NCBI RefSeq assembly: GCF_026151205.1
Contig: NC_087080.1
Location: forward strand, 2,647,096-2,707,095
Direction: 5' to 3'
From: Bolinopsis microptera
Lineage: Eukaryota > Ctenophora > Tentaculata > Lobata > Bolinopsidae
Length of the DNA: 60,000 bases
Shown here: positions 1 through 60,000 of the stretch, piece by piece
How positions within the stretch are numbered: position 1 is the first letter of the stretch
Layout of the letters: every line of letters begins with the position of its first letter
Translations under genes and position numbers: made by a program
The notes under the pieces: model-generated
Seen by the model: the letters and a program-made list of their open reading frames with translations, nothing else
The model's database searches: none
What the model was told of the DNA's origin: nothing

Positions 1-217
1 TTGAACGCAGATGGAATGAAGTATGCATGTTAGTGTTACCCTAGGGCCAATAACAAATGTGCTGGAACATGGTCCCGGCTAATCACAAATTACGGTAGTC
101 AATTGACCAAAGCCGAAGTCGTTATTTAGCTTCTATGGTCATACAACATTATTATATCGTATTTAAGGTGATTACTTGAAAATGATACGTTTGAAAATGA
201 TACGTTTTAAAACTTAC

Positions 218-1034
218 GTCGATGTTCTGGACTAAGATTATAGCAATAATGATACCGTAGATAGCTACAGCTTCGCAGAAGATGACACTGACAAGATTCT
301 TGGTTTTAATTCGGGGTGCTTTAACTCCACCTCCAACAATGGACACTCCAGTTATGAACATACCCCTGAAATATGAAACATTAATTAAAAACAAACCGCT
401 GGAAATAAAACGCTTATTATAAATTTACACAGAAAACTGAAACATGGTATAAAAATAGCCAAACCCAAAATAAGATCATGTAAATATGATAATTTTAAAC
501 AAGTCAGTTAAACCAGCTGACAAACTAACCAAGCAGCACCAAGCACAGAGAGGAACATAGCACTAGCGATACCTAAACAGGCCCAGGTGTAGGGGGAGAT
601 GGCTTCCAATACCCATCCTACATCATACTCTCCTCCTCTACCAGAGAACATGTAGTACAGACCTGAGGGAGGGGGGGTTAGATGTTGGGCAGGTAGGTGA
701 TGGGGTTAGATGTTGGGCAGGTAGGGGGAGGTGAGGGGGGTTAGATATTGGGCAGGTAGGAGGTGAGTGGGGGGTTAGATGTTGGGCAGGTAGGAGGTGA
801 GGGGGGTTAGATGTTGGGCAGGTAGGAGGAGGTAAGCGGGGTCTTAAAATCATTATTTCCGTGGCTTCTCTTTCTAGAAGAAACAAAAGTTTAAGAAAAA
901 CAACAAGTAGATGTATAGTGAATAGATTTACAGTTTGTTGACTAACCGATGACGGCGAACGCTAACAGAGTAGCATAAGAGGTGTAGTAACAGCCATAAG
1001 CGTAGCTTCCTTTGCCAGAGTTGGCGTACGGCAT
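218..1034 (-). CDS. ATP6V0B: V-type ATPase 21-kDa proteolipid subunit c'' (5' part; continues off the left edge)
   Basis: Subunit c'' sits in the membrane rotor of the vacuolar proton pump and carries protons through V0. Three exons are visible on the minus strand: 947-1034 (ATG at 1034, [14 protein letters not shown]...), 530-662 (...[16 protein letters not shown]) and 218-365. Each has GT donor and AG acceptor borders and the phases join cleanly. The third exon holds the family signature [20 protein letters not shown] followed by [12 protein letters not shown]; the Glu in that helix is the conserved proton-binding residue. Family proteins are about 200 residues, so the last two transmembrane helices should lie left of base 1. 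I could not find the next exon in bases 1-217. Intron 1 carries a G-rich minisatellite next to the exon 2 acceptor. The family call is very secure. Confidence 0.93.
668..842. repeat. Minisatellite of about 26-35 bp, some five copies, in V-ATPase intron 1
   Basis: The core GGTTAGATGTTGGGCAGGTA is repeated about five times with variable G-rich spacers. The array lies directly against the 3' splice acceptor of exon 2 (exon starts at 662). On the gene's strand each unit reads as a CTAAC branch-point-like motif followed by a C/T-rich tract, and no AG dinucleotide occurs from about 842 to the real acceptor. Confidence 0.85.
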
Positions 1035-1465
1035 GTTGATTTGCTGTTGATTTGAGTCTTGGTACTTAACCGCCTACTTTGGGTTGAATGTGTTACTCCT
1101 CAAGTTAAATAAAATTTCCAAATATTTCGCGGTTCATGGTTGACACAACATCATTAGATTACAGCTTTTTGAAACACATAAATCTGGAACAAGAAGTTTA
1201 AAACATCATTTCATATCGAAATATTTATCTTAAATGCTGATTCACCTCAAACTTAATATTACCAAAGTCAGTTTAAATTTAAAAATTACATGGAAATTTA
1301 ACAAACCTCAAGTCTGAAAACCAAATCAAAAAGTTAATAAATTATCTAAACATGCAAATTGCAGATCAAATCATTAGCATATAAAAAGGTCCAGCCTCTC
1401 TTCAAAAAATATATTATATATATACAAAAAGCATCCCCATAAATCGATAATCAGTCTGATAAAAC

Positions 1466-2512
1466 TTAAAAACAGAAGCTAAACGTAATATTTCTCTTGT
1501 ACTCCTCTCCTTCAGGTAAGATACAACTAGGAAAAGCTGGAACATTAACCGCATTCGGAAAGTTCTGGGCTTCCAGTGCAATCCCTCCATGTTTACCATA
1601 AACCGCCCCTCCCTTACCCTTGCTCTCATCCAGGAAGTTACCAGAATACACGTGTACACCTGGCTGGTCAGTGAGCACTCTGATTCTGTACTGTTCATCT
1701 TTAGAGGCTATCTCAGCAGCAGGAACTACAAATCCTGATTTGGAACATAAGTGGAAGGAGTGATCGTATCCTCCCGGAACATCAGTTATGAGATCTCCAA
1801 TTCTGGAGATATCCAGGTTGAAAGGGGTTCCTTTAGTTGATAATATCTCCCCAGTTGGGAGTACAGTTTCAGGATCCATTGGTAGGTATCCAGCGTAATC
1901 AAACACTGTCAGTTTATTGTCCAGAGCAGAGCCTGAATCCTGGCCGTCCATGTTGAAGTATGGATGGAATGTCAGGTTTATGGGAGTGGCTTGATCACAA
2001 GTAGCAGTCATGTCAAGTGACAGGAATGTTCCTTTTACCTTGCCACGATTAGATTTAGTTCTGATAGAAACAATTACAGTCACCTCCAAATTTCCAGGGT
2101 ACCCCTCACTCCCGTCTGGTTGGGTATGAGAAAACTTGAGTGTATCTCCGACAATCTCACAATCCCATACTACTTTAGATAAGCCAGTAAAACCACCGTG
2201 TAGATGTGTCTCATTGTTGTTGTTTAGTGTTAGCTGGTATTCTTTACCATCAAGTTCAAATTTACCATGTGCTATTCTGCTAGCAACCCTACCAATAATA
2301 CACCCAGAATAGAAATCATGAGTTTCATATCCTGATACATCATCAAACCCGAGCAGTACGTCTCGTTTGGAGTCTGTACCGCTAAAAATGAATGATACTA
2401 GCGAGATGCCATAGTCTGTGATTGCTATTCTAACGCCTGTGCCAGTATCTGCTGTGTATAGAGAACATTCTTTGCCTGAAGTTAACTTCCCAAATGGTTC
2501 TTTCGTCCACAT
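1466..2512 (-). CDS. GALM: Galactose mutarotase (aldose 1-epimerase), intronless
   Basis: The enzyme interconverts alpha and beta anomers of D-galactose and D-glucose in the cytosol, feeding the Leloir pathway. The ORF is 348 residues, close to the roughly 340 usual in animals, so it is full length. Visible signatures are the substrate-pocket HLHGG near residue 104, LTFHPYFNMDGQ near 180 (the His is the expected general acid), FDYAGYLPMDPETVLPTGEI near 205, and EAQNFPNAVN near 315 (the Glu is the expected general base). The start at 2512 matches the family N-terminus (MWTKEPFGKL). No introns interrupt it, although most neighbours are split; a retrocopy origin is possible but unproven. Confidence 0.95.
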   Translation of the reverse strand: MWTKEPFGKLTSGKECSLYTADTGTGVRIAITDYGISLVSFIFSGTDSKRDVLLGFDDVSGYETHDFYSGCIIGRVASRIAHGKFELDGKEYQLTLNNNNETHLHGGFTGLSKVVWDCEIVGDTLKFSHTQPDGSEGYPGNLEVTVIVSIRTKSNRGKVKGTFLSLDMTATCDQATPINLTFHPYFNMDGQDSGSALDNKLTVFDYAGYLPMDPETVLPTGEILSTKGTPFNLDISRIGDLITDVPGGYDHSFHLCSKSGFVVPAAEIASKDEQYRIRVLTDQPGVHVYSGNFLDESKGKGGAVYGKHGGIALEAQNFPNAVNVPAFPSCILPEGEEYKRNITFSFCF

Positions 2513-4027
2513 TCAGCTATCCTGAACTAAGTGGTTGTTAGATATTGTGCTTCAATTTGATCCATTTGATTAAATTTCATTTTAGGAGTCGTTCATATCA
2601 TATTGCGTAATCAATTTGTGGCCGATTTAAAACCCCTCCCCTTCCCTCCGTTATCAGTTTTACACATAACTATTAACTATTGTGTTTAAATCGCAAGTTA
2701 GCGTAATTATTTGGAAAACCCCTCCCCCTCAGTTATTACTTAACATGAGAACGACCCCTTATAAAAATTTCAATTTATAAGGTACTACCTGACGCATTTG
2801 GTCAAATTGATTGAAAAATTATTTCATTTCATAAATTTATAGGTTCATTGTGAGATCAAAAAAAAGCAATAGTTAGAATAACAATAGATTCATAGATTGA
2901 GGTACATTGTAAATAAATAATATATAAAATATCGAAAGATAGTTTTAACATAAAAGTTTTTGACATATATCAAAAAGTCTCATCGTATTTAAGAACATGT
3001 AAAACAATCAAAAGTTTCAAGACTATACCCTTTTGAATATTATGTATATCATGCAAGTTATACATTCTAGGAATTTTAACCAAACATTAGGAAAATATCC
3101 CTTGCCTGAAGGTTTCAGATCGTAAGTGTTAATTTTACTGGCCAAAAAAATAATTGCACATGTTACATCCCGTTTTAATCAAACAAAATCCTAAGCAAAT
3201 ATTTTGTGAATTCATAGAAGTGTGAACGATCGATGCAATGTAGATGTAAAATTTCTGTTGGAATAATTTAAAGTTATTATCAACCCGATTAAACCCGAAC
3301 AAATTGAAAACTTTATAACGATCATATGCTGTGATTTTAAATATGATTCTTCTCAACAAAAACTACGGAATCAAAACTTCTGAAAGATTAAAAGATTAAA
3401 AGAATACTGTGATAAAGTACTAATTATTAAAATAAATCATCTCTAGCTGCTAAACTTGGAGCATTTAAGGCCTTCAAGAACACGTCTGTTAATTAGATAT
3501 AATTTGTTTTATATACTCTGATCAAAGAGCTTCCACTGTAAATAAAATAAAAATCTGTCTATGTACATGCATATTACGAAAATATACGATATTTTAGCAC
3601 TCTGTCTGCAATAAAAAGGTTAATCTGAAGATAAAATCAAGATGAATGATGAATGATTTTAAAACTGAAGTCCTTGAAACCCTGGACCTTCAGTAAAATG
3701 TCTCTGTTTGAGAACACTGTACAGAATAAGGGATAAGCTTAGTGCCAAACCACTTCGAGCTTGATCAAAAATAGAGAAAATAAACATTTAAGTTATTATA
3801 ATATATGGAGTGCTTTACATTAATCACTATGAATGAATTTCTGATCAAAATTATTCAACCTAAATACTTAATAAAAAATTCTGAGGGTAGTTAAAATCTA
3901 ATTTCTACTGATAGGAGCATAATTCTGTTTGTTTTTCAACTGTCTTCGAATTTCTTGGCCTTGACAAAGCCGCATTCCTTGAGCTATTTAAGTCCGTTTA
4001 CCTTTCCACCTGTTGAAACCTTGCAAC
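2513..4027. other. Intergenic, no gene seen
   Basis: AT-rich sequence. The only ORF of note (74 codons at 3135-3359) has no family features. No tandem repeat or transposon end is visible. Confidence 0.6.
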
Positions 4028-4264
4028 TTAACGCCTTCTACCACAACAGAAGATGTAGACCAGTACCGCAACCACAACACCAACAATAACCAGTCCAATT
4101 ACCACGTACAGTACTTCTCTAAAGTCGTTCAGGTCAGCTGATGGATTGTACGAGCTGTTTCTTTTCTCAAGCTTTAACACTTCCTCGTCTTGTATTGATC
4201 CAGAACACACAGACTGGAATACATCCAGCATGAGCAACAACATCACAATTCTTGTTCCAATCAT
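4028..4264 (-). CDS. Small single-pass membrane protein, function unknown
   Basis: A 78-codon ORF with a plausible protein plan. Residues 1-22 form a hydrophobic signal peptide (MIGTRIVMLLLMLDVFQSVC). A short polar ectodomain with one N-glycosylation sequon (NSS) follows. Residues 52-71 form a strongly hydrophobic transmembrane helix (VLYVVIGLVIVGVVVAVLVY), and the tail IFCCGRRR has paired cysteines typical of palmitoylation next to a basic stop-transfer cluster. The order signal peptide, ectodomain, helix, Cys-Cys, basic tail would be unlikely by chance, but I recognise no family. It lies alone between the mutarotase and repeat-rich DNA. It might instead be the last exon of a longer gene. 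Confidence 0.45.
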   Translation of the reverse strand: MIGTRIVMLLLMLDVFQSVCSGSIQDEEVLKLEKRNSSYNPSADLNDFREVLYVVIGLVIVGVVVAVLVYIFCCGRRR

Positions 4265-4639
4265 CTTGGTAGTTTAAGGCTATGGTTTTAATGTTATTAG
4301 TGAATTTAGCAAGTCATTTAAAGCAAAATAGATATCATTAGAATTAGTAAAAATTGGGATAAGCATTATTTATTATGTACAAATTTAATCAAAATGAAAT
4401 TAAATAATGAAATTTCACAACCCCAATGGATATTTAATGATGAGACACATGAAATGGTGCTTCTCATGTGTTGCAGGAAGAACAGGATTTTATACTGTTC
4501 ACTTGGTGAGTCATTCGTTTAGCAATTTACATTGTGCTAGAATGAGAAAAGTTGATATATAATAGGTTAATGATAGTGAGTTACACACTCGTGTGTAACA
4601 CAGTAGCTGATAAGGCATGTAATGTGTAGTACAAGTATT

Positions 4640-4835
4640 GAATTGTTGGGACTGAGTTGTCCGCAAGATAACTTAATCATATAGCATCTGACTGGTTTCC
4701 GTGAGGTCTTGGGTTCAATTCCTGCTCTCGGCACATCTCACCCCGACTTTTCACGAAAACATACTATCTTACTGCCTTGATTCGGTTAGCTGAATGAGAA
4801 TGAGCCATGCTGGCCCACAAGATGAATTATATATA
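4640..4835 (+). repeat. tRNA-derived SINE-like sequence
   Basis: A tRNA-like right half is visible: CATCTGACTGG, then GTGAGGTC and GGGTTCAATTCC, a match to the RNA polymerase III B box. The left half is degenerate and its A box is poor, so it does not fold as a functional tRNA by eye. About 100 bp of non-tRNA sequence follows, ending in an AT microsatellite, as in SINEs. Boundaries are approximate. Confidence 0.4.
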
Positions 4836-5705
4836 TAATACTACTTTAGATAGACGAAAAGTTGTACATGAATAATGAGAAGTCTTATAATGCACTCACT
4901 GCATTAAAATAGCAGCAGTAAATATGATAGCCCAAAAAACTCTGTTTTTGAGCACAATTCCGTTTGTTAACCCTAATTGGTGGTGTTGAAAACCCAAGTT
5001 GCTTACTGCTTTACTGAACCCAGAAGCGGCCCAAACCCGCACAAACATTAAATACAGTTAGGCAATACCAGACAGTGTGAAATTACTGGTGCACGTATTT
5101 GAGTACATTATTATTATTAAATCTAAAATAGCTAATAATTTAATAAATTATTAACAGGCCCCTTAACGTGGGCAATAATATACGCTTTATAAATTATATA
5201 AACAAATTGCAGTATATTTTTCCAATGTTGTTAAGTGTCTCTTTAGATCTGTTTTGGTGTTTTGTGGGAGTTCCCACATTTGTTGGTTGAGAATGCTCAA
5301 CATAACATACATGATGCTTGACTGCTTTATTGACCCGGACAGGCACCGGGGGCACACATCCCAACACCAGTGCGTTGGGACATAGTGTTGGTCTGCTTCA
5401 GGATGTGTTAGATCCTAGAGAAGCCGCCATCCCCTCTACTGCTTTAGCTCAGCGGCAGCATGAGCCCTGGTTTCCTGCCACATTGGTACCTCTGAAAGTA
5501 CAGAAAAGTGGTGGATTTCGGGGTCCAGGATCCTCCCTCTTTAATCTTTACGGTGGTGTTATTTCTCTGAGATGTTTGCAGAGTCTTTATTTTATGATCT
5601 TTCTAGTTTAGTTGGATAAATCCTGGAGAGCATCATTTTGACCCCAAAGAAATTCGACTCTTCTAATGAATGCTTTTTGTGTGCTGCTTTTTGTTAACAC
5701 TTCAT

Positions 5706-6152
5706 CTAGATAGGAATGTGAGTCAGCCCACCCAGCTCTTCTTTTAGCTGCAGGTAACTAGTGTCTTGCACCTCCAGACACAATAGGAGCTGGTGTACAG
5801 GAGAATCATCGAAGCTGTTGCAGAAACGACAGGCCTCACCACTGTCACCACCCATGATCTTTTGGATATTCGCAAAGAGTGGTGAGCTGCCGTGAATGTA
5901 GTCCATTATTCGGCTGTCCAGATTTTTACTCGTGTTGTGCCCGAATAAGAAGTTGTTTTTGTCTAGGAGCAGCCCACTGTTTTTGATCTTTGTGATCACA
6001 CCAAGTATCTTGGTCTCCTTGTTGTTACTGACAGTTCTGCATTGCAGATTTGTTTCGATGCTGTCAATCCAGATCTTATTTTTGTAGCTCATTATGTCTG
6101 CCTGAGTGTAATAGGCCAGATCCTTGAAATGTTGCTGCGTTAGGTCTATCAT
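5706..6152 (-). pseudogene. Non-LTR retrotransposon ORF2 C-terminal fragment
   Basis: A 148-codon open segment resembles the extreme C-terminus of LINE reverse-transcriptase polyproteins. It carries a Cys/His cluster CRFC then VHQLLLC, the zinc-knuckle-like motif that follows the RT in jockey-like and R1-like elements. No RT domain lies upstream, so the copy is 5'-truncated. The minus-strand sequence downstream (5700 to about 5000) is probably its 3' UTR. It is not closely similar to the LINE at 45740-47597. Clade assignment would need alignment. Confidence 0.55.
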
Positions 6153-6711
6153 TCTGGTTCAGTGTGACTTATTTTCTTTCCAAAGGAAGTACTTTTTCAG
6201 TGACATTGTTAAGACATGAAAGCTTTGAGTACAACTGATAGTTTGAGTACAACTGATAGTTAAAGCAATACGTAGTCATAAGGTTAAATTAATGCGTTAC
6301 GTTTGACACATTTTCGTATAGTTGATGTGAATGATAAACACCTCAGTGTATCGATATATGGTATGTGTAATAGTAATCGCTACTCATGTGATGTGTAAAT
6401 GAGCCCTAATTGGCAGCAATTTTGAGGTATAGAGCCTTGATATATTTAGATACCTGGTATGAAGAGGTTATTTATAACAGAGGGCCAGGGGGAAGAGGGT
6501 TTAAAAACCTTTGACACGCCACGCAAATTCTGATGCTTGCTTTGCATTGTGACAAATTCGCAATGCAGCTATACCACGAGCTAGAACAAATTGACATCGT
6601 TGATCAACCTTGGGCCTTGCTTAGCCAGTTCCTACAGGAGTAATATGTTTTAAACGGAACAAAAGCTATCACTATCAACTTAAAATTGAATTAAGTAAAA
6701 CAAAATTTTAT

Positions 6712-6750
6712 ATTTGAGACCATCTGGAGGGCCTCCAGATGGTCTCAAAT
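6712..6750. repeat. Perfect 39-bp palindrome
   Basis: A 19-bp arm ATTTGAGACCATCTGGAGG at 6712-6730, a single-base spacer G at 6731, and the exact reverse complement at 6732-6750. No obvious target duplication flanks it. Confidence 0.95.
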
Positions 6751-6901
6751 CTTGAAAAGACCTTTTCAATACGGTATAGGTATTAGGTATAGGTATTAAT
6801 AATCAAAAATCAACTTTTTGCTTGTGTCACCTAGTAGCAATTGTTTTATATACAGTCCTGGTCACTCAATTTCACAATAATAGAAACAATAATGTGCAAA
6901 A

Positions 6902-6998
6902 ATTTTACGAGTATCACCCATTATATTAAGACCGAAGACAAGTCCAACTCGGCGCGCGATTTGGTATAGATTGTAAATCTTGTCATACGTTGTATGAC
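6902..6998. repeat. GC-rich dyad element, diverged copy
   Basis: The stretch begins on the plus strand with TTTTACGAGTATCACCCA (6903-6920), the distal end of the dyad family at 26503. It continues with the proximal part in the opposite orientation (AGTCCAACTCGGCGCGCG, then the dyad AGATT-GTA-AATCT). It ends in a second 7-3-7 dyad, GTCATAC-GTT-GTATGAC at 6982-6998, followed by CCCGCCGCGCACGAG. This looks like two element ends joined head to head. Confidence 0.6.
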
Positions 6999-7354
6999 CC
7001 GCCGCGCACGAGTGCGCAGCTCCCCTGTATCGTCAGGACCATAGTGAAACGACCGTGAAACGACCGTGAAACGACCGTGGGGGTCGAAACGTGATACAAT
7101 GTAAATCTACAATTTCATTCAACAACATTTTAAAAAATTGACATGGTTCAATTGACGATGTCAATCCTTCGCACGCGCAGCTTGGCGAATCAAAATGGTA
7201 CATTTTGCCAATTTAATGAATGTGATTGCGAGAAGCATTATTGGATGCGCGGCGCATGAGTGCATGATCGCGCTACAAGCAAAACATAGCCAATAAAAAA
7301 TCGAGCTTAACTAGTATTTATTTGTCATACGTTGTATGACCCGCCGCGCACGAA

Positions 7355-7510
7355 GTTTTTTCTTTTTAACTATAAATACTTGTATCACGTGGTGACACAA
7401 GTATTTATTTACCTGAGGACCCCAGGCTATTATGTTCATTAACATATAGATTTGGCGGAATGACAGGCTGAGCGCGGCCCAGTAAGTATTTATAGTTAAA
7501 AAGAAAAAAC
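7355..7510. mobile_element. MITE-like inverted-repeat element carrying the 75-bp structured core
   Basis: Exact 27-bp inverted repeats lie at 7355-7381 and 7484-7510. Between them are a second hairpin around a CACGTG centre (about 7374-7410) and the conserved 75-bp core at 7411-7485. No transposase is present. A third dyad (GTCATAC-GTT-GTATGAC, 7324-7340) lies just outside the left repeat and is a copy of the one at 6982. I see no clear target-site duplication. Whether the 27-bp repeats are transposon ends or a local inverted duplication is open. Confidence 0.7.
7411..7485 (+). ncRNA. 75-bp structured core, copy A (possible folded RNA)
   Basis: The sequence matches the copy at 36241-36315 at 67 of 75 positions with no gaps. 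A central hairpin pairs core positions 17-20 and 22-26 with 31-39, leaving loop 27-30 and bulge 21. Flanking stems are CCTG/CAGG (2-5 with 13-16) and possibly TTAC..TG with CAGTAA across the whole core. Strand is arbitrary because the dyad reads in both directions. No match to a known ribozyme or snRNA was recognised. Confidence 0.5.
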
Positions 7511-8872
7511 CAAGTAAAAGACTATAACCAACCTTAGTAATCGAAATCGTTGCTTTGCTTTGCAGAGCAACGTTCTGCATAAAGCAAGAATGATACTGGA
7601 TAGTTTGCGCGTCGAATACCTTCGATTGAGCCGCTATTATACAAAACGTGAAGGATTTTAGCGCGATGCACCACTGGGCCGCTACAATAGCATACACATT
7701 ATTTTATATCGTATATATTCATGTATATTGATATATTATTCATGAATCAGTAATCAATATTCAGCTTATTAGCGCGCATGCACAGGTGAATTAGCTAGGC
7801 TAAGCAAGACGCGCGAACACTTTTGCGCAAGCAGTTCAGCAATAAATCTTTACGCGCCTTCCGTTTACACAAAGTTTAACGTTTGTTATGGAGTTGCCGT
7901 CGTAAATTATGCGTTATCTTTATGTTAAATCAAGTCTCCTCCATTCGTGCAGAAATCTCCAGAAAACTTCAATTCTCTACTTGTTCATTAAATTGACATA
8001 CTATTATTTAAAACATTTTCAAGTTAAAATAATTTATTACTACGAAATGGTTTAAATAGTTGTCAAGAAGATAGTACTTGAACTTTTTCATCATAAGGTT
8101 AATTTGGGACCGAACCAAGGTCGTGTAATTATCATTCGAAAGTTTTTACATGAAACACAGAGTATGGATGCCGAAGATATCGGTAATTTTCTTAATTACA
8201 TCGCTTTTTCACACAACTATAAATTATGCGCTCATCGACAAATATTCCAACGCCACCTCTGCCTAGTGTCTATATTAACTTAGAAAGAAAACTGCATCTT
8301 TGGTTTATGTACTTAGCCATTATACAAATCTGAATTATAACAAATTTATATAGCATTCAAATAGTCTGATCAAAGTTAGAAGTCGTCAAAATCGGTATAA
8401 AAGTATAAATGTTTCTAAGTTCGAGCAGCTAAATTCGTCTGAATACTGTGTTTAAGCTCTTATAATCTGTACAACCAATACAAGGTTATCAAAGCTTTTC
8501 TGTAAACTTAGCAAGGAAATATTAAAATGGGTAATAAAAATAAGTTAAAGCTCTGATAATGGTTATTTAACAGCATGGCTCTGTTTTTGAGCTGCTCCAA
8601 AAACGGAACAAAGTAATTTAAATATTATCATAATAAATCATAACTGAATTTAACCCCTTTCCACGTAATTCAATTTAATCGTGAAGTCTTCAAACTGATA
8701 ACGAAACGATACAAGACTTATCAGGACACAAATTTCAATTGTCTTTCGTTTGTTGAATATGACATGAATCACTGCAATAAGTAAAAGATAGATTTATAAA
8801 TATCTCAAAGTCCTAGGCCCATAGGTCTGGAGCATCTCTGATCGTCAAGTCTATTGCCCTGCATCCGAGATA
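7511..8872. other. Intergenic downstream of the GPSM gene; no gene seen
   Basis: AT-rich, with short GC-rich words such as GCGCGC between 7770 and 7850. No long ORF, tandem repeat or transposon end is seen. The 3' UTR of the GPSM gene should lie in its right part. Confidence 0.55.
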
Positions 8873-11800
8873 TCAGCTGAAGAAGCTCTCCTCACTCTCC
8901 GTAACGCTCACGTTGCTCGGTGCTCCACGTAACTTGTTGCTGCGCAGCTGAGTCCAGATCTCAGAATTAGGTGCTACACGAGTGTTCGTCTTCAGCAGGT
9001 TCTGAGAGATGGGCGGCATATTGTTGGAGAATGTTCTGAGAGGAGCGTGATTATCTGCCCCCTCGTTCTTATTGAATCTCTTAGGTTTAGGTCTGACTGG
9101 AGTGTTGTGGTAGCCACGTATCTGAGATACGGGAGGGTAGGATGTATTGTTTATGGGCGAGGTAGAGGGGGATTTTATCTCCTCCTTGACGATGGGAAGC
9201 GGAGCACGCTGGTCGTCATATCTGTTAGCCATGTGCTTGTGGAGGAGCTCGAAGAAGTCCTCATTCAGTGACATGCCGGAGAAATGAGAAAAGTTAGTTT
9301 GACCAGTCTGAGCTGTGTGTGCAGTGCGGACAGATCGCACTGATTGGGTCATGTTGGTGTTTGAAAAGTTTTTAGATTTAGGTTTGAGATATCCCAGGCC
9401 AGGCTCCTCGGGGAGGGGTTCGTGAACTTGGGGTTCGCTGACCCAGTTGTTGTCGGGAACTTGTATGCGAGGTGGTCGAGGTGATGTGGTTGTGCAGGAG
9501 TTGCGACGTTCTCGTGCGAACTCTGATTTAGGGACGGTCGGTTTATCTTCCAGCTCACCATCAGGTCCAACCTCTACACCCAAGAAGTTACCTGTAGATA
9601 AAGCAGGGTTAGCATTCTAATTAATAAATACGATTATTAGTTAACTTTATAAATGATATCCATTTAGGTTTACACGTGTATAGTATGCAAGAGGAGAATC
9701 TTCTGATCTTCTTCCAATTTAAAAGTTAATCGATAAATCAAGAATACGAGGAATACGCAGTAAACACAAGCTATGAGTATGATTAAACTATCAAATCACA
9801 GACTAAAATCTCACCAATATCGTTGATCATCATTTAGCAGCAGCGGACGCGACATTGTCCTCCATTTCTGTCGCTAGATCGTAGAACTTTCTAGCATTAT
9901 CCAGAGCTTTGTTTAGGTGACCACTATTGCTGAAAACATTGGATAACATCCAAAATGCTCTTCCTTCCCCAACTTTATCACCTGAAAGAAGAAAATCATT
10001 AGATTTATTAATCGCAGAACACTGACCGAATATCCACTAGGTGGGTCAGTAAGCTGGTAAATAGCATACTGTTAAACAGAGCTTTCTAGTAGACTCACAG
10101 TTCTTAGATCTTTAGATCACAATAGATGGCATTGTGGCATTGTATCACCAGCATATACGGTAAGATATTTCCACTTAGAATTATATTCTTAGATCACAGC
10201 TAGAGTGTAACATGCTGTGAACCAAGTGTGCGCGTCTCTGTAGTGTTAAGAGATATGGAAATTAGTTGAAACATATTGTGTAGGGTTGACACTAGTCGTG
10301 TGCTACTAAGAAGCAGATTTCATCACCCGGATGATCTAGAATGTTCTGAATCATCGCCGTGATGATTCAGCAATTACAGCAGAGAGATATTTTGTTAGAT
10401 TTAGCTTGGGTTGACCAATTGCGGTCAAATTAGGGTCCTTTCAAGAGAGAGCTGTCGTGATCTTAAAACGTGTAACTTTCTAATTTTGTGATTGGGTGAA
10501 ATTAAGTTATCTACTCACCAAGTTTCTGAGCGATGCAGAGATGACGATTGTAGTATTCGGCAGCTTTCTGATAGTTCCCCACAATACTGTTGTTATTACC
10601 TGGCGGGTAAATAATTGTTAGGAACGATATTATAAGAGAGTGAAATTTAAAAACCAACGTTCGATAAAGGTATCGATCTAAAGAAAGTTTACAATATTAC
10701 CCAATAAGCATGTCAATATATCAAAAAATGTAACTTAAGCAGTATATTTATTATAACTTATTATTACTTGTTATAAGCTAAGTTGTTCCTACTAATTAGA
10801 TCTAATTAGTTACTCACCTAAGCAGTAGTAAGCTTGGCCCTGAGCGGCCGTGTCTCCCTGCTCAATAGCCACAGTCAGGAACTTCTTCCAGTACTCACTA
10901 GCTTCCTCAAACTGTCCCAGTAGGGCGTGGCACAGCGCTAGGTTACTGCAATTATATGGTTATTAGTTAAGTTACTTACTTATTGTTAATTATATGGTTA
11001 TTAGTTAAGTTACTGGAATAAGATATGTCTTAGTAAGTCAGAGCTAATTGCTCTCCCTATCATCTGTTGTACAATAATAAGGAGTTTCTCAAAATCTTTA
11101 ACACCCAAAAGTCATTGAAATTGGATACAGTTCTTTTCCTTCCAAGTTTTAATAATACCGTATAATATTCCAAGTTTCTATGTACAAAACGTAATAGTGA
11201 AAAAATATTTAACATAAGCCTGTCTCTCACCTGTAAGCTCGACGTTCAGCCACTTGATCACTATTCTTCTGGGCTAACAACAATCTCTTTCTGTAATAAA
11301 ACAATGCTTTGCTGTAGTTACCAAGCAGGTAATACACGTTACCAAGACAACCGCAAGCTTGTCCTTGCATCTTGATGTCCTTCAGATCCTCTCCCAGTAA
11401 CAGGTAATCCTGAAATTCACACATAATTATTATTTATTTATCTATTAGCTTCTAAAAAGCATGAAACACATCATATATGACTAAGAGCCAAAGCGGACGC
11501 TGCAAAATTGGACAGTGTTCTTAGTAAGTGTTTAACAGTAAACTGTACTGAGTAAATTATTCAAGTTAACAAATAAAACTGACATACCTGCAAATGATCC
11601 TGAGCCCTGATAAAACAGTTGTAAGCGTTAATCTGATCCTGAGACTCAGTAGCAATGTGTCTCCCCTGCATGTAGGCGACTACACCCGCGTTGTACCGGG
11701 CACTTGCTTCTGATTTCTTGTTCTTACTTAGTTCCGCTAGAGTCAGCTGCTTCTCAGCTGCTAGAGACGCTTCACTGTATTTTCCTGGATAAGATAAATG

Positions 11801-13739
11801 TTATGGTAATTGTACTTGTTTGGTACCGATATTGTTACTTACTAATGTGAATTATATCAAATATTAGGCAGCTGTATCACTTAAAAACTCCTGCGTGGTA
11901 CTATAAATAACGAAGCTTTATTCATGCTTTTCATACAAGTTACAAGTTATGTTATATAACAAGCAGTAGTATTTACTAACCTAGCATTCTGAGAGCGCAG
12001 GAGAGATTGTTCAGAGCTTCAGCCTGTCCCGCCATGTCGCCCAGGTTCTGCGTTATCTTCAGGTCCTGTCGTTCATAAAGTTAACAAACTTAAATACAAT
12101 TATTGGATCAGTGAACAGCAAACGTCAAGTCTCAGTCTCTAATGAACGATTAACATGGTCGACCAGATCATGGACTATGTATGTTATTAAAGGATATCAT
12201 GGTATAAGGATATGGACTTTCTACAGCTTGATTCATGACGAATTTAAGTGGTAAACCAGAATGATCGGCCGTAATAACTTAAATTGTCAACTTTACAGCA
12301 GTATTTAGCTTACCTGTCGGTGGTACTCCATCGCTCGGCCGTAGTTACCCAAACTGTAATGTATGTTACCAAGGTAACTGTATACGATCCTTAGCTTCCC
12401 TCTATCGCTCCCCACCTGTAACAATACATCACGTTACCATAGCAACACACATGTCTCTCTAGAGTCTTTATACAGAGACCACGTGACTCCAAACCGTACC
12501 GTTGTCATGGCAACACGGTAATAAAGTAATGGTTATATTCACAGCGTGACATTATAATTGCGTTGCTAAGAGATACGCTAATTAGGCCGGCATGGTTATC
12601 GTATGGAGGAGTATGTAGGAGCGGCAAATGAGCCGTTGTCATGGTTACCATGTTAGCGAGGACGGTATGTAAATCTCTCTACAAATAATATCAGCGGATA
12701 GCAACATGATATTACTGAGATAAACTGATGTTTTATCATTTTTCTGTGAGAGCTATACATTGCTTATCGTGGCAAGCATCATGATTCGAGCTTAGATTTG
12801 AGTTTTGACGAACGACTCAGTCAAATTGCGGTCAGGACAATGCAGATCATAAGATGGAATAATTTATGTGAGTTATCTGGATGATGATCGTAGCAATTAA
12901 AATCACGACTCATATCTTCCAGCTGATTAGTTTCTATAATTTTGTAATTCATTTCAGTTTCACGAACCATTTTCAAGCTCTAAAGCTAAAAGTATTTCAT
13001 CATTAGAACAAACCATTAGGACACGATGGCAATGAAAAACATACGATAATACGATGCTTACATTGGAACCCTCATACCCAAATATGGTCATATCACTCTC
13101 CTCCCTCCCCTACCACTCGGTCTTGTTATGGGCAAATTGTACTTTGTCCATAACGGGAACACAGCAAAACGAAGCCGGCAGCGAGTTTTAGTAGCCAATA
13201 GCAACGCAGTGTGGTGGGCACGTGGTTAGTGATGACCAATCAGCGCGCATAATGGATGGCACGTGACACATATAAGTTGATGCACAGCGAGTAAGGGGGC
13301 TTGCGATCACGGGGTCAGTTGACAGCAACCGCTGCTAGACTCGGAATGTTTGCACAGAGCCCTTTAATTAATTATTGTACACTTAAAGTAGGGTATAAGT
13401 GACGTCATGAACATAAAATGTCATAGTTTATAATTTATCTATATATATATTTATTATGTTTGCAAGTATTTAATAGTTAGTGCTGCATTCAACTGTGGCT
13501 TTAGATTAGATAAAATATCAGTATAATTGTGAAAATCGTAATCAGATAGAGGATTTATCGTGAGAATAGTCGCTACATTAATCAATTTATAACCCTTATG
13601 TAACTAAATTCCCGCTACAATAAGTAATTAAAAAAGGACGTACCTTGTAAAGAGCCTTCTCCAGAACGGGTAACGCATCATCAAACTTGTTGAGCTGACA
13701 AAGTCTCTGACCTTGCGAGAGGAGATCCAAATATGTCAT
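8873..13739 (-). CDS. GPSM2: G-protein signalling modulator (GPSM2/LGN/Pins-like): TPR repeats plus GoLoco
   Basis: Pins/LGN proteins bind spindle-orientation partners through N-terminal TPR repeats and hold Galpha-GDP through C-terminal GoLoco motifs. Nine exons are read on the minus strand: 13644-13739, 12314-12415, 11981-12065, 11588-11784, 11231-11409, 10818-10945, 10519-10599, 9815-9981 and 8873-9591, all GT-AG. Exons 1-8 give tandem TPRs (YSYLGNIHYSLGNYGRAMEY, GNVYYLLGNYSKALFYYRKR and others). Exon 9 carries one GoLoco, EDFFELLHKHMANRYDDQRA; vertebrate LGN has four. The start MTYLDLLSQGQRLC aligns with the family start; the in-frame sequence upstream to 13973 looks like UTR. Anomaly: in exon 8 the TPR frame hits TGA at 9830-9832, while exon 9 joins a frame offset by one base. 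One extra A in the GCTAAATGATG run would restore it, so this is a real frameshift or a sequence error. Confidence 0.88.
10346..10370. repeat. Perfect 10-bp hairpin in a GPSM intron
   Basis: CTGAATCATC at 10346-10355, loop GCCGT, and the exact complement GATGATTCAG at 10361-10370. It lies inside the intron between exons 7 and 8. Confidence 0.9.
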
Positions 13740-14923
13740 AGTAAGAGCTAGGGGTATGTGTGGTGGTAAGTATAAGAATGTGGAATGTGGTGGCAAGTGA
13801 TGATGTGTAGAATTGTACGGGAAATGTACCATATAAAATTGTGATGAACCTTGGAACCGAAATACCAGCACAGCATAATAACCATTACAGCATAGTATTG
13901 ATATTGTACATTTGGAGAGGAAAAGGAGAGCTGAATAATTTGTAGTAATATGGCAATTTTTCAGAAATATCACAGAACAAGGAAAACAAGTAAACTAAAT
14001 CGCAGGTAGAAAACAATCACAACATTGCCTAGTCCCTCTGATCAAGACATTTGCAACCGACAATTCAGATCAGACCAATCAGCAGCAACCAACAGAGCTT
14101 CAAGCAGACCTGATTGGCTATGCTCGACATATGATCGCCTAGCAACGCCCTGATTGGCTGTACCAGACCACGTGATCACCTAGCAACGCACGTGTCGTAA
14201 ACCCCCTGTGATTAGTCAGCAACTTGTCACGTGACACCCTGAGGAAATTCTGATCAAATAATCTAGAGATCGTGATTTGCTGTACCAGTCCACGTGATCA
14301 GTGAACTTTACAGGTTTCTCAACACCGGATATAAGATATATTGCTTGTGTTGATAAGGCTTGAGAGGAAGGAGCAGCCTGGTCACGTGACAGCCTGGTCA
14401 CGTGACAGCCTGGTGGTGACACCTTGAGAAGATAACTGGAAATATTATAGGAGAAAAAGGACGGGACCCGGGCCTTGATATGGATTCCACCTTAGACTAA
14501 GCTGGATAAACATTAAACATCAGACTATAAATATAATGTGCACCTAGCCTAGATATTCAATACTGTGTGGTCTTTAAAGTCAATACAGTGCCTCATCAGG
14601 TCGATTGTACTGGGAAAAGAAATGATAGTGAAAATACAGTTATCAGTTTAACAACCACAATTTGACTCCAAACTACCAACAACAAGTTTTAAGAAAGAGA
14701 ATATAATAATACATATGATTATATATGTAGATTTTCAGAGTGTGGAGTTCGAGGACTGTGTTCTGATTTCCGACCAAGAGGACACATGCGAAAATAATTA
14801 AAATGCCAAAATCTAGAAGATTCTAGTAGTTCCACAAGCAAGCATCTAGAAGACAATATAATTTATCTCCCAAATAAAGTAGGTCAATATCAGCAATATG
14901 CCGGGCTGTAAAATACAGGTAGT

Positions 14924-15838
14924 TCATGTAAGAGATCAACTAAAATCTAGATCATGTAAGAGATCAACTAAAATCTAGATAATGTAAGAGATCAACTAAA
15001 ATCTAGATCATGTAAGAGATCAACTAAAATCTAGATAATGTAAGAGATCAACTAAAATCTAGATCATGTAAGAGATCAACTAAAATCTAGATAATGTAAG
15101 AGATCAACTAAAATCTAGATCATGTAAGAGATCAACTAAAATCTAGATAATGTAAGAGATCAACTAAAATCTAGATAATGTAAGAGATCAACTAAAATCT
15201 AGATAATGTAAGAGATCAACTAAAATCTAGATAATGTAAGAGATCAACTAGTAATCTAGATAATGTAAGAGATCAACTAAAATCTAGATAATGTAAGAGA
15301 TCAACTAAAATCTAGATAATGTAAGAGATCAACTAAAATCTAGATAATGTAAGAGATCAACTAAAATCTAGATAATGTAAGAGATCAACTAAAATCTAGA
15401 TAATGTAAGAGATCAACTAAAATCTAGATCATGTAAGAGATCAACTAAAATCTAGATAATGTAAGAGATCAACTAAAATCTAGATCATGTAAGAGATCAA
15501 CTAAAATCTAGATAATGTAAGAGATCAACTAAAATCTAGATAATGTAAGAGATCAACTAAAATCTAGATAATGTAAGAGATCAACTAAAATCTATATCAT
15601 GTAAGAGATCAACTAAAATCTAGATAATGTAAGAGATCAACTAGTAATCTAGATCATGTAAGAGATAAACTAAAATCTAGATCATGTAAGAGATCAACTA
15701 AAATCTAGATCATGTAAGAGATCAACTAGTAATCTAGATCATGTAAGAGATAAACTAAAATCTAGATCATGTAAGAGATCAACTAGTAATCTAGATCATG
15801 TAAGAGATCAACTAAAATGTAGATCATGTAAGAGATCA
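14924..15838. repeat. 28-bp minisatellite, about 32 copies
   Basis: The unit contains ATGTAAGAGATCAACTAAAA followed by TCTAGATM. Copies are almost identical. One base alternates C, A, C, A over the first eight or nine copies, so part of the array evolved as a 56-bp dimer. A few copies have AGTAATCT instead of AAAATCT, and the last copies drift. It lies about 1.2 kb upstream of the GPSM start codon. Each unit has a donor-like ATGTAAGAG on the plus strand, with no transcript evidence. Confidence 0.95.
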
Positions 15839-17165
15839 GCTAGAGATACACTAGGAAGATCACCTTACTAAACACTATCTTGAGTCCCTGCCAATATCTC
15901 GTGACACACAGTTCCCCTCTCCAGTGTCAAGGTGTGTCCCGGATTATATATACAGTTAGTAACTGCGAGAATTGAGGCAAAAGTAGTCAGACAAGGAAGG
16001 AAACACGGTTAGAGGTGGGTAATTGAAACAAGCTTCTGTGCTTATTATTTAATTAATTAGATAATGAGAGGTTTACAGGAATTTTACAGGAATTTCCCAG
16101 TCAATTAGCCGCTAGATTAACTTTTAGAGGCCGGATTTACTGTAATAATAAACTGTTTTAATGCTGTAACGGTAAGATGTAACTATTTTAGCGATGACTA
16201 CGAGCAAGTACACAGAGTACGTCATGATACAATTATGATATCTATCACAGAAAAGTAAAATAGATTGCTCCTAGAAAATAAACGTTTACCAATACAAGTG
16301 AAACAAAAAGGACTATGTAAGAAAGGGCAATTTCGTTTACTAGGAGATGAGACAAGATAAAGTGATTAAGATAGGTCATTACAAATTACATTACATAAGT
16401 GTAATGTGTACACTGTGTAGAAGTATACTGTCAGGACTCAGGAGCTACAATATATTATACTCTAAGCAGTTGAACGAAGTCTAATTATATATAATCAATT
16501 CAAGGGATGATACTGCGTATATGCTGTACGGTTAAGCCGCACTCTACTATTTGCTACTTCAGTCAACGAAGTTCTAGAGGAGGTTCTATTTCAAAATTTA
16601 TTAGAAACAAATAATCCATGAAAGCAAAACCCGAACAAGCTACAACAATATCAGTGCATGGAAATAACCTAACAACATTCAACATGAATTTATATTAACT
16701 TTACAGACGAATTCCAGGAGCAGCCCACGCTATCGTCTGGCGAGATACTGGCTAAATTCCTCACTGTCGTCTAGACACAAGGGTACAAGTAATACACATC
16801 ACCATGGTGACTGGTGATATGAGGGTGATGTGAGTACCTCAGTACCAGACTGATATGAGATCTGGGTGATCTGAGATGAGGAGAGTAGTTAACCTCAGTC
16901 CATCAGCCGGGGCTAGTCCGCCAGCTGACACCCCCATCATTGCATCCCAGCAGAAAACGTAAGAGTGGGATAGGTGAGACTTAAGTAGCTGATTACGATA
17001 TATAATTATTGCTGTGGCCGAATATGATGTATATCTGAGTAGCAGCTCATCTATCACAATTCAAATATTTTAATAAACAACTTATACTGCTACAATGTTA
17101 TAAAACTAAAGCAAGAGAACACTAAGTAAGCTTTTGTCCCAAACAATTGATACTTTCCGCAACAA
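15839..17165. other. Intergenic, no gene seen
   Basis: AT-rich sequence with only short ORFs. A 72-codon minus-strand ORF at 16839-17057 has no recognisable features. Confidence 0.5.
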
Positions 17166-17525
17166 GTGCAGACTGAACCAGACGGTCAGGAACGCTCAGA
17201 TGAGGAGATCAGCAGACAAATGATATTGTCAGAGATTGTCAAGATTGGAATTGATGTTGAACAAGAAATTCACGCCATTAAGAAGAGCAAGTCCATCCAA
17301 TTTACTAATTTGCGTGTCAATGGTAAACATTTTGTGCCATGTAATGCAAGACATCTCGTAAGAGTAGAAAAACAGTTAACACAATGGAAAAGTGAGGAAA
17401 GCTTGTTAAAGTGTACCAAGGGAAAGAAGTTAACAATCACTTGGAATCAATCACGGTGCTTGACAGTATTACCCAATCAATATTGCCCAAAACAATCCAA
17501 GACACGAGGTACCATGACTCAATAA
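17166..17525 (+). CDS. Unrecognised 119-codon ORF
   Basis: An open frame encoding a charged, lysine-rich product with a run reading ISRQMILSEIVKIGIDVEQE and a middle part RVNGKHFVPCNARHLVRVEK. Composition is protein-like and unlike the surrounding AT-rich translations, so it could be an exon or a transposon remnant. I recognise no domain, and no upstream or downstream exons could be connected. The ORF opens with TGCAGACTGAACC, so an AG acceptor just inside it is possible. Confidence 0.25.
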   Translation: MQTEPDGQERSDEEISRQMILSEIVKIGIDVEQEIHAIKKSKSIQFTNLRVNGKHFVPCNARHLVRVEKQLTQWKSEESLLKCTKGKKLTITWNQSRCLTVLPNQYCPKQSKTRGTMTQ

Positions 17526-18039
17526 ATGAGCACTCAAAAAACAGGGCCAGACCTATTTAAGAGCAATAAATGGAACCATGTGAAATGCGATAGACGGCAA
17601 TAGAGAACAGATTAAAACTGGTGGACACTGACAAATCACACATTATCTAGTATAGACGTCCTGCAAGCAATTAACAGAAACTGCTACATGGGCGAGGTCG
17701 ACTGTGTTACGTGATGCTGCTCTCTGATTGGCTTTCGTCAGAACACGTGTTTTAAGTACTGTGATTTAATTGGTCGAGCCCAGGTCACGTGAGCGGCGAA
17801 CTCCGGACCCTCCCAAGGAAGGCTACAATGGTAACAGATTGTAGCAAATTAGTCGGAGTAACAACAGTGCTAATTGGAGGGAGACGATGATCAGATCTGT
17901 GGGAATGGGAGGGGTTGCTAAGCAGAAGAGGATCGGATTAAGTATTAAACAGAAGTACTTAGCAAGGGAGGACCTGTCGTGATGAAATTAAAGTAGCTCT
18001 GTTTCTCTTCAGAGACCTTACATTAATAAACAATACATT

Positions 18040-18198
18040 GTTGTACGATACATTGCTTGTTCAAGTATAATAAATCACGAGTATAAGTACGAGTGTTGTA
18101 CAAGACATTGCTTGTTCAAGTATAAATCACGAGAATAAGTACGAGTGTTGTACAAGACATTGCTTGTTCAAGTATAAATCACGAGTATAAGTACGAGT
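18040..18198. repeat. 52-55-bp tandem repeat, three copies
   Basis: Units contain GTTGTACAAGACATTGCTTG then TTCAAGTATAAATCACGAG and AAGTACGAGT. The first copy is 55 bp, with a 3-bp difference; the other two are 52 bp and almost identical. Confidence 0.9.
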
Positions 18199-20807
18199 GA
18201 GGAATCGTCTGGATGTTCACAGATCTCACCAGTTTGCTATCGTAATCGTGTCTTGGCGTGATTGCGAGACCAAACTGATGTCTGATCAATGTGCGTGGAA
18301 GTTAGCAAGTAATTCTCAGACAGAAAACAAAAATGAGGCATTTGAAAATCTTGCTTGACCGAACTGCTGATCAATTTTTCAGACGAGAACTTATCAAATC
18401 AATCAGCATGCTAAATACTGAAAATCCAGTCAACGAAGTCATTATCATTCAGCCAGCCAATCTCTTACTATACGAACAATCGCGTGACATGGGATAACCA
18501 ATGAGATGGGCCTATTCTAGTCACATGACTCAGATCAACCATTCAGACGCAGGTATTCTTGACAGGGCATCCAGGGCCTGGAGAGGAGATGTTGGCAAGC
18601 AAGGTTTTTCCACAATAGTAAATAAGGGCTTTGATGCTTTGAGTGCACCTTAAACCATTGAGTACACAGCTGCACAGATTGCATCATAAGACAACTAGTT
18701 CAGCTAATGTTTAACAACAGTAGTTTGTGGTGTAAAAACCGTGACGTACTGCTTCAGAAAACTAAACAGGGCCCAGGTTCAATAGTTAAATGGTTCATGT
18801 GCATCCTGGTTTTGTAAAACAGACACCCTGAGGCCGAGGGAGGTTCTCGTTTAGCAACTGTTACAAAACAAAGTGACGGTTAGACCGTTCCCAAACTTCC
18901 GATGAAACATTGCAAAATTACCAACTGTAATTATAACCGACTGATAAACCACACCTCTGCAGATGATAAAGACTAACTTGACTCAAACCACGAATTAGAG
19001 TACAATTCTAAAGAAGTTGAAAGCGGCACAAATCTACGGAACAAAACATTGAACTCCACAAATAAACAAGAGAGAGAGCAATGAGCATACATACGGATTA
19101 GGGATGGATCTCATATTTATATATAATTGTTGATACCTAAACCATCTGCAATTAGGTAATCCTCATCACCACGAAATCGGTATCGAAATAAAATCCTGGA
19201 ATAGTTAATTAACGTGGTACTAATTATTATTAATTGATGAAAAGATCGGGTTAACCCCGGGGCGGTGCACGATGTTTTGCTCGGATCAATTAGGACTTCC
19301 AATCAGCGATGATATTGAGAAGTTATATCTGTAGAAATACAAGAAGATAGGTGTGTATATTTACAGATGAGACTAAGTGGGGCGGGATTGCACCTTTAAC
19401 CATACTAATATAAACAATCCAACTTTGAAGACAGAATTAAGTGGAATATTTGGACAGCAGGAATAATGTCGACAAAATTTGTCGGACAAATCAATGAATT
19501 AAGTTCATTCAGCGTACATCCGTGAGGGACTGAGGGTGCTACACTACTCCCTACACCACCGAACTAGAACTAAAACAAAATCCGTCAAGTCAATAATGAG
19601 ACATCTTGATTGAGCAACCAGCTTTCCATCTGTCATATCAATCAGTCAAAATCACAAGCTGCTATCGATTAATTAGTCAAAGATCTGCTAGAACACACGA
19701 AACGGAAGAAATAAGAATATCAACTATAGCAAAACAGTACGAGTCGTAGTGACATGATAATTTCGTCTGTGACAAATGTTCAAAGACCGAACGGTCAAAG
19801 AACGTATGCACTACAATTTAAAAGCATGCATCTTTGCTAGTTTCTGGAAGCAGCATTTGCATTGTTATGTATCGTGGACAATAAAAACAATAAAAATACG
19901 TGATTTTGAATAAATTGATTTTCTAACTTGTCTATACTACAGTTCAAACTAATTTGACAATCACTTCAAATCAATTAATATAAGAACTTGAATTATCGTT
20001 GTAAACGCGAGAACATACTTTACCTTTAAGTAGTTTTAGCAGAGCTGACAAAATATTGCAACTCAAACGGGTTGATGTACCCTAAATTTAACTTTATGTA
20101 TCCGAATGAAGTTAATCATTCGTAACTTTACGTAGTTAGTTGATCTTTAAAAGTAACTATAAAGCAATCATGTAATAAATTAAATCAAAATTGCAAATTC
20201 GGGAGATAAATTGGTGAGGATAGCAATAATTTAAAATCGATTGTGTAACTGTCTCCAACCTATAATTCAATCACCGACAGTTTCATGTCAACTCTACTTC
20301 AAACTGTAAAAACAGAATTTAGATCTAGTAACTATTGCCATGTATTTCTGACACGCTGTGATCGAACGTTGGAACGGGACGAGAACTCGAAAAAGGCAGT
20401 GAGGTCAGTGATCTGGTAATTAGTAATTAGTAATTAGTAATTAGTCAGAGATGAGGTCTGGATAAGGTCTGGGGGAGGTTAGGTATTGGAAAGAATTTTA
20501 GACTTGTCAGTCTATATTAGGATACACGTTGTCACATTAGACACGTTCATTTTACTATACTACTGTTAAATCAATTGCGCTCATACTACTTGGTAACTTG
20601 GGCTACTCGATAATATTTAATAATGATAGTCCAACAATATGGAGTCTATCAAATTAACTAATTAATTAATTAACTAATTCTTTCAACTCGATCAACAGTT
20701 GTCCGTCCAGGTAATCATTGTAAAACGTAAACCTCCCAACAGTATAAGTAACATCCTTAATTTTCTCATCATTTGAAAAAGTAAAAACTTCAAAACATGG
20801 GCTCCTC
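18199..20807. other. Intergenic, no gene seen
   Basis: Short simple repeats occur, such as four copies of TAATTAG near 20420 and an AATTAATT run near 20660. I see no coding exon or transposon. Confidence 0.5.
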
Positions 20808-23287
20808 TCAGTTGAGCTTGTCCATGGGGATGGTTATCTTCTGAAGGAAGTCCTGCAAGTTTCCCTTCTGACCGTCATTCCCGTCAGGTTCAGTTGTAGA
20901 GGGTCTGGAGGGTTGAGCTGGGACTATTTGAGTCAGATTCTGTATCCTTACCGGTCCTTTCTTCTCCTCCGGGGTGAAGTCCTTGCTCATCTTGATATGG
21001 AAGAACTTACCTGTACAAGAATCACATGTTTAATAGTTAGTCGACAATTCAGAGATTTGTATAGTAAGATATTCTGGTTGGAGCCACAATCCACATCCAA
21101 AGTTTAAACAGAGTTACAATGTTATCATTCATTATACTAGAATATTACCTTGTGCAGCATTAGATCCCTTCATCCTTTTTTGACCATTCTTTTCTTCCAC
21201 CACACTTCGTTTTTTAAGTGGATCAAAGTTGTGGATTTTGAAGTCAACTTTCCTGCTTAGCTTGAAATCAAACCTGACCATGATAACGCTTGTTAGTCTT
21301 TTATAGCAATTTTGCTGTAGTTCAAATTAAAGGATTCAATCTTGAAGCTTGTGATCACAATCATACATTCCCAAGATTGATTTGAGTGTTAACACCTACC
21401 TCATATGTTCCATTTCCTTCTTCCACTTCTGTTCATCGGTCCCCTCCTCTTTATTAAGATTATCTTGTTCAGCTGCAGATGTTACTAACTCCATGGGGGT
21501 ACCTGTAAAAAAGGAATAAAATACACTGAATTTCACTAGCATGATACAGTAAAAGTGATCTAACACAGACATCTTTCCGAAAAAAAAACTTATCACAATT
21601 GCAATGGGATAATATTTAAAATTTATGTAATTCAATTAGTAAATACAATGTATAAGACAATGTTCGATTTTGGTAAAGAAAATATAAAATAATATTTTAC
21701 TGACTGTCAGGCTGAAGTCTGGGTTCTCTGGCCTCCCCAATTCTGTGTTCTGAAGTGTTTATCCCCGAACTTGTGGGTTGCTGGATTCTAAAAATAGGAT
21801 ATTCAGAAGATTAGAGAAATACAGAATGCACTATCCATTAAACTCATCCTAACTTTATCTGTGAAACAACTTGAAATAGAAATGAACTTAGACAAGGCAA
21901 GGGTCAATTCAATTAAGCGTAGCTAGGTACTATAACGAATGGAGCAAAGCGGTTAAATTTAATGAAAATGAGGATTGTAGTATGAGAATAAAAACACAAC
22001 AATACCAACTAACCTGGGCTCGAGAGGTTGTCTAGGAGCTGGACCTTGCTCCTCAATCACCTCATTCACATCTCTACTACTCGAACTAGGACTCTCCCCT
22101 CCACTCTTCAGATTAAGTATGACTCCTTGTGGACACTGCGATTGCATTGTTACGTTTCAAAACTAAATCCTAACGGAATCTCAGTAATGTTACCAAATGA
22201 TTAAGTTCCATAGCGGCTAATGATTACAATATAATATGAGCTTAATTGCAACGTTAAATATTTTTAAAGTTAAAAATTTCACCTGAGAGTTTGTGGTCAG
22301 TTTCCTCCAAGACATTCCATTGGTGATGGACATTATTTCTACAATCTTTCTTAGCTGTCTGCTTGCCTCAATATTGAATACGGCGTTGACCTGACAGGGT
22401 ACAATGTAAGTTGCCTGTTGACATCAACTCACATCAAGCAATATGTACATTTTATTGGCTACAGTGCTTTGACCCCTAGTAATAATAATAATGAATATTT
22501 ATGTAATAAACATTTATATATTTATGTAATAAACATTAATATAATTAATATAAACATTTATATATTTATGTAATAAACATTTACTGTAGTGTAGGATTGT
22601 TTTAATCTCTATTTGCTAAGCTATATAATATACACTTTGTGATTGTTTCTCCCGTTTTTCTTCCCTTGCATTGCAAGTTCTGTCTCTTGTAAAAACAACC
22701 ACTTTTGTAGATACACACAGCCTCTACGCCTTTATCCTCTGGTCCCTAGGTTCAGCTGACTCCGGGCCAGAGGTAAATTACCGATTGCCAAGGTTTGATG
22801 CCTAGGCAGTCGAGACCTCTTATTGAGACCCGATATAATAATGAATGGTATTTACAACATTACTATTAAGTGAGACTTGTGCTCAGTAGTGTGAAAAGAA
22901 CTATATATTATACAGGGATTATACAAAGAACCCAATATTAAGATTTAAATAAAATATAAGACTGAGACAAACAAACAACTAGTTTTTACTCTTAAAACTG
23001 TACTTTAAACATACTTTAGCTGAGTAAATATGTCCTAAGAATAGAGCTTTTCCAAATCATATTGTGACATATTAAATAAGAATGCCTTTAAACCAATTTT
23101 AAACACCTAAAAATGATTATTATCCACTGTAAAAAAGCTTTAAAAAATATATTAAGTGGATCACAAAAATTGTAAAATGAACACTTACAACTTTTCGCTG
23201 AAGACTATCAGCCTCTTCGATAAAACCGTCATCTTTCAGTTGAGAAATAATCAGGCTGTACAGTAACTCATCGTAAGGCTGACCCAT
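20808..23287 (-). CDS. Seven-exon gene with CstF50/LisH-like N-terminus, function unknown
   Basis: Seven exons join in phase on the minus strand: 23189-23287 (ATG at 23287), 22283-22390, 22014-22135, 21705-21787, 21400-21502, 21149-21273 and 20808-21010. They predict about 280 residues. The N-terminus (DELLYSLIISQLKDDGFIEE) strongly resembles the dimerisation segment at the start of CstF-50 (pattern LYxLIISQLxxDGxI), continued by NIEASRQLRKIVEIMS. No WD40 repeats follow, so it is not CstF-50. The middle is acidic and serine-rich (SGGESPSSSSRDVNE). A basic stretch RFDFKLSRKVDFKIHNFDP comes next and the tail is hydrophilic. The 21705 donor reads GTCAGT, weaker than the others. The protein probably dimerises through the N-terminal module; the rest is unassigned. 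Confidence 0.7.
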
Positions 23288-24055
23288 TATCTCTCCTAGA
23301 CCGAATATTAAAATTAATATTAGCAATAATATTATATTTAATATTTATATTAGCAACAGATTCATTTTAATCATGTACAGGGGTTCACATTGGTACGATA
23401 TAATTAAGCATCTGTAGGTTAATTTTTAGAAGAGCAATCAGCGATATTTAGCACTCGTTTTCATTGCACATCGGTTGCAATGTTGTTACAACCAGTTCAG
23501 AAATAAAAACTTTGACGTATAAATTTCGAATATATGCAACAATCAGGGCGATATAATATGAGGAGAATATTTTCACGATATACGAAATGTACAAAGCAAA
23601 TAAACGCTTAATATAGCTGATTGCTCCTTCATTAACTTATCTACAGATATTTAAATCAGCACCAATCGTGAACAGTGAACACCCTGTGTATTGTATATTT
23701 TACTTTTAGGTTTTAATGGTATTTGATTGAGAATTGAAAACAGGTTCAGTAATCGTCTAACACAGAATAAAACTATGAATAAAACAGAAAATCCCAAAAG
23801 AATCAGCTCATTTTAACAATCAATAATACTAAAATTCAAATTAACATCGTCTGAAATTATTATACCAAACTAAAACATAAAACAGCAGTTACATGATTAT
23901 CTTCCATAAATAAAACCCAGCTTTAGTTTTCTTTGTGTTAAAACTGATTATCTCAAACTATGAGAAAATTTACAAGTTCCCTAACAACTCATTTGTTTGT
24001 AATTAACTATAATTTAAAAAGCAACCCATGTTCTGTCACTGTTAATGAAATTTAG
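23288..24055. other. Intergenic between the LisH-like and ODR4-like genes
   Basis: AT-rich, no ORF above 60 codons beyond the flanking genes, no repeat seen. It should hold the 3' UTR of the ODR4-like gene and the promoter of the LisH-like gene. Confidence 0.5.
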
Positions 24056-25228
24056 TCACGACAATGAAAATGTATTGGACACAAATACAAACGATACTAA
24101 CAAAGCTACCACTCCTCCCAAGGTGGCCATGACAATGTTCCTTAACTGGGTGTCCTTTTCGTCATCACTGATGTCCCGATCTGTACTAACCAACTCCTTG
24201 CATTCCTCGTGAGCTCTGATGTTCTTGGGCTGTAAATCAAACAGCTCGCTTGCAACTTGTTCTGCTTGGGATATCTTCTCGTCTTGGAGCAAGTAAACAC
24301 TTAATTCTACCAATCCAATGGGGAATGTTACTCTGTATGGGAGACGAATTGAAGAGTCTTCTATACTGTTCTCACATCTTGTTTCTATTTCCTGTTCTGC
24401 AAACTCACAATATGATTCAGCTCTGCAATAAAGACTCCTAGCAATGTCTTCCAGCATAATCTCTCGTGTGTGCTCTGTTGTCATCTTAGGTGGAATGAAA
24501 ATGTGTGTGTAAAGTGATCCAACAAGCATGGATACACTTGTTTTACAGGCATCTGTGTTCTTTGTGAGCGGTAAGATCAGTTTAGGATGTAGCACTTTCC
24601 CAATAGCATTTTTGGCCTTTCCGGGGTCCTCAAAGTAACTTTTGTTGCCCTTACAGGTATTTCCTTTAAAATGAATCTTACAGGTGCTGAGGTTTTTAAT
24701 AATACTGCAAATTTCTGTACGGAATGACAACTTCCATTGTTTGACATTTTCAAACTTAGGGAGGACTAGAGTTTGATCTATGTTAATGTATGAAGAAACT
24801 TCATTCCAGGAAGAGAAAAATGATTGATACTTTGTTGAAAGTGGTTTTAACTGCCCATCAATTAATACTTTGCCATCAAACTTGTTCCCACTCCTGCACA
24901 ATACAGACGGTTCAAACAGCTGCTCATCAACAGCAATCAATTTCTGGAGCTTTTGATTGCCCTTCCTTATTATATTCAGTAGTGAAATAACTTTTTCATT
25001 GCTTATAAGTCCAATGAGATAACATCCACCAGGCAGAGCATATTGCAATTGTTGTACACTGGCTTCAAAGTCTCTTTCAAGGTCACCAGTAAGCGGCACC
25101 TGAAAAATTGCTACAACATACCGCTTGTCCTCAAAGATGGAGCCAATAAGAATTGAACATAAGCCTTTGTTGAGGGCATTTTCTAAATCGTCTTTGAGAC
25201 TGTCTTCAACTGCCAAAACTCTCACCAT
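24056..25228 (-). CDS. ODR4: ODR4-like membrane protein, intronless
   Basis: ODR-4 family proteins sit in the endoplasmic reticulum membrane and help odorant-type GPCRs fold and reach cilia; an ODR4-UFSP2 link is known in animals. The 390-residue ORF shows the family plan: an N-terminal MPN-like half with LPGGCYLIGLISNE near residue 66, a C-terminal block with SMLVGSLYTHIFIPPK near 235 and LPYRVTFPIGLVELSVYLLQ near 295, and a single C-terminal helix (MATLGGVVALLVSFVFVSN, about 367-385). Human ODR4 is about 450 residues. The start at 25228 is the first Met in frame and gives MVRVLAVEDSLKDDL. It has no introns. Divergence is considerable, but the order of landmarks is right. Confidence 0.72.
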   Translation of the reverse strand: MVRVLAVEDSLKDDLENALNKGLCSILIGSIFEDKRYVVAIFQVPLTGDLERDFEASVQQLQYALPGGCYLIGLISNEKVISLLNIIRKGNQKLQKLIAVDEQLFEPSVLCRSGNKFDGKVLIDGQLKPLSTKYQSFFSSWNEVSSYINIDQTLVLPKFENVKQWKLSFRTEICSIIKNLSTCKIHFKGNTCKGNKSYFEDPGKAKNAIGKVLHPKLILPLTKNTDACKTSVSMLVGSLYTHIFIPPKMTTEHTREIMLEDIARSLYCRAESYCEFAEQEIETRCENSIEDSSIRLPYRVTFPIGLVELSVYLLQDEKISQAEQVASELFDLQPKNIRAHEECKELVSTDRDISDDEKDTQLRNIVMATLGGVVALLVSFVFVSNTFSLS

Positions 25229-26502
25229 GCTGCCAATAAGAAAACTAATAGATCAGAAACATACTTGAAGAGAAAAATAGATATCAAGTAATAACTCAAA
25301 TAATAACTAGCCATGTAATTCAGTTTAAAGACAATATTGGAAACTGCGATGTGTTGACATTATAATCAATAATGAGGTACCACCACCTGGCAACAGGTTT
25401 TATCCAAATTATGGGTTCATACACTCAAATCTTGATTATTATCACAAACAGTTTCAATCGTCATTGACAAACTACAACAAGGCATCTTTTCATTAGTAGA
25501 TCAATTATCATTGATAAACTACAGACCAAAAATTGCACCATTCAATTAATTAGGAAATAAAATCCTTAACTTTTACTGTTCTTAAACTGATATGATACAT
25601 TTACTTGACTAATTTTATTATATACGTCTTCTTAGTGTGGTGACTTGTGGTTCATAAATATAACAATAAAAGCTGATAAACCAGAAGAACTATTGGGGTA
25701 GGCATGTGGCCCTGGTGGCTGCATAATCCTTACGGTCTGCTCTCTCCATAATCAGCCTGCTTATTCATTTTACCGTGTAGCTAATTTCTAGTTTTTATAG
25801 ATAAAATGCAAGAGCATGTTTACTAATCTTAATCTACTTAACAATTCAATAGTCCAAGTCACCATACCCATTATTGTACAGAATAATGTTATAGCTCTTA
25901 TGTCTAGTAAAATTGTTTTCATTTTATTAGGTCCTAGTATTTATTCCTATTGTCTTAAAGTTTTAAGAGAACTCACCTTAAATTATTTTAATGCAGTCAC
26001 TCAGATAAGTTTATATCAGGACAATTCAATAAAGACACATACTCGGCCCACAATAAGGGGCCATAATTGTTTCAATTATGTAACTGTATAGAATTATTAT
26101 TATTAGTAAAATTGTTATAATCGATTAAAATAAACATTGTTCTTTTTTTAAAGAAAAAAAGTTGTTTTCGAGAGCAAAGTCCAAGGCATGAATACCAGTT
26201 TCGCCTGGTCTAAGGAAATAGCTAAGGTGTAAGGATTCCGTTGGATCTACACGAAATTATGCTTCTGTGTAATGTATATCTACATTGTAGTGCACTGTAA
26301 ACACATACGGATGATACCCGTATATATTTGTTTGAAAGACCCGACAACGAGACACTTAGACACAGCTTGGCGCACATGTCGGTAAGTTTAAGACCTACAA
26401 CAAAAAATATAGTACTGTACTGAACTCTGTTATACAACAGTATAAAGTATTATTATTCTATCAACAACAAACAATCGGCGTATGTTTCAAGCCTTATTGA
26501 CT
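25229..26502. other. Intergenic, no gene seen
   Basis: AT-rich. A 91-codon plus-strand ORF at 25816-26091 is hydrophobic without recognisable features and ends in an ATT microsatellite, suggesting the 3' end of an old retroelement. Confidence 0.4.
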
Positions 26503-26590
26503 TGTAGGTTTACAACCTACCAGGACGCGCGCCGAGTTGGACTCGTCGACGGTCCAATATATGGAACAGATATTTTACGAGTATCACCCG
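26503..26590 (+). repeat. GC-rich dyad element, copy 1
   Basis: Starts with the dyad GTAGGTT-TAC-AACCTAC, then CCAGGACGCGCGCCGAGTTG and GACTCGTCGACGGTCC, then an AT-rich segment ending in TTTTACGAGTATCACCCG. Nearly identical to the inverted copy at 35361-35449. Confidence 0.85.
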
Positions 26591-27161
26591 TTAACTTATT
26601 GACATATATTGTCTATGTGACGCAATAGTTGATGAAGAAGCAATTTGCCTAACCAAACCAATAACCAATGGCTTTCGTGTACTACGTAACGCTAGTATTG
26701 CAAACGTCAGCGGGCTCTGGTTGGAGTAAAATCAAATTCCGAGTGTGAATGAAATGAAATTATTTTGTTTACTTACACAAAAAAACTACAAGTTGTTTAG
26801 TTGTTGTATAACAATTAACACAATACACATGCAAGTGGCATGCAGGCATATTATTTTAGCTGTTTATATTACGTATGCATGTTAAGCATGATAATGACAA
26901 AAATATGGTGCTAAAAGAGGCATACATTTTAAATTCATGCGCGGCGCGGCTTGTTTGTTTATGTTAGATAATATTACAATATAAATACAATTAAATACGA
27001 TTTAACTAAAAGCAATTTTCCAAGTTATTTGCCTTATATGTAATAAAATATTTAATATTGCTACCGCGATTTCGTGAAGTTGTGATGAGCAAATTATAAA
27101 AAAACTTATGTGTGCACCGCGACCCAATACAAATACAAAATAGTTATTACACTACAATTAT

Positions 27162-27256
27162 TGTAGGTTTACAACCTACCAGGACGCGCGCCGAGTTGGA
27201 CTCGTCGACGCGGTCCTGAATAATATTTGGAAAAAACATTTTACGAGTATCACCCG
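27162..27256 (+). repeat. GC-rich dyad element, copy 2
   Basis: Same order as copy 1: the same dyad, the same GC-rich block and the same TTTTACGAGTATCACCCG end. It differs mainly in the AT-rich segment and by an extra CG after GTCGACG. Confidence 0.85.
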
Positions 27257-27388
27257 TTTGCGTTAATACAATTATTACAAATTGCAATTGTTTAGATTTT
27301 ACTTAATTAATTTACACTGCACTATAACAATTCAAATTTATTAACAACAATATTTTAAAGTTTAAAATAAAAATATAATCTAATCACT

Positions 27389-27460
27389 TGTAGGTTTACA
27401 ACCTACCAAAACGCGCGCCGAGTTGGACTCGTCGACGGTTCCAATATAGTGAAACAAATT
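27389..27460 (+). repeat. GC-rich dyad element, copy 3 (3' end lost)
   Basis: Dyad and GC-rich block present (CCAAAACGCGCGCCGAG). The AT-rich part differs, with a duplicated GTGAAACAAATTT, and the TATCACCC end is missing. Confidence 0.8.
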
Positions 27461-29022
27461 TTAGTGAAACAAATTTAAAATTTTATCCTTTATTTTACAA
27501 TCATAATATAATAATATTTATAAGCCTCCGTTTTGAAAGTTTTAAATTTTAATATATTCACATTTCTATTTAAAATTCAATTTAATGTATAAGTCAATAA
27601 CTGGCCGCCAAAGCCGCGCATTCTTAAAAACATGATTAAATTGTTTATGATTATACTACAAATAGAAATACATTTAAAATTATCCGTGTTTTTTTTAAAA
27701 AAATAAATTATAATCTTTCCTAAATCCAAAGCCAGCTTTGTAAAATTTACTTTTAGATCAAAATATATCGTCAATTCTAAATATTTACAATGCAACATTT
27801 CATTAATTTACATACAAGCGTACTCCAGCCCCTGCACGCATCCGTTCTTATGCGGCGCGGCTCAAGCCGCGCACGCACGTATTATTTTATACTTTTTGCT
27901 TTCTAATAAATATCGTGTCAATGTGTACGTCTAAATGTTCATGCTTTGTGTAAACCGAATCCAATTGAGATTAGTGACAAGGATAAGGACCCAAGTGCCT
28001 GTACGGCTTTTTCGGACCCCTGTGGACCACTACTCTTGAAGTCGCTCTACAACTATTGAACATTTATAACTGTTATATAATATATAACGACATTTGACAA
28101 TTATTATCATTAATCTATAATCTAGCTGTCTTGCTGAGGGGGAGGAGTAAACGCTTCACAAACTAAAGTGCTTACAACATACAAAATTTAAAACCATCAA
28201 CACGGTTATAGTTCATATCAAGGGCCAATTTGGTATACCTCTATTTCGTTGTAATATCTAGTATATCTTCACATCTTAATACTATAATGAAATACAATAG
28301 GATACATGTTTCGAGAAAGAAAGGTTGGTCCGATTATTAACAAAAGTAAACAAAAGTCCATCAGGGACTCCACGGAGTCGAAAAAGGTACACGGCTGCTG
28401 TCTGGTGCTGCTAGGCATTTATTGATCAAGATGTTTTATTGTATTGGTTTTTGATGATTCTATTGTTCGTGACTAATCAAGTTCTAAGTGGGGGTATAAA
28501 GTGCTGCTTAAGATACTTCGTCATCTCATGTCCAGTATAATGAATAAGATAGTAAACAATATAGTTTCAGTAGTTGACCCATACAGTTAAGTCCGTCATA
28601 ACTCACAATTGTTTAGTCATCTGTCAAATGTCAAAGTCGTTGTGTGTTTAGTCGCTGAGTTAGCAGTAAGATAAGTTGTTACGCGCGCGCGCGTTTAATC
28701 CCGTCGACGTGAGATGTGACAATGAAAACGCTACAGAATTATTGTTTTCGCGCGTTACGTAGAATTTACTAGTGTGTAATACTGGTTAACACTGGGTGTA
28801 CACTGAGTGTAAGTCGCTAAGTTTCATATACGAGCCGAATATTTCTAATTTTGAGTGTATCGTGAGCATGTTTTACAGTGCAATTGTTCGGTACTAGTGT
28901 GTTTGTGTGTATATATAAATATATCATCTGTGGAGTATGGTGTGTGGACTGTGGTAAATAATGTGTTTAGTTGGAGTGCAGTGGTTGCATGTATGAGGAA
29001 AGATAAGTGGTTATTTTAGTAA
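27461..29022. other. Intergenic, AT-rich with GC-rich micro-palindromes
   Basis: Contains CGCGGCT-CA-AGCCGCG (about 27857-27872) and a run of CG alternation at 28681-28694. The right end, next to the gypsy element, is probably the 3' UTR of the LINE fragment at 34597 that the gypsy insertion split. No gene seen. Confidence 0.45.
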
Positions 29023-29027
29023 CTCAC

Positions 29028-29167
29028 TGTTATGATTTGATATTCTATCTATAATTCGTGAGTTCTTCAGAGAATTGATACACTTGTTATAACTTGGACT
29101 TGAATCCTAGGCTAAGGATAGAAATGGTTAATAATCATTATATTGCATAATATTACAATTCACAACA
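29028..29167 (-). repeat. 3' LTR of the gypsy element
   Basis: 140 bp, appears base-for-base the same as 34447-34586. On the coding strand it starts TGTTGTGAATTG and ends ATCATAACA. Confidence 0.95.
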
Positions 29168-29533
29168 TTCCTCCTTCATCTTTCAATACCTCGTGTTAGG
29201 ATAAAAACAGCGCGCATAAAAGTACTGGACATAAATTACTTTATAAAATTTAAAACGTTCTGCGCGTTCCATAAAATCCTTCCTCTCTCTCTTCTGTCAT
29301 TCAAATACGTGAACATTCAAAGCTTTTGATCCCGAAATAATCAATCAAGTCTGGTTTAAAAATGCACGATACTTTAATTATACGAAACAAAATTATTAAA
29401 AAAACAATGTCCTTCTCGGATTTCTTACTCCTTGTCAATATTCAGTTAACTGTACATATTGTGTAAAAAATTCACCGTATAAAATTCGTGTAATACTCGA
29501 AAACAATTGTGTGTAAAAATTTAACGTTTGATC

Positions 29534-31072
29534 TTAACGATATTTTTCATAAGATTGTTTAGGTTTTAGAGCTAATCGCTCTGACCTGCGAGTTTGGTTA
29601 GTTTCTTGTGCTTCACCTGAACTGGGGTTATTGTTAGTTAACTCTGGTTCGTTCGTTCTGAGAGGTGTGTTAGGTAAATCAACTTCAGTTAATTGTTCTG
29701 ACGACACAACCGTACTAGAATTAGGTAAAGTAAAACATTCAGTTTCTGGAGAATTGTCATTTTCCGACGTCTCTGCTTGTTGTAGTACCGAAACTGATCT
29801 TTGCTTGATATGGTCTGCGTGTTTAATCACGTTTCTTCCGTCAAACATAACTTCGTACATGTTAGAGTTCCCGATTCTTCGTTGAATTTCTCCTTGACTC
29901 CAAGTGTCTTTGTTCTGTGGTTGCACATATACTTTCTGCTTGTCTTCAAACTGGCGGTTTCTGATTCTGCTGGCATTCAGTATTTCCTGTTCTTTATCCA
30001 CGTTCAATCTTTCAGACGTTTCACGATCTGCTGGAAATACGTGATTCAACCTTGTTCTTACATAGGGCTTCTTAAATAGTGCTTCAGACGGTGGTATCCC
30101 AGTAACGCTGTGCGGAGTGATTCTGTAGTTAACTAAGAAATTTGCTAGATTCTTGTCGACATCTTTACAATTTTCATACATCTTTTTCATCGCGTCTTTG
30201 AATGTTCCTACAAATCTCTCACAGCATCCATTACTTTTTGGGTGATACGTTCCTGTCTTTAAGTGGTGTATGTTGTTCCTCTGCAAGAAATCTTCGAATT
30301 CCTGTGAAGTAAAGTTTGTTCCGTTGTCACTCACTATAACAAACGGTAGTCCGAATCTACTGAAAATGGTTCTCAAAGCTCTGATCGTTGCTGATGATGT
30401 GGTGTTATTGTTCATCTTTACCACTTCAGGCCAACGTGAATGAGCGTCATAAACTACTAACCACATGCTGTTGAGAAATGGTCCAGCGTAATCAATGTGG
30501 ACTCTTTGCCAAGGCATTGATGGTCTGGTCCATGGGTGTTCAATCAAACTTGGTAAACTCTTCCCATGTTTCCCACATGTTGTGCACGTATTAGCTATTT
30601 GCTCGATCTCTGAGTTTATTAACGGCCAATATACGTAAGATCGTGCTAATGTTTTCATCCTGCTGATACCTAGGTGTGTTGCGTGTAACATGTCCAATAC
30701 CGTAGTCCTTAACTTAACTGGAATGATAACTCTGCAACCCCATGTCAAACATCCGTTTTCTATTGAAATGTCGTTTCTCCGATTCCAATAAGCGGTCATT
30801 TCATCTGTGAAATTTGTTTCTCTATCTGACCATCCATTCTTCACGTAGTGTAGAACTTTTGATAAGACAGAGTCCTTCCTGGTATGTGATTCGATGTTTT
30901 TAGCCGTTAATCCTGTATTTTCTATATCCACACTCTGTACCCAATCGTTTTCTGTTTCCTTTTCATCTTCTGGGGTGTGTGGTCTTGGTAGTCTCGATAA
31001 CATGTCAGCGTTCCCATGGGCTTTGGTTGATCTGTAGCAGATATCATAGTCGTAATCCATGAGAAATAATGA
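29534..31072 (-). pseudogene. Gypsy pol, 3' part: RNase H end and integrase
   Basis: This is the continuation of the polyprotein after the 354-bp insertion. It opens with the end of RNase H and the usual linker (YDICYRSTKAHGNADMLSRL). Then come the integrase zinc finger (H-x3-H and CTTC around ATHLGISRMKTLARSYVYWP), the DDE core with DYAGPF, VSDNGTNF and HPKSNGCCERF, and a C-terminal tail with a chromatin-binding-like basic region. It has no start of its own; only a GTG lies near the break. It is about 513 codons and otherwise undamaged, so the copy was intact until the insertion. Confidence 0.93.
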
Positions 31073-31426
31073 CACATAAAAACAACTCTAAATCAGTAGG
31101 CTGTCACTCTATTAATGCACCACACCGCTTCCTCCACTGTACTAAAAGTTATACAATAAATTCTACAATCCTAATTTTGTATCGTGATGGAGACCGGTGT
31201 CCATACAAAACATTTACTAGGTTGCCGTTTGGTGTGAGCAATAGCGAACAGCACGCACACTCCTTTGCCCCGTCAACCTATATCTAATCTATTTAAAGAG
31301 TGACAACCATACTACACATTGAATTAGGATTCCTTTAAATATCAAATTGATTTATTGTAAACTTGTTTACTCTGTAATAAATGGCATAAAATTGAATTTT
31401 TGTTTAACTGAATTTTTGTTTAACTG
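31073..31426. mobile_element. 354-bp insertion inside gypsy pol
   Basis: Flanked by a direct duplication AATGA (31068-31072 and 31427-31431) that matches the expected uninterrupted pol. The insertion brings stop codons in the pol frame. At its plus-strand right end it carries two copies of a 16-bp unit AATTTTTGTTTAACTG. Inside it, AGTAGGCTGTCACTCTATTA at about 31095 is the near-inverse of TTTAAAGAGTGACAACCATA at about 31291, suggesting a MITE of about 220 bp nested in or forming the core. No coding capacity. Confidence 0.8.
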
Positions 31427-34400
31427 AATGACCATCTGGTTAATCTTGCTGCGGTCATGACTGACAGTTGCTTGTTTTTGCTGAAGATGTGTACTAGTGG
31501 CTGGTTGTCGGTTATCAGTTTAAACTTCCTTCCATACAGGTACAAATGGAAACGTTTAACAGCCCACACAATCGCTGCTGCTTCACGGTCGATTTGTGCG
31601 TAGTTCTTTTCCGCTGCAGTTAAAGTCCTTGAAATATACTCGATTGGACGTTCTGATCCATCGGGCATTGTATGTGACAGTACTGCACCCAATCCGGTCG
31701 GAGAGGCGTCGGTGTCAAGTTTCAGCGGTTTCTTAGGATCGTACAAAGTCAGCACTACATCCGAGCTAAGTAGTTCCTTCAAATTCTTCCAAGCTTCTTG
31801 TTGTCTCTTTGTCCACTTCCATTCTACTCCTTTCTTTCTGAGTTCATCTAATGGAGCAACAACCTGTGACATGTTTGGTAGATACCTCCTGTAGTAGTTC
31901 ACTCCTGACAAGAATGATACTAATTCTTCTACTGATCGTGGTGCTCTCATGTTTAGCATATCTTCCACTTTCGACTTAACGGGTCTGATCCCGTCTTTGT
32001 TTACCTCATGTCCTAGGTAAATCACAGAGTCTTTTAAGAATTCTGACTTTTCCATCTTGCATCTGTATCCTTGGTTTTCCAATCGGCCAATAACTTCGTT
32101 GAGTATTCTCAGGTGTTCCTCTCTGTCCTTTCCGGAAACGAGGATGTCGTCCACTCTGCAACAACACATTGGTATCCCTGCCAATGTCTGATCTATGGTC
32201 TCTTGAAAAATGGCTGCTGCTGGAGAAATACCGTAGGGTAAACGATTCCACAATAACTGTCCTAAATGGGTGTTAATCGTTGTCAGTATTCTGTCTTCTT
32301 TCCTGATTGGGATGTTATTGTATGCAGCTCTAACGTCTAGTTTTGTAAACTGCTGTCCTCCCGTTACTTTGTTCAGGCACTCTTCTATAGACGGCAGTGG
32401 GTACTGCTGTGCTGCCATAGCAGGATTCAAAGTAAGGTTATACGAGCCACATATACGAGTCTTTTCTCCTTTGAACACGGGGACTATAGGTGTTCCCCAA
32501 GGGCTTGCTCCCTCTACCTTGGTTAGTGTTCCCTCGTTCAACATTCTTGTCAGCTCTTTCCCTACTTGATCCTTTTTCGCGTACGGCAAAGGTCTCACAC
32601 CCAACGATTTTGGTTGAGCATCTTCTTTCAGCACTAGTTTTGCCATTGCTCCTTTGATGAGCCCCAGTCCTTCTTCAAAAATAGGACTGATTTTCAGCTC
32701 GTCTAAACTTCTCAAAGGTTTCTGAACTTCTTTCTTCTGTGTGACTGTTCCCTCGTTCATGGTTCTTTGATCACCCCTCTCTGAGGGTCTTTGTTCACCC
32801 CTCTCTGAGGGTCTCTGACTAAGAGGTAAAAGGGACACGCAGGACTGGACTTCGACAGGACTAACATGGACATTACTAACATTCACAGACTTACTTACAC
32901 ATGGGGAAAAATCAAAACAAGAAGAAATAGCAGTCTTTGATCTCTTCAGTGTTGTCTCCAACCAGTCATCTCCTAAAAATCTGGTTATCCAAGATTGTCC
33001 CATTAATGATGGACATTTTCCTTCCACAATGAATAAGTCTAGTTTTGGAATCATCTTTCCATTGAATTCTACGTCGACTTGTGCTTTCGCCATCACTGGT
33101 AGTCTCTCATTGTTCGCTGCTCTCAGTCTTTTTGCCGAAGGTATAAGAGGAAGTAAATCTAATCCTACCTTAGACAACACATTACAACTAACAATACTTA
33201 CGCTTGATCCGGAGTCAAATTCCATGTTCAAATCTCGTCCATTTAGTTTCACTGGCACTAACAGTTTTTCTGAGGAAGTATGGTTACAATTGAATTCAAC
33301 AATCTCTTGATTGTCAATCAATTCTATAGAAGAAGAGTCATCACAAGCATCTAAATTTGAATCATCATACTCAATAACTGTGTCAAATTCAGAATAATCA
33401 TCAGAGGGTAATAACTTCGAATAATCAAATTTGTCAATTTCAATCAATTCGTTTTCACTTTCTCTCACTCTAAACATATCTACTGATTTCTCCTCAACAC
33501 AAACAAAAGCTATCTCGACGTCGCTCTCGTCATTCTCATCGGTCTCGGAAGATTCTTCAACATGGTGAGATTTATCACCTTTTCTGTACTTATAGTTCTT
33601 CTTAGTACCCGTGCAGTTTCTAGCAATGTGGTACTTCTCTTTGCACTTCCTGCATACTGTTTTACAGTCCTTTGTGTTATGACTGCGCAATGTACACTTT
33701 TCACAGTACATTTCTCCTCTTGGTTTTAAACTACTTTCTTTTCTGAAATGCTTTGATTTCCTATCCGAAACCTTATTCACAGTTCCAGTAGTTCCACTGT
33801 TTCTGACAGTAACACTATTTTTCGACATATATTGAGCTTCTTCCACAGATTTCTCTAAAGTTGCTACATGCTCTCTCGCTGTTGCTAATGTTAAATCTGT
33901 TTTCTTCAGGAGTTTCGTTTTCACGCTTTCATCACACAGTCCAGCTATGAATTGGTCCAGCATTCTCGATTCCAACTCGTTCTCAAATTCACAGTCCATG
34001 GCAGTTTCGGTTAGTCTTTCGACGTATTCTGCCACACGCTCTCCTTTCACTTGAAAGATTCGGGTGAAGGCGTATCGTTGAGCGAACTTGGTTGGTTTTG
34101 GTGAGTAATGGTTACAAAGTTTCTGTTTTATTACTTTGTACTCCGTTGTGGTTATATCCTCTGGTTTTGCGAAGTGGTACGCTTTTTTGAACATTGCTGC
34201 GTCCATCGATACTATCAACATCTGAGTCCACTGTAGCTGTACATTCCGGTCGTTTCTCCTGTCTCGCTCTGTAGTCCAGGCGGTTCTTGCCTCTACATCT
34301 GCGTTCAGGTTCTCCGGTACAACTTCAATTACTGGCTCTACGATGCATCGTTGATGATTAACGAACACTTCGAATTGGGTGAACCACAACCTGATGTTGG

Positions 34401-34446
34401 ATCCGATGTTGGTGGTCAATTTCTGGTCATACATCCGCGTCGCCAT
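31427..34446 (-). pseudogene. Gypsy gag-protease-RT-RNase H, broken by insertion
   Basis: The open frame starts at 34446, directly after the 5' LTR. In order it shows a gag capsid-like region (LWFTQFEVFV, KLCNHYSPKP), two CCHC zinc knuckles (CEKCTLRSHNTKDC and CRKCKEKYHIARNC, both CX2CX4HX4C), and an aspartic protease with a DSGSSVSIV active site and a downstream flap region. The reverse transcriptase has FTKLDVRAAYNNIPI and a catalytic VDDILVSG, where the usual Tyr before VDD is Arg (CRVDD). Tether and RNase H follow, with LDTDASPTGLGAVL. The frame ends at a stop inside the 354-bp insertion, after RWS. A short tandem RPSERG repeat lies between protease and RT. The CRVDD change may impair catalysis. 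Confidence 0.93.
34433..34446 (-). other. Primer-binding site overlapping the gag start codon
   Basis: Immediately inside the 5' LTR the coding strand reads A-TGGCGACGCGGATG. A TGG right after the LTR is the hallmark of a tRNA primer-binding site (complement of the tRNA 3' CCA). Here the same TGG is part of the gag ATG codon. The tRNA is not identified. Confidence 0.6.
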
Positions 34447-34586
34447 TGTTATGATTTGATATTCTATCTATAATTCGTGAGTTCTTCAGAGAATTGATAC
34501 ACTTGTTATAACTTGGACTTGAATCCTAGGCTAAGGATAGAAATGGTTAATAATCATTATATTGCATAATATTACAATTCACAACA
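34447..34586 (-). repeat. 5' LTR of the gypsy element
   Basis: 140 bp, appears identical to the 3' LTR; followed on the plus strand by target duplication CTCAC at 34587-34591. Confidence 0.95.
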
Positions 34587-34596
34587 CTCACATTAA

Positions 34597-35040
34597 TCAA
34601 AACTTGAGCTTATTCGTGGCAAAATTAAGCTCACACCAATCAAGTGTATCATGCTTGAATTGCAATTCTTGTAAAGCAATTTTCAATGTATTCTTAAACC
34701 CGTTTGTCGGAGTATTAAAACTTATCTTACTTGATGTTTGTTGACAGCTGTTCCACATGTAGGATGATTGGTAGATGAATTGTGAGGATGGTTGTGATGT
34801 GATGAAATAATCCTCTCGTCGTGGTGACCTGTTGAATGATGAGTACAGTGATAATGGTTCCTCTAACTTATTAATTTTGAATAGTTCTAAGAGACAAGTG
34901 TACTTATACAGGTTGTGAACAGTTAACAATTTCTGATTCTTAAACAAGGGCTTAGAGTGTTCTTTTTTGTAAAAGTCCACACCTAGTCTTTGCTCACCAA
35001 ATGGTCGTGTCCGGGCACAAGTTCTAAATTTTTCTAAGTA
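34597..35040 (-). pseudogene. LINE (CR1/jockey-like) ORF2 C-terminal fragment
   Basis: The translation ([20 protein letters not shown], then HSKPLFKNQKLLTVHNLYKY and LELFKI) aligns in order with the C-terminus of the LINE at 45740-47202 ([36 protein letters not shown]). It is 5'-truncated near 35040, where a partial GC-rich dyad element end (35049-35080) begins. Its 3' UTR is split by the gypsy element and should resume left of 29023. Confidence 0.75.
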
Positions 35041-35048
35041 TATAGAGT

Positions 35049-35080
35049 ATATGGAACAAATATTTTACAAGTATCACCCA
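35049..35080 (+). repeat. Partial GC-rich dyad element (3' end only)
   Basis: TATGGAACAAATATTTTACA followed by AGTATCACCCA matches the distal end of copies 1 and 4; the dyad and GC-rich block are absent. Confidence 0.65.
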
Positions 35081-35360
35081 GGAAAAGTTACCGGCTGGTG
35101 GTGGTACTAGAGTTGGTTTAATTTAAACAGACGGCTTGACCTCGCGCGCGACAACAAGCATGAGTTGCACGCGTGGCGTATTCCAATGTTCAGGCAGCTA
35201 CCACGTGACACAATTCAGCCAACCAGAGTACAGGAACCCGCAAAGTTAAAGTTGCAAACTTTTGATCGGCCCGAAAGGGGACTTTTCTGGAGATTTTGAG
35301 ATAACTCAACAATTACGTTGTCTTGAATTTTCCTCCTGGAGAGGTAACGTTACTTTTTAA

Positions 35361-35449
35361 CGGGCGATACTCGTTAAATATCTGTTCCATATATTGGACC
35401 GTCGACGAGTCCAACTCGGCGCGCGTCCTGGTAGGTTGTAAACCTACAA
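35361..35449 (-). repeat. GC-rich dyad element, copy 4 (inverted)
   Basis: Reverse complement of copy 1 at 26503 with only a few changes, one in the terminal TATCGCCCG. The dyad GTAGGTT-GTA-AACCTAC lies at the right end. Confidence 0.85.
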
Positions 35450-36240
35450 CGTTACTTTTAAAAGAGGAACATGTTACAAAAAACCGAAAAGTCTCCAACT
35501 CTTTTACTTTCAAAGTTAAGCCCCATCCGGTCAGGGTTCCTGGGCACCCGTTAATCTAATCACTGATCACATAATTTAATGTTAAAATTGCCCAGAAAAC
35601 CTTATTGCCTGCTGGGCTCGCTAGAGGTGATAGATTTTCAACAGCACGTTTGTCGTCGCGCGTCACGTCAAGTTTACCTTTCGCACGCTACATTTAGCCT
35701 CGTAGTCCATAGTCATGATTGACGGATGTTACTCGTCTAAATTTCTTCGAAGTAGCGCGCGCCCCTTTCTTCTCGAAATGGCACGAGCTACGAAGTAGCG
35801 CGCGCCGGGCCAAATCATTAACAATGGTCAAAGTCATGACAACGACATCACTTTGCAAAGTTTAAAAGCTGTGATCGTTTATTTAGCCCAAAATCAAACT
35901 TTTCGGTTTAATTCAGAATCTAAGTTGTACCAAATTTGGCTCCTGGGGAGCAAACTTTAAATTTACGAAACGGAAATTTTGTTGAAAACCGGAAGGTTCT
36001 ATTTATTTTACTTTTGGAGATATACACTAGTCGGTAGGGTTTGCTGGGTGAATTTAAAATTTAATGATTAATGATTTGGAGGACTTCACCGCTTCGACGC
36101 GCCGCGCAAACTACAATCCTGTGTAATCCTGTGTAATCCAATGGGTTGAAATCATCAATCAAATTAACGATGTGTTAATAAAAAATTAAATTCAAGTGCA
36201 CTGCGCCGCGCACTATTTTATTTTAAATAGATGTAGTTTT
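35450..36240. other. Intergenic, with short GC-rich direct repeats
   Basis: CGAAGTAGCGCGCGCC occurs twice about 40 bp apart (near 35748 and 35790). No gene seen. Confidence 0.45.
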
Positions 36241-36315
36241 ACCTGAGGACCCCAGGCTTTAATGTTGGTAAACATAAAGATTAGGCGGAATGACAGGCTG
36301 AGCGCGGCCCAGTAA
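36241..36315 (+). ncRNA. 75-bp structured core, copy B (possible folded RNA)
   Basis: Gap-free match to 7411-7485. The eight differences are the four loop bases 27-30, bulge 21, unpaired position 43, and positions 19 and 37, which pair with each other (A-T in copy A, T-A here). Unlike copy A it is not enclosed by 27-bp inverted repeats, so the core is the conserved unit. Confidence 0.5.
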
Positions 36316-37145
36316 ATGTAGTTCAGAATCGAGCGCTAAAACTGAAAAATACGATTATAAACTCTGGAGTGTGGAAGGGGAGGGGAGTTTTAAAATTCAT
36401 GTATAATCCGTTTCCATTTTTACACATTTTTTCAAAAATCGTATTTTCTCAACATACTGGTTTAGGCAGGATCTGATGAAGTGTTATTTTAAGTGAAGAA
36501 TCATGTTGGTTGAGATAGCTCTACGATTAGTGCTTATCTGGGGTTCCGTGTTCATTTACTCATCTCAGCACCCTAAAAGAAGTCCCAGGGCTCGAGCAAA
36601 GAAGCGTGATATTTGCCCGTAAGAGCCTCTACTACATTAATATAATAGCTTTAGTTTAATTGTTAAAGCTATAGTTGAATTATAATAGCAAACAGTTAAA
36701 GTTGAATCGTGATTTTATATTAATGGTACCATCAAAGTGGGCAATGACATAATTTGATAAAATCATATTTATGCTATTGTTTATTATCGTCGTTTTTGGA
36801 AAAGTGGTAAATTTTAGGCCGATCTTTGCAGATCTCACATAGAATTTTCGTTGCATGGGAAACGCTTCCAAAGCAATTAATTCATGGCTTATTCCAACTT
36901 CTAACATCCTTGTAAGCCGTTATTTGATGAAATAAGTTCTACAATTACTTCCACAATTTACAATACCCCAGCATCACCCAAAATGTGATGATTCACTCAC
37001 ATTTAAAGACACATGTCCAAATTCTTACCAAATTAGGATTCAGTGCTCAATTATGCTAAAATTCTATATAATGTATCTTGATTTAATCTGGAGTTCTGAT
37101 CATCATCATCATGTCAATAACTATTCTTCACAGGTTATAATCACC
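36316..37145. other. Intergenic upstream of the TEDC1-like gene
   Basis: AT-rich. A 75-codon minus ORF (36680-36907) has no recognisable features. An acceptor-like TTCTTCACAG at about 37124 lies before the TEDC1-like start and suggests an upstream non-coding exon. Confidence 0.4.
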
Positions 37146-38120
37146 ATGGGGATCAAAGAAGTCATTCTAAGTTTGAGTGAACTGTTATCTCATTTTGGTC
37201 TCCCTCTTCATCCAGAGACACTAAGATTAAGCAAGTTTAATGATCCGAAAGCATTGAAAAGCATGCAGACTTTTTTAATTAATGTTACCAATTTTATTTC
37301 AAAGAACACACGATCTAATCCTCCTGAAACCGAAACATCAGACGATTTGATTGAAGTAGCAAAACTCATTGGATTTTCACATTGGATGTCTTTAGCTACC
37401 AGCTCTTATGCTTGCTTAATGTTACTGGTTTGGTACATCGAAAAGATAAAGCTTCTCCCTTTGCTTGAACAGCTGATTTACAGCCGACTAAGAGCAGCTC
37501 TAAATGGTCAAATAAATGCGTCTTCTTGTGTAAATTCAGTGAATGAGAATGATGATATTTATGAAAGAATGCAACAAAATCATTTCCAGAAGTTGAAATT
37601 ACATCGTTTGATCAGGGAATTCTGTATGACAATAATGAAAGACAACATTTCTAAAGATAAAGGTTTTGTTGGACTGAAAATTCCATCCTCAGAAATAACT
37701 GGCTCTACTGCCTTAGATGTATTTGTGACAAATAATGATAACATTACCGATCAGTTGAGTGAAATGGACAAAATAATCATAATGTCAGAATGTTTATCAA
37801 AGTTCAAATCAGATTACCATGTGTTCAACAAATGGATTACTTCAGTTGACTATGGTTTGGAGAAGGATTCACCAAGTCTCGAAACAGAACTTTTAACAAG
37901 CATCATTGACTTGCAAGCTCAGATTGAAATGAGTACGGAAAACAAAGAGTTCAGTTTAAGTGATTGTTTGTTTGTCAGAAGTGCAAATAATAAGCACAAC
38001 AACATAAATTTGACCAACCGGGCTATGGAAGCTGCTTTATTTGAGGTCGAAGAGAAAATTGCTCAACAAAAAGCAATTATTCTTGATCTTGTTGAAGGTA
38101 GTAATGTAGATATCGGATGA
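37146..38120 (+). CDS. TEDC1-like (tubulin epsilon/delta complex 1) protein
   Basis: The predicted 324-residue protein starts at an ATG in a good context (ATCACCATGG). TEDC1 partners with TEDC2, delta- and epsilon-tubulin to stabilise centriole triplets. The resemblance is to the N-terminal TEDC1 domain: LHPETLRLSKFNDPKALKSM parallels the family motif of a Phe-Asp/Asn-x-Pro block after RxxKF, and a later segment IGFSHWMSLATSSYACLMLL parallels the GYP...LL-LSWLL block. The C-terminus is helical with a final amphipathic helix (MEAALFEVEEKIAQQKAIIL). No introns are seen inside the coding part. I rely on pattern memory, so the family call is moderate; the ORF itself is secure. Confidence 0.5.
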   Translation: MGIKEVILSLSELLSHFGLPLHPETLRLSKFNDPKALKSMQTFLINVTNFISKNTRSNPPETETSDDLIEVAKLIGFSHWMSLATSSYACLMLLVWYIEKIKLLPLLEQLIYSRLRAALNGQINASSCVNSVNENDDIYERMQQNHFQKLKLHRLIREFCMTIMKDNISKDKGFVGLKIPSSEITGSTALDVFVTNNDNITDQLSEMDKIIIMSECLSKFKSDYHVFNKWITSVDYGLEKDSPSLETELLTSIIDLQAQIEMSTENKEFSLSDCLFVRSANNKHNNINLTNRAMEAALFEVEEKIAQQKAIILDLVEGSNVDIG

Positions 38121-38465
38121 TACACATATTTTATTGAGAAATTATTCGATATTCAATTTTTAAAGTTTTTTTAAAGATACTGCAATGGTTGTGTATCAGT
38201 TGTGGTACGTACTAATTTATAATATAATGATGTATTGATCGAAATCTTTTGCATTTTAATTTAGTAAAAAAACCCAATTTACACAACTACTAAAAGAGAC
38301 ATTGGTGAGGTCCAGAGAAATTGCCATTTGGTCACCTGAATTCTCCCCATCCCCGTATTTCTGGAAATTTCGTTGAAACTAAGAAATAACAACTTTTATT
38401 GATATGTATATAATTAATAAGTTTATTTCAATAAATATGGCCTTAACTATTTTTAGCAGCCCAGG

Positions 38466-41400
38466 ATGTCTGCTTCAGCGGTATTCATCCTGGACCTCAA
38501 AGGCAAGGTGAGTGAGCTGTAGACTACAGACCTCTAGTTTTTAAATCTCTTTACTTATTTTGGTAATACAAGTACCTATTTCCCTTAAATCTAACTGACC
38601 AATTGTTTACAAACTCCTGAGCACCAATTAACATACTATTTGTACAGGTATTGATATCACGAAACTACAGAGGTGATATCCCTATGTCAGAGATAGATCA
38701 CTTCATGCCACTCATCACTGAGGTATGTGGTAATTAGAACTAGTTTCATGTTCATTAACTTGACCTTGCTTAATTAGCCGGTCCCTTACTGTTTTTACAA
38801 ACACCGACCTCGTATTACGACTGAATTTGAAGATCTGTACAGTGTACTCAGTACTGAACCTACCAAACCTGGTAATCCTGGTTATAGTGGTATTATCCTG
38901 GTAATAGAGCTAGCAATAGCTTTTGCTAGTATGTGAGCGATTTCTGTGTTAATAATGTTACAACGAATCCAATTGTGGTGTTTTTCAATCCTTGCAAAGT
39001 TGCCTCATCTCGATGTGAAACATTTTCCGCGTTGTTGACTTGCTCAATAATTAGATATGATATTTATCCCAATATTCCTTTTATTGAATTAAAAGTTTAA
39101 CTTTTGCTGATAACATTTATATGCCTTCAAGATTCATAAGAAGACCGTGCCATTCTACAGTATGGTTTCTTGAGACTTCGTTAATTACATTATGAGTAGA
39201 TGTGGATTCTGGCGGGGATGTGATACATATTTTTAGACACGTGTCAATATGTCTCACCTCCCACCAAAATCATATCTATAAACGTCACACAAGCATTAAA
39301 AATACGCTTCGCCGATAGGTCGAAGAGGAGGGAACAGTAAGTCCAATCCTCCGTCACGAGAAAACCACATTCGCGTACATCAAATACAGCAACCTGTACA
39401 TTGTGGCTATGACGAGGACTAACGCAAACATTGCTCTGATATTCGTGTATCTGTACAGAATGGTTCAGGTATGATGTCCATAAATTGTCTAACTTTTTAA
39501 ATCATTGATTAACAGCAAATATTTTTTTCTTAAATCATAATCAGATTTGGGGGACGGCTTTTAGAAACTTACTCGAAATTTGAAGCACTGAGTATTTATT
39601 TAAAATTTAGATAAAACCAACGATTACCTAGTACCCAGAATATTGCATCTCCAGCACGGGTTACAATGATAAATACACAGTTCCCTTGTTATTAATACAA
39701 ACTCATGAGACATGCACTGCACTTGCCAGGCGTTTACGGAGTATTTCAAAGAAGTTGAGGAGGAAAGTATCAGGGATAACTTTGTGATTGTGTACGAGTT
39801 GCTGGACGAGTTCATGGACTTTGGTTATCCTCAAACAACAGACCCTAAAGTTCTTCAAGAGTATGTTTCTGTTGAATAACTATGTTCTATTTTTACCTAA
39901 CTATGTTCTATTTTTACTCTTGTTCATAAAAATTCATGATCTTAAATCAAATCAAATAAAATAGTAATGACACAAACATTATCACACGTAATCATAAATA
40001 TTTCTACAAGAATTTATTGAAATGCCAAACGGCTTATGTTATAACCTTGAAAGCTTCAATAAGATCACCACGTATACATTACGCCGCTCTTATGACACTG
40101 TTTTAATCCTTACATGCATTTAATTGTGGTACTACCTTAGCAGTTAAAATCAATTGCTAAGTTATTAAACAAGTAAACTGTAATATTGAACAGTGTTAAG
40201 ATACTCCCTCAATGCAGGTTGCTAAGTTATTAAACAAGTAAACTGTAATAGTGAACAGTGTTATGATACCCCCTCAATGCAGGTTGCTAAGTTATTAAAC
40301 AAGTAAACTGTAATAGTGAACAGTGTTATGAACTCATACCCCGCCCTCAACGCAGGTTTATCACACAAGATGCCCACAAAATGGAAGTAGCCCCGCGGCC
40401 CCCACCGACTGTTACCAACGCCGTGTCCTGGCGACCTGAGGGAATCAAATATCGTAAAAATGAAGTCTTCCTGGATGTTGTTGAGAGCATTAACCTACTG
40501 GTGAGACATTTTATTATCAGTTTTAGCATCAATATTAACTTTCTGTTCCTACTGTTCTCACTGTTCAAATCAAGCTAAAGATGTAAAGCTTCTATTGTGG
40601 TTATTAATGCCTCATTGAATGCGAGTTATTGAAATTTGGGAAATTTATCTTAGAATTCAGCCACGTGTTTCATCGTGTCCCCCTTACAACACATCAAACA
40701 CTTCAGGTATCAGCCAAAGGGAACGTTCTACAAAGTGAAATTGTGGGATCTGTGAAAATGAAAGTCATGCTGAGTGGCATGCCTGAGCTGCGGCTAGGTT
40801 TGAACGATAAGATACTGTTCGAAAGTACTGGAAGGAGCAAAAGTAAAGCAGTGGAGTTGGAAGATGTCAAGTTTCATCAGTGTGTCAGATTGTCCAGGTT
40901 AATTAAATGTGAACCAACCCATTTTGTATGTTTATCACAAGACATAAAATCAATATTTAATTCTCCATGCTGTGTCTTGAATGCCGGCCCACCTATTGGT
41001 CTTGATTTCACAATCGAATGTCATCCAGGTTTGAAAACGATCGTACAATATCGTTTGTGCCTCCTGACGGCGAATTTGAGTTGATGAGCTACAGGCTGAA
41101 TACGCAGTCTAAACCTCTGATGCTGATAGAAAGTGTCATTGAGCGTCATTCTCACAGCAGAGTTGAATACATGATTAAGGTAAGTGCGACAGAAAATAAC
41201 GTTTTGTTAAATCGAATGAAACTATGCACATCTTGATGTACTTAATTTATTGTAAATGCATAGTATGTGAACGTTTATGTTCTCAAACGTTAATATAGTA
41301 TACTCATGTTCTCATTTGAAAGGTGCATGTACGCACTATCGGAAGGGTCTTCTTGACAATTTTGCGGAACACGCGAAATGATTACATACATCGAAAATAA

Positions 41401-44400
41401 CAAATGTTACCATTTGATTTGCGCGTCTAGAGCCGCGCACGTCACGCACTCTATTTAATTGACCACTAAACGTATTAGCTAGACTCATTACACAATTAGT
41501 GATTTTAACTATTGTAGTCAAATTCGGGAAAGAAACTGAAAGAATTTTCGATTTTTGCCGAGTCAATAGTGTTTAAATGCTAAAAGCCTTAACAAGAGAC
41601 TTAAAACTGCCGGGAAGTAGATTAAGATGCACGACTTAGTTAGGTATAACTGAAAGCCGCATAACGCGAGGGAGGACGGTGCATTTTTGGCACTATCAAA
41701 GAAGCCCGTTATTATCACGGCTCACGCCGGACGTTAAACAGTTCCACAGAATTCAACACCAACTCTAAATATAACTTTTACTCTAAGATTCCACCGTTGT
41801 GTGTTTCTGTGGAATACTACGAAGGTGTTTTGGTTATAAAATAGGTCAGCATTTTACTCCGCGTTATCACGGGATTTATATCGTGTTTTAAACATTACTG
41901 GTTAAGGTTTCTCAAGAATTTTTACGAAATTATGGATCTGGAAGTAAAATTAAATACTTACGCTTAATGTACAAAATCAAAATAAAATTTTAGAAAACTT
42001 ACAGTCTTGTGTCGAAAGACGAATATGATTTGAAGCTCATTAAAAATACCAAAATCTTAGCGAATCAAGAATCCAAAAACTCAACAAAACTCTCTTCACA
42101 TAACAGAGGTTTATTCAAAACTAATTCTGCTAGCCTCTATTTTGGGCTTTTCACTAAATTCCAACAACATTTTACCAACTTTGTCACACAAAAGTTCCCG
42201 TTTATCTCCTTTTAGACCAAATATCATCAAATTCCGACTTCAGTCTCCTTCTGCCACAAATTGATGGCAATAAACCAATCAGCTTACACTCTTGACCTTT
42301 GACCAATCAAACCCAAGAATCACTGTCACTTGTCAAATAAAATATGCTCCACACCAGAAACCACATCTCTCGGGACTGCGATTGGTTGAATTCCAGCATT
42401 TGGTGGCCGTAGCCCACTTTTAGATCAGTTTTCCTGCTCAATCTCCAGACAATCCCCTAGAAAAGTTGGAAGGAATAATTACTCTGGAGAACCTTGAAGC
42501 TGCTTTAACAATCTCAGTTTGAGACAGATTCTCCATTACTCTAGGATTAGTACAGTAGTAAATAACAGAGTCGCATAGTGGGGAGATATAGAATAGAGTC
42601 ACGGTAAAGAACTGAGCCTCTTTATACTCCATGTGAACGTTCATGTAGAGTAGAGTCTGTGGGATTGCTATCAGGACTCCAGAAGCGCAGATAGACAGGG
42701 ACGTAAGGAGTAGCTTCCTAAACTTGATATTCATTCTGATAACTTGTACTAGCAGGACGGTGTAGACTGCTACTAGAGTTATGATCGGGACGAAGTAGAG
42801 GATGATAGCCTCCATTTGTCCGGTGCTTTGGTGGTCGAAGGTACAGCGATGGTATTCTGGCTGGTAGCTTATCTGAAGATTATTGGAATGTGATTTTTTG
42901 TCATTTTAAAGTCATAATAGACTATTTCGGGCATAACTCTAGATATTTTTTGGGTTTTCTTCAATCAAGAAACAAGCTGAAAACATGCAATTAAGGGTGA
43001 TTTGTAATCTTCCCACCTTAGCTAATCCACGTTGGTACTGAACCAGATGGTACAGAGTAAAAGAGAGAGAAGGGAACCACCACAGCCCTATCATCAGAAA
43101 TATTATCTTGTGGGACATCCACTTTCTGTGCATGAAAGGAAACATAATCACCAGGACCCTGTCTATTGTTAGAGGCATTAACACTGTCATGGGGCTGTTC
43201 CTGAGAGAAAGAGATATCCAGAGCCGTACTTTATAGAATGAATTTACAAATATTTCCCGTGTTTCCTCAATAGTCTTTGTTATTCATATTCATTTTCTCA
43301 TTTTGATAACTTTATTGAGAAAATGGGGTTGGATACTGACAACCATTCATTAAATTAACAGGAAAACTAAGAAAAATGTAAAGGATGTAACCTTGTTAAG
43401 GTATCTATTCTCTCACCAAAAAAGTTGGCCGACAAGCGAGAAAACGAAGCAGAAATAATTCTCCTGTCCATCGGTATTCACGCCAACAAACATCTTGTTG
43501 ATTATACCCAGACCTCTGATGAAGCCTATGATTGCCACAATAGTATCGTAAAACAGCACGTTTATCACAAACATGTTCTGAGGAATTTATATCAGCTCTA
43601 GTGTTGTATAAAGTAGTCATTTTGTATTATAAAACAAGTTATATAAACTTATATTAATGAAGTTTTGTCATCTTCAACCGGGTTGGCCTCTGTTATAATA
43701 ATAACACAATACAGCCACCCGCCCCCCCCCGGCCCCCCGGCCCCCCCTTACCTGAGTCCCATGAAGTCTGATGACAAAGAATATGATGCAGTAAATCACC
43801 CAAACGCAGATCACCAGACCAATAAGGCTCATTAGCGAGAGGAAGCCACCCTGTCAGGAGAATAATACAATTTTGTAAATTTCTTAAATTTGTTGTACAA
43901 ATGCAGAGAATCTTTTGTTATTAGAAAACCGAAGAGTTCGATAAATCTTCAACTTACGTTTAAAAGCCGAAACGAGCACAGATTTCCTGTTTCGTTTAGA
44001 CACGAATTATAGGCTATGTCGTAGACTGCCATCACATTGCCATTCTTTACAAAGTTTGTGTCGTGTATATTATAGTTGTGAATAACATAGCAATTTAATA
44101 GCTCAAATAAACTCATACTGCAACGAGACTGCAAAACCTGTTCGAGCTTGATGTGTAGTGTGTAGTATGTTGAAGATGCAGTAAACGGAGTTTTGGATGA
44201 CTCGGAGCTAGTTAATCTAAAACTGAATACAGGAGAGACTGAGTTAGTTAAAGACATTATCAAGACTATGTTAAAGAGACAACAATCTCCCTTAAGCAGA
44301 AGTGAATGTTCAGTTTATTGATAGCAAGCTGGAAGAGTCAAGAGATAGACTCGCCACTTTCTCGAACCCTTCTTGATAGGCTACGTACACGATATGTTAA

Positions 44401-47400
44401 GAGAAAGAACCTTAACTATCGCTGGTAACGTTCTACTCGGACCCCGGTATTCTAGCTGCAGATGTATATCAAGAATACAGAATGATCACGAAGTAAACCT
44501 TGATACGTAATTATAATTCTCTGCAGAGAAACAATAGGCATAGAGAACATTTGTCGATGAAATATCGGCTTGTTAAAGGGCAATGCCAATATTGCAATTG
44601 ATTCTATAACAAAGCATTAAACAATAAAGCACTCGATAATGCTATCAAAGTTTTCTATTTTTATCTTCGAAGTTCGAATTTTACCGATATTAATTTTATT
44701 GAGGATTTGTCATGACTCAACGTTTCTGCATTTTTGGAAATTAAATTCAATTAAAGATATTGTAACTACATGAACTAATGATATTGTAACTACATGAACT
44801 ATATAATGATGATGTAACAAGGTTGCATAGCATCTAAGGAGCATAGGAGCAAGTATGCAGAGTACAGACAAATATTACTTCTATTATCTTGCCAAATTTA
44901 TGATTTTGAAAAAGTTATAGATTATCGTGATAAAAAAATTGTACCGATAATGGCAACTCTATTAAAAACTGAATAGTTGAGTACACGATAAACAAACAAA
45001 CAAGTAAGCCATTATAAGCCACCCTGATAAGGATCTATGATTTTTTATATTATATGTCCTACAAGTGATATATGCGAACCTCTGCTTCTTCAATGGCATT
45101 AGTGCTAAGTGCTGATACACGTGCCCCGTGTCTGGCAGATCGCTATAATTACACTCATCTTGCTCGCCATTGTAAGATAACGAAGTCTGCTATACAAATA
45201 TATTTACCGGTGATGTAGGCTCATTGCTCAATTATAGTATATTACATTTTGAACTGATGCAGTAAACATGACATTGAAAACGGTTTCAATGTTGTCGCCA
45301 TGGTTCTTTACTATAGTCTCAATAAGTTGAAAGAATTTTCCAATTATATTATAATAATTTATAATTTTACTTTATTATAAACGTGGACCCCTGTAATAAG
45401 AGATGGAACAAAATAGCTTTATAAACTGGCAACTCGCCAACTCGCCCTTATTGTAACGACTAAAGACTAAAGACGGTGCAGCGGTGAGGTTATCCATATT
45501 TGTTTTGACACGTGGTAACGGAAATAGGTTTTGATTGGACACTCTGGAAGACGTTTATTGGTTAATCACTATCACGTATCACGTGTCAAACAATGGTTCG
45601 TCTCTCCACCGGTATCCGAATCTATCAAGTTCAACGGCGAAAATATTGATCATTCCGAAATTAAATGTAAGAACTTTCGACAAGGAAACCGACTGATATC
45701 AAACGAAAGAGAAAACGGGAAATTTTATTCGGGAAATTACATTACCGATATTTGGCAAAATACTTGAAAAAATAATTTATAATAGGTTATATAATTACCT
45801 CAGTGCTATGAACGTGATTTATGATCGACAATTTGGTTTTAGAAAACAACACTCAACATCTCATGCCGTAAACTATTCTGTCAATAAAATACTTAATGAG
45901 ATTGAACAGAAAAATCATGTAATTGGAATATTTATTGATCTAAGTAAAGCATTTGACACAATTGAGCACGATAAACTCCTGCATAAACTTGAACACTATG
46001 GAGTAAGAGGTATTGCACTAAAAACTCTTGCTAGCTATCTAACAAACCGTAGCCAAGTAACTTCTTTTCAAACTGAAAAATCGGACAAGTGTTCAGTTGA
46101 GTATGGTGTACCCCAGGGGTCAGTGTTAGGACCTCTACTATTTCTGATTTATATAAATGATATTGTGAGCTCCTCAAGTTTGGCTGAATTCGTCCTGTTT
46201 GCTGATGATACAAATATTTTTGTGATAGGTCGTTCAGCACAGGAAGCTTTTGAAAAAGCTAATCATGTAATGAAACAGGTCAGTAACTATATGGAGTCTA
46301 ACAAGTTACATATAAATGCAGGGAAAAGTTGTTTTATGCATTTTCAGCCAGGTTTGTCAAGAGCAACACAGACCTGTGCTAGAACACGGCCCTTTAACAG
46401 GAATCTAACGATTTCAATAGATGGCAAAAAGCTAGAAAAAGTTCAATGTACAAAATTTCTTGGGGTGATAATAGACGAACAGCTATGTTGGGAACCACAT
46501 CTTAATCATTTATCTTTAAAGCTGAACTCCAGTATTGTATCGATTAAGAGAATTTGCAAATTCATTCCCAAATCTGAATATTTGAAACTATACAATGCTC
46601 TTTTTATGTCACATCTTAGCTATTGTATAAGTTGCTGGGGTGGGATCCCTAAACATAAGCTGAATAAAATCTTTGCTATTCAAAAACGATGTATACGACT
46701 GCTATTTGGTAACATTCCCAATTTTGATCATAAAGAATACTACTTAACCTGTGCACGTTCAAGAACTTATAACGAACATATGGCTAAAAAGAACTACTGT
46801 CTTGAACACACTAAACCGCTATTCACTGAGCAGAAAATTATGAACCTGGAGAATCTGCACATGTACCATACATTTATGGAGCTATTCAAAATTCTTAAAT
46901 TTGATGTCCCCCAGTCGATTAAAGATCTTTTCAAGTTCTGTCCTAGAAATGAAAAACTTCGTCTGATTGTCCCATTACTGAGGTTAGATATCTCCCAACA
47001 GAACTTTTTGTACACCTCTACGAAAATATGGAATGATCTCATCCCCTATGTATTCGAAATATGTGATGCTAATGTAGATGGGATAATAATCCCGGGGTCT
47101 TCCAAAAACTCAGACTTATCAGCCTCGTCAGGTATTATTAAATCTAACCTTAAAAAGCACTTGCTATCCCTCCAAAATCGAGGTGACCCTAATATATGGT
47201 AACTAATCTATATTATATCTCAAACTCTACATCTGGTACGGCTCTGCACACATGATATCTCTCTCTGCCATGAAACATGGCTAACCTTTCAAACTATGAT
47301 TTAAAACATAAACCTAAACTAAAACTCAACTGGGCTCTCCTATGTCACCTAACTAGACCAATAAGCAATTTTAGCTTAGATAATTATATTTTTCTATATT

Positions 47401-50400
47401 TGTATAATAAGTATTATATTGACGTAGTGGATGGTTGAGGGGGTTTCAAGCACAGGTCACTCTCAAATCCTAAAGATAAGCAGTGGCCTTCGGCACTTGA
47501 AACCTCTTCAAACCTCCCCTGATTTATTTATTATTGATATTGTTTGATTGTGCCGTAAAAATAAATATTTGTTTTATTAAATATTTGTTTTATTAACACC
47601 GCGTGCGTGTTCAATTTTTTACTGAATAGTGAGTACCGATGATGTACAGGGTGGGCCAAAAGTCAGTACCCATACGTTGGCCTTTATAGCTCAGTCACTG
47701 AGTGCCCAATTTAAATACTTCTTTCTGGTATGACTTAGTACCACCACTGGTTCGAGGAATTTGTCAACTCGAAAAATATTCGCGTTCATTTTTTTCAAAT
47801 GGAAGTTCATTTTCACATTTATTTGATAGTTTGGATAGTCGGATCAAGCTAAATGTTATTGAATTGTGTTTGGCCATTCGAATTACGTTTGTCCTGAAAG
47901 AATTAGAACGGTAGCTTCTAAGGTGACCGAGATATGAAGCATAACGAGTTTATTCATTACGTGTGATCAGGTGATTGGTTTACCTAATCACGTGATAAGG
48001 TGACCCCGTTAACTACCCCGTTAAACATTATGTGAATTGTTAAGGGTGCCCAATTAAAGTGTCGTGTCACGGTGTCACATAATCACCCAGTCAATTTTGT
48101 TAACGAGATACAGTAAATGCTTGATAACTTCGTCATTTCTAATCCGTTTTGCCTCATGTTTTCAGATCATATGCAACATTTGATAATCTACCGTCTCTGA
48201 AAATATTAGGTGTTCAGCATGTTCAGAGAAAACAATATAGGTGTTTTAATATTGAATGGGCGTGGTCTAAAATATTCGAATTTTCAAATTTTGACGACGG
48301 AATCCTCGAACCAGTAAGTACAGTATGCCATCTGCAAAGCAACAGCTCTCAAATATAAAACACGGCGGAGCTATTAAGGCCAACGTATGGGTACTGACTT
48401 TTGGCCCACCCTGTATATACTATAATATAAACTGATGTATCTTATGGTAGTACTGATGGTAGTGACATTAAGAATGGACGTCGTAAATTACAACTTATAA
48501 TTGAAACAAAAGTAAGGACACAGACAAAGCATTGGTCTGTAATTACCACTTGTAACTGTGTTGCTCATGAGCGGGCGGCGACTGAGCAACTCTTTAAACC
48601 TCATGATGTGACGACTCTTCAGTCTCCTTGTTATCAAATTATTCTAGTGAACTTACACATCCTCATGATAATATTCGGTAGAGTGTTGGCTTTATTTCAT
48701 CATCATTATGACGTCATGTTACATCTCAATATTTTAATGGAACAATTTAAAAGCTTTAATTCGGCAACTGGAAGCTTTTGACGTGTCTCCATATCATAAT
48801 GGACCTCCAATTGATTTACGATTGGGCCTTTTATTCACTGGATGGTGAATTAGTGGATAGTGGATACTTGAGGGTTAACTAGAAAAAATTAAGTGGTTAA
48901 ATAATTCAATAATATTACCATATCAATGGTGATTTTTGTACTTAGTCCTCCCACCATTTTAAATCGTTTACCTGTTCAGATTCAATATAAGAAAACACAT
49001 TTGGATGCAACTTAATAGTTAATAGTGATAACAAAACCATTTCCAAGGATTAATATCAAGTAAAAGTCTAGTTAAAGAAAGTGATATTGTCAATCTCCAG
49101 AGAACCAGTGCCAGATTGTTTGTACTGTTCGTAAACTCCCCCAAAGGTCTGTATACTGATCTTGTCCACCTTGGAAAGATCCAGCGGAACTGGATTAGTC
49201 ACCACCTTCCCTCGGTAGTAAGCCTTAAAGTCTGAGAACAGCAGTTTCTTTTCGGCAAACGAGTCTTTTTGGGTGATCAAGAATTTGTACTCAAAGTCGT
49301 AGTTAACGTCAGCTTGGTTAAGAACGATCTTGTAGTAATCTAATTCACCCTGTCCTCTAACATTTAGTGAGAGTCCCTGTGCGTTCTTCTGGGCGTCACT
49401 AAGAGCTGGCATGGCTGTTCTAAAGCCTGCAAAGCCCGCTCCGTTTGGTTGTGGGTTCAGCATTCCGAAGAAAACCGCCCGTTGGAAAACCTTTGTCTGT
49501 TGAAGTACGAAAGCAGCCTTGGATTTCCCCGGAACCCTAACAGTGTCGCTGACTTCTTTCCAGGCGTCCAAGTTTGGGGTGCTGGAAGAGTCCGTGAAGT
49601 CAAAGAGGGTCAGATCATCTGCTGTGAGGGGCCCTCCAAGAGTCAGGGCCAGGAGAGAGAACAGAGAAATCACAACTATCATCGCTAGGAGTGCTACTGG
49701 CTAGGTTGGATATATAATAATACAGAAGGGTTCTTTGGTCGCTAAGCTGACTCCGTTGAGATTCAGTCGAAAATTATGCATCTTAACAGGGTCAGTGGTT
49801 GCTTTTATACAATTGGTTCGACAAAAGGAGCAGCTACCTGGAACTAATCAGCTTTCAGAAATTAATGCCAACGAGATTCGCTACCCTCTCCAACGAGATT
49901 CGCTACCCTCTCCGACCGTATCGTATTATTTTTTACTTTTGCAGGGCTTCGTAAAGCCACCTACCATGAAACGAGTTTTATCTTTTATGGTTATTGCAAT
50001 TGTTAGGCAGCAAGTGTTCAATGTAAAATATGATTAAAGGTTATCAGGTGGTTTAAAATTGAATGATTTCGGTTATGAAACTAATTGTGCTAAATACATT
50101 CATTCAATTAACGTCCTCCACAATCCACATGTATTCAGGATGCACATTGCACCTCACCTTCTAACACGGACGTTGGACTAACGGCCATACATTTTCAGGC
50201 TAAGAGTCAATTCAAACGCCGGTCAACAGCGAACAATGTTGAGATAATAATCCCCGTGCCTCCCGATGCTGATTCCCCGAAGTTCAAGACCACTATCGGC
50301 GCTGTGAAGTACGTACCAGAGGAGAATGCTGTTATTTGGAGCATCAAGCAATTCCCTGTGAGTACACATTTTAATGCCTTCTATTATTCGGCATTTTCTG

Positions 50401-51188
50401 ACATTCTCAGGGTATTTTACCATTTTATATCGTTCTTAAGTTCCCGTCGAAGTGAAATTAGATCCTCATAGTCCCCATAGCCTACTGTGGATTCAACGAC
50501 GTATTTCACTTGTTTAATATGTCGGTACTCACATGTAATTTTATTGATTTGACCAGACCTTCGCACTAACACATCATAAACCCTAGGGCGGTAAAGATTT
50601 CCTGATGCGAGCCCACTTTGGTCTGCCTAGTGTGGAGGCGGAGGAAGACGAAGGGAAACCTCCCATAAAAGTCAAATTTGAGATTCCTTACTTCACCGTG
50701 TCCGGAATTCAGGTTAGATTTGAGCGATTGGACGACATCTGTCCGACAGCGACATCTGTCCGACAGCCGAATTAGGGATTTCGGACAGATGCCGCTGTCG
50801 GACAGATGTCGTGTTACCGATTTGAGCCATACAAGTCTTTGTTTTTCTTCACTAGAGTAGATTTGGCAATTTCTAATTTTAAAAACGTTGTTGGTGCGCG
50901 TGTTTTAATAATTGTTTACACATCCCCTTTTCAGGTACGGTATTTGAAGATCATAGAGAAGAGTGGTTACCAGGCGTTACCCTGGGTACGGTACATCACA
51001 CAGAACGGAGGTATGTGCTATCTTCACTCTTCACTGCTCATTCTCACCTTAAGCACTCGTCACGTTTTTATCTTCTTTGCTGCCATTAAAATTTCAATTG
51101 AATTAATTTTAGCACTTATATTGCTTATGTTTGAACTCTTTAAATAATGACCTCTACCTTTTCAGATTATCAATTGAGAACGTCATAA
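38466..51188 (+). CDS. AP1M1: AP-1 clathrin adaptor complex subunit mu
   Basis: The mu chain of AP-1 binds tyrosine-based sorting signals (YxxPhi) in cargo at the trans-Golgi network and endosomes. Eleven exons join in phase: 38466-38507, 38648-38722, 39319-39468, 39730-39860, 40356-40500, 40707-40897, 41029-41179, 50199-50357, 50587-50712, 50935-51010 and 51166-51188. They give about 422 residues; human mu1A is 423. Landmarks are [31 protein letters not shown] (longin domain), [74 protein letters not shown] and the C-terminal DYQLRTS (mu homology domain). Intron 7 (41180-50198) is about 9 kb and houses two other genes and transposons. Intron 4 has a triplicated acceptor region. Nothing in the reading frame looks damaged. 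Confidence 0.97.
40154..40355 (+). repeat. 65-72-bp tandem repeat of the AP-1 mu exon 5 acceptor region
   Basis: Three copies start at 40154, 40219 and 40284. Each opens TTGCTAAGTTATTAAACAAG and closes with CCCTCAATGCAG or the real CCCTCAACGCAG. The third copy ends exactly at the exon 5 acceptor (exon from 40356). The two upstream copies therefore carry decoy 3' splice sites followed by GTTG. Confidence 0.9.
42438..44257 (-). CDS. Rhodopsin-like G-protein-coupled receptor, ligand unknown
   Basis: Five exons on the minus strand, nested in AP-1 mu intron 7: 43958-44257 (ATG at 44257), 43751-43849, 43417-43577, 43017-43200 and 42438-42872. About 390 residues. After a 100-residue N-terminal tail come TM1 ([18 protein letters not shown]), TM2 ([18 protein letters not shown]), TM3 ending in IDRVLVI (the DRY position), TM4 ([19 protein letters not shown]), TM5 ([18 protein letters not shown]), TM6 ([20 protein letters not shown]) and TM7 ([14 protein letters not shown]). 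The TM7 NPxxY is replaced by DSVIY, and DRY reads DRV. No retinal lysine stands out, so I do not call it an opsin. A C-rich run (about 43720-43747) borders exon 2. Confidence 0.82.
44258..45739. other. AP-1 mu intron 7 sequence upstream of the GPCR gene; no gene seen
   Basis: AT-rich. It should include the GPCR promoter. The direct repeat GATATTGTAACTACATGAAC occurs twice near 44757 and 44781. No ORF with recognisable features. Confidence 0.45.
45740..47597 (+). mobile_element. 5'-truncated LINE (CR1/jockey-like) with RT fragment and 3' UTR
   Basis: The copy begins within the reverse transcriptase near 45740 ([20 protein letters not shown]) and runs to a stop at 47200-47202, followed by about 400 bp of 3' UTR. 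The 3' end is a short tandem repeat (AAATATTTGTTTTATT twice). It lies in sense orientation in AP-1 mu intron 7, next to a mariner-type MITE. 5' truncation is typical of LINE insertion. Confidence 0.9.
45808..47202 (+). pseudogene. LINE reverse transcriptase, C-terminal two thirds
   Basis: 464 codons without interruption. RT motifs in order: [52 protein letters not shown], the catalytic [12 protein letters not shown] and [11 protein letters not shown]-terminal region follows with [20 protein letters not shown] and a terminal [11 protein letters not shown]. The endonuclease domain is missing through 5' truncation. The first ATG (45808) is not a real start, because homologous RT sequence continues upstream in frame to about 45740. 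The intact frame suggests a fairly recent insertion. Confidence 0.9.
47645..48415. mobile_element. Mariner/Tc1-type non-autonomous element (MITE)
   Basis: Inverted repeats of about 45 bp begin TACAGGGTGGGCCAAAAGT at 47645 and mirror at 48415, both with TA at the ends, as in IS630/Tc1/mariner elements. Inside them a second inverted pair, CTGGTTCGAGGA (about 47748 and 48305), lies off the ends. No transposase ORF. It is in AP-1 mu intron 7, directly after the LINE. Confidence 0.88.
49068..49682 (-). CDS. Secreted CIA30-domain protein, nested in AP-1 mu intron 7
   Basis: 204 codons, single exon. Residues 1-16 form a signal peptide ([16 protein letters not shown]), then a galactose-binding-like CIA30 domain: [80 protein letters not shown] and a C-terminal LEIDNITFF. 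The best-known CIA30 protein, NDUFAF1, is a mitochondrial complex I assembly factor. Here the hydrophobic N-terminus points instead to secretion, and the protein is only the domain. The start at 49682 is the first Met and gives the clean signal peptide. Function is unknown; stand-alone secreted CIA30 proteins may bind glycans. Conserved strands support the domain call. Confidence 0.75.
   Translation of the reverse strand: MIVVISLFSLLALTLGGPLTADDLTLFDFTDSSSTPNLDAWKEVSDTVRVPGKSKAAFVLQQTKVFQRAVFFGMLNPQPNGAGFAGFRTAMPALSDAQKNAQGLSLNVRGQGELDYYKIVLNQADVNYDFEYKFLITQKDSFAEKKLLFSDFKAYYRGKVVTNPVPLDLSKVDKISIQTFGGVYEQYKQSGTGSLEIDNITFFN
50732..50812. repeat. 32-bp-arm hairpin in AP-1 mu intron 9
   Basis: Arms at 50732-50763 and 50781-50812 are complementary with one mismatch, separated by a 17-base loop. 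Each arm is itself a direct repeat of CGACATCTGTCCGACAG with a shortened second copy. Just downstream of the exon 9 donor. Confidence 0.92.
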
Positions 51189-52976
51189 AGCATGCGACGT
51201 CAGGATAAAGTTTCCGAACTATAAATTAAACTTAGGAAAATGAACAGTTTTAATTAATAAACCAAGCTGGATCTTGGAATATTATGAGTATTGTAAAACC
51301 TAGAGGTGTTGTGTTGAAATTGGGGCGTATGTTTTCCGTTTATTATTCATTTTCATTGCAATGTTTAAGGTTTGATTTTAATTTCACGTTATCTTTGCAT
51401 CTCACCGTGTCCAGTGAATCTGAAAGAAGGCAGTAAACTTAGATAAACAACTTAAATAAATAGAATTCTGGCCTGTTGGGCTGCGTTCCCCACGTTCAAT
51501 TTTAAACTAAAGTTTTAATTAAAGATGGTAAAATGTTGAGTACCAGAGCACAGTAATTCTGCTGATCGTTCTGTTCTATCTTCAACTGTTAGATTTGTGA
51601 TAGAGTTACTTGATATAGTGCCCTCATATTGATAGATAAGCTATAAGTTATGATTTTCTTATGTAGTGGTTTTGTAGTAGCATTAAAGCTTTTAATGGAA
51701 ACGGCTTCTTAACTATGAAACGATTCCTTTTGATACTTGGGGATAGAGCTCTAGTCATTAATACCTTTTAGTTTTATTTTCATCTCATAATTAATTAAGA
51801 ATATTTACTTTGAGGCCTATACAAAATTCCTTTATTTTCAGTAATTATAACAGCCAGCCGGCAAATTTCCAAAGTAAACTTAGAAGATTATCAGTAATTA
51901 CTCATTCATTGAATTTGATATTTTCCGAATTTAGACTCTTCGAAGTTGAGTTGATATTAAATTACGATAATAGATCTCGTGACATGTGAATATTATATAA
52001 TGTGTAGAAGTTCTACCGATTTGTCTATTATATTGTGATTTGAAATACTTGTTTGGTGCTTGAACATAAGAATTGGAACCCCAGATTAGAATTACGACGG
52101 CTGAACCATGGACATAGGAGTAGAATTGGAATAACATTTAACCTAGCTGGGCTTCTTCTCATCAATATCACGGGATTAAATTAGTATCGAATGAAATATT
52201 CATAAGAAGCAACAACAAAAAAACGAGAATCGTTAAAACATCAAAGAATCAAAATCGAGAACATAAGACTAACAGTAAGGAATAACATTATAGATTGCAT
52301 CTGAAGTACATAAACATAAAAATTAAAATTCATCAAAAACTTCCAGAACAGCATTTTTTCCCGATCCATGACTCGTGCCGAAGGCACAAAAGAGTCAAGG
52401 ACAAGGGTTAGCGATCGAGGTTTTTTTGTATATGGTAGCTTCGCGACCGTGCCTGCGAGCGTGCGTGCGTGCGTGCGTGCGTGCGTACATGCCTTCGAGC
52501 ACTGTTATCGCCCACGTGACTACCTGCGCAAAGTTATTTTGCGTGATAATCTGAATTATATAATTGTTGGCGCTGAACCAACCAAGTACATTATTAATTT
52601 CATCATGTACGTATTATATATATATCCCACTAGGCACTAATTCACTAATTGATAGCATGTTATTATTATTTTGAGTTAGTATTACTATTTTGCACAGATC
52701 CGTGTCAGGTTGCATAAACAATAAACATATGGTTACATAGAAGTATACACGATTTTCAAATTCAATATAGATTTATATTAACTGGGCGGCGCTCGGCAGT
52801 CGGCATGTCACTTCGCCATATTTGCATGTTTATATAAACAGTAAAGACTGGGCCGTCCCCAGGTTGTATGGAATATGATAAATACGTCATCACGGATCGG
52901 GAAATTGAGCGGCCATCCACAAAAGAAAAGCGGCCGCATTTCTTGTTTCGTCTTACATTACACTCAATATTGTGAA
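51189..52976. other. Intergenic between AP-1 mu and the two-pore channel (tail to tail)
   Basis: AT-rich. Includes a GCGT tetranucleotide microsatellite of about seven units at 52459-52487. No coding exon seen. Confidence 0.55.
52459..52487. repeat. (GCGT)n microsatellite
   Basis: About seven perfect GCGT units in otherwise AT-rich sequence, preceded by GCCTGCGA. Confidence 0.9.
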
Positions 52977-55900
52977 TCACCTACGTAAAGAATTAGGCGA
53001 TTTGGCACAAAATATCTGCTGGCTATTTACATAACTTGCACTAGGTACGTCTGGAGTGGTCGAGTTAATATTAAGGAAGGGACTTTTGATGATGTTGTTG
53101 CGATGGAGCGCCGTGACGAGTTCATTTTCTGAGAATGCACGAGCTCGTTCGTGTGGATCCACAAACTGGTTCACGTGGAAATTTCCCCGATCTTCGGTTA
53201 CATCGTCCTTCTTGTCCCACCTGCGGAGACAAGGTATTTTTGGGATACGGTCATGTGATTGCTGTACAAGAATGTGTCTTCTGCCTATCTTAAGTCTTAA
53301 TTTGTTCTAAGAAGCACTGATAGTAATTTGATGCGGAATGTCAGAGGTGGACGAGTGATGTTTGGCAGTTTCACAAATGTACGGAATTCAAGCCGGCCAA
53401 GCTTCTTAGAACACGCAATCGATTATTTTACATTTATGTATAATGTAAATATACATCATTCCTTTTTATTGATTGTAAGGAACCTGTGACTAGCAGGGCT
53501 AACAAGCCCTGAAATGGTGACACCACCATAAATTCGTGTGATAGCGTTTTAGGTGCAGTCAGCTGTATAAGCCGGCCCATAAGCAGGCTGCAACCAATCA
53601 AGCGGTGCATGTGAGCCAAACAGGCCATTAACCAAGTGACGAGATCACTGACTGAGTGCTCGGATCACGTATCCGATGAGTTTTGAAATGGTCATAACTT
53701 AGCCATATTTTAACCAATGAACTTGAAACTTTGGGAAAGGTTTTCAATTATCAAGCCAAATGTGTGCAAAAAATTTTGAGTTCTTAGCTTAAAGCGTTCT
53801 CATTTTATGAAGACAATAGTGAAAAAGAGGGAGTGTCACGCCACGCCCACTGTAATTGGGCGTGGCTTACGAAACTTTCAGGAAATCTAAGTTTGACCCA
53901 TATCTATAATCTCTGAAATTTTGGTGCAATTTGGAGACGAATTACGTGAGTTATTAAGAGGTTGCGTGTGGGTAGTCACTTATGGGCCACCCTGTATGTA
54001 TATCAGTTATCAGATGTACCGGAACAGTATAAAAGTAAGAGGCCAGGTAAACCTGTCGATGAAAGCATCGAGAATGAGGGCTATGATAACATTAAGAATA
54101 AGTAGAACGCAGATGATCCACCATGATATGAAGTAGTAGGTTGACCACCAGTCTCCTCGTGAGTAAGAGAACGCATCTGTGGGATACATGATTAGTTTAT
54201 AGTAAGTTGACCACCAGTCTCCTCTAGAGTAAGAGAACGCATCTGTGAGATACATGATTAGTTTATAGTAAGTTGACCACCAGTCTCCTCTAGAGTAAGA
54301 GAACGCATCTGTGGGATACGTGATTAGTTTATAGTAGTAAGTTGACCACCAGTCTCCTCGTGAGTAAGAGAACGCATCTGTGGGATACATGATTAGTTTA
54401 TAGTAGTAAGTTGACCACCAGTCTCCTCGTGAGTAAGAGAACGCATCTGTGGGATACATGATTAGTTCATAGTAAGTTGACCACCAGTCTCCTCTAGAGT
54501 AAGAGAACGCATCTGTGGGATACATGATTAGTTCATAGTAAGTTGACCACCAGTCTCCTCTAGAGTAAGAGAACGCATCTGTGGGATACATGATTAGTTC
54601 AGTAGTAAGTTGACCACCAGTCTCCTCGAGAGTAAGAGAACGCATCTGTGGGATACATGATTAATTCATAGTAAGTTGACCACCAGTCTTCTCGTGAGTA
54701 AGAGAACGCATCTGTGGGATACATGATTAGTTTGTAGTTAGTTGACCACCAGTCTCCTCTAGAGTAAGAGAACGCATCTGTGGGATACATGATTAGTTCA
54801 TAGTAAGTTGACCACCAGTCTCCTCTAGAGTGAGAGAACGCATCTGTGGGATACATGATTAGTTTATAGTATGTTGACCACCAGTTTCCTCTAGAGTAAG
54901 AGAACGCATCTGTGGGATACATGATTAGTTTATAGTAAGTTGACCACCAGTCTCCTCTAGAGTAAGAGAACGCATCTGTGGGATACATGATTAGTTTATA
55001 GTAAGTTGACCACCAGTCTCCTCGTGAGTAAGAGAACGCATCTGTGGGATACATGATTAGTTTATAGTAAGTTGACCACCAGTCTCCTCTAGAGTAAGAG
55101 AACGCATCTGTGGGATACATGATTAGTTTATAGTAAGTTGACCACCAGTCTCCTCGAGAGTAAGAGAACGCATCCGTGGGATACATGATTAGTTCATAGT
55201 AAGTTGACCACCAGTCTCCTCTAGAGTAAGAGAACGCATCTGTGGGATACATGATTAGTTTGTAGTAAGTTGACCACCAGTCTCCTCTAGAGTAAGAGAA
55301 CGCATCTGTGGGATACATGATTAGTTTGTAGTAAGTTGACCACCAGTGTCCTCGTGAGTAAGAGAACGCATCTGTGGGATACATGATTAGTTTATAGTAA
55401 GTTGACCACCAGTCTCCTCGTGAGTAAGAGAACGCATCTGTGGGATACATGATTACTTTATAGTAAGTTGACCACCAGTCTCCTCGTGAGTAAGAGAACG
55501 CATCTGTGGGATACATGATTAGTTCATAGTAAGTAGACCACCAGTCTCCTCTAGAGTAAGAGAACGCATCTGTGGGATACATGATTAGTTTGTAGTAAGT
55601 TGACCACCAGTCTCCTCGAGAGTAAGAGAACGCATCTGTGGGATACATGATTAGTTTGTAGTAAGTTGACCACCAGTCTCCTCGCGAGTAAGAGAACGCA
55701 TCTGTGGGATACATGATTAGTTTATAGTAAGTTGACCACCAGTCTCCTCGAGAGTAAGAGAACGCATCCGTGGGATACATGATTAGTTTATAGTAAGTTG
55801 ACCACCAGTCTCCTCGCGAGTAAGAGAACGCATCTGTGGGATACATGATTAGTTTATAGTAAGTTGACCACCAGTCTCCTCGAGAGTAAGAGAACGCATC

Positions 55901-58900
55901 TGTGGGATACATGATTAGTTCATAGTAAGTTGACCACCAGTCTCCTCTAGAGTAAGAGAACGCATCCGTGGGATACATGATTAGTTCATAGTAAGTTGAC
56001 CACCAGTCTCCTCGTGAGTAAGAGAACGCATCTGTGGGATACATGATTAGTTTGTAGTAGGTTGACCACCAGTCTCCTCTAGAGTAAGAGAACGCATCTG
56101 TGGGATACATGATTAGTTTGTAGTAAGTTGACCACCAGTCTCCTCGTGAGTAAGAGAACGCATCTGTGGGATACATGATTAGTTCATAGTAAGTTGACCA
56201 CCAGTCTCCTCTAGAGTAAGAGAACGCATCTGTGGGATACATGATTAGTTCATAGTAAGTTGACCACCAGTCTCCTCTAGAGTAAGAGAACGCATCTGTG
56301 GGATAGATGATTAGTTTATAGTAAGTTGACCACCAGTCTCCTCGTGAGTAAGAGAACGCATCTGTGGGATACATGATTAGTTTATAGTAAGTTGACCACC
56401 AGTCTCCTCTAGAGTAAGAGAACGCATCTGTGGGATACATGATTAGTTTTAAATAGTATGTTGACCACCAGTTTCCTCTAGAGTAAGAGAACGCATCTGT
56501 GGGATACATGATTAGTTTATAGTAAGTTGACCACCAGTCTCCTCTAGAGTAAGAGAACGCATCTGTGGGATACATGATTAGTTTTAAATAGTATGTTGAC
56601 CACCAGTTTCCTCTAGAGTAAGAGAACGCATCTGTGGGATACATGATTAGTTTATAGTATGTTGACCACCAGTTTCCTCTAGAGTAAGAGAACGCATCTG
56701 TGGGATACATGATTAGTTTGTAGTAAGTTGACCACCAGTCTCCTCTAGAGTAAGAGAACGCATCTGTGGGATACATGATTAGTTTTAAATAGTATGTTGA
56801 CCACCAGTTTCCTCTAGAGTAAGAGAACGCATCTGTGGGATACATGATTAGTTTATAGTTAGCTGCTGTATCGAATTTCTTCGACTTTTAAAGATAACAA
56901 TAGATAGGGGTTACTACAGAGAGGTACTGGTAGTGTAAGTTACTTTTTAAGACACGTGGCAGTGATCAACCGATCAGCATTCAGCTTGCCGTACCAGCCT
57001 CATCTAAATTCATTGTCGTCCAGTGCAGTTGTCTGAACAATTTATATCACCAACTTACTGACGATAATGTGCCAGTTGTTCACCACCATCAGCGTTAAAA
57101 GAGTCACTATCGAAGCAAAGAAATCGTCAAAATTCAAAGTGTAGTAATCTGAAATAGCCTTAATTATGTTAAAGCATCACCAGAATTCAAATAAAACAGC
57201 GTTAAACTCGACACAGTTGCATATAATTGATCAAAATATCACGGTGTCTGACATAGGTCAAAGCCATTTCATACCAAGATTCCAGTAGGTGCCACATTGA
57301 GAAGCCAGGGTCTGGTTATCCCTCACAGCCGATTTGTTGTGGATCTCTGAAGTTACATCCGCTGAGAACAACTCCATCCCTATTATAGCGTACACGTACA
57401 TCAGAGCCATCAGTATTCCTGCGAGTTTCTTATGTGATCTCTATAAAGACATCCTCTCTTTAATAAGCTGGCCATAGGGTATCGGGGAAATGACAGTATA
57501 TTACTATTAGTATTAGTTATAGGACTGAAACGAAGTTTCATAATCTTGCTTTATATTGACGAATATGTAAAATAGTTAGATTACCCAAATAAGAGGACAT
57601 GTGCTTGATGAGTGTTACATAGGTCTTCACAACGACCCTCAGTCGTTTGACCTGTTGAAAAAGAAGGCACTCTAAAATTATTTAGTTTTATAAGTTTTTA
57701 GCTACGATACAGTGTAAACATGGCTACTTTAATTACTAACACACATGAAATAGAAAATGACAATCACGATTTACTTTGAACCAATACCACTTAACATTTA
57801 ATATAATGATATTTCGAATCCTAAAACAGTAATTCCGAACCTGCATGACCACTCTGATGACTCTAAAACAAATACAAAGGTTAATACTCCGCAAGATATT
57901 GGTAGCAGCCAGATCCTGACCGTCATCATCAAGGTCTCGAGTGTAAAAAGTTGTCATCAATATGGATACAACAACCGTCAGGATCAAGTCGTAACAGTAG
58001 GAATATGTTCGGATGTAAACTTTGGGTCCAACACCCATGAACCGTAACACCTAATTAAATCTAACTGCAGTGGTCAATACTTAGCGCCTTATTAGTAATC
58101 GGTCAAAATATCAAAACAATTTTAGTTTAAGTTGTATATCCATTATGTTCGTTTTTAAGATGCATAACAACTTGAATTAGATAAGATGATGATTATTGTT
58201 ATGGTTCAATGATAGTGAAAGATAATGTTGAAAGAACTTCTTTGATCTTGGTGCTTGTTCTACAATTAAATTATTTTCACGAAATCCATCATACTTGTTC
58301 GATAATGAAGTAGATTGTGACTATAATGTTCATGAAAAAAACGAAATCTGCTCCGGAACGAACTCCATCTTCATCAGGGTTTTGGGCCAGAACGACTAGC
58401 AGTGATACCGTGTTCACAAACGCAAAAACTGTTCCGACAACCTGTAAATAAGTTAGTATTGTAATCCCTTATACTACAAATTATCCTAAACAAATCCATC
58501 AGTGCTAACCCTGGCCGGGTTTGGATCTGGTGAGATTTGATAAGCTTGTAAATTAATCGTCTTAAGAGTTTAGTTTGGAGATTCTTAGTGAGTGAGGTCC
58601 TTATAATCCCAAAAGTCAGTAGCTCATTGTAAACTTTGTACTGTACCTCAAAAAAAGGATGTAGAACAATCTTCTTTATGTAAGGAACCTCCCATGTGTC
58701 TCTTCTTAAATATGCGTCTCGTTTTAATAGTGCGTCTGCCGCATAGTCCGTCTCGACATCTGGGGGAGATAACAAAACCGAGGTAATCCAGAATCCATAC
58801 CAAAGTGTTATGTTTAAAGGAAGATTCTACAGTGGAATTTTCTAGAACATAGTAGAGTATCTTATAAGTTGGAATATACATGATTTAGTTTAACGGCCGA

Positions 58901-60000
58901 GAATTGCTCACCGAAAAATAGTTTCACAAAGTCTTGTTTGTCAAGATGATCAGTTTGCATCCTCTTATGGTCGTTCAATTTATCGTACAGGAAATTTTTA
59001 TACTTTCTGTTCATTCTGATGCAATATAAATGTTGATCAATTTCATAATGATAACCCACTTATTATATACTATGTATTATGTTAAACTTTGAGTTCCAGT
59101 TCATGGGAATTTCCATAGTCAACTATTAAGAATTATGAAATATTCTGACTCTCTGCATCCCCCTCTTACTCCCAATTACCTAAGGTCGTCCAAAATGTCA
59201 AGAACAGCTGAAACCTCTAAACACTTGTTGGTGGGATGTGTTGGTTCCTCATCATTCATGTCATCCACAATCAGACAGTCGTCCGAGTCAGCAGTCACCT
59301 CCCAATTTCGATTAGACTCGAGGCTTTTCTCGTGGGAGGTAGTTCCTGCAAAAACAATATAAATTATGGAGGTATTATAGGAAGAGATATCAGAAATTCC
59401 AAAGTTTAAAAGTAAAGCCGTTCATTTTTATACGGTAAGCTGTAAACACTGATAGTTGATACCCACGATTTCTGCCGACCCGTGGGTTTGTTAACACTTC
59501 GAACGCAGCTCGTAAAGCAAGGCTTCGTCTTTTTATAAGCTCTTTCACTGAAACCTTGAAATTGTGCCGAAACTGGTTGTATATTACCGCCAGCAGCAAA
59601 TTCATCAGCCCGTAGGTTCCTGAATGAATAATAAATATTACCGAGCCATAAAATTCAGTGGGGTGTTATGCCGAACACATTAGTGTCATATTAATTTGGC
59701 ACTGACTACTAAAATGATGCAAAATGATTTCCACAATTTAACTCACCTAACCAGATATAAGCAATGAAGAAAATAAAGTAAAGTCTGTTAACTTTATAAG
59801 CTGGAATCATAACATCTGGATTATTTGCAGTTGTTGTTAGAACTAAAAAATTCCACAAGCTATCCTCCATAGTTTCAAAGTATTCCTTGATAGTATCAGA
59901 AAAGAGAATGTGCCCACTAAGTCCAAATACCACCACATTCAGTGTCAGTACCACCAGCACTCCGATCACTTCGGGTAAACTTCGCCTCACTGCATTCAGC
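52977..60000 (-). CDS. TPCN: Two-pore cation channel (TPC), 3' part of gene
   Basis: TPCs are endolysosomal or plasma-membrane cation channels with two six-helix domains. Twelve minus-strand exons are seen: 59747 to beyond 60000, 59434-59619, 59180-59345, 58912-59015, 58647-58759, 58295-58441, 57841-58050, 57585-57651, 57275-57440, 57059-57148, 54053-54176 and 52977-53220. The first gives pore I (LVLTTTANNPDVMIPAY). Later exons give domain II S1-S2 (VVGTVFAFVNTVSLLVVL), S4 (LRSINLCICFRVIRVV), S5 (LAGILMALMYVYAIIGMELF), filter II (TLMVVNNWHIIV), S6 (FISWWIICVLLILNVIIALI) and a cytosolic tail ending NSLRR. TPC1/TPC3 seem closer than TPC2 by filter I. The exon 59180-59345 adds an acidic linker. 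Phases join everywhere except between 57585-57651 and 57275-57440, which are off by one base. The S6 exon acceptor has been amplified into the 54133-56862 array. Confidence 0.9.
53640..54000. mobile_element. Possible mariner-type remnant in a TPC intron
   Basis: Ends at 53984-53998 with GGGCCACCCTGTATG, close to the terminus of the element at 48415. A matching left terminus was not found, so the copy is truncated or diverged. A tract reading AACTTGAAACTTTGGGAAAG lies inside. Confidence 0.4.
54133..56862. repeat. 66-69-bp coding minisatellite built from the TPC S6 intron-exon junction, about 41 copies
   Basis: On the channel's strand each unit contains ACTAATCATGTATCCCACAG, a branch-point-like motif and 3' splice site, followed by the first 15 codons of the S6 exon (DAFSYSRGDWWSTYY, the first Asp being Asn after real splicing). 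The copy nearest S6 runs into the true exon at 54053-54176. Unit lengths are multiples of three and almost all copies are open in the exon frame: two continuous ORFs cover the array, split by one in-frame TGA near 54599. Some copies carry AGTTTTAAATAGTATG spacers (69 bp). Three copies have CCCACGG, which destroys the splice AG. No transposon feature is present, so this is local tandem amplification. Confidence 0.95.

Follow-up and report, generated by a model that had tools for sequence, protein, structure and literature searches.

A minisatellite of 41.1 copies of a 66-bp unit (54134..56859, minus strand) spans the border between intron 10 and exon 11 of a TPC2-like gene in the window, by which we mean the whole stretch of 60,000 nucleotides of Bolinopsis microptera DNA that was analysed. 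Each unit carries the last 21-23 nt of the intron, including its 3' splice site, together with ~43 nt from the start of the exon. We consider it probable that the last acceptor of the array is the one mostly used, and that the acceptors upstream of it act as decoys.

The array and its host gene

The array-bearing gene lies on the minus strand and matches human TPC2 over 550 aa and both channel domains (E 3.3e-79), while the next-best match is a TPC1 (E 9.9e-40). Going by these similarities, TPC2 is the TPC that the gene resembles most. Domain II is also matched by the Ion_trans profile (2.2e-33). Our gene model starts with exon 1 (pore I, 59747..60000, continuing to 60082 beyond the window), and exons further 5' are not included. 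It proceeds on the same strand through exons 2 (59467..59619, about IS6), 3 (59180..59345), 4 (58912..59015), 5 (58647..58759), 6 (58295..58441, about IIS1-S2), 7 (57841..58050, about IIS2-S4), 8 (57585..57651) and 9 (57275..57418, about IIS5 and turret), where the segment labels of exons 2, 6, 7 and 9 are inferred from the alignment to TPC2. Exon 10 (57059..57148) encodes the pore helix and filter II with its VNNW motif and is followed by the donor GTAAGT at 57058. Exon 11 (54053..54176, 124 nt), which is joined to acceptor 41 and has the donor GTTTAC at 54052, encodes the end of the pore II linker and IIS6. Introns 1-9 measure 121-244 nt, and intron 10 would measure 226 nt if acceptor 1 is used (56833..57058) or 2882 nt if acceptor 41 is used (54177..57058). 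The exons at 57059-57148 and 54053-54176, called already in the first-pass annotation, agree with this model. Its expectation that the nearest acceptor would give a normal channel also holds; in the alignment to human TPC2, exon 11 continues the conserved open frame. Searches of the window with Rfam and for tRNAs gave no matches, and neither did a search of the assembly for COX1.

The array is reported by TRF with a period of 66, a match of 95% and a score of 4783. Its units lie head to tail, are highly similar and fall within the ~10-100 bp typical of a minisatellite or VNTR. We find 41 acceptor positions, each marked by GATGCG. Between them lie 40 units, of which 34 measure 66 bp, five 69 bp and one 67 bp; five of the six length-variant units differ by 3 nt. 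The last unit continues directly into exon 11 (54176-54053). The AG is kept in 38 of the 41 acceptors, which makes this a VNTR whose units contain the splice site of the adjacent exon. In acceptors 14 (55966..55967), 17 (55768..55769) and 26 (55174..55175), all on the minus strand, an A-to-G change has destroyed the acceptor, which reads CGG. A branch-point-like motif, CTAAT, precedes 39 of the 41 acceptors and is altered before acceptors 22 and 34. All 42 unit matches among the best-scoring candidates in the 264.65-Mb assembly fall at this array. With 41 near-identical copies, a chance test for the whole array was unneeded.

The TRF array, the 41 acceptors and the TPC2 match confirm the central claim of the first-pass annotation, that a module of acceptor plus exon start was amplified in a two-pore channel gene. 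Some of its details need correction. The count of about 41 units and their sizes of 66-69 bp are right, but the units are not multiples of three in the S6 frame throughout, given the 67 bp of unit 34. A CAG acceptor and a branch-point-like motif had been ascribed to every unit, which holds only with the exceptions just listed.

Reading frame and variation among the units

Unit 34 (54579..54645, minus strand) limits the possible products. Its 67 bp introduce a +1 shift that brings a TGA into frame for any of acceptors 1-34, of which the 31 with an AG lead to this stop and three are dead. Only seven of the 41 acceptors (35-41) read into IIS6. Units 35-40 (54177..54578, minus strand) contain the upstream acceptors that leave IIS6 intact, with 22, 44, 67, 90, 112 or 134 extra residues. 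Variants lengthened by multiples of 22 residues, as proposed earlier, are in frame for acceptors 35-40 but not for acceptors 1-34, which hit the TGA or are dead. As predicted from the reading frame, the length ladder would be restricted to seven sites adding 0-134 residues, and at most six acceptors (35-40) would give an intact longer channel.

Could the whole array be exonic? In the S6 frame it is open apart from unit 34, in two stretches of 762 and 216 aa, and the predominance of 3-nt differences among the length variants points the same way. If the +1 of unit 34 were a sequencing or assembly error, the channel would gain ~900 residues. We regard this as highly improbable. Openness is automatic when one open unit is copied, the intronic 21 nt bear no sign of codon constraint, and an insertion of ~900 residues between the filter and IIS6 is hard to square with a working pore. 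As assembled, the array is not an in-frame coding repeat, since unit 34 has 67 bp and a TGA.

The units differ from one another by 19 distinct substitutions and three indel types, distributed in a patchwork. Changes per site are similar in the exonic part (0.27) and the intronic part (0.33). Silent changes make up seven of 12 in the exonic part against 2.58 expected (p 0.004) and two of seven in the intronic part (p 0.67), and over all 19 variants the bias has a p of 0.0099. Among the variants shared between units, six of eight are silent when the whole unit is read in the S6 frame (1.74 expected, p 0.0013), compared with two of eight and one of eight in the two other frames; shared and private variants differ in this bias with a Fisher p of 0.07. 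Without position 18 the bias weakens, to seven of 17 for all variants (p 0.067) and four of six for shared ones (p 0.028). These numbers are small, and both the shared/private and the exonic/intronic splits were chosen post hoc. The silent bias of shared variants over the whole unit could also mean past translation. Its absence from the intronic part, however, speaks, on small numbers, against translation of the array, which is weakened as a cause, and exchange with the real exon fits better as an explanation for a bias found only in the exonic part. Private changes, including the +1, cluster in units 20-40 (9/21 units against 2/19, Fisher p 0.034, a post hoc comparison).

Use of the acceptors

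The array may have started when a 66-bp segment bounded by two ACTA repeats of 4 bp was tandemly duplicated once; one of these repeats lies in intron 10 and the other ~40 nt into exon 11. Such an event would have copied the 3' splice site along with ~43 nt from the start of exon 11, and slippage or unequal exchange could then have expanded it to 41 units. The resulting transcript would contain 38 acceptors with an intact AG, nearly equal in quality. With a matrix built from nine acceptors of the TPC2 gene itself, the array acceptor scores 7.8, within the 6.6-9.9 of these nine. On such sequence logic, the earlier idea of an array of competing acceptors is a fair hypothesis.

We suggest that acceptor 41 is the main site, since no other acceptor adjoins an exon of normal size (124 nt) with a donor. 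The frame, open and conserved up to and including exon 11, implies that a working gene makes useful amounts of the normal junction. The upstream units would then be intronic and may bind U2AF and U2 without productive splicing, lowering efficiency. Channels with 22-134 additional linker residues would result if acceptors 35-40 were used on rare occasions, and prematurely terminated reading frames if acceptors 1-34 were.

Against predominant use of the last acceptor it can be said that introns 1-9 are 121-244 nt long, and that intron definition might prefer acceptor 1, at 226 nt, over an intron of 2882 nt. Acceptor 1 is also transcribed first, and the acceptors are near-equal in strength. Exon 11 would then be 2780 nt long and contain the TGA of unit 34, so that the allele would be largely silenced by nonsense-mediated decay or give a channel without IIS6. 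We find this unlikely: internal exons of 2780 nt are unusual, apart from the array the gene is intact, with conservation extending through exon 11, and in constructs with duplicated 3' splice sites the downstream site won (PMC5389562). An adaptive or regulated array, in which several of acceptors 35-41 are used in a graded fashion to add 0-134 residues to the stretch from filter II to IIS6, with output set by copy number, appears more doubtful. The seven acceptors all read into IIS6, the acceptors are nearly equal in strength and shared variants are biased towards silent changes in the S6 frame. But only seven of 41 acceptors are suitable, the silent bias is missing (2/7) from the intronic part, although that part would be translated as well, and the other three splice-site arrays of this genome shift the frame or run into stops, with no common use evident. 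It is very unlikely that mis-assembly inflated the copy number. The array is known from a single assembly and units 1, 4 and 6 are identical, but it lies in the interior of a 17.4-Mb contig, its substitutions and indels form a patchwork among the units, and the same genome holds further long minisatellites.

The strongest donor-like GT in the unit (GTGGTC) has a moderate score of 5.1, where the gene's donors score 2.5-9.6, and its use would produce an exon of 28 nt and an intron of 38 nt. Such an intron would be shorter than introns 1-9, and the array is not a Dscam-like one of whole exons with an acceptor and a donor per copy. New introns arising from array units, as in intron gain by tandem duplication with a donor and an acceptor per unit, also seem unlikely. 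Recursive splicing at AG/GT ratchet points does not apply, as 41 of 41 units read G/ATGCG after the acceptor. NAGNAG and other tandem acceptors likewise give several acceptors per exon, but NAGNAG sites are spaced 3 nt from each other, with no repeat unit that would bring its own branch site and exon start.

Among the nearest parallels in the literature, the VNTR in intron 18 of human ABCA7 has a donor in each unit, is polymorphic with about 12 to 427 units, and its length tracks exon 19 skipping and lower expression; one retained unit causes a frameshift to a premature stop (PMC5954066). Both arrays are minisatellites at an exon edge with a splice site per unit and a large copy number, but the ABCA7 array is on the donor side, with 25-bp units that begin with the donor GT and no exon sequence mentioned in the portion of the report used here (PMC5954066). 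The TPC2 array, known from the sequence of one assembly, is on the acceptor side and has ~43 nt of exon per unit. In a potato RdRp gene, a tandem duplication over an intron-exon border copied, like ours, a branch site, an acceptor and an exon start, but this was one duplication rather than 41 units, and it made a new intron through an exonic GTAAG (PMC4974935). The decoy effect draws on beta-globin constructs, where duplicated 3' splice sites compete and can be occupied simultaneously, inhibiting splicing (PMC5389562). In constructs whose upstream site was followed by 14, 55 or 205 nt of exon, splicing efficiency was very low and the downstream site alone was used (PMC5389562). We carry this effect over by analogy from two sites in a test tube to 38 sites in a natural gene. 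A prawn lectin repeat was rejected as a parallel, being a coding repeat within one exon (PMC7536079). Our literature search, limited to open-licence papers and no proof of absence from print, showed no published acceptor-plus-exon array.

Splice-site arrays in this genome

Tandem arrays are common in this genome, with 80 at a score of at least 80 in 254,004 bases, and those bearing splice sites recur: a myosin donor in 22 copies (locus L020; myosin gene at C2:3177387-3177578, first donor at L020 5397), an AMP-ligase acceptor in three and an AP-1 mu acceptor in three. The last is a smaller second case in the window (40154..40335, plus strand, 65 bp x 2.8), with ~3 nt of exon per copy; the exon starts at 40356 and matches Pfam Adap_comp_sub with 29.6 bits, just below the cut-off of 31.6. 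In all four arrays the copy adjoining the exon body leads to the expected product, and the outer copies tested do not, except for TPC2 acceptors 35-40.

An enrichment of arrays at exon ends was rejected. In 19 loci (L006-L024) with 75 placed exon matches of 76 given, two of 41 arrays with a period of at least 20 touch the end of an exon match where 4.8 are expected, and for all periods the numbers are six of 66 and 9.3; a first pass over five loci had given 7/39 against 6.9. The families PF00133 (11 matches) and PF00501 (17 matches) were left out of this survey. A copy crossing the point within 3 kb is found for four of 144 myosin exon ends, representing 72 of 73 myosin exon matches, and for 54 of 600 random points (Fisher p 0.009), which if anything makes repeats scarcer at exon ends than at random points. 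One of the four ends is the splice-site array of L020; the others are in L008, where an intronic 8-bp array lies beside a presumed acceptor, in L010 (4479) and in L016 (6356). Further arrays were read by eye: one just inside an intron (L006 6284), one with an acceptor-like TTTCAG and no identified exon (L009 4338), and those at L010 8186 and L022 3263. The idea of giant coding frames of more than 1000 aa around myosin exons was dropped, as L006-L010 hold one frame of at least 250 aa (351 aa, in L008, on the strand opposite to myosin).

These cases raise the idea that splice-site arrays are a recurring class of variation here, with acceptor-plus-exon (TPC2, 41 copies) and exon-plus-donor (myosin, 22 copies) arrays as decoy banks of variable copy number that would set the splicing rate of their hosts, in TPC2 with a ladder of 0-134 residues from the last seven in-frame acceptors in addition. 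We put this forward as a speculation that is rather improbable in its full form. How the spliceosome chooses among similar sites is an old question that has been studied mostly with a few engineered sites. The TPC2 gene holds 38 natural, near-identical acceptors, which all come with an exon start and almost all with a branch-like motif; in the myosin gene, one donor and its exon end are present 22 times. The TPC2 array could tell whether a site is chosen for lying close to its partner or for being attached to the exon body, and its existence suggests that splice-site VNTRs such as that of human ABCA7 are not a human oddity.

An array of acceptors in the TPC2-like gene

The host gene lies on the minus strand and was modelled as eleven exons and ten introns, all GT-AG; spliced together, the exons form an open frame of 550 codons. 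Both channel domains of this model match human TPC2 (E 3.3e-79, the next match being a TPC1 at 9.9e-40), and domain II matches the Pfam family Ion_trans (2.2e-33). The model comprises these eleven exons only; further exons are seen upstream of it, and the gene's 3' end lies outside it. Elsewhere in the assembly (C8:1858333-1858785), 453 stop-free nucleotides match residues 19-177 of the TPC2 query and possibly represent an intronless paralogue.

The tandem repeat search finds a 66-bp unit repeated 41.1 times, with a 95% match, on the minus strand of 54134-56859, between filter II (VNNW) and the S6 helix of domain II (IIS6). Splitting the array at GATGCG gives 41 acceptor positions, numbered here in transcript order, which bears out the first-pass annotation's figure of about 41 acceptor-plus-exon units. 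In every unit about 43 nt are exonic and 21-23 nt intronic, CTAAT lies ahead of 39 of the 41 acceptors, and the final unit continues into exon 11 (54176-54053). All 42 unit matches listed for the 264.65-Mb assembly fall at this array alone. The TPC2 array is real and striking.

It had also been claimed that units are multiples of three throughout, keeping the S6 frame, and that each carries a CAG acceptor. Between acceptors, 34 of the 40 units measure 66 bp and five measure 69 bp (units 1, 4, 6, 37 and 38), but unit 34 has 67 bp, and acceptors 14, 17 and 26 read GG, leaving AG at 38 of 41. Because of the extra base, transcripts spliced to any of acceptors 1-34 meet a TGA in unit 34. The proposed inserts of n x 22 residues are limited to acceptors 35-40, which would add 22-134 residues. 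From acceptors 35 to 41 the extra residues before IIS6 number 134, 112, 90, 67, 44, 22 and 0, and an intact channel is possible from 7 of the 41.

Origin and variation of the units

The origin of the array is likely ordinary. ACTA is found at the left (GCTAACTATAAACTAATC) and right (CAACCTACTACTTCATATC) borders alike, and with it at both, one slippage between these copies would suffice for the founding 66-bp duplication. A unit length divisible by three needs no selection, the chance being one in three. Private changes are fewer among units 1-19 (2/19) than among units 20-40 (9/21; p 0.034 in a post hoc comparison), which suggests that the array is youngest at its end distant from the exon body.

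Nineteen distinct substitutions set units apart from their consensus. Read in the S6 frame, 9 of them are silent where 4.2 would be expected (p 0.0099); without position 18 this bias is weaker (p 0.067). When the substitutions are split post hoc, and in small numbers, 6 of the 8 occurring in more than one unit are silent against 1.74 expected (p 0.0013; 2 and 1 in the other two frames), as are 3 of the 11 private ones against 2.5 expected. The equally post hoc division of the unit gives 7 of 12 silent in the exonic 45 nt (p 0.004), whereas the 21 nt of intron show no silent bias (2 of 7, p 0.67). We read this pattern, on these small numbers and post hoc splits, as probable exchange with the constrained functional exon. 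Under the opposite reading, which we do not favour, the bias may reflect translation of the array.

Splice-site arrays elsewhere

This kind of array is already known. In human ABCA7, according to PMC5954066, a 25-bp VNTR contains the exon 18 donor, one retained unit causes a frameshift, and exon 19 skipping tracks VNTR length; a potato gene, as outlined in PMC4974935, provides an acceptor-side version made in a single step. The TPC2 array is therefore a variant of an existing kind. It differs from the ABCA7 case, as described there, in lying on the acceptor side, and from the potato case in having 41 units. What is new is the combination of acceptor side, included exon start and 41 units.

Among a checked subset of arrays in the loci read, three further cases were found. 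The gene adjoining TPC2 (locus L005), of the AMP-binding family (34.4 bits, Pfam cut-off 29.9), has 2.3 copies of a 144-bp unit at L005 5206-5549, giving three CCTCAG acceptors, each followed by the exon's first ~11 codons; the frame read from the two upstream acceptors meets TAG after 16 codons. In the window, an AP-1 mu exon (from 40356; Pfam 29.6 bits, slightly below the cut-off of 31.6) has its acceptor, with only ~3 nt of exon, three times over in 2.8 copies of a 65-bp unit at 40154-40335. In a myosin P-loop exon (42.3 bits; locus L020, 4543-5427, minus strand, within C2:3172000-3181999 of G000, the B. microptera assembly), the last 31 nt and the donor GTAGGAGAG recur 22 times at 40-bp spacing (TRF, 100% match). 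This donor array is the mirror image of the TPC2 acceptor array; the 40-bp spacing is not divisible by three, so that use of its second or third donor would cause a frameshift. In all four genes the expected product would come from the copy adjoining the exon body.

Across 254,004 bases (the window and loci L005-L024) there are 80 arrays scoring at least 80, 53 of them with a period of at least 20. Exon ends show no excess of arrays: in loci L006-L024, 2 of 41 arrays touch one (4.8 expected), and a repeat copy crosses 4 of the 144 myosin exon ends, compared with 54 of 600 points placed at random. Capture of a splice site thus seems to be a chance by-product, now and then, of minisatellites that are abundant here, perhaps with selection acting against it. 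These rates are rough, as TPC2 was given, L005 is its neighbour and the remaining loci were selected for their matches to myosin or channels, five of them picked first on a misleading column.

Other repeats and features were also seen. A myosin intron carries some 240 copies of the 8-bp unit GTTACTTG (L008 1151-3041), the last ending ~13 nt before the presumed acceptor; a 28-bp unit with donor-like ATGTAAGAG recurs 32.6 times at window 14926-15842, where no adjoining exon was recognised; and 2.0 copies of a 48-bp unit (L006 6284-6381) begin barely inside the intron by a presumed myosin exon donor. L006 also holds two neighbouring myosin exons (3013-3204 and 3256-3486) that share a profile range (105-167 and 102-167), resembling mutually exclusive exons. 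L005 contains an inverted repeat (8640-8995 and 9014-9369; arms 356 nt, 97% complementary, spacer 18 nt), and window 45697-47202 an open frame of 501 aa, LINE reverse transcriptase-like as judged by eye.

Choice among the acceptors

The array acceptor scores 7.8, against 6.6-9.9 for nine acceptors of the TPC2 gene, from which the matrix was built. The intron to acceptor 1 would be 226 nt, comparable to introns 1-9 (121-244 nt), and that to acceptor 41 would be 2882 nt. Intron definition would favour acceptor 1 and exon definition acceptor 41. Conservation of the gene through exon 11, together with the stop met from acceptors 1-34, makes acceptor 41 the probable choice in our view.

With duplicated 3' sites in vitro, as reported in PMC5389562, U2AF and U2 can occupy both together, which inhibits splicing; when 14, 55 or 205 nt of exon lay past the upstream site of globin constructs, the downstream site alone was used, very inefficiently, and its authors remark that site choice depends on that exon length in earlier reports. 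Extrapolating from this dual occupancy, 38 acceptors would be predicted to exert a decoy effect rising with copy number. Any function of the array is putative, and its value lies in the natural test that it offers of how one splice site is chosen among many.
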